Shown one piece after another: positions 1 through 64,000 of a stretch of DNA of 64,000 nucleotides; the first letter of the stretch is position 1, and every line of letters begins with the position of its first letter. The DNA is from Coniochaeta sp. PMI_546 (Eukaryota; Ascomycota; Sordariomycetes; Coniochaetales; Coniochaetaceae). A program made the translations under genes and the position numbers. The stretch lies in assembly GCA_021432605.1 (NCBI GenBank), contig MU271155.1, forward strand, positions 186,001-250,000, read 5' to 3'. A model generated the notes under the pieces. It saw only the letters and a list, made by a program, of their open reading frames with translations, had not been told where the DNA came from and did no database searches.

Positions 1-551
1 CGGTCAAGCTGTTCTGCCCCTCGTGCCTGGACGTGTATGTCCCGCCCAACAGTAGGTTCCAGACGGTGGACGGCGCGTTCTTCGGCCGCACCTTTGGCGC
101 GCTGTTCCTCCTCACCTTCCCCGACTACGACATCTCCAAGACTGGTGCGGATCACCTGACCACCCTGAGCCGATCTGGGAATAGCGCCAACGCGGACGAG
201 ACGCTGATGATCAACGGCATGTTTGCGCGCAACATTGCGCCGGGTCTCGGGGCCGGCAAGATTTACGAGCCGAGGATCTACGGGTTCAGGGTGGCGGAGA
301 TAGCAAAGTCGGGTCCGCGGATGCAGTGGCTGCGGAACAAGCCAGACGATATCAACGAGCTGGACGAGGCGAGGATCTATGCACAGCAACCCGGCGACTC
401 GGACGATGACGACGAGTCCATGACACAAAACAGCAGAAGCGGGGCACGGAGGAGGCCGCCGGGAAACGCCAGGTTGAGGACGGCCCAGAGACAGGCGCAG
501 AATGGAAGTCCTATGTCGCTCGAGGCCAATGGGGGGGAAGGGGAGCTCTAG
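1..551 (+). CDS. Casein kinase II regulatory (beta) subunit, 3' part only
   Basis: Partial gene whose 5' part lies before the window; the frame runs from base 3 to the TAG at 549-551. CK2 beta forms the dimeric core of the CK2 holoenzyme and controls substrate choice of the catalytic alpha subunits in nucleus and cytoplasm. What is visible is the second half of the zinc-finger region (CPSC), then DGAFFGRTFGALFLLTFPDY and YEPRIYGFRVAE, which match the conserved CK2 beta dimerisation core. The C-terminal tail is acidic (DSDDDDES) and then basic and low in complexity, longer than in animal CK2 beta, as is usual in filamentous fungi. The family call is firm. Which of the two fungal beta paralogues (CKB1 or CKB2) it is cannot be told from this fragment. 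Confidence 0.93.
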   Translation, partial: VKLFCPSCLDVYVPPNSRFQTVDGAFFGRTFGALFLLTFPDYDISKTGADHLTTLSRSGNSANADETLMINGMFARNIAPGLGAGKIYEPRIYGFRVAEIAKSGPRMQWLRNKPDDINELDEARIYAQQPGDSDDDDESMTQNSRSGARRRPPGNARLRTAQRQAQNGSPMSLEANGGEGEL

Positions 552-3277
552 AAGGACGATTTCTGGGCTTTGGAAAAACAAACCTAGCATCGAGTTGTCA
601 TTAGGTCACGATAAGTGAATGTGGATGAAATGAAACATGGAAAGACGAACGGCTATCTTTGCTCTTGGGGACCACTAGAAACATCTATTCTGCCCATGGC
701 ACGACACTCCGGGGCGAAAAGATGAGGAAGCGTTTATAGCGGTTTCGGAAGGACGGGGGGCGGGTAGAATTCTGCCATGCATGGTCGGCGTTTCATTGAC
801 CTGGCGGGCATCTGAGAGAGAGGGATGCTGGAAAGGGGAAGAAGGGGCACGGCGTTGCCCATGCTACCGGGTACGGGATGGGTCTAGCATCTTTCTTCGA
901 TTCGAGACATGGGGATACAACGTCTTTTTTTTGTTTGGGGGGTGTGCCCATCCTCTTGACCCTTGATGTCTAGGGATATTCACTTCTCGCAGTTGAATAG
1001 TGAGCGGCATTTTGATAGCTGGCGGAGAGAGCGTTTGCTGGGCTGGGATACGCTAGTGTATAGACTGAGAACGAATTGCTTAGTTACCAGGACGCGGACT
1101 TGACATCTGGCTGTGGCTGTGTACCTGTCTATTGGCAGGTAGGTAAGGAGCTCTACTATAAGTTGTGATAACAGGTGAATTCCGGACGACATCGAGTATC
1201 GCTGCTGAAGATTCTCGTTATGTACCAGCACTAGGTTCTAGACTACCAGTTCCGGCGTGGATTTTTGGAGAGTTCCTCCTGGCAGACAATCCTCTTGGGC
1301 TCCCGTTCACTCGGATGGTAAGAGCTGCCAGAGTGCATCCTGAAAATCGTCTGCCGTGGTTGTAAGGTATCTCATAAAATTCTGTAATGCCCAGGAATGG
1401 TGACCCGCTTCGCAGGAATCGTTCCCCTAAGGGTGCCTAATTCCGATATAGCGATGATCTGATAACCAGACCGACATCAAAGGTGACCATGATCCAGCAT
1501 AGTATAAACTCCAAACGGCAAGTTTGGCCGCTCCGAACCCTCTTCTTGCTTGATTCCGGAATCGTCGGACCTAGTATCGATCGCGATCTCACCGACACGT
1601 GGCGGAATGGTAATGAAGCAGGCAGTGAGTTTGACGAAGGCCATGCCCTGATGGGTAAGCCATTAGGATAGGAGGCTGCTTCAACAAGTCCTGAACACCT
1701 GGTAGCTTGGGCAAAGGAAGAGTGAGGCGCAGCTTAGACAGAATTTATAAGCCCGGACCGTAATGTAACTGACTGATCCCTGCCGTCGATGACCGGCGGC
1801 CGGCGCGGACGATTCGAGTTTGGAGAGTTGAGGGGCCACATAGTCAGCACTCTATTACCACCTCCGTCGGCACTCAAACTGCCCAGCGTCAAACAACAAT
1901 CAAGGAGGGAAACAGTGCTCATCATGACTTCAGCTATCGAGATCTTAGCAGTGCCTTTCTATCGATCTTGACACACCTTAACACGAAGCACCGTCAGTGA
2001 TCGGCACCGGATTTTAGATAGAAAATCTCCGGGACCAAATTCGAGGTGGGACGGCGCCGGGATACGGGGCCCTTGGCGGGCAGGTCCGATGGCTGCATAT
2101 CGGATTGTGGGGTCGGAAGGTCTTTCAGTGACAAGAGTGACCCTATCATAAGGCTCAAACATCGGGGTTCGGACCCCACCATCTCCACCTTCTCCACAAC
2201 TCTCGCCGGATGAGTCCTTCCTGCACTGCAAGCTCGAGAAGGTCGATCCAACGCATCTCATCACATACCCTCCACTGCCAGGTACACAGTACACCACCAA
2301 CACGAACACTGCTTGGCAGATGTCTTGTCGAAAGAGCTACATACGTCGACTGCACCTGGACCGCTTCTCTCATGTTGTGTATCACCACTCGGGGCTTGCT
2401 TTGCACGGAAGAGTCACCGGATTACTGTGGTATGTATGAGTCGAATATGCAAGAGCTGCATTTTGCAACTGCCTCACCCGGGTTTCGACACCTTGGCGTC
2501 GAGGATGTTACTGTGTAGAACGGCAATTGCGGGGCCGACAGCGACTTCAATTGACATGCATTTGACATGCCGTTTGACATTTTCTGCCGAACTTTTGCCA
2601 TTGCTCAAGATATCCCACGCTATTGCTCGCTTCTTTGGACCTGTTAGGCTGTTACCGGGGCACCTACGGCTGTCGGTTGGACTAAGGCATACGCTACGAC
2701 GCTGCTTGTCGCGAAGTGGGGAGCTAGCCATCTTGCCTCCTTACCGTGATCAGACCAGCAGTATGGGTTTTTTGGTGTAGACGGTATCCGTCCCGTAGTC
2801 CCATGCTACAGCAGACTCGCCAGTCTCTGCCGACTCGGCCGACTCTTCTCGGAATCGCGAACTAAAAATGTAGGGCGACAGTGGGTCTGGACAATGTTTT
2901 TGCTTTGAAATACTCTTGGACTGCTGCTGCATCGCGACTTCTTTTTTCTTGTTCAGCTGCCCCCCCTCCCTTCATTGTTTGTATTGCTGTTCTTGCTTGC
3001 CTCTCTTTTTTTTGGTGGCTCGACTTGTTGTTCATCACTAAGCATCTCGTCCGCCCCCACGGCATCTATTGCAGGTTCTATCAGTCATTCTCCTTCTCTT
3101 TTGTACGTATAAGTGATAGGCATACTGTATAAGTATACTTGATTCCGCCTCGCGCTTCCAGTGACCCCACGTCATTGACTCTGGATACACACTGCTCCCT
3201 CGCCATTCTACCATCTTACACCTGACGTGTGACAACCCCTATCCGCAAGGAGCCATTTGCGGCTCACACAGAACATC
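552..3277. other. Intergenic stretch, no gene recognised
   Basis: About 2.7 kb between the CK2 beta stop and the ABC transporter start. Only short overlapping open frames with no recognisable family are present. The last several hundred bases (from about 2880) are rich in pyrimidine tracts and are presumably the promoter and 5' leader of the transporter. I see no repeat or RNA gene here. Confidence 0.5.
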
Positions 3278-6200
3278 ATGTCCGCCTTCGAACAGGAGGT
3301 GCTCCAGTCCGAGCTACCAGGTCACATACAGCCACAACCCAGGTCTTCTACCTCATCCGCGACACAGGATCTCGAGGAGTTGCGGGAAGAAGCCCGGCGC
3401 AACAACCCCAATGGCTTGACACGAGTCAACACCGGCGTCTCCGTAAAGGATGCACAGGCCGATTTCGCCGACTTACAGCGAGAGTTGTCACGCATTTCGA
3501 GAGCCAGTCGACACAGCCGAAGAAGTGACGCCAATGCCGAAAAGGGGGAAAAGGGGCTGGAGTCGCAGCCCTCGGAGGAAGACGAGCAGTTCGACCTCGA
3601 AGGCGCACTCCGAGGTGGCCTCGATGCCGAGCGGCAGGCTGGCATCCGGCCGAAGCATATCGGCGTCTATTGGGACGATCTCACCGTGAAGGGCATGGGA
3701 GGCTTCGCCAACTACGTCCGGACGTTCCCCGATGCTTTTGTCAGCTTCTTCGATATCATCACACCGACATTGAAGATGCTCGGGCTGGGAAAGAGAGGCG
3801 TGGAGGTTACGATCCTCGACAAGTTCAAGGGCCTCTGCAAGCCCGGCGAGATGGTCCTCGTGCTCGGCAAGCCTGGCTCCGGCTGCACCACGTTTCTCAG
3901 GACCATCGCCAACCAGCGCCACGGCTACACGGCGGTCGAGGGCGACGTGCGCTACGGCCCCTTCACAGCGAAGGAATTCGAGCAGTACCGAGGCGAGGCT
4001 ACTTACAACGCCGAAGATGACCTGCACCATCCTACTCTTTCCGTGGAGCAGACGCTTGGGTTCGCCCTCGACGTCAAGATGCCTGCCAAGCTGCCGGCTG
4101 GTATTACCAGGGAGCGCTTCAAGGAGGACGTCATTACCTTGATGCTCAAGATGTTCAACATTGAGCACACCCGGCACACCGTCGTCGGAGGTCACTTCGT
4201 CCGCGGCGTGTCTGGAGGAGAGCGCAAGCGCGTGTCGATCGCGGAAATGCTGATCACCAACGCCTGCATCCTCTCTTGGGATAACAGCACCCGCGGTCTC
4301 GACGCCTCGACGGCGTTGGACTTCATCAAGTCGCTGCGCATCCAGACCAACTTGTACAAGACGACCACTTTTGTTTCGTTGTATCAAGCGTCCGAGAACA
4401 TCTACCGGCAGTTCGACAAGGTTCTCGTCATAGATGCGGGAAAACAGGTCTACTTCGGCCCTGCTACCGAGGCGAGAGCGTACTTCGAAGGCCTGGGATT
4501 TGCACCGAGACCACGACAGACGACGCCAGACTATGTCACCGGCTGCACCGACGAGTTCGAAAGACAGTACGCCGAGGGCCGGTCGCCGGAGAATGCGCCC
4601 CACAGCCCAGAAACCCTCGAGGCGGCCTTCAGGGAGTCGCAATTCGCGCGGGACTTGGCCCGGGAGATGCTCGAGTACAAGAACAATCTCGCAGCGGAGG
4701 CCCAGATGCACGAGGACTTCCAGGTTGCGGTGAAGGAGCAGAAGCGCGGCGGCGCCGGAAAGAGGTCGGTGTACACTGTTGGGTTCCACCAGCAGGTCTG
4801 GGCGCTCATGAAGCGCCAGTTTGTCCTCAAGATGCAGGACCGACTGAGCCTGATGCTATCCTGGATCCGGAGCATTATCATTGCTATCGTCCTGGGGACG
4901 CTCTACCTCAAGCTCCCCGAGACATCGTCCAGCGCATTCAGCAAGGGCGGCCTGATGTTCATCTCACTCCTGTTCAACGCGTTCCAGGCCTTCGCCGAGC
5001 TTCCGAGCACGATGATGGGCCGGCCGATTGTCAACAAGCACAAGGCTTATGCCTTCCACCGACCGTCCGCACTCTGGATCGCCCAGATCTTTGTCGACCA
5101 GGCATTCTCTGCGTCTCAGATCCTACTCTTCTCGATCATTGTCTATTTCATGACCAACCTTGTCCGGACCGCAGGCGCCTTCTTCACCTTCTACCTGCTC
5201 ATTCTCTCCGGCAACATTGCGATGACGCTGTTTTTCAGGATCATCGGCTGTGCCAGCCCCGATTTCGACTCGGCCATCAAGTTTGCGGTCCTGCTCATTA
5301 CCTTCTTCGTGACGACATCTGGGTACCTCATCCAGTACCAGTCGGAGCGGGTCTGGCTCCGCTGGATCTACTGGCTCAACCCACTGGGACTGGTCTTCAG
5401 TGGGCTCATGGAGAACGAGTTCGGCAAGATCGACATGATTTGCACGTCCGAGTCGCTGATACCGGGCGGTCCGGGGTACGACGACATCAACCACCAGGTC
5501 TGCACGCTCGCCGGCTCCACCCCCGGCACGCTCGTCGTCTCCGGCACGGCATATGTCACGCAGGGCTTCTCCTACAACCCCGGCGAGCTCTGGCGGAACT
5601 GGGGGATCGTCGCGGCCCTCATCGTCTTCTTCCTCATCATGAACGTTGTTCTCGGCGAGCTGATCAACTACGGCATGGGCGGGAACCAGGCGCACGTCTT
5701 CCAGAAGCCGAACGCGGAACGAAAGCGGTTGAACGAGGCTTTGATGCGGAAGCGGGAGGAGAAGAACAAGGCGCGCGACACGGACGAGGCAAACTCCGAG
5801 CTCAAGATCACTTCGGAGAGCATATTGACATGGGAGGCTCTCGTCTACGATGTGCCTGTCCCGGGCGGAACTCGCAGACTTCTCAATAACGTTTACGGTT
5901 ACGTCCGTCCCGGCCAACTGACGGCGCTTATGGGAGCCTCTGGTGCGGGAAAGACGACCCTGCTGGACGTGCTGGCGGGGCGCAAGAATATCGGCGTCAT
6001 CGGCGGCGACATCCTGGTCGACGCCGTCAAGCCGGGCAAAGAGTTCCAGCGCAGCACGTCGTACGCCGAACAGCTCGATATGCACGATCCGTCGCAGACC
6101 GTGCGTGAGGCGCTGCGCTTCTCGGCCGACCTGCGCCAACCGTACGAGACCCCGCAGTCGGAGAAGTACGAGTACGTCGAGGAGATCATTGCGCTCCTTG

Positions 6201-7779
6201 AGATGGAGACATTCGCGGACGCTATCATCGGGTCGCCGGAGGAGGGTCTGACTGTCGAGCAGCGGAAGCGAGTCACCATCGGTGTCGAACTCGCTGCTCG
6301 GCCGCAGCTCCTGCTCTTCTTGGACGAGCCTACGTCCGGGCTCGACAGCCAGAGCGCCTTCAACATTGTCCGCTTCCTTAAGAAGCTTGCGGCCGCGGGC
6401 CAGGCCATCCTCTGCACCATCCACCAGCCGAACGCCGCTCTGTTCGAGAACTTTGACCGGCTGCTCCTCCTTAAGTCCGGCGGCCGCTGCGTCTACTTTG
6501 GCGACATCGGCGAGGACGCGCGCATTCTCCGGGACTACCTCAAGCGCCACGGCGCCGTCGCCCAGCCAACCGACAACGTGGCAGAGTTCATGCTCGACGC
6601 CATCGGCGCCGGCAGCGCCCCGCGCATCGGCAACCGCGACTGGGCCGACATCTGGGAGGACAGCCCGGAGCTCGCCAACGTCAAGGACGAGATCATGCAG
6701 ATGAAGGAGGCCCGGAGGGCGGCCGGCGAGCGCGTCGACCCGCACCTCCAGAAGGAGTACGCCACGCCGCTCAGCTACCAGCTCCAGGTCGTCATCAAGC
6801 GCACCAATCTCGCCTTCTGGCGCTCGCCCAACTACCTCTTCACCCGCTTCTTCTCCCACGTCGTCATCGGCCTCATCACGGGTTTGACCTTTCTCAACCT
6901 CGACGACTCGCGTTCGTCTCTGCAGTATCGTGTTTTCATCCTCTTTCAGGTAACGGTGTTGCCCGCCTTAATATTGTCGCAGGTCGAGGTCTTGTTCCAC
7001 ATCAAGCGCGCCATCTTCTTCCGCGAGCAGTCGTCCAAGATGTACAGCGCCTTCACCTTCGCCACCTCGATGGTGATCGCCGAGCTGCCCTACTCCATCC
7101 TGTGCGCCGTGTGCTTCTTCCTGCCCCTCTACTTCATGCCTGGTCTGAGTGCGGAGCCGAGCCGGGCAGGGTACCAGTTCTTCATGGTGCTCATCACGGA
7201 GATCTTCTCCGTCACGCTCGCCCAGGCCCTCGCCGCCGCGACGCCGTCGACCTTCATCTCCTCGCAGTTCGACCCCTTCATCATGATCACCTTTGCCCTC
7301 TTCTGCGGCGTCACCATCCCCGCCCCGCGCATACCGGGCTTCTGGCGCGCCTGGCTGTACCAGCTCGACCCCTTCACCCGGCTCATCGGCGGCATGACTG
7401 TGACTGCCCTGCACGACGTCCCCGTCGTCTGCCGGCCCGAGGAGCTCAACCGCTTCGCCGCGCCGGCGGGACGGTCGTGCGGCGAGTACATGGCGCGGTT
7501 CTTTGGCAGTGGCGGCGCGGGGTACCTGGTCGACAACGCCACCAGCGCGTGCGAGTACTGCGCGTACAAGGTCGGCGATCAGTTCTACGAGCCGCTGGGC
7601 TTTGCGTTTGAGAACCGGTGGCGGGACTTGGGGATCTATATTGCGTTTGTGGGGAGTAATTTGATTATTCTGTTTGCGGCGGTGAGTACCTTTTTCTTCT
7701 CCCTACCTGAAGAGACGGAGTATAGACTAAATGCTAATCGTTGTTGCAGAGCCGGTTCTTGAACTTCAACAGGCGGTAA
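3278..7779 (+). CDS. PDR-type (ABCG) multidrug ABC transporter
   Basis: Full-size pleiotropic-drug-resistance exporter of 1477 aa in NBD-TM6-NBD-TM6 order, expected at the plasma membrane, pumping hydrophobic drugs or metabolites out with ATP. The start chosen is the ATG at 3278 (MSAFEQEVL). NBD1 has the fungal-type Walker A GKPGSGCTT (about residue 196), a canonical signature VSGGERKR (about 310) and a degenerate Walker B (WDNSTRGLDAS). NBD2 has a canonical Walker A GASGAGKTT (about 885), the PDR-type degenerate signature LTVEQRKR and LDEPTSGLDS. This asymmetric pair is diagnostic of the family. One intron near the 3' end (7682-7749, GTGAGT, branch GCTAAT, GCAG) joins LFAA to SRFLNFNRR and TAA. 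The P450 gene is convergent downstream. Substrate unknown; an efflux role for xenobiotics or a P450 product is inference. Confidence 0.95.
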
Positions 7780-8119
7780 AATCGTGGCCATTGCTGCTTG
7801 TCACGCATTGATAGAGATCGACGGAGATGGAAATTCCTTTTATTGTTGGCGAGGCGCGGGTAGAACAGCGGACATCATAGACGGAGGCATTGGATACGAC
7901 CTCCCCGCAGGAATTTCACCCTTTGGATACGTTACGTTAGTAGTCGTACGGAGTAAATGTTAGAAAAACCCAACACGCAACGCTCTTCTGTCAAGAGCAT
8001 AAAATCAAAACGGCCGTTTCACATTATTCTAGCCCCGACGATTCCACAGTGTCTATCTGTATCGCCCGCCGTCTCGAACACCAATAACTCCCCCATCCAT
8101 TTCCCAAACCCAGAGCCCC
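7780..8119. other. Convergent 3' flanks of the ABC transporter and P450
   Basis: 340 bp between two stop codons of convergent genes; it holds their 3' untranslated regions. No clear coding potential. Confidence 0.5.
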
Positions 8120-9788
8120 TCACGTCCTCCTCCTTACCGTAACAGGCAGACCCCCATCCATAGGCAGCGTCAAGCTGCTCTTACTCCTCCTCTCCCCCCT
8201 CTCCCTCCCCTCACCCTGTCCATCAGTAGGCCTAAACTCAAACCCCACCGCCACGGCAGCAATGACCTGCACCCCAATGACCTCGGCCATCTTCCTGCCC
8301 AGACACGACCGCGGCCCGCCGTTGAAGACGGGGAACTCGCTGGCGGGCCTCTGCACCACGACCCTCTTGCCCGATTCGGTCACCGTAAGCCACCTCTCGG
8401 GCCGGAAGAGGTCGGCGTCCGGGCCCCAGGTGCGGCTCGACCGGCCCAGGGCCCAGGGACACCAGACCACCACCGCGTCCGGGGGCAGGACGGTGCCGTC
8501 GGGCAGGGTGACGGGGCGGTCGGAGACGAGCTGCTTGATCTCCAGGGGGATGGGGGGGTAGAGGCGCAGGGCCTCGTGGAAGGCGGCTAGGGTGTAGGGG
8601 AGGGCCTGCGGGGTGAGTAGGGCCAGGGGTGGCGGGTTGCTGCTGCTGTCGCTGCTGCTGCTGTCGCTGGTCTTTGCGGGGGCCGAGGCGAGGACGGAGA
8701 GGGCTTCCTGCCGGATGTGGGAGAGGGCCTCCGGGCTGCGGAAGAGGAGGTGGAAGGTCCAGGTCAGCGCCTGCGCGGTGGTGTCCCTGCCGGCGCTGAG
8801 GTAGTTTAGGGCGGCGTCGGCGACGACCTGGTGGTCGGCGATGGCGTCGAGGAAGGAGTGGATCAGGGTGCCGGATATCTGGTCCAGCTTCTCGGCGGCG
8901 TTGCTGTCGGAGCCGTTGAGGGTTCTGGGGTCTCCCGGGGTGGAGCGGCGGGAGCCGCGCCGGTCCGCCACGGCGCTGGCTACGATCTTCTGGCCGAAGG
9001 ACTTGACGGTCTCGACGGACTTCCTGAAGCGCCGGCCCGTGGCGAGCTCGGTGAGGAACCAGAGCGGGTTCTGGAAGCGCTCGGCGGTCGCGCCGGAGGC
9101 GAAGTCGAAGGCGGTGGTGAAGGGGTCCGAGGTGTGCATCTCCATGTTGTAGGCCATCTTGCCCATGAGCTGGGTGGTGATCTCGTGGAAGACCTCCTGC
9201 AGGTCTACCGTCTCGCCGGACTCGGCCACGGCCTTCAGGTGGTCTAGTTCCTGCCCCAGGAACTGCGGCAGGGCGACGTCGGTCAGCACCCTCAGGTTGG
9301 CGGTGCTCAGGAAGGCGGCGCCGGCCTTGCGCTGCAGCCGCCAGGCCTCGCCGTCGGCGTTGATGATGCCGTGGCCGAAGAGGTCCCAGGCGCGCGACTT
9401 GACGAAGTCGCCTTTGGAGAAGAGCGACTCGTTCTTGAAGATGAAGTCTAGGTTGCGCGGGTCGTGGACGACGATGCCCGGCGGTAGGGTGGGGACCGAG
9501 ATCTCCAGGGTCTCGTAGTCGGCGACGCGCTCGCACTTGGTGAACCAGGTGAAGAGCTTCTGCCGGTCCTGCATGAAGAGGATGCCGTTGCCCACTAGGG
9601 GGAGGGTGTCTGGTGCTTTTCTGGGGTCGTGTTAGTCTCTGGTGTGAAGTCAGTCTGTCGGGTCGGACTCACCTCAGCCGTTTTCCATGTCGTCTGATCT
9701 GTTTCGCGGGGAGAATCCACGGTCTCGAGAGCAGGAAGAGAATGACTGCTCCGACGGCCCAGGTCGACACATGGCTCAGCACCGCCAT
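8120..9788 (-). CDS. Cytochrome P450 monooxygenase
   Basis: Heme-thiolate monooxygenase of 538 aa, ER-anchored. Exons (minus strand): 9788-9673 and 9620-8120, with a 52-nt intron (GTGAGT, branch ACTAAC, CCCAG). The first exon carries a hydrophobic N-terminal anchor (WAVGAVILFLL) and the splice restores the proline-rich hinge APDTLPLVGNGI, which confirms the model. Other marks: I-helix AGRDTTAQALTW, K-helix EALRLYPP (ExxR), PERW, and the heme loop FPVFNGGPRSCLG with the ligand Cys near residue 478. A Ser-rich insert (SDSSSSDSSSN) lies between the I and K helices. The I-helix and overall look resemble CYP52/CYP63-like alkane or fatty-acid hydroxylases, but the exact CYP family cannot be fixed by eye. 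It faces the ABC transporter tail to tail. Confidence 0.93.
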
Positions 9789-10293
9789 CGTGAGGTTGCC
9801 CGGCTCGAGATGAGCACAGTTTACGGGGGTGCGAAACACTTTAAGGAAAAGAGTGTAATGTGTGTACGTCTTCAATCCATGACAGCATGTGAAAATGCTC
9901 CGCGCGGTGTGCACGTTGTATGTGTGCCCACAAAGTACAGCAGTGGGTTCACTGGCTTGTTGACGCCGACCATTCAGGGCCGTGTCTTGGGTTTCACAGG
10001 GGTAGCATTGCAGGGGACCGCAGGGGGGGTCGCAGGGGTGACTGCAGATCCCGACGGGCTGAATGGGCCGAGTGGTGACGCAACACATTATTTCGACATC
10101 ACGCATCAAACTGTCCGCATCTGACATTGAGTCTCATCACGAGCTGCTGCTTTTGTTGCTGCCATAAGCACCGGATGCTGCCCGAACCGGTGCTGATAGG
10201 ACTTACATTCACATATATTTATCGGCAATAGCTCAATTGGTCCCGTGCATCATCATCTACGCCTTCGACTGCGCTCCCAACGCGACAGCAGCC
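9789..10293. other. Divergent promoter region, P450 and methyltransferase-like gene
   Basis: About 500 bp between two start codons that point away from each other, so it should hold both promoters. I see no clear TATA box for either gene and no coding sequence. Confidence 0.45.
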
Positions 10294-11479
10294 ATGGCGC
10301 CGTGGGTACCGCGCATGCACGTCTTCGAGATCGATGACCAGCCATGGTAACACACACACACACACGATTCCTTTCTCTCGTGCAGCCACACGGATGGCCC
10401 CAGCCAGGCGACAGACTTACTGACCGTACACCCTCAGGTTCCCAAACTTCCTCCGCGCCAAGGTCCAGGCCGCCCTGACACGGGCCTGGACAACTAGCGT
10501 ACGCCGACCTCTTTCTCTCTCGCTCTCTCTCTTCCTCGTCCTCATCAACTTTACCTCCTAACTCTATATACTACAGGTTCCCTTCTTTCAAAGCGGCTCC
10601 CCAGCCCAACTCGCCGCCCGCGTGCTAGCCTCAGAACTCGGCTCCCGCGTCCGCTCCTACGTCTACATCGACTTCTGCGCCGGCGCCGGCGGCCCGACAC
10701 CCTCGATAGAGAAGCACCTCAACGGCTCGCTCTCCTCCCACCAACACCCCCACCCCCAACCGAAATCCTACGCCGACGCCGCAGCGACCGGCACGCCCGC
10801 CGAGCACACCTCCGACAGACCCGTGCAGTTCGTCCTGACGGACCTCCACCCGCACCCGGAAGACTGGGCCATTGCCGCGCGCGAGAGCCAGAACATCAGT
10901 TACGAGTCCGGCAGCGTCGACGCCGCCGATGCCCCGCCGGAGCTGGTAGGGCGGTACAAGAGCGAGGGCAAGAAGGTCATGAGGCTGTTTAGTCTTGCGT
11001 TTCATCACTTTGACGATCCGCTTGCCAAGGCGATATTGAAGAACACTGTCGAGACGAGCGATGCTTTTGCGTACGCTTTTCCCCTTCCTCTCCTGCCCAT
11101 ATCTTAAGACTGTGTTTTCGTCTGCTAACGCCGGGGCAGCATCTTCGAGCTCCAAGAGCGCAACATCGCCTCCTTCTTCACCCTGATCGCCTTCGGCATC
11201 GGCTGCTTCGTCCTGGCGCCGTACTTCGCGTGGAAGTGGCGGTCGCCCGTGACCATCATATTCACCTACCTGATACCGATCCTGCCGTTCGTGCTGGTGT
11301 TTGACGGCTGGATGTCGGCGCTGCGGACCCGGACGCCGGACGAGGTCGAGGCGCTGCTGCGCACGTGCGGCGCCGAGGGCGGGGAGGAGGAGCTGAGGCG
11401 GTGGCAGGTCCGGAGCGGGCGGGAGATGTTCTTCTGGCCGACGGGGAATTTGAACTGGATCATCTGTGAGAGGAGGTAG
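10294..11479 (+). CDS. Membrane-anchored methyltransferase-like protein, conserved in fungi
   Basis: Four exons: 10294-10346, 10438-10498, 10577-11070 and 11140-11479, giving 315 aa; all phases close and intron 3 has a TGCTAAC branch site. The opening HVFEIDDQPWFPNFLRAKVQ and the end FFWPTGNLNWIICERR recur, as I remember them, in an uncharacterised Sordariomycete family. The centre has class I methyltransferase-like features: YVYIDFCAGAGGPTPS (motif I-like glycine-rich loop), FVLTDLHPH (acidic loop) and LFSLAFHHFDD (post-motif). Two strongly hydrophobic segments follow (about residues 210-255), then the conserved DGWMSALRTRTPDEVEALL. It therefore looks like a SAM-binding domain tethered to a membrane. 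Substrate unknown. Intron 1 contains a CA dinucleotide run just after the donor. Confidence 0.85.
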
Positions 11480-12148
11480 GGTGGGTGGGATGTCGGAGAG
11501 GTGAAAAGAAAAGTGTATCATTATTGTGCGATATGCGGGTGCCCCATCAGGGGGTGGACAGGCGAGTATGGCAAAAGTCAATCCGGGCTCTGGCGTCGTC
11601 AGCGGAAACTCAAAAGGGTGTTTGCTCTGGCCTGCTTTTCTCTGCAGGAGATCGCTCTCAGGAGATGTGAATCTAGGCTGGATATCACTCCTAGAGAAGC
11701 AAGGAGTCGTCGTCATCCAGTAAGGTTTGAAGGTGACCCTTGCGATCTACATTCAGTGATCCTCGAAGAGAAGAAACTTCAATTCTGGTTCATCCATGAG
11801 CTTCGAGGGTTCGTCATGAAGCTGTTTTGAAGCTTGCTCGCGCCCTGCATCAAGTCATCCGAAGTCTCTGGCAGTCTCACGGCATCACGCCACGACCTGC
11901 ATCGCCCGACAGCCCTTGAGACAATGTTCGTGTGCCCGCTGATATCATTCTTCAACGGCTCTCCTTTCGTTCTCAGGGACCATAACCCTTTCCTCCCGCT
12001 TTCCTCCTACGACTATACCCTTCCATTCCCATTCCTTGTGTCCCAGCACCCTCACCATCTTCTATCTCAAGCAACCAACACACCACAGCATCTACACCAG
12101 CCATAAGACACCAACACCACACAGCAACACCAAAAGAAACCAAGAAAA
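11480..12148. other. Intergenic, no gene recognised
   Basis: About 670 bp holding the 3' flank of the methyltransferase-like gene and the presumed promoter of the next plus-strand gene. The last 150 bp are strongly C/A-rich, as fungal 5' leaders often are. Confidence 0.45.
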
Positions 12149-13278
12149 ATGTCAACCTGCACCCCTTCTCCCTGCCCCCATCATGCACAGCAACCCTAGT
12201 CCTAACAAGCTACACCACCACAACGACCCTAATCCTCACCTCCCCCCCTCCCGGCGCCCCCTTCTCCTCGTCCCCGCCCTTCCTCTCCCTCACCTCCGCC
12301 TACCAGACCACAGACCTCTCCGCCTACGGCCTGGTGGCGGGCTTCGCCACTTCTCCTCCGGGAGGGGGACCCCGCTTCCACGACGCGGGCTGCTATCCGC
12401 CGCGATACGGGGAGTTGCGCGGGGCGTGGTTCCTGGATCATGATGGAGGTGATGGGTGTGGGCCCGGGGTGTTGCCTACTTATTATAGTCCGGGCGTGTG
12501 TCCTGCCGGCTGGGTGAGTACGGGGGTTGTGGTCGGGGTGAGGCCCACTGTGACGGCGGGGAGTGATGGTGGGGGGAAGGAGGGACAGGGGGAGGAGGCG
12601 GAGGTGGAGACGACGGCTACGTGCTGTCCGGCTGCGTTCACGGTGCCGGCTGGGTTTGGGGGCGGGGTGGTGCCGGTGTACTGCGAGAGTGTGGTCACGG
12701 CCGCCACGGAGGCGTATGATGTTGGTGCGGGGAGGTGGACGACGGTCGATGCCGGGACGGTGAGGGCGGCGGGGGTGGAGGTGCGGTGGCGGGAGGGGGA
12801 TTTGTTGGGGGGATTGTTGTCACCTGGGGCGGAGGGAGGGGGTGCGTCGTCGTTGTCGGCTGGGGCGAAGGCGGGGATTGGACTTGGGGTTGGGTTGGGC
12901 GGTTTGGCGATGGTGATCGGGGTGGTGGGGATGTTTCTCAGGCGGAGGAGGAGGGTGAGGATGGTCAAGGGGAAGATGAAGGAGGGGGATATTGGGGAGG
13001 AAGGGGCGGAGGGTAGCGAGAAGGGGTTTGGGGGACCGGCGGGTGTGGGAGAGCTGGAGGGGGAGAGGCGGACGACTGAGCTGCCTGTTGATGAGAGGAG
13101 GGTCGAGATGGATGGGGAGGGGGAGAGGGTTGCTGAGATGGATGCTAGGGGGCGAGAGGTCAGGAGGGCTGGGGCTGTGAGGAAGGATGAGAGCCAGAGT
13201 CTGAAGAGAGAAGAGAAAGAGGAGGTGGCGATGGAAGACGGAAGACACGAGCGAGAGATTGTTGCTGAGTTGGAATAG
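12149..13278 (+). CDS. Single-pass membrane protein, uncharacterised; reading frame shifts once near the 5' end
   Basis: From the ATG at 12149 the protein begins MSTCTPSPCP, but the long frame that follows (open from about 12151 to the TAA-type end at 13278) is one base out of phase. That long frame encodes a Thr-rich start (SYTTTTTLIL), a Cys-containing extracellular part (DAGCYPPRYGELRGAWFLD, GCGPGVLPTYYSPGVCPAGW), one transmembrane helix (KAGIGLGVGLGGLAMVIGVV) followed by a stop-transfer run of arginines (FLRRRRRVR), and a charged low-complexity cytoplasmic tail. The shift falls at a run of five C at 12175-12179, so an assembly indel or a real mutation are both possible. No signal peptide is obvious. 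Function unknown; the layout (ectodomain, one helix, charged tail) resembles fungal wall-associated surface proteins. Confidence 0.65.
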
Positions 13279-13456
13279 ATGGTCATGCGGAGGAGGAGGA
13301 GGATGTAACAGGGGCTATTCAAGACCGAGTATCACATAGAAGCTTGCAGTACGACACAATTATTTTCTTGACTCTCCATCGACCTATTGTCGAGACATCT
13401 GCTATACAAGACAGCTATGCTCATGCGTATACCAGACTCGTAAAACCCTGATCGGA
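13279..13456. other. 3' flank of membrane-protein gene
   Basis: Short AT-richer stretch between the stop at 13278 and the repeat cluster. Nothing coding is seen. Confidence 0.4.
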
Positions 13457-13596
13457 GGACAGATGCGCGTGTGCATCGACGTCCGCTCCGATGTGTTTGG
13501 AAACTTGATCCTATCCTGGGACAGATGCGCGTGTGCATCGACGTCCACTCCAAATGTTTGTTTTGCTAGGACAGATGCGCGTGTGCATCGACGTCC
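13457..13596. repeat. Three-copy 28-bp hairpin-forming repeat
   Basis: Three identical 28-bp units start at 13457, 13519 and 13569. Each begins GGACAGATGCGCGTG and ends TGCATCGACGTCC, so the ends GGAC/GTCC and the inner GATGC/GCATC can pair to form a two-part stem with a 6-base loop. The intervening DNA is 34 and 22 bp and differs, although a weakly similar tail (CTCC..ATGTTTG) follows copies 1 and 2. The cluster lies 220-360 bp beyond the PEPCK stop, on the 3' side of that gene. Perfect copies with diverged spacers suggest either recent duplication or selection. No role is assigned. Confidence 0.85.
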
Positions 13597-13815
13597 GCCT
13601 CCAGTGCCTTTGTTGTACAGCTCTACTCAGCCGTCTGACTCGGAAACACATAAAAGAAAAAAGTGCAGGCCATCATGTAGTCCGCAATGCGACATATACA
13701 CATGAAACACGTTAAGGAGAGAAAAACCAGAAACTGCGCAAGAGGGCGAACCAGACGAGGAGCGACGTGGGGTCACGAAGCTCTACTCATACAGACACGA
13801 CTGACGGCTTCTCGC

Positions 13816-16422
13816 TTAGACCACGGGACCGGCCTTGACGACATCGTCCGTGGCCTCGTCGGCGTACTTCTTGAAGTTCTCGATGAACAGGCCGCCGAGC
13901 TTCTTGACCTCGCGGTCGAAGCTGTCGTGGCCGGCGGTCCAGGCGGCCTTGGGGTTGAGCAGCTCGCTGGGGACGCCGGGGCAGCTCTTGGGCACCTGGA
14001 GGTTGAAAACCTCGTAGTTCTCGTACTCGACCTTGGCCAGCTCGCCCGAGTGGATGGCGTCCAGGATGGCGCGGGTGTACTTGAGCGGGCAGCGCTTGCC
14101 GCCCTGGGCGAAGCCGGCGCCGACCCAGCCCGTGTTGAGGAGCCAGGCGTTGGCGCCGTGCTCCTCGATCTTGTCCGCCAGCATCTTGGCGTAGCGCATG
14201 GGGTGCAGGGCCAGGAAGGGCTGGGCGAAGCAGGACGAGAAGGTGGCCTGCGGCTCGTCGACGCCGTCCTCGGTGCCGGCCATCTTGGAGGTGTAGCCGG
14301 AGATGAAGTGGAACATGGTCTGGGCGCTGTTGAGCTTGGAGATGGGCGGGAGGACGCCGCGGGCGTCGCAGGTGAGGAGGATGATGTTCTTGGGGTGGCT
14401 GCTCGAGAGACACGGGATCTTGGCGTTGGAGATGTACTCGATCGGGTAGGCGCAGCGCGTGTTCTCGGTGAGGGTCGCGTCGTCGTAGTCGACCTCGCGT
14501 GTCTCCGGGTCGAAGACAACGTTCTCGAGCACCGAGCCGAAGCGGATGGCGCCATAGATATCGGGCTCCTTCTCGGCGCTGAGGCCGATGCACTTGGCGT
14601 AGCAGCCGCCCTCGATGTTGAAGACACCGCGGTCGGACCAGCAGTGCTCGTCGTCGCCGATGAGCGAGCGGTTGGGGTCTGCGGAGAGAGTGGTCTTGCC
14701 GGTTCCGGAGAGGCCGAAGAAGAGCGTGACGTCGCCGTTCTTGCCCTCGTTGGCGGACGAGTGCAGCGTGAGGATGTTGTGCTTGACGGGGCCCTCGTAG
14801 AACATGACGGTGAAGATACCCTTCTTCATCTCACCGGCATACTCGGTGCCGAGGATGACCATCTCCTTCTCGGCAAAGTTGATGGCGACGGACGTGCCCG
14901 AGGTCATGCCCTCGGTGTACCTGTTCGCGGGGAAGGAGCCGGCGTTGTAGATGGTGTAGTCCGGGTGGAAGTGCTCGAGCTCCTCGCGCGAGGGCCGGAT
15001 GAGCATGTTGCGCATGAAGAGGGCGTGGTAGGCGCGCGCGCAGACGACGCGCACCTTGATGCGGTACTTCTCGTCCCATCCTGCGTAGCCGTCAACGACG
15101 TAGATGCGATTCCTCGTGTTGAGGTAGTCGACTGCTCGCTCGCGGTTGATTTTCCAGACCTAGATGTCGCAGATCACATGTTAGTCGCGTGACTTGGCGA
15201 TCGAGAGCCGGCAATTTTGCGGAGCGAGGATTGGGGGGGGGTTGGAATGGGACGGGGGGGAGCACGTGAGGATTGCGGGGAGAGCTTAAAAAGCTCGGCT
15301 TCCAGCGGAGCGGGGTGCATAGCTCTGGTAGCCGAGGGGTTCGAGCTATGACGCAAAGGTGCAGCCGGTAAATGGCAGACCATGAAGAAGATGAAGGCAG
15401 ACTTGTGCAGCCGAATTGACAACCGAATGACAAGACTTTGACTTTTAACAATTGCAGGGGAAATGTGCCATAGTGACGTTGTCGTCCTTGGGAAATTTTG
15501 GCAGGGAGGTTGAGGGCCATAGGCGCCGACAATTGGTGATGCCAAGTGCTCTCGTGACATGCACAGTGCAAGTCCTGAGCGTGACGATATGCCGGGCGAT
15601 CGGGTGCAAACGCGAGAATCTGACGATGGTGTGAAAGCTTACCTCGGGTGTCATGGGCTTGTTCACTGGTCCCCACCTGATTGCTGTGTTAGCACACACT
15701 GTCTCAAAGCATGTCATTTTGCGCAGGCAATGACGGAAGTGGTGAGGGGAAACATACCAGATGTCGCTTTCTGAGCCTTCCTCCTTGACAATTCGCTTGT
15801 CGAGTGGTGAACGGCCCGTCTTCTTGCCAGAGTATGCTGTGAGAGCACCGCTGGATGTGATGGCTGAACCAGTCTCGTAGACCAAGGCATCTTCGTAGAG
15901 GGCGGCAACCGAAGGGTTTGGAATCTGGTATCGTGTCAGCGGTGGAGTGACTACCGCAGAGGCGTCAGGATACTTACGATGGCGACTCTATCGTAGTCAA
16001 TGTGTGCCTTCTCGTGGAGTTCCTCCTCTAGTCACTGTCAGAGACACGTTCCATATGTCGCCATTGAGGGCTGTTGAGCTCGATTTCAAGGGATCAATCA
16101 TACCAAGCTCTGTGTGCTCGATCTGGGGTCTGGTTTCGTGTTAGTGCCGTGCTCGAGGGCTGGCTTGTACGGAACGAATTTGGACATACTGGACACCACT
16201 CGGGTGAAGACCCGTCTTGTTAACGCTGTTGGCAATCACTACACCGGAAACGAGGTCAGCCAGAGTCAATCAGACAAGCGCAGACAGAACCCGGGGAGAG
16301 CTGGAAGCGGACGCACTTTTGCGGAGGTCGGAAGGGTTGCCGGAGGAGAGAATCTGAGAACGAGGGCCTTTGACGTTGGGGTCAGTGTAGGGAGAAGCGG
16401 TTCTGGCGACGGGGTCCTTCAT
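13816..16422 (-). CDS. acuF: Phosphoenolpyruvate carboxykinase (ATP)
   Basis: Converts oxaloacetate plus ATP to phosphoenolpyruvate, CO2 and ADP, the first committed step of gluconeogenesis, in the cytosol. Seven exons on the minus strand: 16422-16317, 16238-16190, 16129-16104, 16027-15978, 15924-15758, 15676-15643 and 15159-13816. All phases close, giving 591 aa, a normal length for fungal ATP-PEPCK. Joined exons reproduce family sequence ([51 protein letters not shown]). The last exon has the ATP P-loop [14 protein letters not shown] and the metal/substrate motif [11 protein letters not shown]. The start ATG at 16422 ([10 protein letters not shown]) is the first in frame. All six introns lie in the first third, and the last is 483 nt. 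Known regulation in this family is acetate/gluconeogenic induction and carbon repression; no site is claimed here. Confidence 0.96.
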
Positions 16423-19400
16423 GGTTCTTGTACGTCTCGTAGGCGTCTTGGTTTCGGGAAGAATTGGGCTCGAGGGGCTAGTGTGCCGGGTAACTGTCAA
16501 CAGGGATTCCTTAGGAGTGGATGTCGTTGCGGGTTCAGCTGCGTCCCACTGCGGGCTGGGTCGTAGATAGACGGCGGCAGAAATGTGAGAAATGTGGGCT
16601 TTGGGCGCGATAGCGTTGATGCTGGCAGCTCGACACAGTAGCTCCCGAGGCCGAGGGTAGAAAGTATATAAAGAAATGCGAGAGGTGGACCTGGCCATGG
16701 TAGACGCCGCATTCCACCGCCTGTCACTGGCTGAGAGGCGACGATTGGGCCACTGGGTCACGAATTCTTTCCGGAGCAGCGGACTGGCCACGACTGTACA
16801 GTTAACGGCAACCCCTGTCACGGTTCGGGACCAGCTACGGGAGAGCTGCTCTTCACGGCTGTCACGGTCTAAACTTGCCCCGGAAACGACGACAGTCTGG
16901 GGCAGGAGGGGGGACGAGGGGAGGAAGCCGGGACCAGCACAAGGCCTGGACCGGGTCGATATCTTCGGTTGATTGGAGGTTTCCAAAAAGCCCTTCCTGC
17001 CTGTTTCAGGCAGTGCAGCTGCTAGTGGACTTCTGAATTGGGACAATACAAAGGTACCGGTACCTTTAACCCACGGGCAAGTACCAACAAGAGAAGCGGC
17101 AATAGTCGGGTGCGTGTTTGACGAAGGAAGCCAGAGGGCACCTCAGCTTCCAGCGTCACGTTTTCTCTTTGCTGGTTTGCAGTTTCCCAGTTAGACCTAG
17201 GTAAGGACGGGAGGCTGTTCAGTGGGAGGGAGATGGAAAAGACCTTCTGCAATTGTGGCACTTTGAGCTTTGGGTTCAGCCCTGTGTTGGATCAGCCGGT
17301 TTGCTCTACTCTCCCTCTTGTCAGCCGACATCATTGTTCTTTCCTTCCTCGTAAGCCCGCCCTTTCCACAGCAAATTGCCAAAAGATCACATGTTCATCT
17401 GGTCAAATGTCGAAACGGCCGCAGCGTATATACAAACGTCAAACACGCATGGCCGAGGCCCTTGTAAGGTAGCCGGACAGGAGGAGGCTGAGTTTCCATC
17501 AACCAGTGAAGAGCTTGCCGTCGTGCATATCCCAAGGTTACAAGCGGCATGTGTGCAGGGTGCTTTGGCGTGCCCGGTAAGTACATCGCACATAAACCCA
17601 TCCCCCGACCAGGGGATCGCTCCGAGAGACGCCACTGGTCGCCTCGATACAGGCGGGAAACGCTGGAACCTCCACGCTCCTGTGGCGTGGCGTTTGGCGG
17701 GGAAGAGGGGCCAGCAGCCCACGGCAAGTGCCTACAAAGATGGAAAAACGGTGTCTGGCAATTTAAGATCTGAGGAAAGCCATCATCTGGCAGCAGGCAA
17801 CTCCACCACCAGCAGAGAGATCTGGATCTGTCCCTTCTGGGAAAAGCATACCCCGCGATTTTCCAGGGGAGGAACTCTCTTCCGGAAAGCTCACCATCTG
17901 TCTCCTCTCGTCAATTGAAGACGATAATGATCGGAACAGACGACCTGAAGTCCATGACGGCCAATATCGACTATCAGTTCGTATCTCCAATCAGTGATAT
18001 GCCATTTATCTTTCCATCTGCAGTATCGTAGCACGACATGCATTGGGAGAATGCACAATCAGACAATCTCTCAGTTTGCGCCTCCACAGTCCCGAATCTC
18101 GCAGCCCCACGCCGCCTTGAAGATCAGAGAAAATAAAGCCGAACCTATTCCGTCATAGGTCCAAATGCTTTTAGCAGATAAAACTTCCAGGTTCAATGTA
18201 GAGAGCTTCCGACATTCTCCGACTTTTCGAGATATTGGGCACCAGGTTGATGTTTGGGATTCGTATCAGACGTATCATCTTACCGAAAAAGAAAAGCAAG
18301 AGAAAAAAAGCACTGTGGCTACGTATTTCGATGCAAAACAGCGGCCCTCCTGGTCTGCTTAACGAATCGCATGGTGGTTGATGGGCAGCATCGTGACATA
18401 AAAACGCTGTTAGCATCTCCACTTTACGTAACCGACCTACCGTTCTTGGAGATGCTACTCATGTTTTCTGGGCATGTGACGACACTTCCAGGTTCTTTGC
18501 TGGGATGAAGGCTCAACCCATCGGTGTGCCGAAATCTCAAGCAGTCACGGGAGCAACAAGCCAGCAATGCGAGTAAGAACCAGGTATGAAGTCCAGATAA
18601 ACCATTGGGTAACCTGTCAGGCCTGTCCAGAGTCACGATAACCGTGTACTGTGGTAAGACTTCGTGCTTCGCTTGGCGCCGAATTCGAGCACGCGCATCA
18701 ACTGTAACCTGGAAGGTAAGGTATGTATCATCGCACGGCACGCCAAGATGCCAAACGTGTATCGCCGTCTCACCTACAAAACCCCACGTTTCAACCAAGG
18801 TACCTTCTAGGTATTCATACTGCCACTGCAGCGATCGGTTATATGCATCCGCGACGTCTATACATCTTGAGCTTCCGGTTTTTCCCTTCCATCTTACATC
18901 AGCCCTGTAGTAGGGAGCAGCTAGAGCGGCCTGCACTGCCGCTCTGGGTCGGCACCCCGCCCGGAGCCGCGCCGCCCCACAATTAGTACTCTGTCCGATC
19001 ACCCGACATCATCCGATCCGGAGACATCGTTGAGACGTGCTCATGCGCGCGCCACTGTCGTCCGATGGCCATGCTGCTCCGTAGGCCCGAAACACGTGTT
19101 CCATGAGCCGAAGGCACCGTGGCGCAGCCGTTCCGGCCCGGAGGCCGCACACCCGGACTGCCGAGCTGTTGCCTTCCCGTGCCACTCCGGGAGATCATCA
19201 TTGGCTTAGTTCCTCTTCCTGCTGTCATTTCACTCACCTTCACTTCGCTTTCATGTTAGCAACCACGTCTTGCATAGTATCAGCAGTCCTCCACGGAGTG
19301 AAGCAGTTTTATTGTGCTACACAAACCGTGTCATCTCAAACCTTCTGTAGCTTTTGCAATAAACGAAACCCTGGATCACGTACGGTACAAATCTAGACGT

Positions 19401-19919
19401 CTCGGGCTCTGATTCGTTGTTAATCACCCCTTAGGACCTCTCTGCTATAAGGAGTTTCTACCCGGCTTTTCAAGAACACTCATCGTGACATGTATCGAGA
19501 CAGAATTCACCAATTTTTGTACAAAGATAATTAATATGTCACAGGTTGGCGACCATACCTAGGTTCCTTGCAAGACGCCGCCAATGGGCTTAGCAATGCG
19601 TCTTATCAGTCTATAATAGCGTCTACATGAAGACTATGAGTCAAAAACGCTTGGCAGAGAAGTGAAGGCCACGGCTGTGTTGCGCATCATGGAGTCCTAG
19701 CTCAAGTGCCAGCTCTGCACACTCTTTCCAAGAAATAAATGCCACTCTCAACCACCACACCAGTACCGGTTTCTGACATAGATCTACCTACCGAGACGGG
19801 ACCAAGACATAAGGTCTCGCCACAAGCACAAGCAACCTCACTCTCACAGCATCCTCCGCAATCAACGCCCTTCCTCAAGCGTTCCATCCCTGCAAGTTCC
19901 CCCTCATACCACCGCTGAA
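16423..19919. other. Long region without a recognised gene (PEPCK upstream DNA)
   Basis: About 3.5 kb. The part near 16423 must hold the PEPCK promoter; a TATATAAA string lies at 16665-16672, about 245 bp upstream of the ATG, but its role is unproven. Several open frames of 60-190 codons occur on both strands, without recognisable domains or plausible splice chains. No transposon ends or RNA gene seen. Confidence 0.45.
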
Positions 19920-20427
19920 TCAACCCAGATACCACCTCCTCTGCATCAACATCCACACAATCCCCGACCCGGCCTGGACAAGCGGGATCAGCGCCCCCCT
20001 GACATTGAAGTTCACCGTCCGGTAGTAGAAGCACTCGGTGCCGTACAGCCAGACGACGCCCACGAAGCTGGCGATGCCGAGGTGGTAGGCGTCCGGGTTG
20101 GTGATGTGGTAGGCCGCCAGGCCGCGGATGAGGCCGGTGTAGAAGTTCTTGACCGCGTAGGTGTGGGCGAGCAGGGGGCTGAGCTCGGGCCGGTTGGGGC
20201 CCGAGAAGACCAGGATCGAGGTCGTGGAGGGCTTGGTGTAGCAGACTAGGCTGTGGGCTAGGGCGGAGATGGAGGTCTGGTGGCACGGGGGAGGTGGGGG
20301 TGAGCTAAGGGTGGTTTTTACTTGGGAGAATGTTTACCTGGGGGGATATCATGTCGGTTTTGGGGAGACCTACGTAGAGGAGGAAGTAGGGCAGGAGACC
20401 GCCGTGGGAAGGGAGGAGGGACGTCAT
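19920..20427 (-). CDS. Erg28-like membrane protein
   Basis: Two exons on the minus strand, 20427-20374 and 20276-19920, with a 97-nt intron, give 136 aa. The product starts MTSLLPSHGGLLPYFLLY and continues TSISALAHSLVCYTK. It carries the Erg28-family features: a short N-terminal helix, LLAHTYAVKNFYTGLIRGLA, an AYHITNPDAYHLGIASF segment and a terminal aromatic hydrophobic part ending QRRWYLG. About four membrane segments are predicted by eye. Yeast Erg28 is an ER scaffold that holds the sterol C-4 demethylation enzymes together. This protein fits the family in length and layout but is a divergent member, so the sterol role is inference. Confidence 0.72.
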
Positions 20428-22590
20428 CGCGAACGATTTGTGAGATGGTGTGATGGTGAAGACGAAGAGAAAGACTGCTCGAAATGTGATGAGAATGGCT
20501 AGATGCACAGCATTTAAAGTCGTGGAACTCGATTGTTTTTGCTTACCTTATGTAGCGCGATAAATGTTGGGGGCCAAAATTGATAAAGCCTCCGAATCTG
20601 AGCGGGGGGTTATCTCGTATAATCCTTCCGATCCTGTTACATTAAACTTAGCCTACCTTAGCGAAGGCTGAGATTTTGGTTGGCGCAGTCCCATGGTTGT
20701 GAACATAAGTCATTTACTGTATAGATCGCATTACCAGAGCCGCTGAACAGATTGAGTAGCCCACACAAACTGGACGGCGACGACGCAGCCATGTCGGAGT
20801 ATTGGTGCACGGCCATCTCTAGAACCTTATGAGATTGCCCAGTCCGGTGCCTACGCTCGCCTCGCTTTTGCGTCTTCGGCACCTTGTCGGCGGTGACATG
20901 ACATTCCGAAATCGACGAATATCTGGAGCTGAAACTATTTTCCATTCTGCGGTGCACACCTCTTAGTTACATGCTCCCACTTGATATCAAGCTCTAACAT
21001 GTTGCGCCAAATAATGGCACCAAAGTTTTGCCTCTGCTCTGACATCTAATTGACTCATGTTACGACCGAACACCTTCACAGCAGTCAGTCGAGTCTAAAA
21101 TCACCACATATCACTGCGACTTTCCAGTTGATCCATCCAAGCCAACATATGTGATCCCTCCTTAAGGCGATGCCGACAGAAGCAAGCGCTTTCACTCGCC
21201 ATAGATGTGTCGTTCGAATGAGAATGACAAAGAAAGGCTCACGTAAATATCTCGTATGATAGTGCCAGCCTCTCCCCCTGACGGTAGTATAAGTAATAAG
21301 GTCAATGGCAGTAAATTACACAGTAGACTCAGGTGGTAATGAGTCCAACGACTTTAAAGAATGGGCCGCATCTCGTCTTTGTATCCCGAAGGAAGGAGAT
21401 TCCAGTATTCTGACGGTCCACCTCGGTTTCACACCCCTGACTGTAGCCTGGATACAGAGTCGTGGTGTTGTGATTTCGTGTACTTTAGCCAGAATCGTTC
21501 TTCACCGCGGTCCTGATTCACGTCGTCTTTCGATTGGAGGTGCACTACCCATGGCGATACGACTGGTGGTGGCATAAGAGGCACTGTATTGGCACAATGA
21601 ACGATCATTTTCTTGGCAAGGATACCACCTCACCTTTCAATGTTCTTCTTCTTCCAAAACCCCATCTATACAAGCATCAGTACTCATATCGGAAGCGCGA
21701 CAGGTTGCTTGCTCTTGAGCTGGGGGCCACAAAGCGTATGGTAGATGAGCTGATGCTCAACCGGGCACCCCATTTAGAAGCCCAATTAGAATAATGGCAC
21801 TATGATCCAAATATAAGGTAGAAATTTTCTAAAGGAAAAAGCGATTCGTCAGTACAACGAGAATAAGTTGCGCACAAGTGTCCGGACACCCCATGCCACT
21901 TAACTTGCCCTCACCCTGGAGATTGCGAGGACCAGGTGTTCTGAACATAGAATCATGTTCTTTCCTCGCCCGAATTCAACGCTGCCGACTCTCCGCACAA
22001 GGGCGTTGTGCAAGCGGCGGCGGTTTCACTGATCAAGGACCAACCCGCAGACCTCTTTGCCGAGGTACGCCATTGAAGCACTGTGGATGCTCCAAGTGGG
22101 TACAAACGGACGGTAAAGAGTAGGTCGACTAGAAAGCGAAAACTTCCGCGGTAGGACTTGAAAGAACGGTAAGGGTAGTAGCTGAACACATGGACTAACG
22201 CCGGATCACGTCCGGACCCGATGTGGGGCACAAATTGACTCGGAGCCGGAGACCACTTTCTACCCCTCCGGTTGCAAGTGGACAGCATGGTGAGACATCC
22301 GGATCTGTGGCCAGCTGCATGAGTTTCAATCAGGAATGAGCACGGCCATGAAAAGTACGTCGGATTAACTACCGCTAACTATCGAATGGCAAGCAACAGG
22401 AAAACAATTGGCAGAAGATTCCAGCTTGAATTCGCCTCGGTGGCCATGCGTTCTCATAGCAAAGGTATGAAGCGATGGCAGTTCGAATCACCCCATTGGC
22501 TTCGTCATCTCCATGCATGGGGGCATGTCCGTACCAAAAAAAAATATGCCCACTGACAGCATGATAAGTCCATCTTTGGAAGACGTAATA
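20428..22590. other. Intergenic, no gene recognised
   Basis: About 2.2 kb between the divergent promoter side of the Erg28-like gene and the 3' end of the next minus-strand gene. Only short open frames lacking recognisable family features. No repeats or RNA genes recognised. Confidence 0.4.
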
Positions 22591-23874
22591 TTAGTCCTCG
22601 TAAGATACAGGCTCTTTTATATGCATCTCGTCGGACTCCTGTATAATCCTACCCAATGCCTGCTTCATCCATTTCAACTCCGAGTCTTGAGGTTGCAAAT
22701 CCACCCCAATGAAGTACTCATCCTTGGGAATGCTTGGTGAGTTGGTGGATCGGCTGGCTGAATTGCCGAGCCCGTGTTCAAGTCCTGCTGGCTTGCGGGC
22801 GAGAACACGGAGCTTTAAGCCACTCAGGTCTGTATTGTGTGTTGCTTCGGCTTTAGCAGCGTGAAGGTGCGCGAGCAAGAGCGAGACTCGATGAGACGGC
22901 TCCATCAGTTCATTTACTCGTTCCCCTACCAATTGGTCATCTGTTATATCGAATTTTGCACCGTCCGGGTAGGGGTACATGGTAGTCCTGTGTATACCCT
23001 CCGACCTCCAAAGCCGGTCCATGACAGACGGGTGGGTTGGTCTCTCGTTTACTTCAACGTACGATCCAACGTGGTCATGGAACGCTATCGGAAAGCCTTG
23101 TGTCGAATACCATTAGCTTGACTGTCTCACACAACTTCGGTTCAGCTTTTAGCCCGACTTCCAGTACTCACCAGCGTAGTATGTGTTCCAGTCATCCTCT
23201 GTAACATTCGTAAGGATGAGATAGAACGCCTGAAGGTCCGAAAAGCATGACATCAACACCCCAAGATGCGAGCGATGCAAATGCCCATCCCTGTATTGAT
23301 AGTCGAAACCGTTACGCACTATGCTTTCCGTAACGAGGAACCAGTTCTCGAGAAGGTTACACCAGATTTCTTGGCTGACCCTTAGTCCAGCGCGTCGAAT
23401 ATTTCCAAGGGATGAACCAACCTGCCCAGCATCAAGTTTCGGTTCCCAATCGGGTGATATACCGCGCTCAAATTGCTGCACATTTTGAAATGGAGGATGA
23501 ACTAGGCAAAGGACGTCCGTAGATGCGTCTACCACCTTGTGCACATTCTCGAACCGAATCCGGGACGGCTCGATGATGGTGCTAAGAGCAACATCGCGTG
23601 CTAATCGGCAAGTCCGTGCCAGAGTGTCGCTAGAGACGTAACCCGACTTGATGTCGTATTGGGCCCATTCTCTCAAAACCATGATGATGATATCGCCTGC
23701 GTGAAGCCGACCGACGACATGACGGGGGAAGGCGAATTTGAAATCCGCATAGTGGATGGCTGGCTTGGACAGGAACTCTCTGAAGATCATGCAAACAATT
23801 TCCTCTGGAAATCTCATCAAATTGAACGGTTTCAGATTCTCGATCGGATTGTCAGCACTTCCTGAGGGATCCAT
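22591..23874 (-). CDS. Uncharacterised protein with F-box/2EXR-like N terminus
   Basis: Two exons on the minus strand, 23874-23172 and 23096-22591, joined over a 75-nt intron (GTGAGT, branch GCTAAT, AAG acceptor), give 402 aa. The start chosen is MDPSGSADNP; the frame is open further upstream but only from a non-ATG codon. The N terminus has a hydrophobic LMRFPEEIVCMIFREFL segment, the pattern of fungal F-box and 2EXR domains (FP.EI..MI...). The middle is helical and ends DDWNTYYAG; the second exon continues FPIAFHDHVGSYVEVNERP and a charged C terminus. I do not recognise a precise family. If it is F-box-like it would select substrates for SCF ubiquitin ligase, but this is a guess. Confidence 0.6.
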
Positions 23875-24778
23875 CGTGCCGGCTGCTGAAGAGCCTTGCT
23901 CGAAGAACGGAACAACGGAGGATTGTCGCAAAAAAGGAGGTAATGCAAAATGCTGTGTCGCGAGTGTGTAAAGGGGTTTGAAATGCTTGTGTGCTTGTCA
24001 GTTGCCTGATTGCAGGTTTGCAGACTCGTCAAGGGAGAGGAGGGACTGCTTTTATAATGGGAGTTTTCCACGAAAACTAACCTCATAGATATCCCAACCC
24101 AGTTGGTCAAAGTCGCCGCCTTCCTCAGGCAGTGCTCAGGCTGCTCTGTAACGATCGCTACTCCACGAGTACTAACCGCAACTGGGGTGTGTTGACAATC
24201 AGTTGGGTGCGTACGGTAAGTCACAGTAGGTCGTATCTAGCCAAAAGGTAGACTAATACTTCAGAGAGGGGTAGGTAACTGAATGTAGAGAACTATACAT
24301 TAATCATTGTAGAAGCAACTCGTAACTATCTAGCTGTAACGACTGTCTTGAATACAAAGTGCGTTTCCGTGGATCACTTCGCTCGTGGTGATCCCTTCGC
24401 TGAAACTGGTGATGAAGACAAGGGCACATATTCTTACTCGTTTGGACCTTCTTTGCAGTGTGGTTGGGTAATGTTGGCGATGTCCGACCAAGCAGCCTCC
24501 GCCGCCAACGTCTCACTTGGTGGGTTTAATGGGCATCACCATTATCACGTTCGCAAAAGCCGAGGAAGAGGCATTGGTACGCGGAAGGCGTCCTTCTTCT
24601 TGAGAGGGAATGTTTGTGCGCGCCCACAAGTTGCAGTCCTTCGGCATACGCACTGCCAGTTCGTTCCCTGAAATATTGTTCTGGCAAACGTGAGTCTTTT
24701 ATCATCAATAATCCCATATAAAAACGCCAGTGAGAAACCTTTACCAGGTGAATACACGCCACGGTTCTCAATAATACC
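23875..24778. other. Intergenic, promoter side of the 22591-23874 gene
   Basis: About 900 bp between two minus-strand genes. Apart from the TATA-like string it holds no recognised element; 24360-24410 has a small imperfect repeat (two copies of CTTCGCT, with GTGATC and GATCAC nearby). Confidence 0.4.
24050..24056 (-). promoter_or_regulatory. Possible TATA box of the 22591-23874 gene
   Basis: On the minus strand this reads TATAAAA, about 175 bp upstream of the proposed ATG at 23874. Position and sequence fit a core promoter; untested. Confidence 0.4.
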
Positions 24779-26719
24779 TTATCCATACGCGTCAAAAAGC
24801 GGATCAGTCTTCCGCATCTCCGCCATTTCATTCCACGATATCGGGCCTTCGAGCGCAACCTTGAAGTCGACCTTGGCCATATCTTCAGGCGAAGGCTTCT
24901 CCCTGTCTCTAAGAATGCGGCTCAATTTTGCATTCTGCTCCTTGGTCAGATGTGTACATGTTATTATAGCCTCCGTGCGGCAGTTGCGGTCCACCCCAAG
25001 CTCGCAGAGGAACGTTGTTGAATTCCCCTGTGTCCACGAATCCCAGCGCGGCGGAACAGCAGAGGTTATTTCCAGATGCTGCAAGACCGGTGAGCGCTCG
25101 CGCATGTAGCGGAAGAGGGTGTCAGCGGCTGCCGCAGTGAGGTGGGGCGCCGGTGGAGCTTCGTCGTCGCTTTCCGCACGCGGGACGCCGAAAGCGACTT
25201 TCAGTGAGGACAGGCGTGGAAAGCCTGCCAGTATGTCCAGTGTGTCGTATGGCCACTCATCTTTGATGTCAGGGAGAAAGATTGCAAGCTTTTCCAGCTT
25301 CGGGAGTCCTCGTTGGAGTTTCAGTAAGTCCTCATTGCCAGAAATGCCGTCGATAATCTCACTCCTGAACACGCCGTCTATCCTTTGTTGTGTTTCTCTA
25401 CGAACAAGCTCTAGGCTGCGTAGGCGTGGTCCGTGTCTGATGATAACGTTGGTTGTGAGAGCAGCGAAGTTTGGTACAATGATCGAGCCGAGAATGGAAG
25501 GTACTTTCAGAAAGAAATCCGTCATTTCTCGTTCATTGTAGTCCCTGATACCCCCGTGGCGACTATTCTCGCCCTGTATGGTAAAATCGACCTCATCCAG
25601 TGCCATCAGATGTTGCGATATACGCTCCGCTAGCCACATGTATCGGTACGGTAATATGGCCGGGTAGGCCAGTCGCCGCAGACGGGACCAGTCAAAGTGT
25701 CTGGCCCAGTAGTCTTCCTCAGCTCCCGTCTCAGGATACCCGATGAGTCCATACTGCCCTTGCCCAATGGCTGGGGATGAAACGCCCCACGGATAGTCGA
25801 TAATATCAAGAGCCTCCAGGGGAGGCGGACGCTCACCACCGGTAAAACCAAGACCGCAGTATTCGTATGTAGGGTTGTGTGATAGGCAGGTGCCGCGCGG
25901 AGTGTGAATGTCAAGCCACAGCTTTCGTAAGTTGGGACAGGAGAGAAGAAGCTTCTTCAACGGTCGCATCATCCGTAATGCTTCCTCTGCCTCTGTATAG
26001 CTGGCGTCGACCCGAAGCGAGTAGAGATTCAGGCTTCCTGTCAAATGGGTGAGTTGACGGATCGCGGACTGCTGACGGTAGTCGGTGGATGCGCATAACC
26101 GGACCCGAGGACGCTGTCTCAGCTTCTGGAGAACTGCTTCTGGAACAGTCCTGCAAGCTCGGTGCCAGTCTATTTCACAGAGGCCAGTCATTTGGTCCAG
26201 GAGATTGTGTAGAATCGTGGGAAACTGGTAGTCCTCATCGCGAATATCCAGCCAACTGAGCGCCCCAGCGAACCGAAGAGTGCGAACAGCAGATAACAAG
26301 CCGATCGAGGAGAGGTACTTGAAGTAGCCAATGTCATATTCGGCCTTGCTTGGCGTTAGTCTGATTGCGACATCGCGATGCTGGACATACCGAGCCGGGC
26401 GGTAGAGCGCAGAGCACACCGATGCCAGAGCAACGACGCTCTTCGGACTGACATCGTAGAGATAGTCGAGAATCAAGAAGATGACGTCGTCCGGGAGATG
26501 GCATAATGAGCGTCGTCCTAGTTCTGCCGATAGAGGCCTGCGTGCGGTGATGGAGCGCCAGTGTTTAAGCTTTGGGAGCCGTGGACCCGGCGTCACTCGA
26601 AGGAGCCCAAACAGCTTGGGTGGTGGAGGCTTGGCTACCCTGACTCTCAAAGTTCCAGCGGTTCCTCCAGTTTGAGCATTGGCTGCGAGCTCCCATCCAG
26701 CTCGGGCGCCAAAGAGCAT
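24779..26719 (-). CDS. F-box protein, uncharacterised
   Basis: Single-exon gene of 646 aa. After a short basic N terminus there is an F-box-like motif near residues 70-110 (LCHLPDDVIFLILDYLYDVS, then VVALASVCSALYRPARY). The rest has loosely repeated leucine-rich segments (LRKLWLDIH, LEALDIIDY, LPKLEKLAIFLPDI, FPRLSSLKVAF), the pattern of fungal F-box proteins with a degenerate leucine-rich-repeat-like ligand region. By family such proteins bind Skp1 and present targets to an SCF ubiquitin ligase; the target is unknown. The start at 26719 is the first ATG of the open frame. A shorter start further in cannot be excluded, since the first 65 residues lack family features. Confidence 0.7.
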   Translation of the reverse strand: MLFGARAGWELAANAQTGGTAGTLRVRVAKPPPPKLFGLLRVTPGPRLPKLKHWRSITARRPLSAELGRRSLCHLPDDVIFLILDYLYDVSPKSVVALASVCSALYRPARYVQHRDVAIRLTPSKAEYDIGYFKYLSSIGLLSAVRTLRFAGALSWLDIRDEDYQFPTILHNLLDQMTGLCEIDWHRACRTVPEAVLQKLRQRPRVRLCASTDYRQQSAIRQLTHLTGSLNLYSLRVDASYTEAEEALRMMRPLKKLLLSCPNLRKLWLDIHTPRGTCLSHNPTYEYCGLGFTGGERPPPLEALDIIDYPWGVSSPAIGQGQYGLIGYPETGAEEDYWARHFDWSRLRRLAYPAILPYRYMWLAERISQHLMALDEVDFTIQGENSRHGGIRDYNEREMTDFFLKVPSILGSIIVPNFAALTTNVIIRHGPRLRSLELVRRETQQRIDGVFRSEIIDGISGNEDLLKLQRGLPKLEKLAIFLPDIKDEWPYDTLDILAGFPRLSSLKVAFGVPRAESDDEAPPAPHLTAAAADTLFRYMRERSPVLQHLEITSAVPPRWDSWTQGNSTTFLCELGVDRNCRTEAIITCTHLTKEQNAKLSRILRDREKPSPEDMAKVDFKVALEGPISWNEMAEMRKTDPLFDAYG

Positions 26720-27331
26720 CCTTGTGACTTGCCCAGACTCCAGTGGTTATTGAAGACTGCAGCAGGTCCACTCCAGTGATGGAAACAATCCTAGGGCGAA
26801 TTCAGAATTCAGACCAAAAATTTCTGGTCGTGCCCTCAGTGATTGCAGCGAATGTCGTGACGCCGGAGATCATAGCCGTGAGCTCCTCGCTCGGCTCAGC
26901 CCCAGTTCCGTTCTGAGTTGAGAAAGTCGGCTTGACGGCGAGAATCTTTCTTGATGATTGAGAGAGAGCATGAGGAAACAGAGGACGGGTGGGTAGAAGT
27001 TGGGGTGGAGTCCTGGAAGAAAGGGTTGCAAAGAGGGAAGGAAGGACCGGACCGGGACTTGGCGGGCCACTGTTCATTTAGACCCTTGCGGGCCGCGCGG
27101 GGTTCCACGGCCCCCGGCCGTTAACGCCGAAGTTGGCGATCTGCAGGACAATTTAATTCTGACACCTGTGCTCGAGGACAACGCTCGAGACCCCGCTTGA
27201 TGTCTCCGTCGGTCCAGGGGTGAGTTAGAGCGCGGGGCGACAATCTAGGCTAGTCGTGCGGATGCGCCGACCGGATTATAAATGCGCTTTTTCCAGTCCG
27301 AACAGCTGTGTAGAGACATCAGTGAACTCAG
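26720..27331. other. Divergent promoter region, F-box gene and alpha/beta hydrolase gene
   Basis: About 610 bp between two divergent start codons. It contains the TATA-like string listed at 27277. No coding sequence recognised. Confidence 0.45.
27277..27283 (+). promoter_or_regulatory. TATA box of the alpha/beta hydrolase gene
   Basis: TATAAAT, 49 bp upstream of the ATG at 27332 and followed by a T-rich stretch. Spacing fits a core promoter with a short leader. Confidence 0.5.
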
Positions 27332-28342
27332 ATGACAACAACGATGACCCAGTTCTATGAGATTCGCGACTTCTCTTTTCAGGATGGGACTACTCTATCT
27401 TCGGCTCGCCTGGCTTATCTCGACCTGAACCCGAACGCATCGAAGACGGCCCTAGTCATCAGCTGTTTTCGTGGCCGGCTCAAGTCTACCCTGAACTTTG
27501 CCGAAGGTGTACTTCGCAACCACAGGGTTATAGTCGTAGCCCTATTCGGAAATGGCGAGTCGTCGAGCCCATCCAACACCTCGGGCTTCCCGGACGTCAT
27601 TAGCTACCGCGACTGCGTCCGCGCACAGCGGGAGCTGATCGCCACCCAACTGAATATCCTGTCTCTCGACGTCGTCGTGGGTTTCTCCATGGGAGGCCAG
27701 TGCACATACCACTGGACACTGATGTACCCCGAGCTCGTGCGCAACGCCGTCATCATCTGCTCCTCGGCGCGGACCAGCCGGCACAACTACCAGTTCCTGG
27801 AAGGGCCCAAGGCAGCGCTGCAGAACGCCGTCGACTACGTCGACAAGGATCTCGCCGCTGCATTGCCGAGGGGTAGCGTCTCCCGAGGCGTCCGCGCTTT
27901 CGGCAAGGCCTACTCCGCCTGGCTGACGAGTGCCGAGTGGTTTGACCAGCAGGCATATCAAGAGCTCGGGTACCAGAGTTTGAGCGACTGGGACCGCGAC
28001 ACGACAGGCGCGAGCTACGTCGGATGGGATCCCGACGACCTGCTCGCCATGCTGCATATGTGGCAAAACGGTGACGTCACCACTCTGGTTGACGGTAGTG
28101 GCGACGGTGGGGATGCGTCGTTGGAGAAAGCGCTGTCGCAAATTAAGGCGCGTGTACTGCTGATGCCGTGTCGGACGGATCGGTATTTCCACTGGGAGGC
28201 TAACGAGAGAGAGGCAGGCTGGATCCCAGCGGCGACGCTGAAGATCATACCGTCTATCTGGGGTCATGTGGCCGGGGGTGGCAGCAACAAGGCCGATACG
28301 GAGTGGATGGACCAGGCAATTGCTGAGTTCCTGGCAAGATAA
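27332..28342 (+). CDS. Alpha/beta hydrolase of the homoserine O-acetyltransferase (MET2-like) family
   Basis: Intronless, 336 aa. It has the MET2-like fold marks: an N-terminal strand pattern (FSFQDGTTLSSARLAYLDLN), the FGNGESSSPSN oxyanion region, the nucleophile elbow VVGFSMGGQ with Ser near residue 119, an acid candidate in MPCRTDRYF (Asp near 282) and the catalytic His in IWGHVAGGG (near 312). The triad is complete. True MET2 acetylates homoserine with acetyl-CoA, but fungi have many paralogues that act as hydrolases or acyltransferases in specialised metabolism. This one lacks the longer lid of housekeeping MET2 as far as I can judge, so only the family is assigned. It lies next to remains of an amidase and an intact class II aldolase, which hints at catabolism of a small organic compound. 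Confidence 0.85.
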   Translation: MTTTMTQFYEIRDFSFQDGTTLSSARLAYLDLNPNASKTALVISCFRGRLKSTLNFAEGVLRNHRVIVVALFGNGESSSPSNTSGFPDVISYRDCVRAQRELIATQLNILSLDVVVGFSMGGQCTYHWTLMYPELVRNAVIICSSARTSRHNYQFLEGPKAALQNAVDYVDKDLAAALPRGSVSRGVRAFGKAYSAWLTSAEWFDQQAYQELGYQSLSDWDRDTTGASYVGWDPDDLLAMLHMWQNGDVTTLVDGSGDGGDASLEKALSQIKARVLLMPCRTDRYFHWEANEREAGWIPAATLKIIPSIWGHVAGGGSNKADTEWMDQAIAEFLAR

Positions 28343-28466
28343 ATACAGTCTCACCGATCTATGGGCAATATAACAAGGAAGTAGAAAGTTCTATCACGGT
28401 TACGTTGCGTCAATGCGAGCTAGAATATGGCGGTTTCGCAAGTCTTCATATCATACGGAAAGGAAG

Positions 28467-29000
28467 CTAAATGAACGTCAAATCTCGTTCCTTCTCAAAT
28501 AAGGAAGCCGTCTCAATAACTTTCATGTCCTTCCACCGGTTTCCAAACTTCTGCATGCCAGCGAGAAGACAGACGTCCTCCAGCTCCAGCCGGGTGGAAA
28601 ACCCGCAAGGCACATTCATGACAGGGAGGCCGCTCATGTGTGATGGGCAGATATTGCTCGTCAAGCCAATGGCTTACGCAAGTCTCTCATGAATGAGGCT
28701 GGCCTGCCCTCTTCGTCCGATGTTCTCGGGTATGGCATACGGCTAATGGAGTGACAAGCTCCGGGACCTTGGCAACTATGTGAGAGGTAGTTTCGAGCGA
28801 GCCAGAATGTGACCAAGGTAGAACAGAGCACAAAATGGACCTTGTCCTAAAGCTGACAACTTCTCTTGATGTCTAGGTCTTTTGTATAGGCACTCTGGCG
28901 TCCTCAAGGGCATGTAGGTGTCACAACGGGGCTGCTACTTGCGCGGGTGCTGTCGGTCAGCCAAAAAATTGATCATAGACTGATAGAAGTGGGCCAACAT
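28467..29000 (-). pseudogene. Amidase-signature family gene remnant (C-terminal part)
   Basis: On the minus strand, 28664-28467 encodes SHMSGLPVMNVPCGFS and then LLAGMQKFGNRWKDMKVIE followed by TASLFEK. This is the C-terminal end of amidase-signature enzymes (GLPA.NVPCGF ... P.GMQ..G.R..D..VL..A..FE). Further upstream on the same strand (about 28910-28970) PTAPAQVAAPL matches the family's PT.P..AP strand, and before it a stretch near 29000-29040 could be another piece. Stops and frame changes separate the parts and the GGSSGG catalytic core is absent, so it is a broken, 5'-deleted copy. The upstream limit is uncertain. It was probably a neighbour of the hydrolase and aldolase genes in a former cluster. 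Confidence 0.6.
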
Positions 29001-29464
29001 AAGGAACTTCGGAGATATACGACACAGCTCAAAATCTTGGTGGATCGAAAACCACCACATAGGTCAACAGCGGCTTATCGCAAGTGACTAAGACCCTCTT
29101 GGGCTGCGATTGTGGACATGGAGGGTTATCGGAGCTCTCCGAAGAGGTCTGCCCCTCGATAGTATGGGATATTTGTATAGACAAGTCATTCCCTCTGTCC
29201 GCCTCTGTCTAGGAGCTCCTTTCAATCAATTCCACGGCTACTTGGTCTAGGCACAGCAAATCAAATCCAGCACGACTGTGTGTATGTGCATCCGACACCT
29301 TTATCTTGGATGCTAGTGCTTTGTCAGAGATATAGATCATCTCTGACCAGACTCAAGCTTCCATCATTGACTTACGTAGGCTAAGCTAACCTTGGCGGTT
29401 CGCATTGTAGTTTCCCTTTGTCGCTTTCTCCCTTGAAAACACTTTCTTCTCTAGGAGAATCACA
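29001..29464. other. Upstream region of the class II aldolase gene
   Basis: About 460 bp; presumably promoter and leader of the aldolase gene, overlapping DNA that may once have been amidase coding sequence. No defined element seen. Confidence 0.4.
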
Positions 29465-30400
29465 ATGACACCAACCGCAACAGCAGACCTCGCGACTGCC
29501 TCATCAGCCCGGCTGGGAAAGGCCATCGGCGGTAATGTTGACGCTCTAGCTTGCATGGCTCACAGGGGCAAGAGCCTCCCCGGCATCCCCAAGTTTGCCT
29601 CGCACGCCGAGACGCGGCAGTGGCAGCTCGAGCACATGGCAGGTGCCTTCCGTATATTTGCCCGCGAGGGCTACGCCGAGGGTATCTCGGGCCACATCAG
29701 CGTCCGTGATCCGGAGCAGCCGGACCGCTTCTGGATCAACCCGCTTGGCGTGCACTTTGGCCTTCTGCGGGCCAGCGATATGATTTGCGTTGACCTTGAC
29801 GGCGAGGTCGTCGGCGGCAATATGGCCGGGTCCATCAACGCGGCAGGATTCCAAATCCATAGCGCCGTGCATCGCGCTCGGCCCGACGTGCACGCTATCT
29901 GCCACACGCATTCGGTGCATGGGCGGGCATGGTCGGCGTTTGGTCGGCCACTCGAGATGATCAATCAAGACGTGTGCGCTTTGTACAAGGCGCATTCGGT
30001 GTACTCGGACTACGGAGGCATTGCCAACGAGTCGTCAGAGGGAGAGAAGATAGCGAAGAGCCTGGGCGACAACGGCAAGGCAGTCATACTGATGAACCAC
30101 GGCCTGATCACGGTAGGCCAGACGGTAGACGAGGCGGCTTTCCTGTTCTGCTTGATGGAGAGGAGCTGTAAGGTGCAACTGCTCGCGGACGGGGCTGGGC
30201 ACGAGAAACATTTTGTCAGCGACGAGGAGGCAGCCTACAACTTCAGGGTCGCAAGCACTCCGGTACGTAATTACCCATTCTACTGCCTTACAATCTAGAG
30301 CTAACATAGCTTAACACGTACACAGGAGACACTGTATGTGGGATTCCAACCGCACTATCAGTACGAGGAGGCACTGTCCAACGGCTCCTTCAAGCACTGA
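29465..30400 (+). CDS. Class II aldolase/adducin-domain protein
   Basis: Two exons, 29465-30262 and 30326-30400, over a 63-nt intron (GTACGT ... CACAG), give 290 aa ending QPHYQYEEALSNGSFKH. The class II aldolase/adducin fold is clear: EGYAEGISGHISVRDPE, FWINPLGVHFGLL, the zinc-binding pair in AICHTHSVHG (His near 147 and 149), and the third His in LMNHGLITVGQT (near 212). Family members cleave sugar phosphates or act as epimerases or decarboxylases; all metal ligands are present, so an active enzyme is likely. The substrate cannot be named. Fungal relatives often sit in catabolic clusters, and here the neighbours are a hydrolase, an amidase remnant and a permease remnant. Confidence 0.9.
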
Positions 30401-30709
30401 CTTGGCCATGGCACAATATGATCAAGGGGAAATATAGCATCATGCATAGCAAAAACACAACAAATGGCGTGCACAATGCCGCCTCCACCATTTTCATGAA
30501 ACCGGAGCCCAGATGCTATGCTATCGTGCTTCCTTTACACACGCACTCCCAGAACCAGTGAAATAAGAGAAACCTGCAGGGATATGTGATTCATTCGATT
30601 CGTCCATGCAAAGGGACCCGTATACGTTCAATTGAGGTACTTCGTCACCAAATGTAACTGAGGCACTGAGAACGTTGATGTCCGCGCATCTGACTCTAAC
30701 AGAGTTAGG

Positions 30710-31260
30710 ATGGTGGAGACACGCGTCGACCTTATCATCTGGGGGACCTTCATGTGGTCCGTCAACGATTGCTTCGCCGAGATGGTGACCTACCCTCCCT
30801 TGCCCTCGCCATTCGTGGGCTTTACCAGTGAGTTGGTCGACGGCGCTCTTCGGTTCGCTTTGGCCTGGAACTTCTTTCTCAACATGGCCGTCCTTGTGCC
30901 CTTCAAGATGTCGCCATGAATATCACGATCACCTTCTGGACCGAGAAAAGTTCTCGCCGAGGCCGTAATCGTTGCGATGATCGTCCTCTATGCGATCTTC
31001 GACGTGTCCACCGTACACTACTTTGGTATCTATGAGATTCATCTGTCGTTCTTCAAGGTCATTCTGATGTTAGGGCTATCCTGCTTCGCCTTCATCAACA
31101 ATGCTGGGCGGCAACCCTCTATACGATCGGTACGACTCCGACTTTGGAATAACCCGGACACGCTTGTCGAATCCATCGCTTCTGGAGGAACAGGCAGATT
31201 CCCCGGCGTAAGATCCTGCAAGCAACGAGCCAGCTTCTTGTAAGTGTCAGGACCTATAAC
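30710..31260 (+). pseudogene. Amino-acid permease (APC/YAT family) gene remnant
   Basis: Pieces in all three plus frames line up with the middle of fungal amino-acid permeases. They are IIWGTFMWSVNDCFAEMVTY and PLPSPFVGFTSELVD with ALAWNFFLNMAVLVPF (30730-30910), NITITFWTE (about 30915-30942), VIVLYAIFDVSTVHYFGIYE (from 30977), FAFINNAGR, and RLWNNPDTLVESIASGGTGRFPG (quoted in part; about 31135-31205). At least three frame changes and stops break it, and both the first helices and the C-terminal half are missing. This covers about TM3-TM6 of a 12-helix transporter. It is a decayed host gene fragment that follows the aldolase gene. Confidence 0.75.
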
Positions 31261-32201
31261 CAATATACCGCCGTGTTGAAACGGCGGTTTCACGCTCAGA
31301 TCGGACACACACAAGCCACCCAGCTGCAGTTTGCAAAACACTGGCGAGGCTAAGAGACATTCATGTTGATCCTTTGGTGTCAAGTTAGCCCACATAAACC
31401 CAACTGCCATAGTCATTGAACCGGGAGGCAACCGAAGCCATTAGGTTTAGGTCTAAGTTGCTCGCTTGCATGCAGTGCTGACTGTCTTCTGAACACTAGG
31501 AATTGGCAGCAGACTTTGAATGTCTTGAAGAAGCATGAACAAGGACACAGGCTCGGTCTCCGTTTGCCATCCATGCGCCATGTACAGATAGGTCATCTCA
31601 CTTGGGTCAACTCACCCAAGTACAAACAGTTATGTCAAATCCCTTGGCATTCAATAACTCGATCGACAATTAGACGTGACAGCTGACGCGTCAAATTAGG
31701 GTTATCGCTAACCTGGCTTGCAGACTGGCCGGAAGTGCTTAAAAATGCTTGATACACTTTAGTCAGGCGCCTACGGCAGTTCTGCAGACCAATGTGCTGG
31801 TAGCGATCTTGACCAGGGTCTAGGAATAACATGGAAGGACATCTGCCGTCAATCCAACGGCCACCTGCATCATTTGCCTCATAAATATAGGCACACATAT
31901 GGAAGCTTGATTAAGCAACCATATTACCGGGTAAACATCCTTGACTTATACACATAACCGATCCACGGCAGACATGGACAAGCTGCTTCTGCTCCGTTGA
32001 GCGTTCTCTATTCGCCACGCGCTAGTCAATATCACAGGGAATATGCTACCATGTAGGACTGACTAGGAACATTATGCTACAAGATGGCAGTTCGAAACTT
32101 ATAAAACTCCTCCAACACGGACTTTCTGTCTCCTTCTTCTCTTCACCTCTGCAAACACCACAATTCACTATTTTCTGTGCTGCCAGACAGCCACCGCAAC
32201 A
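31261..32201. other. Intergenic, with promoter of the DUF1996 gene
   Basis: About 940 bp. I looked for further permease pieces and found none that are convincing. The last 100 bp form the promoter and leader of the DUF1996 gene. Confidence 0.4.
32100..32106 (+). promoter_or_regulatory. TATA box of the DUF1996 gene
   Basis: TATAAAA about 100 bp upstream of the ATG at 32202, followed by a pyrimidine-rich tract. Good spacing for a core promoter. Confidence 0.5.
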
Positions 32202-33297
32202 ATGAAGTCCCTTACCGCGGCACTGGCGCTCATTGCTCCCGTGCATGCAGGCCTGCGCTTCCCCTGCAGCACCCTGACCTTCCAACGCCTCGACCCAGTC
32301 GTGCAGCCCGACACCATCCCCACGGCGCACTTGCACCACATCGTCAGCGGCAACGCCTTCAACGTCACCATGACCGGCGACGTCGGCGCGCGCGGCACCT
32401 GCACGACGTGCCAGATGAGCGAGGACTTCTCCAACTACTGGACCGCCGTCCTGTACTTCAAGCACCCGACCAACGGGTCGTACCACCGTGTGCCGGTCAT
32501 CCCTGTTCAGCCTTTGCTGGGTGGAAGTCAGGGTGCCTCCGGCGGACTGACGGTGTACTACACGCAGTATGACCTCAGTCGAGATAACCTCAAGCAGCAG
32601 CCCATCAAGGCCTTCCCGCCCGGATTCAGGATGACTGTCGGCAGTCCGACGGCGAGCAACAAGCCGCATGTTGGTCTGCGGTACCAGTGTCTCCAAGGAC
32701 AGAACAGAGGCGCCGAGATGCCCGATTTCCCGACGAAGGCTTGCACGGGCGGCATCTTTACCACACATCACTTTCCCGCGTGAGTTGACCCTTTAATCTC
32801 AAAGATGGAAGTAAGCTTGTACTGAATGACAAAACAGATGCTGGGACGGAAAGAACCTCGACTCGCCCGATCATCAGTCTCATATGTACAACACCATCAA
32901 CATGGACGGCTTCACCAACGCAGGCGCCTGCCCGGCGACCCACCCCGTGCGTGTGCCGCAGGTGACCTTCGAGACCGTCTGGGACACCACCAAGTTCAAC
33001 TCCATGTGGACCGCGGGAGCGCCGAACCCGTTCGTGTGGAGTTTCGAGGGCACGCAGGGGTACGGGACGCACGCGGACTACATGTTTGGCTGGAAGGGGG
33101 ATGCGCTGCAGCGGGCGATGGACAAGAGCGAGTGCTTCTATGATGGATGCGGGAGTATCACCAAGCAGCCCATGGCGACGGCCAACAAGTGCACTGTCAG
33201 GGATATGGTTAACGAGGTTACTGACGGGTGGCTGAGCGAGCTGCCGGGTATGGCGAAGATGGGTTCGACTAAAGTGGCTAGGGACTTGCGTGTTTGA
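32202..33297 (+). CDS. Secreted DUF1996-domain protein
   Basis: Two exons, 32202-32779 and 32838-33297, over a 58-nt intron (GTGAGT ... ACAG), give 345 aa. It starts with a signal peptide (MKSLTAALALIAPVHAG). DUF1996 marks follow: RFPCSTLTFQRLDPVVQP, CTTCQMSEDFSNYWT, GGLTVYYTQYD, the junction FPACWDGKNLDSPDHQSHM created by splicing, and a C-terminal DYMFGWKGDALQRAMD. Several NXS/T sites and conserved cysteines fit an extracellular glycoprotein. The family is common in secretomes of ascomycetes; its biochemical role is unknown and some members carry WSC domains, which this one lacks. Confidence 0.93.
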
Positions 33298-33948
33298 GGT
33301 CAGAGGTGTGACTCTTATGTGACAAGCCTGGAATGTAATGGCAGCGTACTATGGGTTCAATACAGAGACCAATTAAGAGAAAGACACAGTTGATTAAATT
33401 CGAAATCATAGTCAAGTAAAACATGGGCACTATGCGCTAACTATAACGAAGAGCTTCCTACTTCGGCCTCATCTGGAAGCAGCACCAGGCACAAATCCTC
33501 CTGTCTCCCCAGCCGCCGCCCATACATTCCCACCCAGGAAGCACGCAAACTCACTGAATCCATGCCACGGCCTCGTCAAATAAGTCATGAACGCCCAGTC
33601 TGGCACCTGGGATGATAGGGCTTGGCCAATGAGGAGTGGAGTGCTGGCAGATGTCCCAGTGCCACACGATAGTGCGAGTAACCTTACGATATAGACCCAG
33701 ATCTTGACAGTAAGATGAACCAGATAGAATACGACTAACAAATACTTTGTCCGTCTCAGACTCCAGTCTGCTCCAGCGCCTAGAAATGATCAAGAAAATC
33801 CCCTATCACCATGGGTCTTGACACACGGTGACTCCAGCTCATGTGGCCATCCAAGCGATCTCGCAGGACATCCTTCTCTGGCTCTCAATGTAGAGCCTAC
33901 TCTACTCATCTTGGCCGAGGCTGACGCCTGCAATCTGGTCTTTCCTCC
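33298..33948. other. Intergenic, convergent 3' flanks; possible small C-terminal coding piece
   Basis: About 650 bp. On the minus strand 33741-33469 has an open frame ending FACFLGGNVWAAAGETGG with preceding PDWAFMTYLTRPWHGFSE, which looks protein-like in composition, but I cannot connect it to an upstream exon or family. It may be part of the 3' region of the next gene or noise. Confidence 0.3.
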
Positions 33949-34302
33949 TCAACTTCTGAAGTATCCCTTCCAAGTCCAAAATATGCCGGCTAGCAGTAGC
34001 ACGCCCTCAACGACTACCAAAGTGCTGTCGTCTCCTTCCAGCGTCGCCGTCGGCCACACCAGTCTCGAAAACCCGAGTCCCATGGCTAGCCACCCACAAA
34101 TAGTGATCGTAGCTGTCCAATCCGGTTGCCATCGGTTGTGACGAAGGATGATAGACAGCCCCGAGACGAAGAGGCATGCGCCGTTGAGGTAGATTACCGC
34201 AGGGTCACGGCTGGGGAATATCTTTGCGTTCTTGAACTCGGTGATGGCGAAGATGATGGCTGTTGGTCCCAAGAGACGCGCCAAGAAGTTAGAAGGTGCC
34301 AT
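33949..34302 (-). CDS. Small four-helix integral membrane protein, uncharacterised
   Basis: 117 aa from the ATG at 34302 (MAPSNFLARLLGPTAIIFAI). Four hydrophobic segments of about 18-20 residues can be seen: LLGPTAIIFAI, VIYLNGACLFVSGLSIIL, TATITICGWLAMGLGFSRLV and LVVVEGVLLLAGIFWTW, with short polar loops (RHNRWQPDW). The arrangement resembles a family of short fungal and bacterial membrane proteins of about 120 aa with no known function. The frame is open upstream of the chosen start, but the added residues lack hydrophobic pattern, so the inner start is preferred. Confidence 0.6.
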   Translation of the reverse strand: MAPSNFLARLLGPTAIIFAITEFKNAKIFPSRDPAVIYLNGACLFVSGLSIILRHNRWQPDWTATITICGWLAMGLGFSRLVWPTATLEGDDSTLVVVEGVLLLAGIFWTWKGYFRS

Positions 34303-35759
34303 CTGATTCATGTCCTGACTCTGCACTATCAATCGAAACTGATGTGCTCTGGTCGCACTACCGACAACGATTTGGACGTTGTCTCCACTGGGTATGTATT
34401 GTATATATTTAACTTGCCACCGAACGTATAAGGAACGCTGGCATAGCTTACTTCTTTTGCACAGTTGAGAGAAGGAGAGATCGAGTTCGGAGGCCACCAC
34501 TCCTTTGTGCCTTGATAATAAGCGTCGTACGATTGGGGTCTTTGGTTGCCCCGCTCCGCATCTCCTGATCAGTGAAACATCTTGCTTTTTGCGATCCCAC
34601 GGCAAACCTAATGACCCGGCATGGCAGTAGCTAGTATTCATATTCGTTCGATATCTAAGCGATACATCCAACCCTAAAGTCGTGACGATCATCGTCAACA
34701 ACGAAATCATCACCATGCTCTCTGTGATTAAGTCTTTTAGGGCTGCGTCCAGGGCCTATTTTGAGCCGTCATCTACAACCACAACAAGCGAAGAAAGCTA
34801 CTTCTCCGAACCTCATCTGGTTGAAAATTTCAAGGAAGTCAGGAAAGTTGGCATCTCAGAATATGACTGCTGCCTACGCAGTATACAGTACCATAGCTTG
34901 ACTGGCGACGGGAGAATCATGAAGGGGGCAACGAGCTGAATATCAGACACGAGGATAGGCCCTGACGTCTCCACTTGAGGTTACACCCAAGACGTTTGTA
35001 TTCTGCCTCACTGGTGTATCTCCAGCAAAATACCATTCAAGGCTGCCGAGGCGGCGCTCGCGGTAATTTGGGCTGGTCCCAAGGTCATCTACGGGCCAAA
35101 ATACTTGTAAGCCAAGTCTGACACTTTCAAGCGTGCTAACCAACGAGGCCCACGAGATGATTCTGAGTTACTTGAATCTGGGGGTGGAGATTTTGTGTAC
35201 GGAGTGGTTGCCAGCTGCGATTCCAACGGCTGGGTGGGTATTCGACAGCAAGCGAGCAGATCTTCAGGGACAAGAAAAGCTGAATACTCTAATCAATGAA
35301 TGGCCAGATATTGTTTACAGACGATTCCTGAAGCGCGGTGCGCGTAGAGTGCGTGGTTAAGCTATGTCGCTGAGATGGAGGCGGGGGAGTATCGGTATAA
35401 AACCAGTCCCAAGGCAATTTTAACTACCATAGACACTTTCTGCGATTCTGAATTCTCTCAATGATACGACCTCCGCTCCTGAAGCGGAGGCCAGTGTTTG
35501 GGGCGCAAATCCTACTACGATGATTTATACGACCTGGGAGATGTTAAGACATCCACATTTTCAGTTGGGCCATAATCATGAGGGAAAGGCAAGTAATGGT
35601 TAAAATTTATAGATCTTCTAAAAAGCCCACGACGGAATTGATCATACGCCTCAGGAGAACCTCAAGAAGTGATATATATATTAGCGACCAGCCTTGATAG
35701 TCCAAGTCATAGATACGTGCAAGGAGAGCGGAACTGTGTTCACACCCAGTTAGCTAAGA
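34303..35759. other. Intergenic with weak short open frames
   Basis: About 1.45 kb. Two plus-strand open frames (34714-34939, beginning MLSVIKSFRAASRAYF, and 35133-35360, containing NLGVEILCTEWLPAAIPTAG) have plausible composition, but no splice path joins them and no family is recognised; they could be remains of a gene. The part after 35500 is AT-richer and holds nothing clear. Confidence 0.3.
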
Positions 35760-36862
35760 TTAGAGTATGGTACACGTCCCCATGGCCCCGTTTTGCAATA
35801 GAATCGTGAGTATTGGACCGGTTGCGCTGGCTACAATAGGCCCAATGATTTCCAAGGCTTCTACCTGTTGTTGGGCGATTTGTTGCTCAGCGGGCTGGAA
35901 ATTGACGGAAAACTTTGATTACGAGGAATGCGAGAACTCGATGCAAAAGGAGAGGTCTTACTCACAGTCATACGGCCCAACTTCCACTTCTGGCCCTCGA
36001 GCTTGCTGATCCTCTCCAGAAGCTCCTCTCTCTCCTGTTGGGTGGCTTCTCTTTGGCGTCTAAGCTCCTCCAACTCCCCGCGGAGTTGCCGAACTAATTC
36101 ATCCAAGTCCGAGTTCATCTGCCGGCCTGCAGAGGTTTGCATTACTTTGCCGCAATTCTTGGCCAATTCTTCTTGCATCAAGAGCTTGACGGGTGTGGCG
36201 AATGATAAGAAGGATCGAACGATTTGCTTCGCTGAGGCCTCGGTGTTTCGATGCTGTACAACCCTTGCTCCGGAGGACACCATATCCCCCCAGACGTCGT
36301 TCCTCGACTCTCTAGCCCATGTTCGATATTTTGCCACGTCGTCGTCCAGTTCCTCCCATTGCGTTGTCGCTATCACGACTCTCTCGTAGGCGTTGTCACC
36401 CAGGACTCGCTTGAAGAGCCGGGTGCGCTTCGCCTCGCTGCCGGTCAACCGAGCGTTGCTGATGGGTTGCAGGAATATGATTCCTGTTAGATATATCTGA
36501 TGCTTGTAGGTTTCTGCGAGGTAGTTCGCAATCAGCTGCAGGATGTCTGCGTCGGATTGTGAACTATCGTCGAAGCCTGGCGTGTCGAGTAGAGTAATCT
36601 GCCGTCCGTCGATGGTACATCGAACAGGTTCGACATCGGGGGTGCCTGATAGACATCAATGAACGGTTTCATCATGAATAATGTATTTTGTGCACTAACA
36701 GGCATCTAGGCCGTGGCCGATTGCCAGGCTTCGGTTGCCTGTTGCTTTAGAGATAAATGTTGTCTTTCCTGCACCGGTAACGCCGATGATACCGATCAAG
36801 ATCTCCGGCCGAGAAGGGATATTGAGGTGGTACTTAGAGAGATATGAACCGTAATTCGGCAT
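35760..36862 (-). CDS. AIG1/GIMAP-like GTPase with hydrophobic C terminus
   Basis: Three exons on the minus strand, 36862-36700, 36645-35966 and 35894-35760, give 325 aa. Introns of 54 nt (GTTAGT) and 71 nt (GTGAGT) keep phase. GTP-binding motifs: G1 GVTGAGKTTF (near residue 28), G3 TLLDTPGFDDSS, and IFLQPISNARLTGS as seen in fungal AIG1-like G domains. The usual G4 [NT]KxD is replaced by ATTQWEE. A coiled coil follows (about residues 210-275, LVRQLRGELEELRRQREATQ), then the last exon adds a glutamine-rich bit and a hydrophobic stretch (ALEIIGPIVASATGPILTIL). GIMAP-type proteins of plants and animals are linked to immunity and membrane scaffolds; function in fungi is unknown. It is divergent to a second such gene at 37831. 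Confidence 0.85.
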
Positions 36863-37830
36863 CGTAGGAGCAGAGATAATATGATGTTGTTTTTGCTTTG
36901 TTCAGCTAATCTTACGGGATGTCGAGTTTGAAGTGGCAATCAAGGTTGTAACAAGGACTAAGAAGAGCCCTATCCCTGAGTTATTGGCGACCCTCGAAGA
37001 CTCAAATAACACACAGCATTCTGCACAGGAATCTCGGTACGGACCGCACCTCTTTTGGGTGACTGATGGCGTTATGTGTAAAAGAACTTCCGATCTACCA
37101 GGCATCAGATGCTGAGTGAGTCGGTTGTTGCTTCGTGGCTGCCAGTCTCGAAAAGTCTACACTCCAATAGGGTCTAGTAACGGAAAGGGATATCAGATGT
37201 TCAGCGGCTATCTGTCCAAACACGCGTTATGGGTTACTGGAGAGTATTTGGGAGGGATAGTATGGTCTGCTTGCTATTGGCCGCCAAGATCTCAGCTTCT
37301 GCAGCCACAATGACCCATGGTATCGCAATCTCATGATTTCTCGAAACTGAACGAGACATCTCAATGCGGAACGACGGTCAAATTTATGTAGGACAGAGAC
37401 ATACTCAAGGCAACAATTGAAATGACGAGCACCCTCAGCTGACGTCGTTCTCGAGCCATTATCGGGCTGATTCTTGCGACAGCCACGTTGCATGTTTTCC
37501 CAGAGTGGACTGATACGCGAGAGACAAGGCTGCAGACTTGAACAGGAGACTTGCAGGAGCTGTTGCTCTTGCCGAGGAGGAAGTCAAAGACGCGACGTCT
37601 GACTTCAGAGGCAAACCGCTACAACTCCCTAGAACAGTAAACTGTGAAGTACGGCGTCCATAACTTGACAACACTAATTCATTTTCTCCCTCTCACCTTT
37701 TCTGGATCTATTTCTGCACTTCCAGCAGACGATACCATAGTCAACACAATGGCACACTCCACAAGCAGTGTGAGGAGAGAGGAGAAATTGTGAGGCGAGC
37801 CTGAACCATACAACACATCGTTCTGCACAT
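36863..37830. other. Divergent promoter region between two AIG1-like GTPase genes
   Basis: About 970 bp between two start codons that point away from each other; no gene recognised. A shared control region is possible. Confidence 0.45.
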
Positions 37831-38942
37831 ATGCTGAAGCTCAACAGGATTGACATAGACATGCCACCCACTCAAGCCGTCCGACCGCGACATGGGCTCT
37901 CCATTTTACTCCTTGGAGCAACAGGAGTAGGGAAGTCAACGTTTATTGCAACGACCACAGGTGCCAAGGTCGAGATAGGTCACGGCGTCACATCTTGTGA
38001 GTCTCTTAGTACTCCTCCTGCTCGTCATGCCCCTTACTTATCGCCCAAGGCACAACCGATTGTCAACTCATCGAGGTCGACTACCTCGGGAATCTCGTCA
38101 CCCTTATCGATACTCCCGGGTTCGACGACACCAGCCGCGACGACCTGGACACCCTCGGCACCATAGCAAGTTTCATGAACCCCCAGGACATACCGCCCAT
38201 TGCTGGCGTCGTATACTTCCAGCGAATCACTGACAGACGTGTCACCGGACTGGGCCGCATGAATCTGAGGCTCATGCAGGCTATTTGCGGCGCAGCGTTC
38301 TATCCCCACGTCATCCTCTGCACGACAACGTGGAATACTGTCACGAGCCAGAACGCCGCTGTCCAGGAGGAGTGTCTCCTTCGCGAGAAGCAGCTGATGG
38401 AGTCCCCTAACCACTGGGAAGGGCTGATCCGCCAGGGGGCCCGGTGCTGTCGATTCACGGGCGACCGCGAGTCCGGACTGGCGATCATCGATCACATACT
38501 CCAAAGACCAGCCGCTCCGAGATTGGCAATCGAGGTGGAGCTGAGACAGAGCAGACGTTTGGAGGAGACTGCGGCGGCGAGTATTATCTTGGAGGAGAGG
38601 CGTAAGCGCGAGGAGCGCCTGAGAGAGGAGATGCGGGCTGAGCGCGAAGAGGAAGAGGAGAGGCTTCGTCAGGAGCGCGAGAGCCTGGCTCGAGCATCTC
38701 GGGATGCTCGTGGTCTTGGAGAGCCGATCCGCTCCTCCAGCCACCGTGGCGACGATGCGCTAATTGTTGATCCACAACACGCGGAGCCTGAACGCGGCGA
38801 AGGCTCGTCTCATGTGGACCGGTCACACTCCCGGCCACGTACCCTGGTCAAGAAGAGCCCTGGCAAGACTAGGCAGATTTATGTGGTGGAAGTAAGACAG
38901 GTGCGACATGGGTCGCGTGGTTCGAATTGGCGGTTTTGGTAA
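37831..38942 (+). CDS. AIG1/GIMAP-like GTPase with coiled-coil C terminus
   Basis: Two exons, 37831-37996 and 38050-38942, over a 53-nt intron (GTGAGT ... CCAAG), give 352 aa. G1 is LLGATGVGKSTFI (near residue 28), G3 TLIDTPGFDDTSR, then the family strand GVVYFQRITDRRVTGLG. At the G4 position it has ILCTTTWN instead of [NT]KxD, as in its divergent neighbour. The middle (about 225-270) is a highly charged coiled coil (LEERRKREERLREEMRAERE). The C terminus is basic and ends in WRFW. The intron falls at the same point (GHG..., before CT) as intron 1 of the neighbour, so the two are old duplicates. A second in-frame ATG (MPPTQAV) ten codons in is an equally good start. Role unknown; membership of a recognition or death pathway is inference from context. 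Confidence 0.85.
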
Positions 38943-39248
38943 GGAGGCAACACGGCTTTCCAAGTCTTGATGCGGCCCTGCTTGAATGTCGGACTCTATG
39001 GGCTGCCTTTTGCCTGTATAACTCTTGGGTAGAGTCATTGACGATACGCTGTACGAAAGACGAACTTCTATTTTTGTGAGGCGTTTCAGACATAGCTTTG
39101 TTAAAACTGCCCCTGTGTCTTTGAAGAGTCCATGAATGCAAGGCCAACCAGGGAGAACGGATATTTGGCCCATCAAACTGACCCCAACGTCCCGGGCTTA
39201 CCACCATACCCCATGTCATGTCAGTCGATTTCCTCGTTGATTACTCAT
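38943..39248. other. Convergent 3' flanks of GTPase and E2-HET genes
   Basis: 306 bp between two convergent stop codons. No coding sequence or clear terminator signal. Confidence 0.4.
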
Positions 39249-41957
39249 CTAGACGATGAGTATCTCTGTCCACTGCACAGCACCCTCGTGAGCCTCTCCA
39301 TCCCGGACACAATATGCGTGAATATCACAGTTGTCCTGCTTCTGCATGTAGCCCAGCAAAACGCAGTCTCCTACCAGCCTATACACCCCGGCCTTCCCAG
39401 TACGCCTCAGCACGTAACACATCTTGCCTCCTTCAAGTAGGAATATCTCGTCGCCCCGCTGGGCAGTGTGTGGACCCAAAACCGGTCGTCGCCCCTCGGC
39501 GATACAGAACGTCCTGTTTCGAAGCTTGGACAGCACCTGCTTCGTCTCCTTGTTATGACGGTTCCACCTGTCACGAAAACTCTCCAGATTTGGGCTTTTC
39601 CCCCGCGTCCAGTCAATGGGGCTATATCCTAGACGAGACCCTGTCTCAACAAAACTGATGTATTCCAACATCTGATCAAATGAGGTGATGTGATCGGGTG
39701 GGTCCCATTGCAGGAGAGTCTTAAGCCCGCTGTCGAAGCTGTCATGAAACTTCATATAAATGGTCTCCAAGCGGCAGAGCTGTGCTGCGCGTACTCTCAG
39801 CCCTCGTGGGGATCTCCCTCCGGGAGATGGCGTGAAGCGGGTGTGACTTTCCCCCGTAAAATGGTCAGAAAAACGGAACAGGTTATTATGAGAAGGCTGT
39901 GTCAGGTCCGAGGCCCATGACGGCAGTATTCTCGTTATTCGGCGACCGAGCGGACTTGTGTTCATGTTCAGCATTCCGTCGGAGTCCCCATCGAAGTCTA
40001 CCGGTGCGAAGTCTATCCGACCGGGGCGTTGGCCCCCGGCACAACAGCCATGGAAGCTATATGGCTGATTTCGGGAGGTAACGGTCCAGTCTGGAACCCA
40101 GGATGGCAGGCCATTTATCCTGCTGTCTCCGTATCTTTCCGAAAGGACACTCGGCCCCATATGCTCTAGCAGATACTCTGCTACGTCCGTGAAAAGATCG
40201 GTAAGGTTGCGTGTATAGTCGATGGTCAGACGCTTGTCATGTGGACGTTCCTGGAACAATTCGAGCAGTGCATATATCTTGTCCTTGGCGTCTGTGGACG
40301 CGCAGTCGCGTGCGTTGCGCAGCTCGCGGAAGAGTCCCTCGGGTGTCATGGTGTCAATCAAGCGTGACTCGCCAAAGGACATGACGTAGGGTAGGGGTCG
40401 AAGCTTTTCGATGTGCCCGATCGACGACGAATGTGCCTTATGAAATGTCTCCCGCCACGGCGTGATCCGCGAACCGCAAATGACGCGAGCGGACCTCGAG
40501 CAGGCGACCTCCTGCAGCACCCATACTCTGTGGAACCATGGACGGTGGAGAAGATTCTTCAGCGCCGTGACCTCGTCATGGTCCAAGTTATCCGTTGTCC
40601 ATGGCCGACGGCCACCGGCGTCATCCTCAAGGATTCCTATCGCTTTGTCGCTGTCGACGGAACTGTCTCCCAAGTAGATGAGCACATGCGAAGCATTACT
40701 ATAAATGCGATGCATGATTCGTACTTGTGCACTACGCTCCTCTATGTTGGCTTGGTTTATGCATATAGCATCGACCCATATGAGCCTCTCTGAATCGGGA
40801 TATCGAAGCTGTCGCAGGGCTCGGGCGCAATTAGACGTGATACCGAGGCTTGAGGTCGTGCTGGAATGCTGATTGTGGAGATATATCGTTTCTGTGGCTT
40901 TGGGATCTCCCCATGCATAGGACAATGCTTCGTATAGCGGAATCTGAGGCATGTTATGGCATTTGGCACAGTCGGATAGTTGATTCTCCGATTGGGATTC
41001 ATGATTGCAGGCTGGCAGCACCGCATGTTCGACTGTTCCCGTGATGAAGTCGCCGCAAGACTCTGGATACAGCCGCAGCAGCCGGATCTCGTCATCGCGC
41101 TGGAGTTGCGCGTACTGGAAATCACCCGCGCACCTAGCTGTAGTATTATGAGTGGCTAGACCCGCTGGCTTCTTCGATAAAGCTTTCGACGATAGTGGCA
41201 CCGTCGTTGGAATCGGCGTGTCGGCTGCGTTTACCCCGTCCGCTGGACGCTCTTGGTTCGCGCCGCTGCGAGTACGGAGACTCTCTTTTGTCAAGAGAGG
41301 CCGCGACTCCCCATCGGCTTCATGGCCTACCTTGGGCTTCGCGTACAGCCTAGTCCAATCCACGGCGGTCTTGATTGCAAGAGCTTCGTCATCCTTCCAC
41401 TTCTTACCGATATCAACAGTCAACGGATCGTCGGGATTGGGAGCCCCAAGAAGTGCCTGGATGCTAAGCAAAACTGTACGGACCCGCAATGCCGGAGACC
41501 AATTTCCTTTAAAAACCGTCAGCGAAGAGACGCCACGTGAATAGTAGGCGTGAAGATGAGGGACCTTCTAAGACGTCGAGGCAGACCCGTCCTTTTTCAT
41601 CAATATTGGGATGGTATATCTTCGTCAAGAACAGGACCTTGGGAGCTACCATGGGGTAGTCTTCCGGAAGGAAAAGCTGAAGCTTAAAGATGCCACCTTG
41701 CTTTACATCAGTCTCTCGACCTATGACTGACCAGCTCGAGTTGACATACCAGCATATGGGGTCGTGGACGGGCCGGCAATCTCGGCGTCCCATAGCCTCA
41801 TATTGTCTGGGCGATGCACAGCGCTGATACCGGGAATACTGCAAGGGGTAAAAGTGTTAGAATAGGTTGGTATAACCGCGGCTAAGGAAAGAACCATGTC
41901 GAACTTTTCACGCGACCAGCGGTCGATTTCTTTGAGCAGCAGCCTCGGAATCGCCAT
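39249..41957 (-). CDS. UBC13-like ubiquitin-conjugating (E2) domain fused to HET domain
   Basis: Four exons on the minus strand, 41957-41905, 41838-41750, 41696-41565 and 41506-39249, give 843 aa. Residues 1-147 form a complete E2 fold of UBC13 (UBE2N) type: [45 protein letters not shown] (HPN), the catalytic Cys near 86 in [15 protein letters not shown], and [20 protein letters not shown] up to WTRLYA. The same exon then reads through a linker of about 70 residues with no Met into a HET domain: [52 protein letters not shown]. The linker and the first HET strand have no start codon of their own, so a separate HET gene is unlikely. Introns 1 and 3 have weak donors (GTTCGA, GTCCCT), chosen because they restore exact UBC13 alignment. 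HET domains trigger cell death upon non-self recognition. Confidence 0.85.
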
Positions 41958-43548
41958 GATGTGTGCCGTTCCCCTCGTCAGAGCTGTCACCTGCGATGGT
42001 AATGTGAGAAATAACTACTCTGAGCCCCTGGCAGACCCAGTGTTATCCAACGGCGCAAGGTTGGACAAGGCAGTAACAGTGTCACAAGTCAAATTGCTTG
42101 AATTGCCCCCGACGAAATGGGGCGAGGATTGAAGCCTGCCGGACGGCAAGATAGAAGAGTGCGGCTGAAGATGGCAGCGAATCGCGGGCCAATGAGCGTT
42201 TCGCGGTAATAACCCTAACCCTGTATTGGCCCACGGCCACCTATGCCCGCCTCAGATACCACACCAGCCATGCAACCATGGTTTTGACGGCTGGACTAGT
42301 ATTCGAGAATCCCTCCTTCTTCTCCTTGCCCAACCGTGCAACTGACCACAGCACTTCACTCGCAAGACACCTCTTGCATTGCCAATCCTCTGATCCTGAC
42401 CCCCCGGCGTCCCGTCAAAAGGCGCGTGATGCAGTACTAGTAATTAGTCAGATTGCTCAGTGTCAAGATGGCTACACGGCTCGAAACCGTTGATCGTAGG
42501 ACTGTAGAGTGTGGTATGGGGTCCGTGTTTCCGGTATCATAGCTAAGAGTCGAGTCCCCGTGATTCGAGTCAATTGCCAGTGCATAGTGACTGCAAGTAT
42601 GCTTGATTGTTGCTCCTACAGATTTTGCTCCACTTGAATGGCGAGGGCTCAATTGCAAGTCAGGAAGGTTGATAGGACACGATGCTGGATTTAGACTCAG
42701 GGGACTCTGTGTATCTGTCCTTGCTAGACAGCTGAGAACTAGCCGTCTTATGTCACCATAGGCCTAGAGTGGCCGTGGGAGAGGATCTAATGATGATCTT
42801 GCACATGTTGGTTGGTTTCCAAGCGGAGGACTATATCGATAACGTATTGCTCGCGATACTACCTCTATATAAACTCCAAGAGGTACCTTGATCTGTGTGC
42901 AGCGCTTATTGGCGAGAGGCTCCTCAGCCTGATCGTGGAGAGGATGAAATGATGGGACACTTCGAGCGACACAAGTTCTGATTCGGTCAGGAATGTCATG
43001 GGCGGGGAGCGGAGAGAAGAAAAGCAGTTATTTCCCTACCCCAGGTTTTCCCCGGATTTAGTAGCGCCTGAACACGGCACGCACAGGCCACTGCGCACAT
43101 TGCTGAGCACGCTAAGCGAGGTACGTACCTGGCGTGCTTTGGTCATGCCACACCTGGGAAGCTCCGAAAGCAGTAATCAGCTCTCGCAGGAGGGATGTGG
43201 TACTGGTGGTCAAGTCACGCGATCGGCGCTCGTAACCACCTCATGATCTCGAGACAGCTTACCCCGCCCGGTCTGACGAAACAGGAACTCGCCCAGCCCG
43301 CCGTGTACCTTCCTTTCGAGCTGTCAGAAGCACCAGACTGCTTGTACCTCTCAGCAAACGCGCTCGCATCGAGTCACAGACTGAGACAGGAACAATGCAT
43401 CAGCCGTGTCCCGATCGGAAACCCCCCCCTTCCCTTCCCCTCTTCATTACCTCCTCCTGCTTCCCCTCCTCTTGTTGTCTCTCGACATCCTCTTCTGTCT
43501 CACGCTCAACAACAAGCAATCAATTGACAACAGTCATCTCACCAAAAG
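41958..43548. other. Intergenic, promoters of the E2-HET and DUF6699 genes
   Basis: About 1.6 kb upstream of two divergent genes. A double TAACCC unit at 42210-42222 is too short to be a telomere relic. From 43400 the plus strand turns C/T-rich, the 5' leader of the DUF6699 gene. No further gene recognised. Confidence 0.4.
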
Positions 43549-43618
43549 GTATGTTCTCTCCGACTCCTGTCAACGGTATCACGAGAGACACAGAGTGCTT
43601 ACACAATTGCTGCTGCAG
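43549..43618 (+). other. Probable intron in the 5' leader of the DUF6699 gene
   Basis: GTATGT at 43549 and GCTGCAG ending at 43618 bound 70 nt just before the start codon at 43680, in a C/A-rich leader typical of transcribed fungal 5' regions. Predicted from splice signals only. Confidence 0.45.
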
Positions 43619-43679
43619 TATACCAATCAATCACCTGATCCTTCCATCTCCGGTTTGATCAGAACACCAGCCACACAAC

Positions 43680-44389
43680 ATGTCAGAACCACTCTCCAAG
43701 GTCGACTCTGCCGTCCAAGGCCTCTCATCATCACCACCAAAGGAGGCCGCAAAGGGCCATCGCAGGGCAAGTTCTAGCGCAGCTGGAGTGTTCAACGTCA
43801 ACGACCTTGGTATGTGCCGCCTCCCATTTCCTTGCTGACCGGATGGCCCGGAACAATGCTAACACGCTGCAGAGGCTCAAGGAATTGAGCTCAAGATCGC
43901 ACCAGAGACCCAGAAGCTGGGATGGTAAGCGTGCCGGCTCTCGAGCTGGATGTGTTTTGCGCGGTTACTGATGCGTCCGCTGCACAGGAAGATCAACACG
44001 TCGCCATCAACAGTCGAGGAGAAAGAACACCTCAAGAAGCTCCTCACAACCCCCCCGGTCAAGAAGATCGACCTGCACTTCCCGCTGGGACTCGAGGTAA
44101 CGGCACGGAACCTCAAGGGCGTGACTATCAAGGATGCACTAGATGCGATCCACAAGGCGTATAAGAAGAGGGTATGCCAGCACCTCCTCCACACCTCTGT
44201 CCCTTCACCGTGACATGACGTTTAACAAAGTGTACTTGACAGGCCGACGACGAGCTCGACAAACCCTACCTAGCCGGCTTCGAGTGGGACAAGGAGGAGA
44301 GCTGGACGCGGCTGGTGGTGCACCTGCAGAAGGATGCCGGCCCCATGACGCACGTCAGCAAGAAGAAGAAGAAGGGTGGTGACGAGTAG
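43680..44389 (+). CDS. DUF6699-family conserved fungal protein
   Basis: Four exons, 43680-43809, 43873-43924, 43988-44171 and 44243-44389, give 170 aa. All introns have GTATGT/GTAAGC-type donors and CAG acceptors and close in phase. The N terminus is Ser/Ala-rich and disordered. The core matches the fungal DUF6699 pattern: KINTSPSTVEEKEHLKKLL, PVKKIDLHFPLGLEVTA, GVTIKDALDAIHKAYKKR and YLAGFEWDKEESWTRLVVHL. It ends in a basic KKKKKGG tail. No function is known for this small, probably cytosolic or nuclear domain. The transcript probably has an extra leader intron. Confidence 0.85.
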
Positions 44390-45931
44390 TGAATCCTTCA
44401 CCGTCACAAACGTCCGGAACTCTTCTGTCTCTGACCGATGTCCTTACTTGACCCTGATCTGTCGGTGGCCATCTGGGGATAGACAGGGGACATCGCGATG
44501 GACTGAGGTGTTGAGCCGGACTACCAGTAGTTGTATTATCTTTCTCCCTGGCGAAAGAGAGGAGACTCTCGAGCCTGTTGTTACACGTACCTTGGCCGAC
44601 CTTTGAGTGGAATGCTTAGCTGGCGGGATTGCATTGTCACAAACAGGCGCTGATGGGCTGGACCACGGTGTCGGACCTTTAAACTCAAATGGACATCCTC
44701 TGCTGCGAGTACGTCTACCCGATATTGCTATTGCCTTGGGGACTGTGACTCGGCTACAAGTAAGGTTTGAGCGTAGAGGCGTCTAAAAGTTTGTGCACTG
44801 GCTGTCGAATTGACAAGAGGGTGGATGACGTGGTAGCCAGGGCTGAGTCTCGTGACTTGGCAGAGCTACAGTGCAGGCTACGGAATTGGGATGTCAGATT
44901 GACACTTTTAAAACACCGTGATCCTCCTAATAACTCCACCGAAGGAACAGGCCTGTGAGGTGTTGCTATTGTGTTGGTCCTCGGCGTCGATGTACTAGCG
45001 GTTGTACAGAAAATAAGCTGCTGTCGGTACAAGCTAGCTAATTTCTTGTACAATCTACACTCGCAACCTTGGCGTGCCGGAGAGCTTATCGTCGGGTTTA
45101 GGCTTTGGACTTGGAAGACAGACTCAACCCCAGTTCAACAATTCAAGAGGGAGTCTGGATTTGCATTCATAGCTACTGAAATATAGATCAAAGCCATATT
45201 TGTGCACCCATCCAGGACCATGCAAACAAATACATTTAAGCCATTTTACTTGAAGCTTCATTGACCATCGCAAAGCCGAGCCCGGGCCCCGCTCCGAGAG
45301 GTCACACACAGCCCAACGCGTATTGGCGGCTACCATCGGCTCCGCTCCTGTGATTCCGCATATGACGGCCGCCGTCCCATGTCGGGACTCACATTGAACT
45401 CTCCTTCGTTCCAAGGTTTGGCTATCTCAACCTTCGGGATGAGGGGGTTACATATGCAAGAAGTCTATCTTCTTACTTAAAGACCATCTGGCTCTCTCAT
45501 CTTGGATTCATTTTGCATCCTTCCTCAAATGTCCTGTCGTGAAGTGCTGAACTAGACTTACACTCTTGACACAGCTGCTACAACACAGCCACACCACAAA
45601 CACAACGTCGTCGTATTTTGGACAGCATATCAGATCTGATTCGCACACTCTATTCATAATATCTTAAACAAAATTGCTTTGAGTATCCTTACTCAACAGC
45701 CCTTGAAGGAAGACCTCTCGACTACCGGTCCACACAACGCACACAACCACAGTCAACCCGCGATATCCGGACAGGCATACCGGAGCTGCATACGGCCACG
45801 CCTAAAATTTGACTCAGACTTCATATAAATCTCAAGTCTCACCTGAAAAGACAAGACTCAAGAGCCAGAGATTCACGAGACACACGTAACGACTCACATT
45901 TCCACCCAACACTACACACTACACCGTCACA
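44390..45931. other. Intergenic, promoter of homogentisate dioxygenase gene
   Basis: About 1.5 kb. The final 400 bp are A/C-rich (CACACAACCACAG-like), the likely 5' leader of the next gene. No gene recognised. Confidence 0.45.
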
Positions 45932-47406
45932 ATGCCAGTCACCACCTTTGACGTGAAGGAGAAGTACCGTTACCTCAACGGCTTCGACAACCACCACCAG
46001 TAACTCCCCTCCTTCCCGTATCATAGCACCGACACCGGCGTATGCTAATGCCCCACAGATCAGAAGCCGTTCCGGGTGCACTTCCCATCGGCCACAACTC
46101 GCCCCAGAAACCACCACACGGCCTCTACGCCGAGAAACTGTCCGGGACAGCCTTCACAGCGCCCCGGCACGAGAACAAGCAGACCTGGTTCTACCGCATC
46201 CTGCCCTCCTGCTGCCACCCGGCCTTCACCCCCGTCACCCTACCCAACACAGAGGACATCGCCCCGGACCAGTCCAAGCTGCACTTCATCCCGAACCAGC
46301 TCCGCTGGGACCCCTTCGCCCACGACCCGGACACCGACTTCGTCTCCGGCCTGCGCCTCCTCGCAGGGGCAGGCGACCCGACCCTCAAGCACGGCCTCGG
46401 CATGTACATCTACGCCGCCGGCAAGTCCATGCCCGCCACCTCGGCCTTCTACTCCGCCGACGGCGACCTCCTCATCGTCCCGCAGGAGGGCGCCCTCGAC
46501 ATCCGCACCGAGTTCGGCTGGCTCCTCGTCCGACCGATGGAGATCGCCGTCATCCCCAGGGGCGTCAAGTACCAGGTCCACCTACCCTCTGGCCCGGCCC
46601 GCGGCTACGCCCTCGAGCTCTACCAGGGCCACTTCCAGCTCCCCGAGCTCGGCCCCATCGGCTCCAACGGCCTGGCCAACGCCAGAGACTTCCAGGTTCC
46701 CCTGGCCTGCTTCGACGAGGACCACGGCACCACCGCCGACGACGGAACCACCAAATACACCATCACCGCCAAGTTCAACAACTCCTTCTTCCAGACCAGC
46801 CAGTCCCACACCCCCTTCAACGTCGTCGCCTGGCACGGCAACTACTACCCCTTCAAATACGACCTGGGCCGCTTCAACACCATCGGCACCGTGTCCTTCG
46901 ACCACCCGGACCCAAGCATCTTCACCGTCCTGTCCGCCCCCTCCGACCACCCGGGCACCAGCATCGCCGACCTGGTCATCTTCCCCCCTCGCTGGCTGGT
47001 CGGGGAGGACACCTTCCGCCCGCCCTGGTACCACCGCAACACCATGTCCGAGTTCATGGGGCTGATAGGGGGCGAGTACGATGCCAAGAAGGGCGGGAAG
47101 GGGGGGTTTGTGCCTGGCGGGGCGAGCCTGCATAATGTTATGAGTGGGCATGGGCCGGATGCGGATAGTTATGAGGGGGCGAGGGGGAGGGAGCTCCGGC
47201 CCGAGAAGGTTGGGGAGGGAAGCTGTGCGTTTATGTTTGAGAGTTGTCTTATGATGGGGGTTACGGAGTGGGGGCTGAGGAAGTGCGATCGCGTGCAGGA
47301 GGAGTATGCTGAGCATAGCTGGGGGAGGGTCAGGGTTCATTGGAGGAGGCCGGAGGGGAGTGGGGAGGGGGATGGACATCTTTTGGAGGGGGAGAAGACA
47401 GGTTGA
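45932..47406 (+). CDS. hmgA: Homogentisate 1,2-dioxygenase
   Basis: Opens the ring of homogentisate to maleylacetoacetate using O2 and non-heme Fe(II), in the tyrosine/phenylalanine breakdown pathway (cytosol). Two exons, 45932-45999 and 46059-47406, over a 59-nt intron (branch GCTAAT, CCACAG), give 471 aa, close to the family's 440-475. The start [20 protein letters not shown] reproduces the conserved YLNGF..H entry. Other marks: [40 protein letters not shown], and the iron ligands in [14 protein letters not shown] (His 348, Glu 354) and MSGHGPD (His 387). Codon use turns from GC-rich to G-rich near the end but the frame stays intact. The usual partners fumarylacetoacetate hydrolase and maleylacetoacetate isomerase are not in this window. 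Confidence 0.97.
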
Positions 47407-48602
47407 GAACGGGTGAGCTGCTCAATATGGTCGTTGAATCTGAATATGGATATATAGGCGAGGGAGCTGGGTGGACTTCATCGTGGCACTTCCGTGGAAT
47501 GGGGTCCTCGACGAACTTGGCGTTTGAGGAGCGAGCTGTTACTCTCTTTGTTCCCTAGATGGCAACGTTCATGAGCCCGGGGTTTTTAACGAGGACAGGG
47601 GATCTGGGACGTGTATGTAGCTGCCCTGCCTCTGTGTTGGAAAGCAAGCAGAGGATATTGCTGTCTACCTAGTCACAGTCATGTTGGACGACAAAAGTAT
47701 TCATGTCTTTTGGAAATACCATCATTTTGCCCAGACACCTGGGACAAATCGCCAAATACAAACCGCCATACATTCAACGCCGCCCATGAATTCAGGAGGG
47801 GGATGTGATATTAACTTGCGTCGTCGTTACAATCGTAAAACCTTTCTAGAGAGCTCCCGGACCCAAGCCCGATGGGGGTGGGGGGTATTACCCAACATCG
47901 CAATATGCAAAAATACACACTACCGCCACACCTGTCGTCATCATTGGGGACCTGTGGTCCCCATTTGCCGTTCTCTATGCCCGTGCAGACAGACCGGTTG
48001 GATAATCATGGCCCCTCCTTTCTCCCATTTTGAAATCCGCCCATATGCAGCCTCCTGTCCATATCCGTTCCTCCCCCGTGGCCCCATCGACCGGCACGAA
48101 CGCCTAGGATCCGGAGGGCGATGCATGGTAGCGGCTCTCACCGCGGCCCGTTTTTTGGTTCTCTTTTTTTTGCAACCTGATATGCAACCTCTTGCCCATA
48201 TTCGTCATCTTATGGACCTTGCGGTAACAGCCGGTGGTCTCCGCTTGTCGTCGTCGTCGTCGTTGTCGTTGTCGGTTGTTGAAGTTGTTGTCTAGTTGTG
48301 CGTCACTTCAAGGCCGCCGTCGACTGCTCCCTCCCGTTCACAGGCATGACCAAATAGCTTCGGAAGTACTTCCGCATCCCAGTGGCAGTCAGCTGGAGCC
48401 GAAGTCATAACGCCTTCGCTGGCCCAAGTGGCCGGCATGCGTCTCCGGGGCCTGGCAGGTGACGTGACCCATGTCATCGCCACAGTGCCTTGTCCGTAGC
48501 CTCTTCAAAAGGCTGGCTTCCGGCTTGCAGAGGCCCATAAGATCCCCTGGGGATGAGCCCGTCTTGTGTCTAGGTTCCCAAAACCCTCTGACCCGTGTCC
48601 CT
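47407..48602. other. Intergenic, convergent 3' flanks
   Basis: About 1.2 kb between the hmgA stop and the stop of the LaeA-like gene. It holds the short GTC/GTT repeat listed separately; otherwise nothing coding is seen. Confidence 0.45.
48247..48292 (+). repeat. GTC/GTT trinucleotide low-complexity run
   Basis: GTC repeated five times, then mixed GTT/GTC units to about 48292. It lies in a non-coding region and has the look of a microsatellite. Confidence 0.8.
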
Positions 48603-50481
48603 CTACCAACCCGGCTTCCTGCCATAGACAATATGCAACGGAAAATAAGTATGATACTGACTATCCATCACACTCTTCCGGACATCGATAAGAAACACCT
48701 CGATCTGCAACTGCGTCCAGCCGAGCCCCGTCCCGAACGGCCTCTTGCTCAGCCCCCTCAGGCCATCCATGATGGCGGTCCTGAGGAAAAGCCCGCAGAG
48801 CCTCATCCTCTTGTCCCGCGGCCACACGCCGATGGGGCACTTGTGCGCCACGACCTGGACGTCCTCGAAGCCGGCCTCGGACATCTCCTCCGGCACGCGG
48901 ACGATGGAGTTGAGCTCGCTGCCGAGGGCCCGGAGCCCCTCGTCCAGGAACCCCATGAAGTCGCGGAAGGCGTAGGGGACCGAGTCCGTGACGGAGGCGT
49001 CGTCGCACTGGGGGCTGTAGTGCAGCTCCTGGATCTCGAGGTAGCCGCCCGGCTTCAGGTGGCGGTAGGCGCGGGCCAGCAGGGCGGGCCGGTCGCGGAT
49101 CGAGTGGATCGTGTGCCGGATGTGGATGAAGTCGAAGGAGGCCTCCGGGTCCAGCCAGTCCTCTTCGAAGTCGTCGACGAAGAAGTGCACGTTCTCGGGC
49201 ACGTAGTTGGGCTGGATGGGGGAGAGGTCGAGGCCGGTTATTGTGGCGGCGGGATAGGATTCGCCGACTTTTGTGGGTTGTTAGTATGTCTTTGGTTGGT
49301 GGGGGGACGGTGAGGGTGAGAAGTCAGTTGGCGAGGGGTGAGGAGAGTCAAGGCTCGCGGAGAGATCATGACAGCCTTTTGGTGCGACAGGTATGATGAG
49401 TGCGAGTGCGACCACAGAGTCTGCAACCAGCCGTGGCTCACTTGAGTCGCACGGCGCCAAGCCATCATAGGACTCAACCACGAGTTCGGAGGGTTGTTTA
49501 CTCCGCGGCGCCTTGCGGAGTGTGGGGCAGCATGCGTTTTGACTGCAGCGTCCCGACAGCCTGGTAACACAGCTCCGGCAGACGAATCAGGGTGGGGAGG
49601 TGACGACAACGAGAGAGAAAAGACGCCTGCACACCACTCACCTTCGATAGCCCAGATGCCAGTTCCTGTTCCTGTCGTACAACGCAGATCAGCTCCCTGT
49701 TCTTTTTTTCGTGGCAATGTCTCACTTTGCAGTGACGGATAACGGCCATTTGCAGTATGCTGTTCAGAGAGGCACTTCACCGCCCGAGCTCCATATATCT
49801 CACCCGCTCCTGGCGATCACTGATACCACCGGACAGCGGTAAAGCCTCATCGCACTCAAGGAAGGTAGTGGAATGGAAATCAGGAGATCCGTGCATGCTT
49901 TGCCCCTTTCCGCTCTCTCAATCCTTACCCTCTCCGTGATCTCGACGCCACTGTAGCCATTCCTTTCTCTCATACACCAGGAAGACGAAGTAAGAACGGG
50001 AAATTCACCCACCTAGATCAAGACACTTCCCTCCCTCCCTCAACCTCTCCTCCACAGGCGCATAAAAGTGCCGTCCTCGACACAGCATAATCGTCATGGT
50101 ATGCTTCATATCATCACGATTCTGCTCCACGTCGTCGTTGGGAAAGGCATACTTGCCGTCCCGGAACGCGTGATACCTGAGCCCCCCTTCGTAAACGTGC
50201 TGCCGGATGGAGCTCGTCATGCTGGCCGGGTAGTTGCTCATGTTGGTGTCAAAGAGGAAAGGGTTGTTGGCGGCCTCGTCCGGCGGGTGAGTGGCGGAGC
50301 TGATGAAGGAGCCCGGTTGGCCGGTGGCGCCCGTGGATGAGGCGTGGGCGGAGGGCGAGCGCCGGACATGGCCGGCTAGGGCGTACAGGTCTTCTTCTGG
50401 GGTTGAGCCGACTGCTATGCTGGTTGAGGCGGAGGAGACGGGCGACGAGGGCCGTTCCCCTGGTTTGGATGAGTCTGACAT
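48603..50481 (-). CDS. LaeA-like SAM-dependent methyltransferase
   Basis: Three exons on the minus strand, 50481-50013, 49671-49642 and 49267-48603, give 387 aa. Exon 1 encodes a disordered Ser/Pro-rich start and then YEGGLRYHAFRDGKYAFPND and RFYAPVEERLREGGKCLDLG-like text. The 30-nt exon 2 supplies TGTGIWAIE, and exon 3 continues VGESYPAATITGLDLSPIQP. Joined, they rebuild the SAM motif LDLGTGTGIWAIE, followed by FVDDFEEDW, FDFIHIRHTIHS and LKPGGYLEIQELHY. This is the pattern of the fungal LaeA/TAM-type methyltransferases, of which LaeA itself is a nuclear regulator of secondary metabolism. Dozens of paralogues exist per genome and most are uncharacterised, so the regulator role should not be assumed. 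Both introns are long (341 and 374 nt). Confidence 0.88.
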
Positions 50482-53400
50482 CGTGGATGTGCAATGGTGT
50501 GTGATAGTGTGATAATGTGACAATGTGGAAGATGTTGAGATTGAGGCTGCGGGGTGTGATGTGGTGATTGTGGTGTTGCGGTCCTCAATCAGCCACACAC
50601 TCTTATCAATTAGACCTAAGTTGAGAATCACAATTCGAAAGGGCTATTTGTGTGGTTCGACGATTTGCGAAAAGTTTCAGTGGAAACCCCAACGACAGGC
50701 AAAAGCGATCACTTGTCACCGCTTCATGCTTACAAAAGCGGGCGGCGAGTCAGCTCAGATATGGGGGCGGGCTGGTAGCAATGATGACCCGACACTGTGG
50801 TTCGGGACTTGTGTTTGGCAAGTTTAAGGTGCATGAGGGTTCCCTTGTTTTTTTTTTTTTTGTGAACTCTTGCAGGAGGAAATCTGGAAGTTCCTGGGGA
50901 AGCGAACCGGTGTGTCGGTAAGGTTGGCAAAAGAACAGGAAGGGGAGAAAAAACTGACTGACTGCCGTAATATCCGGCGGTGTGGTCGCAAGAGATGACA
51001 AGGAGGGGAACGAAAATATTTGGGAAGCGGAGCTGGGAAACACGAAAAATTGGGCAATGCAGCGTGTTTTTGGGGGTTTCTTTTCCCTTACCAGTTACAA
51101 CGGTATTGCCAATTCGCGATGCAAGGAGAGAGGCACCGTGGTGGTCCTGGGTGGTCCTGGACTCATGGGTGGACAATACACTACCATTACAACCCTTGGT
51201 TCGCCATTAAAGTCCTTTTTGTTTTTACTGAGGTACGTACCTGTGTACTAGCTCCGCATCCGGTACCATTGCCGCATTGCCTCTTACACTTACAGGGGTG
51301 AGGGAAGGAAGTCAGTCCTGTGTACCTTTGTACACCACACGTACTGGAGACTCGGTGCTGGGGCCAGCAGATGTCGAATGCGATCGGCCAAACGCTTGCA
51401 GCAATGGCGAAAAAAAGAAAATGGCGGAGCTGACCCGCTAAAAGGCGGAATAAGACTGACGGGACAGTAGTGGGGTGGACGTGGTTCCAGATGCTACAGT
51501 GGTTAAGGTACCTAGTAGCTGAGACAGTTAACTGCTCAAATGGCCTGCGCACGTAAGATATACAATATACACACGTGCAATCGTCATCCGAATGCAGTTT
51601 TCAACGGAAACAAAAGGCTTTTCGGATTGCCTATCCTCCCGGTCCATGTTTGGGTGCAAGAGGACGACAACCCAGATGATGCTGCAAGGGGGATGTTGCA
51701 TGTGCCAATCCCATCAGCAGGGTACCTCTCTCAAAACGACAAGGGTTAATTAGTGTACGGTCGATGCGAATTTCGTTGGTAGCAGCTCGTGTGTGCCGTG
51801 AAACCCGCCAGTCTGGTTCAGTGTGGTGTCTACGAATACAGCTCGAACCATGGCTGGACCATGGCTTGACTCCCCGATGCCGACTTCGCTATCAGCGGTA
51901 CGGGCATCAAGTTCTCAGCTGCTCATCTTTTGTTCCTGTGCGCAAGAATCGGCCTTCCTATCTTGGAGATTCGGGCATTTGGCATTTGGCTCGGCTGTCA
52001 TGCTTGCATCTTGTGAAAGCTCGACGTGACGATGGTATTGGTGGTCCATCGAGGCATCACCAATGCCAAGCGCATGTAAAGAGGGGTAACGGTAAGTGCC
52101 GCACACCTCATAGCTGGACACTAAGGTAGCACTCGACACGTTTGCCATTCGTTCTCCCATGTGTTGAGCATCGTGCATGTGCTTCCATACTATGGCTACT
52201 ATGTAATACCACCGTGTGTGCGTCCATTCACTGGAAAGGAATGTAGCGGTCAAGACGAACTTGGGGATGATCTCCGTAATATAGTGAGATAGAGGTTATC
52301 ATGAAGGCGACCGCGGCAGGGATCGTCGGCGCCGTCGGGGACCAAACTGCTGGGATTTTCGAACTCGGAGGGATAGAGTGCTGAACCTGCCGACCCAGCA
52401 CAGCGGGTGCCAAGCTTCCCTCAGAAGCATCTGTGCCCCCGTGGTGCATCTTCCGAAGGCTTGTGAGCTGCATCGCAGGCTTCGCAGCTCGTAGAGATTG
52501 CGCGAACTCCGGCTGCCTGGTGATCCGGCGAATGCTGGCACGCACTCAATTACGGCCAAGACGCTGCTGGGTGGTGCGATTTACAAACACTATCAGACGC
52601 ATGCCAAACCTCTCCGCAGGAGAGAGCCTGTGGGCTTTCTCTGAGCTAAGCGTGCTATGTTCACGCCCAGAGTTTGCTTCTCAAATGATTTACCAAGGGT
52701 GTCTTAGCCGTCATTGATCGCCTTGGCCTTGTTCCCATCGGCGAGACAATTTGCGAGGGATATCGGTGTCCTGAAGGCTTCAATGACGAGAGCATTTGAA
52801 AGCCGGACCCGGCGGACTGGTTACAAGGGTATCGGCAATCATCAGAAGTTCCTTGCATCGAGTCAGGAAATTGCGGCGGAAAAGGTTGAGATAAGAGCCC
52901 CTTGACCGATAAGCCCTTCACCTTCCTTCGCCTTGGAACCCCATCGGCCTTCAAACGGTCACGGACTACGGGATGCCAGAAACAGCAATCCGTTACGAAG
53001 CTAGCATCCAGCATCCAGAACCACTGCATCCACTTCTTCTTGAGCACTCGCAGAAATCATGCGCGCAATCTGGGCATCATTGACGCCTTCGACCATTGAA
53101 TGATTGAATGGAACAGTGCAAGCTTCTAGAGGAGAAGAGTCGAAGGCGGGCCTGAAGATCATTCCCTCGACTGGGCATGTGTCGCGCCTTCCCCACAGAA
53201 ATCCACCTTTGAACTAAAACAACTCGGTTGCTCTTTCTTCCCTAACAAGCTCATTACCGAAACATGAAGTGGAACCAGATATGGCCAAGCAGTTGCCAAG
53301 ACTCAAGTGGAAGCGACGGGACCTGGGGACCTGGAAGCCCACGGACCACGGTGGGAAGGAACTGTGGACCCCAATGCTGACCGTTAGAGTTCCAGGTTCG

Positions 53401-54246
53401 ACAAGAGTTAAAAAAGGTGAAATTCCCGGGATATATCCTCCGCTACCCGCTTTCCTCCCGCTCTTCATTAGCTGCGAACCAGAGCCTAGAAGGTACCTTA
53501 CCCAAAGCAAGGTACCCTGACCTGGACACTCAAGTCTACCTAGTGTAGCCCGTCCTCGCCGAGAGACATCGACCGGCCGTCTCGTCTCGTCTCGTCTCAT
53601 CTCGGCCTCATCCGAATTGGGCATTAGTCATTAGGCATCAGGCGTCGACCGAGCCGTGGAAGACCAGGTTCTGTCCGAATACGTCGAGGACTCGACCGGA
53701 ATTCCGAACCCTGATTCTATCGCCGCCAAGCCACGGTAGACACGTTGCGTCTCTTTTTTTTCGCGCTTTGCCGGAGTGCGAGCTTGCTCCATAATACGGG
53801 GAGCTCGAGCCTCATTCTTGATGAACGAAATCGCCAGTGCGACGAGCGCAAGTCTGACCACAGCGAATACTTAGGTAGTGTATCTACTTCCTAAACACGT
53901 TTGCTGTATCGTGAAAACGTACCTAGGCTCCCTTCCGGATGCCCGGCCCAGAAGGTATAGAATTGTTTTTCACAGCCCGCTTCGTGTTTCACATGGCTCT
54001 CAAGAAGACGCAGTAGGCAGCCCTGATATTAAACCATGCCCAACCAGAGATCGCCTGCTCGTCATTGCCGAGAATCTCGCATGTCAGCAGCAACGCCGCG
54101 CCAAAGAACAGATAGCGTTGGCCATCATGTCAGAGCACGACTTGACCTTCACTTCAGGAGATCAGACCATCAGCTCCTATCTGATGTTCAAGGCATCCGG
54201 ATTCCGAACCGCGTCAATCCGACAGCCATTTCACACCCCATGAGTA
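50482..54246. other. Long region without a recognised gene
   Basis: About 3.8 kb between the promoter side of the LaeA-like gene and the 3' end of the oxidoreductase gene. Short open frames occur on both strands, but none has recognisable family features or a plausible splice chain. It contains a T12 run at about 50849-50861 and a short pentanucleotide repeat near 53580. No transposon ends, tRNA or rRNA recognised. Confidence 0.4.
53580..53604 (+). repeat. CTCGT pentanucleotide microsatellite
   Basis: Four nearly perfect CTCGT units followed by a variant. Non-coding. Confidence 0.75.
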
Positions 54247-55887
54247 TCAATTGGCCACCTCTTGCTTCGACGCCGGTGCAATGGTATGCAGCCGTCCCTC
54301 GAACCTCTTCCCCATCCTCTCGCCCGTCAACCTAAACACCTCGGGAAACCACTCCCCCAGCTCCTCCCCATCCCGGCCCTCCATCATCTCGACCAGCGCC
54401 TCCGCACACTTCCAGCACAGCACCATCCCATGGCCCTGAAAGCTAGCACTTATCCAGAGTCCCTCCTCCCCCGGCATCTGTCCCACGAACGGGTATCCAT
54501 CCGGACTATACCCCATAATGCCCGTCCACTCGGCCCGCAACCGTCCCTCGGGGCTGTCCTCCCCCCAATTGCTCCCGAAATACCTCGGCGTCGTGCCCCT
54601 GAGGTACTCGCTGATGTCCGAGTTGACAGTGGTGTCGTCCGTAGTACCATACTCCTCCAGCCCCCCATCTTTCGCCTTTGCCAGCCCGCCACCAATCACA
54701 ACATCCCCCGCAAACCGCGACCCAGGCGGCCGGGTGATCATGTACTCGTACCCGCCCTCGTAGATGAAGCTGTACGTCGTAGGAAGACACCCGCCAAACG
54801 GCATCCTGCTCCCGGGCCTCTGTGCCGTAACCTGACCGCGGAGCGGGACAATGACGCCCCGGAACCGGTCCAGGATGGCAGAAGTGTACCCGTTCGTGGC
54901 CACCACGACCTTCCTCGCCACCACCTTGCCCCTCGGAGTGGTAACCTCCCACCTCCCGTCCTCCAGCTTCCTCAGCTCCGTCGCCGGCGTCCAGGTCTGC
55001 AAGTTCAGCCCCCTCACGAGCCCCATCCTCAACAAGCCACAGGTGAACTTGTACGCACTCAGGCTCCCAGCAAAATACCCCACCCCGCCCTGCACCTTCT
55101 CCCCCTCCCCCTCGCCAGAAGGACAGTAGAGCCTATCCCTCACCTCCTCAGCAGAGTACAGCTCATACCTAGCCGCCGGCTCATCCTCGCCTCCCATCGC
55201 CTCTCGCATGGCCTCCACGGCCTCCCGCGCGGCCCCCCACTGCGCCGCGTCGTAGATGACGTCGACCGTGTTGCAGGGGTTCACGTCCGCCTCGACGGCC
55301 AGGTTGTGCGCGGCCGCGAAGGCCTGCACGGCGCAGATGTTGGCCAGCTCCAGCCTGGCGATCTTGACCGCCTCGGCCGTGCCGAGGGCGGAGGCGTGGT
55401 GGGGGAAGGTGCGGTAGGAGGCTGCTTTTGTGTGGCCTCCTGTTTTTCATTTCAACTCTTTGTATGAGCACATTGCGACACACCAATTGTAATAGGAATA
55501 TGGAAATAGGAAAATGATTTTGACAGTGAATACGGTGAAATAAGTAATAAAAGTTGGAAAGAAAAAAAAGAGAGAGAACTCACCATTCCGCCCCGTAGCC
55601 CCGGAGCAAGCCCCCCTGGCCTCGAGCATGACGATATTGGGCCTCGGATGAGACGCGGGCGCTGCTGGCGTGGGCGCGCCGTCGGCGGCGGTCACGGGGA
55701 CGTGCTTGAGCAGGTTCCACGCCACGGCGGCGCCGGTCATGCCGCTGCCGACGATGACCACGTCGGCCGACGGCGGAAGCGCCTCGGTCGTGCGCGCGTC
55801 GGCGATGCGGTCCGGCGGGTCCTGCCAGTAGCTCGTCGTCGGGCCGGTGCGGGGTAGCGACACGGGGAGGCGGGCGCGCTGGTCCAT
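54247..55887 (-). CDS. FAD-dependent oxidoreductase of the DAO family
   Basis: Two exons on the minus strand, 55887-55584 and 55439-54247, over a 144-nt intron, give 498 aa. The start MDQRARLPVSLPRTG leads to SYWQDPP and the Rossmann FAD motif ADVVIVGSGMTGAAVAWNLL. Next come MLEARGACSGATGRNG and, across the splice, GHTKAASYRTF, the hallmark of the DAO group that oxidises amines or amino acids. Later motifs are KVVVATNGYTS, GVIVPLRGQVTAQRPG, EYMITRPPGSR, EWTGIMGYSPDGYPFVGQMP and the C-terminal FAD loop FQGHGMVLCWKCAEALVEMM. Close relatives in fungi are annotated as glycine/D-amino-acid or gamma-glutamylputrescine oxidase-like proteins. The substrate is unknown. Confidence 0.92.
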
Positions 55888-56407
55888 CTTTTCTTGTCTT
55901 GGCGACCGATGCTCTGTGCGCGTTGCTTGGCTGCGAAAGTCTGTCTGCGGCTGTGTCTTACGTTGTGTGATTGTGGTTTGTTTTTATCGAAACTAGCCGA
56001 CTACCTTTTGGGCTCATAAGCTTGTTTTTCTCTTTCGGTTTTGTCTCGAGATCGATAGGGGGGAGGAAGATAAGTGCAACCCCGATGACGCCGTCCTTTC
56101 CTACCCCAAAAGTCAGCTGGCCAGCCAGCACAGCCTAGTGACGATTATCGAAGCTCCTGTGGGACCAGTTATCGGTCCACGATCCCCTGCAGACGATAAC
56201 GATTGTTCGTATTACAGCGCTACCGGATGCGATTGCCTGTTGCAGGTAGCGTGCATCACGGTTGGGCAACTTCGGAGATTTTGCGCACCTACCCTATAGT
56301 GTTTGGATATGGTGCCTCTTTCTTTTCCAGCGAGATCTAAATTTGCAGTGGAAAGATGGAGGCTCTAGATGTTCAACCCGCGTACATGTCGTGCAACAAC
56401 CCGAGTT
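55888..56407. other. Intergenic, promoter of the oxidoreductase gene and 3' flank of HET gene
   Basis: About 520 bp; nothing coding recognised. Confidence 0.45.
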
Positions 56408-58614
56408 TTACAGTAAGAGCACATCGCGAAACACAGCCACATTCTCCCACTGTGCCTGGTAGGCCTCAGGTAGCAGCGTATTGAAGGAGTACAGTCCCGC
56501 CCGCGTGAATGCACCGCTGTCTGTGACCCGGAGGACGAGACCGTTTCTAGTCCGCCCCTTCCTCGACAGCTCGAAGAGCCAGTACTCGTGCTGGGTATGC
56601 GAACCATCGTTCTCTATCATCCCTGCGTATAGCAGTTCGTCATTCTCATCTGGGTAGATGTATCCCATGCCACGACTGTTCGGCTCCTCGGTCCCATAAT
56701 CTCGCGTCCGAGAAGGAAAGAAGCGCGCTAGATCTTCCCACGCGAAAGGGCCGAGGGCACTTGTCTCGAGGCGGAGGTAGACCTTGACAGTGTCGCTGAA
56801 TTGGTCGGCCGGTGCAGCGCCGAACGTCATGTAGCTCGCCCTGGCAGTCAGGGTCGGGTTTTGGTCCAGGTAGGTCTGGGGGTAGGCCACCGGCGCGGCC
56901 CGTTGACAGATGCCCACGACCATGTGTAGCTCTTCAAGCCTGGCCGCCGGAAGTGGTCCGGCAGTCTGATCCGAGGCGGCCGGTAGCTGTACCACATCAG
57001 GTCTCGGACGAGATCGTCTTGCCACATGCCATGGACGTACTGGCTTTGCAGTGCAGCGGCGAAGCGCCGTGCTGTCGCCGAGAGGGCGACCAGCTTGTCT
57101 GGGAGAGATGTCAGTCGTCCTTGAGAGTAGCCATGGACGACCTCTCTCCACCAGCGATGCAGCGTTGGCTTGCTGTGCCTGTTAGGGTTAGCCTGACTGC
57201 CAGTCACGGCGTCAGGAACGCCATGAAGGAAGCTCCGGATATCCAGCGTTGCTGAGCCAAAATGCACATCCTCCAGGTCAAAGTCACAGTGGGAGGCTGT
57301 GAGGCACTGCCAAGAAAGTTTCCTATGTCCAAAAGTCAACATCCTCGGTGACAGCATCCGCTCCTGGTGCGTCCATGCCCTCTCATAGATCATCTCTTTG
57401 TGGTTGTCGTTCAAAGTATCATGGCCTGTGGGCACGAGATATATCTTGCCTGTTGTGCCGTCCGGGCTGAGGTAAGGAAGCTCTTCACTCTTCTGCTCGT
57501 AGCGCTCTCCTACGTCCCATCGCGTGGTCAGGAACCCTTCGTCGCAGTCTCGAGCGCCGGCAGCTGAGATAGTCACCGTTGCGTTGGTGTAGATGTCTCC
57601 CATCCTTGAGATTTCAGCCGCTTTGTCGGTGTCTGAGTCTTGTATGATGCAAAGAGCGTCGACCCACAAATACGGGATGCCGAGCCTCCTCGTGGCGAGG
57701 ACGGCATCTAGGACCGTCTTGTGTAGTGTAGACAGAGGTATCCCCGCAGTGTTCGCAGGGAGTGTGTCGCTGGTGGTCAGACAGGTCTGTTGCTTGCCCC
57801 AGCAGTAGCTCAGAGCAACGTAACGCGTATCTGTCTCCTCTCTATCAGTGACGCGGAGCCGGACCATGTCGCGATCTAACGGAGGCAACACTTCAAGGAC
57901 GCGGGTCGGTAGTGATCTGCCGCTGCCCACTCGATGACAGTTTGAATGGTTGTTGTGGCAATCATCTACCCATGACCGAGCAAGATCAAAGTTGCTGTCT
58001 GAACTCAAATCGGGGTCCGCGAACCGCTGCTTGAGGAACTTCACTGAGGGTGTGTCTGCAGCAAAGAGTCAGCTGCAGACCTTGCAAGACTTCAAAGATC
58101 CTGTAAAACAGACCCGGAACTGCATATATCTCGGCATATTTTGTCTTGGCTATCTTGTGATCCGAGCCAGGGATCTCGAAGATGACCACTTGGTGCAGGA
58201 ACCCAGACCGCGGATCGTCCTTGTGCCAGATCTTCATCTTGAAGTAGGATGGCTGCATAGCCTGTGAATCCTGCAGAATCAGGACCAAAAATGCACGTGT
58301 TACAGATGGTGTGCACTGGATCATACCGCGGACATCTCCATCCCAGCCTTTGCCGTGCTGCTCAGCAGGAACTTGGCAAGCGGACAACCAGTTGTTGACC
58401 ATGTCTGCAGATCCTCGGTAGTGGTGTCGCCTTCGAGCGTTATTCCTCTCTGCAGTCCATGCAAGTTGTCCGCAATAGAGAACAGTGAGCATAATCCGTT
58501 GCAGGTGCAGGCTTGTATACTGTCAAGCGGTGTCGAGGCCGCAAGCCGGACTGGCTGGCATTGGGCAGGCGGCACAGAGACATCCGAACCTGGCCCACCT
58601 ATGATCCACGACAT
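56408..58614 (-). CDS. HET-domain (heterokaryon incompatibility) protein, frame broken once
   Basis: Minus strand. Exons proposed: 58614-58327, 58270-58114, 58055 onward. Exon 1 (MSWIIGGPG) carries the N-terminal GCPLAKFLL element that often precedes HET domains; exon 2 continues KIWHKDD. Exon 3 has SWVDDCHNNHSNCHRV, RYVALSYCWG, YLWVDALCIIQDS, IYTNATVTISAAGARDCDEG and YERAWTHQERMLSPRML: a full HET domain in the usual order. After YTWSWASVNG the C-terminal part (YPQTYLDQNP ... ENVAVFRDVLLL) continues in another frame, so there is about one break near 56.89 kb, either an assembly indel or a real lesion. HET domains cause compartment death when incompatible cells fuse. The donor of intron 2 (GTCTGT) is weak. 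Confidence 0.82.
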
Positions 58615-59383
58615 CTTTAAATCTACAAGATTAAGCCTCGCAACCTTTCCAAGTGACTTTCCAAGTTAACAGCGAGAGTCTGATTCAGCGTCGTCGCCCT
58701 GTGTCAGTACAGATTCACGATGGCTTGCAGGTGTTGAGCAAGAGAAGGGACGGCGACATCTACGAGGGAAATTGTCGCGGCTGTATTTTATTGGACAAGC
58801 AAAAGGTGTGGGCCCGTCCGTCATGATCGCGTCGCTGAGGGGAGCAAGGTCTGATGTACCTCTGATCTGTCGCAAACTTCAATCCAACCACCGTCCTGGA
58901 TTTCTCGTTACCTTTCCGCTCTGTCAAAGCCATTGACAGACTTTTCCAGAAACTGCTGCTACGGTCCTTCTATATTCTGTACCAACTGGCTATGGCATTG
59001 CTCTCTGGCAGAGTGTAGTGGAGGGAGTCTTCCCCTCCAGATGTCGAGCACGGCCCGCACCGCTAAGCGGAAAGACGGGACGACATCCAGCTCTGGGGCG
59101 ACAGAACAAGGTCAAATTAAAGCTCGAGCGGATGTGAAGTCAGAACATAAAATCTGTCCCTAACCCACCATCCGAATTGTATTTGAGCCTCATGATCTAC
59201 ATATTATAGTATATATTTCTTCAATACCACATTTCCTCCACTATTCCATCTGCAAATCCGGGGTTGGATATCACATACCCCTCTCCATATAGTGCCGCCT
59301 CTATCTGCTCGCCAACCACAACGTGTTCTCTTCTCCCTCAGCACCAACTTGGCCAGCATATTAGCAGCCTCTCGAACCCCGAC
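58615..59383. other. Divergent promoter region
   Basis: About 770 bp between the HET gene start and the membrane protein start; no gene recognised. Confidence 0.4.
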
Positions 59384-59869
59384 CATGTTTACCTACGAAC
59401 TCTCACTCGTCCAGCGAATGCTGCTGATCTGGCTCTTCATCCTGTGTGGCTTGGTCCTCGCCCTTCAAGCGGCGAAGCAATATGTCGAACGCCCAGCGCC
59501 AAAGTGGAGACTGACTGCTGAGACTAAGTGTGTTCCCACAGTTGTAGCATTATAACNNNNNNNNNNNNNNNNNNNNNNNNNNNNNNNNNNNNNNNNNNNN
59601 NNNNNGGCTTTATACCGCTCTCGATTCTAACCTTGCCGCAAAGACCCTACTGGTACACCTTCTACGTCTTCGAGGCGTTCTTGTTGGTGCAGATATCCTA
59701 CCGCGTCCTGATGCTCAACTTCCGCGGTGTTTTGGGTGGATACGAGGAGACGCTGCTTAACGGGCTGTGGATGGGGCTGCTCGGGCTCGAGTGTCTGATG
59801 GTTGCGGGTGTAGCGTTGAGATCAGCTCTGAGGGCCTTTAGGCCTGGGAAGAAGGTCAAGGCCCAGTGA
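59384..59869 (+). CDS. Multi-pass membrane protein, interrupted by assembly gap
   Basis: The start MFTYELSLVQRMLLIWLFIL at 59384 opens a hydrophobic helix (CGLVLALQAA follows) and a short loop YVERPAPKWRLTAE. Then comes a stop and the 49-base gap. After the gap the plus strand has an open frame to 59869 with three hydrophobic segments (PYWYTFYVFEAFLLVQI, LLNGLWMGLLGLECLMVAG) and a basic end RPGKKVKAQ. The two parts are probably one gene with an intron near the gap (GTGTGT after GACTAA). I do not recognise the family; the number of helices and the full length cannot be known from this assembly. Confidence 0.45.
59557..59605. other. Assembly gap, 49 N
   Basis: A run of 49 unknown bases inside the membrane-protein gene. 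Confidence 0.99.
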
Positions 59870-60721
59870 GGGTATCTGAGGGAGTCGTTTACGGCGATTC
59901 AAGAGTTTGGACGGGAATGAAGTCCGTAAGTCAGACGTCCAGATAGAGTAGCGTTGTACGTTACTTAATGCTAGATTGATTAGATGGTATTGCAGCGTCA
60001 CTATTCGTGAACATGGAGATATCACATGCACATTTTACATCATCAACTCGTCCATGCGATGCGTAGTGTTGGATCGATGCTGTCGACACTCTTACGTAGT
60101 GGTTAAGAAGTAAGTCCACGTCTAATACGATACTGCAAAATCGGTTGTGTCACCAGCACCGTGAAAAGTATCAACGAAGCTGAATTGACGATCAACCATG
60201 AGCGCCATCTCTGATTCTTCCCCACGAGGCTTCAATGACGCGGCATCCTCCAAACATAAAAAATCCAGCAAGCTAGTAGCAAATAGCCTGTATAATCTAG
60301 CGCATGATTTTGAAATGAACCGTTCAGCAAGTCCCCAGCATCGTCCTCAGATTCTTGAATACTGGCGTACATCTTCCCCATAAGAAGCCTGTGAGATCAC
60401 GTCGGTGGAGTTCATAACTGGCTTGGGGGAGCATCTTCTGGCAATGCTGTACCCACGAGGTGACGGTTGGTCGTAAGCCCTCGCCTGCGATGTCGGAAGC
60501 CAGAAGTATTTGTCTCCGACACACTGCTCGCTGGCTCTGTTGCCGACGCCGAGGCACAGTCAATGAGGCTGAATGACCAAGCGTCGAGGACTTCATCATG
60601 GTTATTGTCAGTGCTTGTCCAGGAAGATCAGTTTTTGAGAACGTGCAGGATACGTACCTCAGTATCCGATCCAGTGAACCTTCTAAAAACCATCCCGTGC
60701 TCTGTGAGTGGGTTTGTACCA
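59870..60721. other. Intergenic, convergent 3' flanks
   Basis: About 850 bp. A plus-strand open frame at 60198-60383 (MSAISDSSPRGFNDAASSKH) has acceptable composition but no partner exon or family. Nothing else recognised. Confidence 0.35.
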
Positions 60722-61404
60722 CTAGTTCAGCCTCGTTCGCTTCGATGGCTCTATCTCTGGGCCTGTTGGCTCGTGTCCACGCTTCTTCAATGTATTGTCA
60801 GTCGTGACCACCGGGAGAAGTAACATGGGAAGGGACCTACCCGGTCTTTTGGAGGAAGCGAGGGCGCACCAGTACAGATCATGGGCTTCTCGATCGACGA
60901 CGACGAACTCTGAGCCTGCAATTTTGAGCCGACAGTCTTCGGCGACGGTGTGCTGTTTGTGGTCGACCGAGGTGTGAGGCCTTGATCAGATATACAAAGT
61001 CAGTTGGGAACAGCCTTGGCCGTCTGGGTAACAAGGAAAACTTGAAGACAGACGGGTCACTTACAGGGCTGCTGGCCATCTTGTACTGAACCTTCATCGA
61101 TAGGATATGAGAGTTTATTGAGCATCAGTTTCGTCTTGTGGGTCTCGAGGACGGCTTCCGTCTTCTCTTCGTTGTTGTCGAGTGCGACGAGAAGTCTACG
61201 TACCCATGTCTCCTTGAATTCCTGCCTAAGTCTGATCTTCGCCCGAAAGTAATTGGCGAGGATCTTCTCATTATTCTTCCGAAGGAAGTCTGCCGCCTCT
61301 TCAGCCCAGAGTTCGGAAACCTTGGAATCGAATACATCCAGTCCCGCCGAGGCATTTATGTTGGCCAGAGACTGGTCTTTTTTGTCCAAAGCGTCATTAG
61401 GCAT
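60722..61404 (-). CDS. Uncharacterised accessory protein with helical N terminus and basic tail
   Basis: Three exons on the minus strand, 61404-61065, 60980-60841 and 60784-60722, give 180 aa; introns of 84 and 56 nt keep phase. The N-terminal 110 residues are helical and charged (KVSELWAEEAADFLRKNNEK, TWVRRLLVALDNNEEKTEAV). A Ser/Thr/Pro-rich linker follows (PRSTTNSTPSPKTVGSKLQ), then a short basic end EPSKRTRLN that could be a nuclear localisation signal. No family recognised. The next gene on the same strand has a similar helical start, an intron just before a KR...EPPSKRTRR segment, and then an extra globular domain; this gene may be a shortened relative. Confidence 0.5.
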
Positions 61405-62444
61405 GGTGCTGATTAGGTTCCGCGAGTCTAGACGTCTAGATGAGGCGAGGATTCGAGTGAGGTGCAAGGCTCGTCGGTGCCAGACAAGTTTGGTCTTGTT
61501 ACTGTCGCTATTATGAAGTCAGATTCGATGCTTGAAGTCTATAAGTCGCCGAGGAACGCTGGGAACAGTGTGACCTGCTAGCAGGGACGTTTGCATCAAA
61601 ATCCCCGAGCTCTGGCGGCTTGGAGTTGGCGCTGGGATAATCTGAGAAGAGAGCTTGAGGCTTTGAACGACAAGAAGACCTTGACCCTGTGTCAAGCAAA
61701 GAAAGAGAGGAGAAGAAGACTGGGAAGAAGAATTCGAAGAGAATGTGTGATCTGCAGCAGGGCGAATTCGCGGAGAGCAAGGGTAAAGACGAGGAGATAA
61801 GCTGTGGGAAGGAAGGATGCATCGGTTATTAAAAGCACGATCTTGAAGGGCGGGCAACTGCAATGGACCAAGGGTTCGGGCGCTTGAAGCATTTTCCCTC
61901 AGCTTCATTCTTGCCAGATTGTTCGTAGTCCCGATCCGTACCAGATCGACACGCATCTACAGATGCGGCACGGAGGTCTAGATACTTCAGGTTGTCATGA
62001 CTACCTTAGGTATGTCACGTTGATAATTGCATATGTTGAGTTGAATGAGCCAAGGAAACACCATGAAAATCTACAACCACACGTAGTTGCAGCTCAAGAA
62101 GGTGTATCAGGTGAACCAACAAACTCCTGTCATTTCTGCTCCATCTCAATGGCAAAATTCCCTCCTGAGGAGGCCGAATATCTACATGATTGACGAACGC
62201 TGTGTGCTCGGAACATGTAGAACTACACCGCTAGACAATAAGAAAAGAGCAGAAACAAATTCGACAAGACCGATGTCAAGGACACATTAGAAACGTACAT
62301 GTACTGTGTCACCCAGCATTTCCGACGCCCAGCCTACTATCCCCGCTTTGATCAATGATGTAGAGATACTCCGCCCATGTCCCGTAGGCTCTATTGCAAG
62401 CCATCATTAGTAAACAACAGATAACAAGTGCCTCCACTATCACA
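61405..62444. other. Intergenic between two minus-strand accessory genes
   Basis: About 1 kb. The minus-strand frame just upstream of 61404 stays open to about 61467 without ATG, so an extra 5' exon of the previous gene is possible. Nothing else recognised. Confidence 0.35.
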
Positions 62445-63745
62445 CTACACGAGGTCTGATCTCACGGGTGGCACCTCGTCGCCGTCGAACTCATACCATA
62501 TCTTGGCTTCGGCAGCCGAGCCGCCGGCCGATCGGGTGATTGGCTGGATCTCCGGCTTGCCGTATGGTCGTGATGATCTCGTCTTTGGCAGGTCGGGTCC
62601 GGTGGAGCGAGGAGCGTCTTCCGTGGGTTTCTTGTTCGGGACCTTGGCGCTATTACTCGAATACCTTTTGTCCACGATTCGCTGGTTGCTGTCGTCACAT
62701 TCCTGGTCCGTCATCTCTTCCACTGTTTAATGATTAACACTTGGTTAAGCAGAGGCAAGTAGTCAACTCAAGGGCTTGTACATACCCTGATAGCCGAACC
62801 TCTCGACGAGCTCTCTCTCGCTCAGTTTGGCCGGCAGACCCTCAATGTGCTTGTGGCACTTGGAGTCCTTGGAGGCAAAATGCCTGATACCACGAGAGGC
62901 GCAGAGCGGGTTATCCTTGAAATGATGGGCGAGTTCGAAGCTGTCGTTGCAGAGTAGAACGAAATAGCCAGGACCGACAGAGGGATACTCAAATGCCCAG
63001 TGTTCGCCGACGACCATATAGAGGGGTATCGTCCGACTCTTGGACGAAGCCTAGGATGATTAGACCTGTGGAATGATGGACGTACATACTGTACGCAAGA
63101 CTTGACTTACATCTGGCTCGGCCGTTAACTTAGAGGAAGAGGCACCCAAGGATCTTCTTGTCCTCTTGCTGGGTGGCTCAGTGCTGGATGCCCGTGAGTC
63201 GGTCGAGGGACGCTTCTATGATGTGCTGTTAGTAAACGAGCGACGTAGTAGGCTGGTGGTGGTAATCCTACGGCCTGCGGCTTGCCAACAGGGGGATCAA
63301 CCGTGTCCTCTTCTTGGAGTGAGGGATCCGGAGTGTCCGGCGTGCGAGGCTGCTGCGGGCGGACTTGTGCAGGCGGTGGTGATACCGGGATCGGTTGGGC
63401 CCGCAGGGCATTATGATCAAGAAGGGCTTGACGTAGACTTGGAGGGGTTAGATCACCCTCCGCCTCCCACCGGGCTAGGACTCTATCGGCTCCAAACATG
63501 CTGACAAGGCGGTCTCGGGCTTTTGTTTCTGTCCCTCTGGCAGCGCTGAAGCAATCCTCGAGTTCGTTATGGTGCTTCTGGATGAGCTCCTGGTATTTTT
63601 TGATCGCCTCTATATGTTGTTCTGCATCTTCCACCGTACTCTTCCAAACGTCTTTGGCTATGTTGATCATTGTGTCGATCTGCGTGTCTACCATCGTCTC
63701 GAAGACTTGGTCGAGATCGACAGCAGACCTTGGTGGAATAGACAT
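62445..63745 (-). CDS. Uncharacterised accessory protein with coiled-coil start and a conserved fungal HF/CH domain
   Basis: Four exons on the minus strand, 63745-63272, 63215-63111, 63050-62786 and 62722-62445, give 373 aa; introns of 56, 60 and 63 nt keep phase. The N terminus is helical (VFETMVDTQIDTMINIAKDV, EAIKKYQELIQKHHNELED), followed by a Pro-rich linker (PVSPPPAQVRPQQPRTPDTP) and a basic PPSKRTRRS stretch like a nuclear signal. The third exon encodes a compact part, EHWAFEYPSVGPGYFVLLC then HHFKDNPLCASRGIRHFA and CHKHIEGLPAKLSE. I recall this pattern (W/Y-rich strand, HF..HPL, A..HF, CH) from unnamed proteins in Sordariomycete accessory regions. Function unknown; a nuclear location is a guess. 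Confidence 0.62.
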
Positions 63746-64000
63746 GGCGGGCAACCTTCAGCTGGACGTCCGTGGCGCGGTAGATTAGCTGTTGCTGGGG
63801 AAGGAGAGTAGGTTCAACGTGACAGAGATCAAGGTAAATAAGAGTCAAGTCCGCCCAGGCTTATCAAGAGGTAAAGCTTAAGAGGCCTGAATGGAAGGAG
63901 AAAGACAATCCAAGCTTGAAGGTATGGTCAGATACAGGTATCGACGCAATAAGCAAATGAGAGGACAGAAGACGGAAGCGAAAACACGTACCCGCCACCG
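63746..64000. other. Upstream flank of the last gene, window end
   Basis: Presumed promoter of the minus-strand gene ending at 63745. No start of another gene is evident before the window ends. Confidence 0.35.

Follow-up and report, generated by a model that had tools for sequence, protein, structure and literature searches.

A UBC13-type E2 joined in frame to a HET cell-death domain in Coniochaeta: predicted gene structure, relatives and possible function

The fusion gene and its surroundings

On the minus strand of the window (the whole 64,000-nucleotide stretch of Coniochaeta sp. PMI_546 DNA analysed here) lies a gene of four exons, 41957-39249, that reads in a single frame into an 843-residue product and a stop codon (Table 1). 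The product begins as a ubiquitin-conjugating enzyme (E2) of the UBC13 type and continues into a HET cell-death domain, Pfam placing UQ_con at residues 7-139 (2.1e-43) and HET at residues 283-424 (8.1e-33, with 114.3 bits against a curated cut-off of 22.5). This in-frame joining had been proposed in an earlier note made from the DNA letters, and the exon table upholds it together with the coordinates, product length and residues given there; the same note suggested an InterPro scan of the product, and the Pfam scan indeed found both domains. No Pfam-A match was obtained for residues 425-843 in the copy scanned, and PF26639 is precomputed for the relatives P0041, P0080, P0086, P0088, P0090, P0091 and P0095.

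Table 1. Parts of the E2-HET gene, in window coordinates
Feature	Position	Strand	Details
Exon 1	41905..41957	-	E2 start, Met1; intron follows at codon 17.67 (phase 2), matching own UBC13
Intron 1 (66 nt)	41839..41904	-	GTTCGA...TTGCAG, branch-like CTAAC; unusual-looking donor
Exon 2 of E2	41750..41838	-	
Intron 2 (53 nt)	41697..41749	-	GTATGT...CAAG; position and phase as in own UBC13
Exon 3, catalytic	41565..41696	-	HPN 41613-41605; catalytic Cys86 (human C87) 41583-41581
Intron 3 (58 nt)	41507..41564	-	GTCCCT...TAAAG, branch-like CTGAC; unusual-looking donor
Exon 4	39249..41506	-	E2 remainder, linker, HET domain, C-terminal part, stop
E2 C-terminal part	41331..41506	-	Split codon 92 to residue 150
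Linker	41139..41330	-	Residues 151-214; open frame maintained
HET N-terminal conserved segment	40935..41138	-	Residues 215-282
Pfam HET core	40509..40934	-	Residues 283-424
C-terminal part	39252..40508	-	Residues 425-843

Splicing of the four exons is predicted. The coordinates of the HPN motif and of Cys86 were derived from the exon table and verified against the window sequence, and the intron 3 junction is the sole option giving a gapless E2 among the in-frame junctions listed (introns of 40-300 nt). Two of the three donors (GTTCGA and GTCCCT) look unusual. Together with Met277, a possible start just ahead of the Pfam HET core, they lend some weight to the alternative of a separate HET gene with a decaying E2 copy upstream of it, the two sharing a frame by chance or through an annotation-like merger. 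In-frame Met codons occur only at residues 1, 31, 63 and 277, so that the linker and the first HET strand hold none, just as had been read from the letters, and the first Met past the E2 is residue 277; a start there would lose the conserved segment 215-276, which is common to relatives, and this speaks against separate genes.

Several other genes were observed in the window. A frame of the AIG1-type GTPase family (35861-36655, minus, Pfam 1.5e-8) lies about 2.6 kb from the fusion gene; in other organisms GTPases of this type have links to immunity. At 37774-38942 (plus), frames that open like a P-loop GTPase (LLLGATGVGKST) and have an E/R-rich tail, for which Pfam gave matches below cut-off only, end about 0.3 kb before the 3' end of the fusion gene. 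A second HET domain gene is found at 56848-58068 (minus, Pfam 2.4e-31), and a homogentisate 1,2-dioxygenase at 46027-47406 (plus) has both of its Pfam parts in a single frame.

Origin of the E2 part and relatives of the fusion

A search of the genome (33.5 Mb, 24 contigs) located its own UBC13 on contig C5. The fused E2 aligns with it over 150 residues with no gap, 94 of them identical, and all three introns share position and phase between the two genes (codons 17.67, 47.33 and 91.33). The claim of a complete E2 with HPN and Cys in place and a length matching UBC13 is thus sustained, and the proposed comparison with the housekeeping gene points to a UBC13 origin. Own UBC13 in turn shares 128-136 of 146 residues with three other ascomycete UBC13s, and of 33 distinct solved sequences found at E<=1e-40, 28 bear the name UBE2N or E2 13, the remaining five also being ubiquitin-conjugating or carrier proteins. 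Across 147 codons, the fused E2 departs from own UBC13 at 43 first, 33 second and 91 third positions, a predominance of third positions that points to long purifying selection and argues against a decaying copy; dS between the two is saturated (NG86).

In an E2 tree the window and P0041, the only two E2-HETs with enough E2 for this purpose, group with 13 UBC13 rows (support 95/85). Repeat trees gave this grouping 94/96 with P0041 cleaned and 96/97 with the window alone; bootstrapping had not converged for the first of these repeats. The grouping was weak (50/88) in an initial tree of 36 rows, two of which were own E2s of very great length, one of these falling among the UBC13s. Both were left out of the 95/85 tree. 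In the initial and the 95/85 tree the P0041 row carried a stretch of 34 residues without E2 likeness in the frame given, which was removed in the repeat. Judged from the sequences compared, the fused E2 is a copy of the UBC13 gene, three UBC13 introns included.

Searching with the E2 part among proteins of 464-1475 aa returned 89 matches from 1037 candidates. By precomputed Pfam, five of these also hold HET (P0041, P0080, P0082, P0086, P0088) and seven HeLo (P0058, P0074, P0076, P0078, P0079, P0081, P0085); the remaining 77 have other partners or none, and many of them look like merged gene models. Two of the HET-bearing proteins come from Schizothecium vesticola (P0041) and Podospora conica (P0080). 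With the HET part, for which 8000 candidates were scored, at least 13 relatives were found at E<=1e-60, and in ten of the 13 among the matches listed an E2 tail runs in the same frame as HET, so that the UBC-HET architecture, whose search in other fungi had been recommended, does recur there. The other three comprise P0093 and P0096, which have no E2 and look N-terminally cut short, and P0097, which has its own start, no E2 and a HET core 50% identical to that of the window.

Identity to the window in the ten fused relatives is 69-79% for the E2 tail (residues 99-147) and 61-73% for the HET core, lower than for the tail in all ten, and 8-33% for the linker (residues 151-214) in the nine of ten in which it aligns, in one case over just 10 residues. 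The linker has thus drifted and the E2 tail and HET have been conserved, meaning that the frame was maintained across an otherwise drifting stretch. Given the shared frame in 10 of 13 relatives, the identity of the E2 tail and the shared intron positions, the fusion is, as far as sequence can tell, conserved in a family of fungal proteins rather than a gene-model merger; relatives, frame and intron positions likewise led to rejection of a merger of two adjacent genes. In the face of these ten relatives, a separate HET gene preceded by a decaying E2 copy is very improbable. Recent duplication or misassembly was rejected as well: elsewhere in the genome, the sequence most similar to the HET part is 36% identical over query residues 59-354, with short pieces of other matches reaching 47%. 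Among the matches listed (at least 87 HET and at least 33 E2, compared by eye), the two kinds lie within 5 kb of each other only at the fusion locus.

Eight of the ten fused relatives start inside exon 4, and the front of the E2 is therefore informed by P0041 and P0080 only. P0041 covers the catalytic exon. The annotated P0080 protein is without exactly this exon 3, and also without part of the linker; exon 3 is phase-symmetric in the window (132 nt), so that skipping it preserves the frame, and its absence may stem from a faulty gene model or reflect genuine loss or alternative splicing. In P0041 the annotated start is not E2-like, and residues 4-16 fit a +1 reading of an E2 exon-2 consensus. 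An 8-residue pattern, picked after the peptide was seen, occurs at this +1 offset in one of 73,339 peptide windows from 105 proteins and at the other offset in one window, in P0082. Exon 2 is thus probably really present in S. vesticola, as far as the protein can indicate. A structure model of P0041 was poor (mean pLDDT 49.4, 13 sequences).

A tree of HET domains placed the 11 fused rows in one group (100/99) with P0093, P0096 and P0097. The E2-less P0097 falls at or inside the E2-HET group, a position that fits both an outgroup and a loss of the E2. Of 12 own loci chosen for this tree, L003 and L040 were left out since the motif-based cut did not work on them; among the ten rows kept, four are two identical pairs.

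A HeLo-E2 gene in the same genome

The same genome holds a second fusion, a one-exon minus-strand gene on contig C1 (C1:4065678-4067249, corresponding to L046:1679-3250 with the open reading frame at 1682-3250, and also present in L012) that encodes 511 aa from its ATG, with Pfam matches to HeLo (5.1e-35) and UQ_con (1.6e-34). HeLo has seven matches in the genome, this gene included. The fusion protein of the window has no Pfam match to HeLo, which places it outside this HeLo-E2 family. Eight relatives were found by the E2 of this gene (E<=1e-10), seven with HeLo and the eighth, P0103, looking cut short in front; they include proteins of Cylindrodendrum hubeiense, Fusarium sarcochroum and F. 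austroafricanum. UBE2D is closest to this E2 by sequence among the best 60 of 226 matches. The model of the HeLo-E2 P0100, fair in its E2 part and weak in its HeLo part (mean 58.4), agrees with a UBE2D-like E2 in fold, the best 50 of 578 Foldseek rows being E2s, mostly UBE2D/UBE2E. About 7 kb from the HeLo-E2 gene lies a HET gene (C1:4056139-4058754, L045:1640-4255, plus) with some 370 residues free of Pfam matches before its HET domain.

Sixteen HeLo-E2 rows (15 with HeLo) form a single group in the E2 tree, with support of 96/96. HPN is present in all 16 and the catalytic Cys in 14, being replaced by Tyr in P0098 and by Phe in P0105, pseudo-E2s in which HPN is retained; E2 activity thus seems dispensable in some members. 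A single origin of E2-HET and HeLo-E2 was rejected (AU p 0.0066), as it was in repeats with the wrong-frame front of P0041 removed (0.029) and without P0041 (0.0124), from which it follows that HET and HeLo death-domain families recruited E2s separately.

Catalytic residues, partner surfaces and possible function

Residues are numbered here as in human UBC13, with 13 UBC13 rows as reference, most of them from database proteins with extra sequence, so that columns past about 142 are not pure UBC13. E55, F57, M64, R70, C87, K92, the SPA motif and Q100 are present in all 13 rows; E55, F57 and R70 form the Mms2 pocket, M64 binds RING E3s and Q100 is the target of OspI (PMC5520843, in part). UBC13/UBE2N builds K63 chains with a UEV partner, and the fused E2 resembles it in introns, HPN and Cys. 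It differs in being joined to HET, in matching own UBC13 at 94 of 150 residues and in the changes R7L, E55Q, R70L, K92E and Q100R, with H77, P78, N79, C87, D89, F57, M64 and S96-P97-A98 kept. In P0041, HPN, C87, D89, F57 and R70 are kept and the changes are E55K, M64V, SPA to SSV, K92A and Q100H; in P0080, SPA is changed. The catalytic Cys is retained in both E2-HETs that show it (window and P0041). Position 100 reads R, Q, T, H, H and H in six E2-HETs, Gln100 being replaced in five, and position 102 is changed in three of the six. Among 11 E2-HETs, G126 is found in all, against Ala in the UBC13 rows, and the active-site loop NPDDPL is mostly retained. In terms of these alignments, the E2 fold and catalytic core last and the partner surfaces change.

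The Mms2/UEV pocket of the window reads Q, F and L at positions 55, 57 and 70, and R70L/C in human UBC13 was judged likely to affect Mms2 binding in a review (PMC5325457, in part). Since two of the three pocket residues are altered, K63-chain building by the fused E2 is doubtful, and the domain would be described as UBC13-derived rather than classed as a working UBC13. Of the K63-chain role that the earlier note had brought up, the UBC13 origin stands and the chain building itself is weakened by E55Q and R70L. The retention of the RING-binding M64 and SPA in the window might suggest that the E2 is a mere scaffold or localisation tag, taking the HET protein, for instance, to sites of RING E3s; both are altered in P0041, and SPA also in P0080, making this a very improbable account.

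The best reading, whose chances of being right come close to balanced, is that the fused E2 serves as an internal sensor or switch that controls cell death. The E2 fold would act as the sensor or switch of a HET-type death protein and would report the state of the ubiquitin system, or interference with it. The trigger would be a foreign or incompatible partner that binds or modifies the E2, or else lost engagement with E1 or E3, and the ensuing change in the E2 would release the HET domain and bring about cell death, a gating that may be likened to that of the MLKL pseudokinase over its four-helix bundle, or to the integrated domains of plant immune receptors. In its favour, the window and P0041 retain the fold with altered partner surfaces, the E2 tail is conserved more closely than the HET core in all ten fused relatives, two HeLo-E2s have lost the catalytic Cys, and the separate fusion of HeLo with a UBE2D-like E2 fits the same sensor logic. 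Overexpressed HET domains suffice for killing, and HeLo is a domain that targets the plasma membrane (PMC12881547, in part); how HET domains bring about death is not understood, though they are remotely linked to TIR domains (PMC10890737, PMC10197012, both in part). Against the sensor reading stand the loss of Gln100, a known effector target, in five of six E2-HETs and the confinement of Cys loss to the HeLo family. Bait for Gln100 deamidation of the OspI type is accordingly not favoured.

Preservation of HPN and Cys in the window, P0041 and 14 of 16 HeLo-E2 rows also tells against a sensor and suits an active enzyme, which would ubiquitinate the HET protein or its partners, either keeping the death protein in check through turnover or switching it on through chain building. 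This rival is serious, since HPN, Cys and D89 are intact in both E2-HETs in which they can be read and since genes upregulated during incompatibility in both P. anserina and N. crassa show an enrichment of ubiquitin-degradation domains (PMC3689799, in part); M64 and the SPA motif in the window, the largely intact NPDDPL loop in 11 sequences and the K63 chains received by the HeLo domain of animal MLKL (PMC8816944, in part) also agree with it. Nevertheless, an active enzyme is on the unlikely side, considering the altered E55 and R70 of the window, the altered M64 and SPA of P0041 and the missing Cys in two of 16 HeLo-E2 rows. It is also conceivable that the gene is an allorecognition (het) locus, with the E2 or the C-terminal part as a polymorphic specificity domain read by another gene. 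HET proteins do serve many het systems (PMC10890737, in part), and E2 positions 100 and 102 differ between relatives. This variation is between relatives and not alleles, however, and incompatibility genes make up only 4 of 132 HET genes in P. anserina (PMC10890737, in part), so that such a locus is improbable. Extending the sensor reading to both families, it is tentatively proposed, as something that may well prove wrong, that fungal death effectors have taken up E2s at least twice independently (UBC13 with HET, a UBE2D-like E2 with HeLo) as a sensor-switch that would watch the ubiquitin system and kill the cell upon tampering, some of these E2s being pseudo-enzymes.

In integrated-decoy plant NLRs, a copy of a host protein is built into a death-triggering protein. 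The fusion is alike in that Pfam and the alignment with own UBC13 reveal a duplicated host protein joined to a death-type effector, and unlike in that no NLR scaffold was found. BRUCE/BIRC6 is an IAP with a UBC domain, an anti-apoptotic BIR protein whose E2 is of another kind; it shares with the fusion the pairing of a cell-death regulator with an E2 domain and differs in not being a HET protein. More generally, IAPs with a UBC domain are cell-death regulators holding an E2 domain (PMC11596484, in part). The HET core of the fusion, well above the Pfam cut-off, aligns it with the HET death proteins HET-E/D/R, HET-6, TOL and BH of het-B, among which HET-E/D/R carry NACHT-WD40 and BH a C-terminal lectin fold (PMC12881547, PMC10890737, both in part), whereas the fusion has an E2 before HET. 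HeLo-E2s resemble executioners of the MLKL type in pairing a death domain with an enzyme-derived one, a pseudokinase in MLKL (PMC12881547, in part); they have an E2 or dead E2 in its place, and the window protein is HET rather than HeLo. W1I7I9 is also a HET protein with a ubiquitin-pathway-type domain, in this case of the MPN/JAMM deubiquitinase type and not an E2 (PMC5472282, in part). PADLOC, run on five proteins, returned just weak E2 or E1-E2 matches, in two of them.

HET-domain function beyond incompatibility was called a significant gap in a 2024 study (PMC10890737, in part), and the targets recognised by fungal NLRs an open question in a 2025 review (PMC12881547, in part). An enzyme built into two kinds of death effector singles out the ubiquitin-conjugation machinery as a concrete candidate and opens the question to experiment; if true, it would mean a ubiquitin-linked immune branch in fungi, comparable to the use of UBC13 in animals and plants. 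No description of an E2-HET or HeLo-E2 fusion came up in the open-licence papers searched, either in titles and openings of abstracts or in passages of PMC9815663, PMC3689799, PMC1325252, PMC5472282, PMC10890737, PMC12881547, PMC10197012 and PMC11596484, and 'ubiquitin' has zero occurrences in the main texts of PMC12881547, PMC10197012 and PMC10890737. To our knowledge, the uptake of E2s by two death-domain families is undescribed; each half of the fusion is a member of a known family. The earlier note's doubt that the fusion had been described holds for the literature searched, although the public database entries P0041, P0080 and P0082 bear both Pfam labels.
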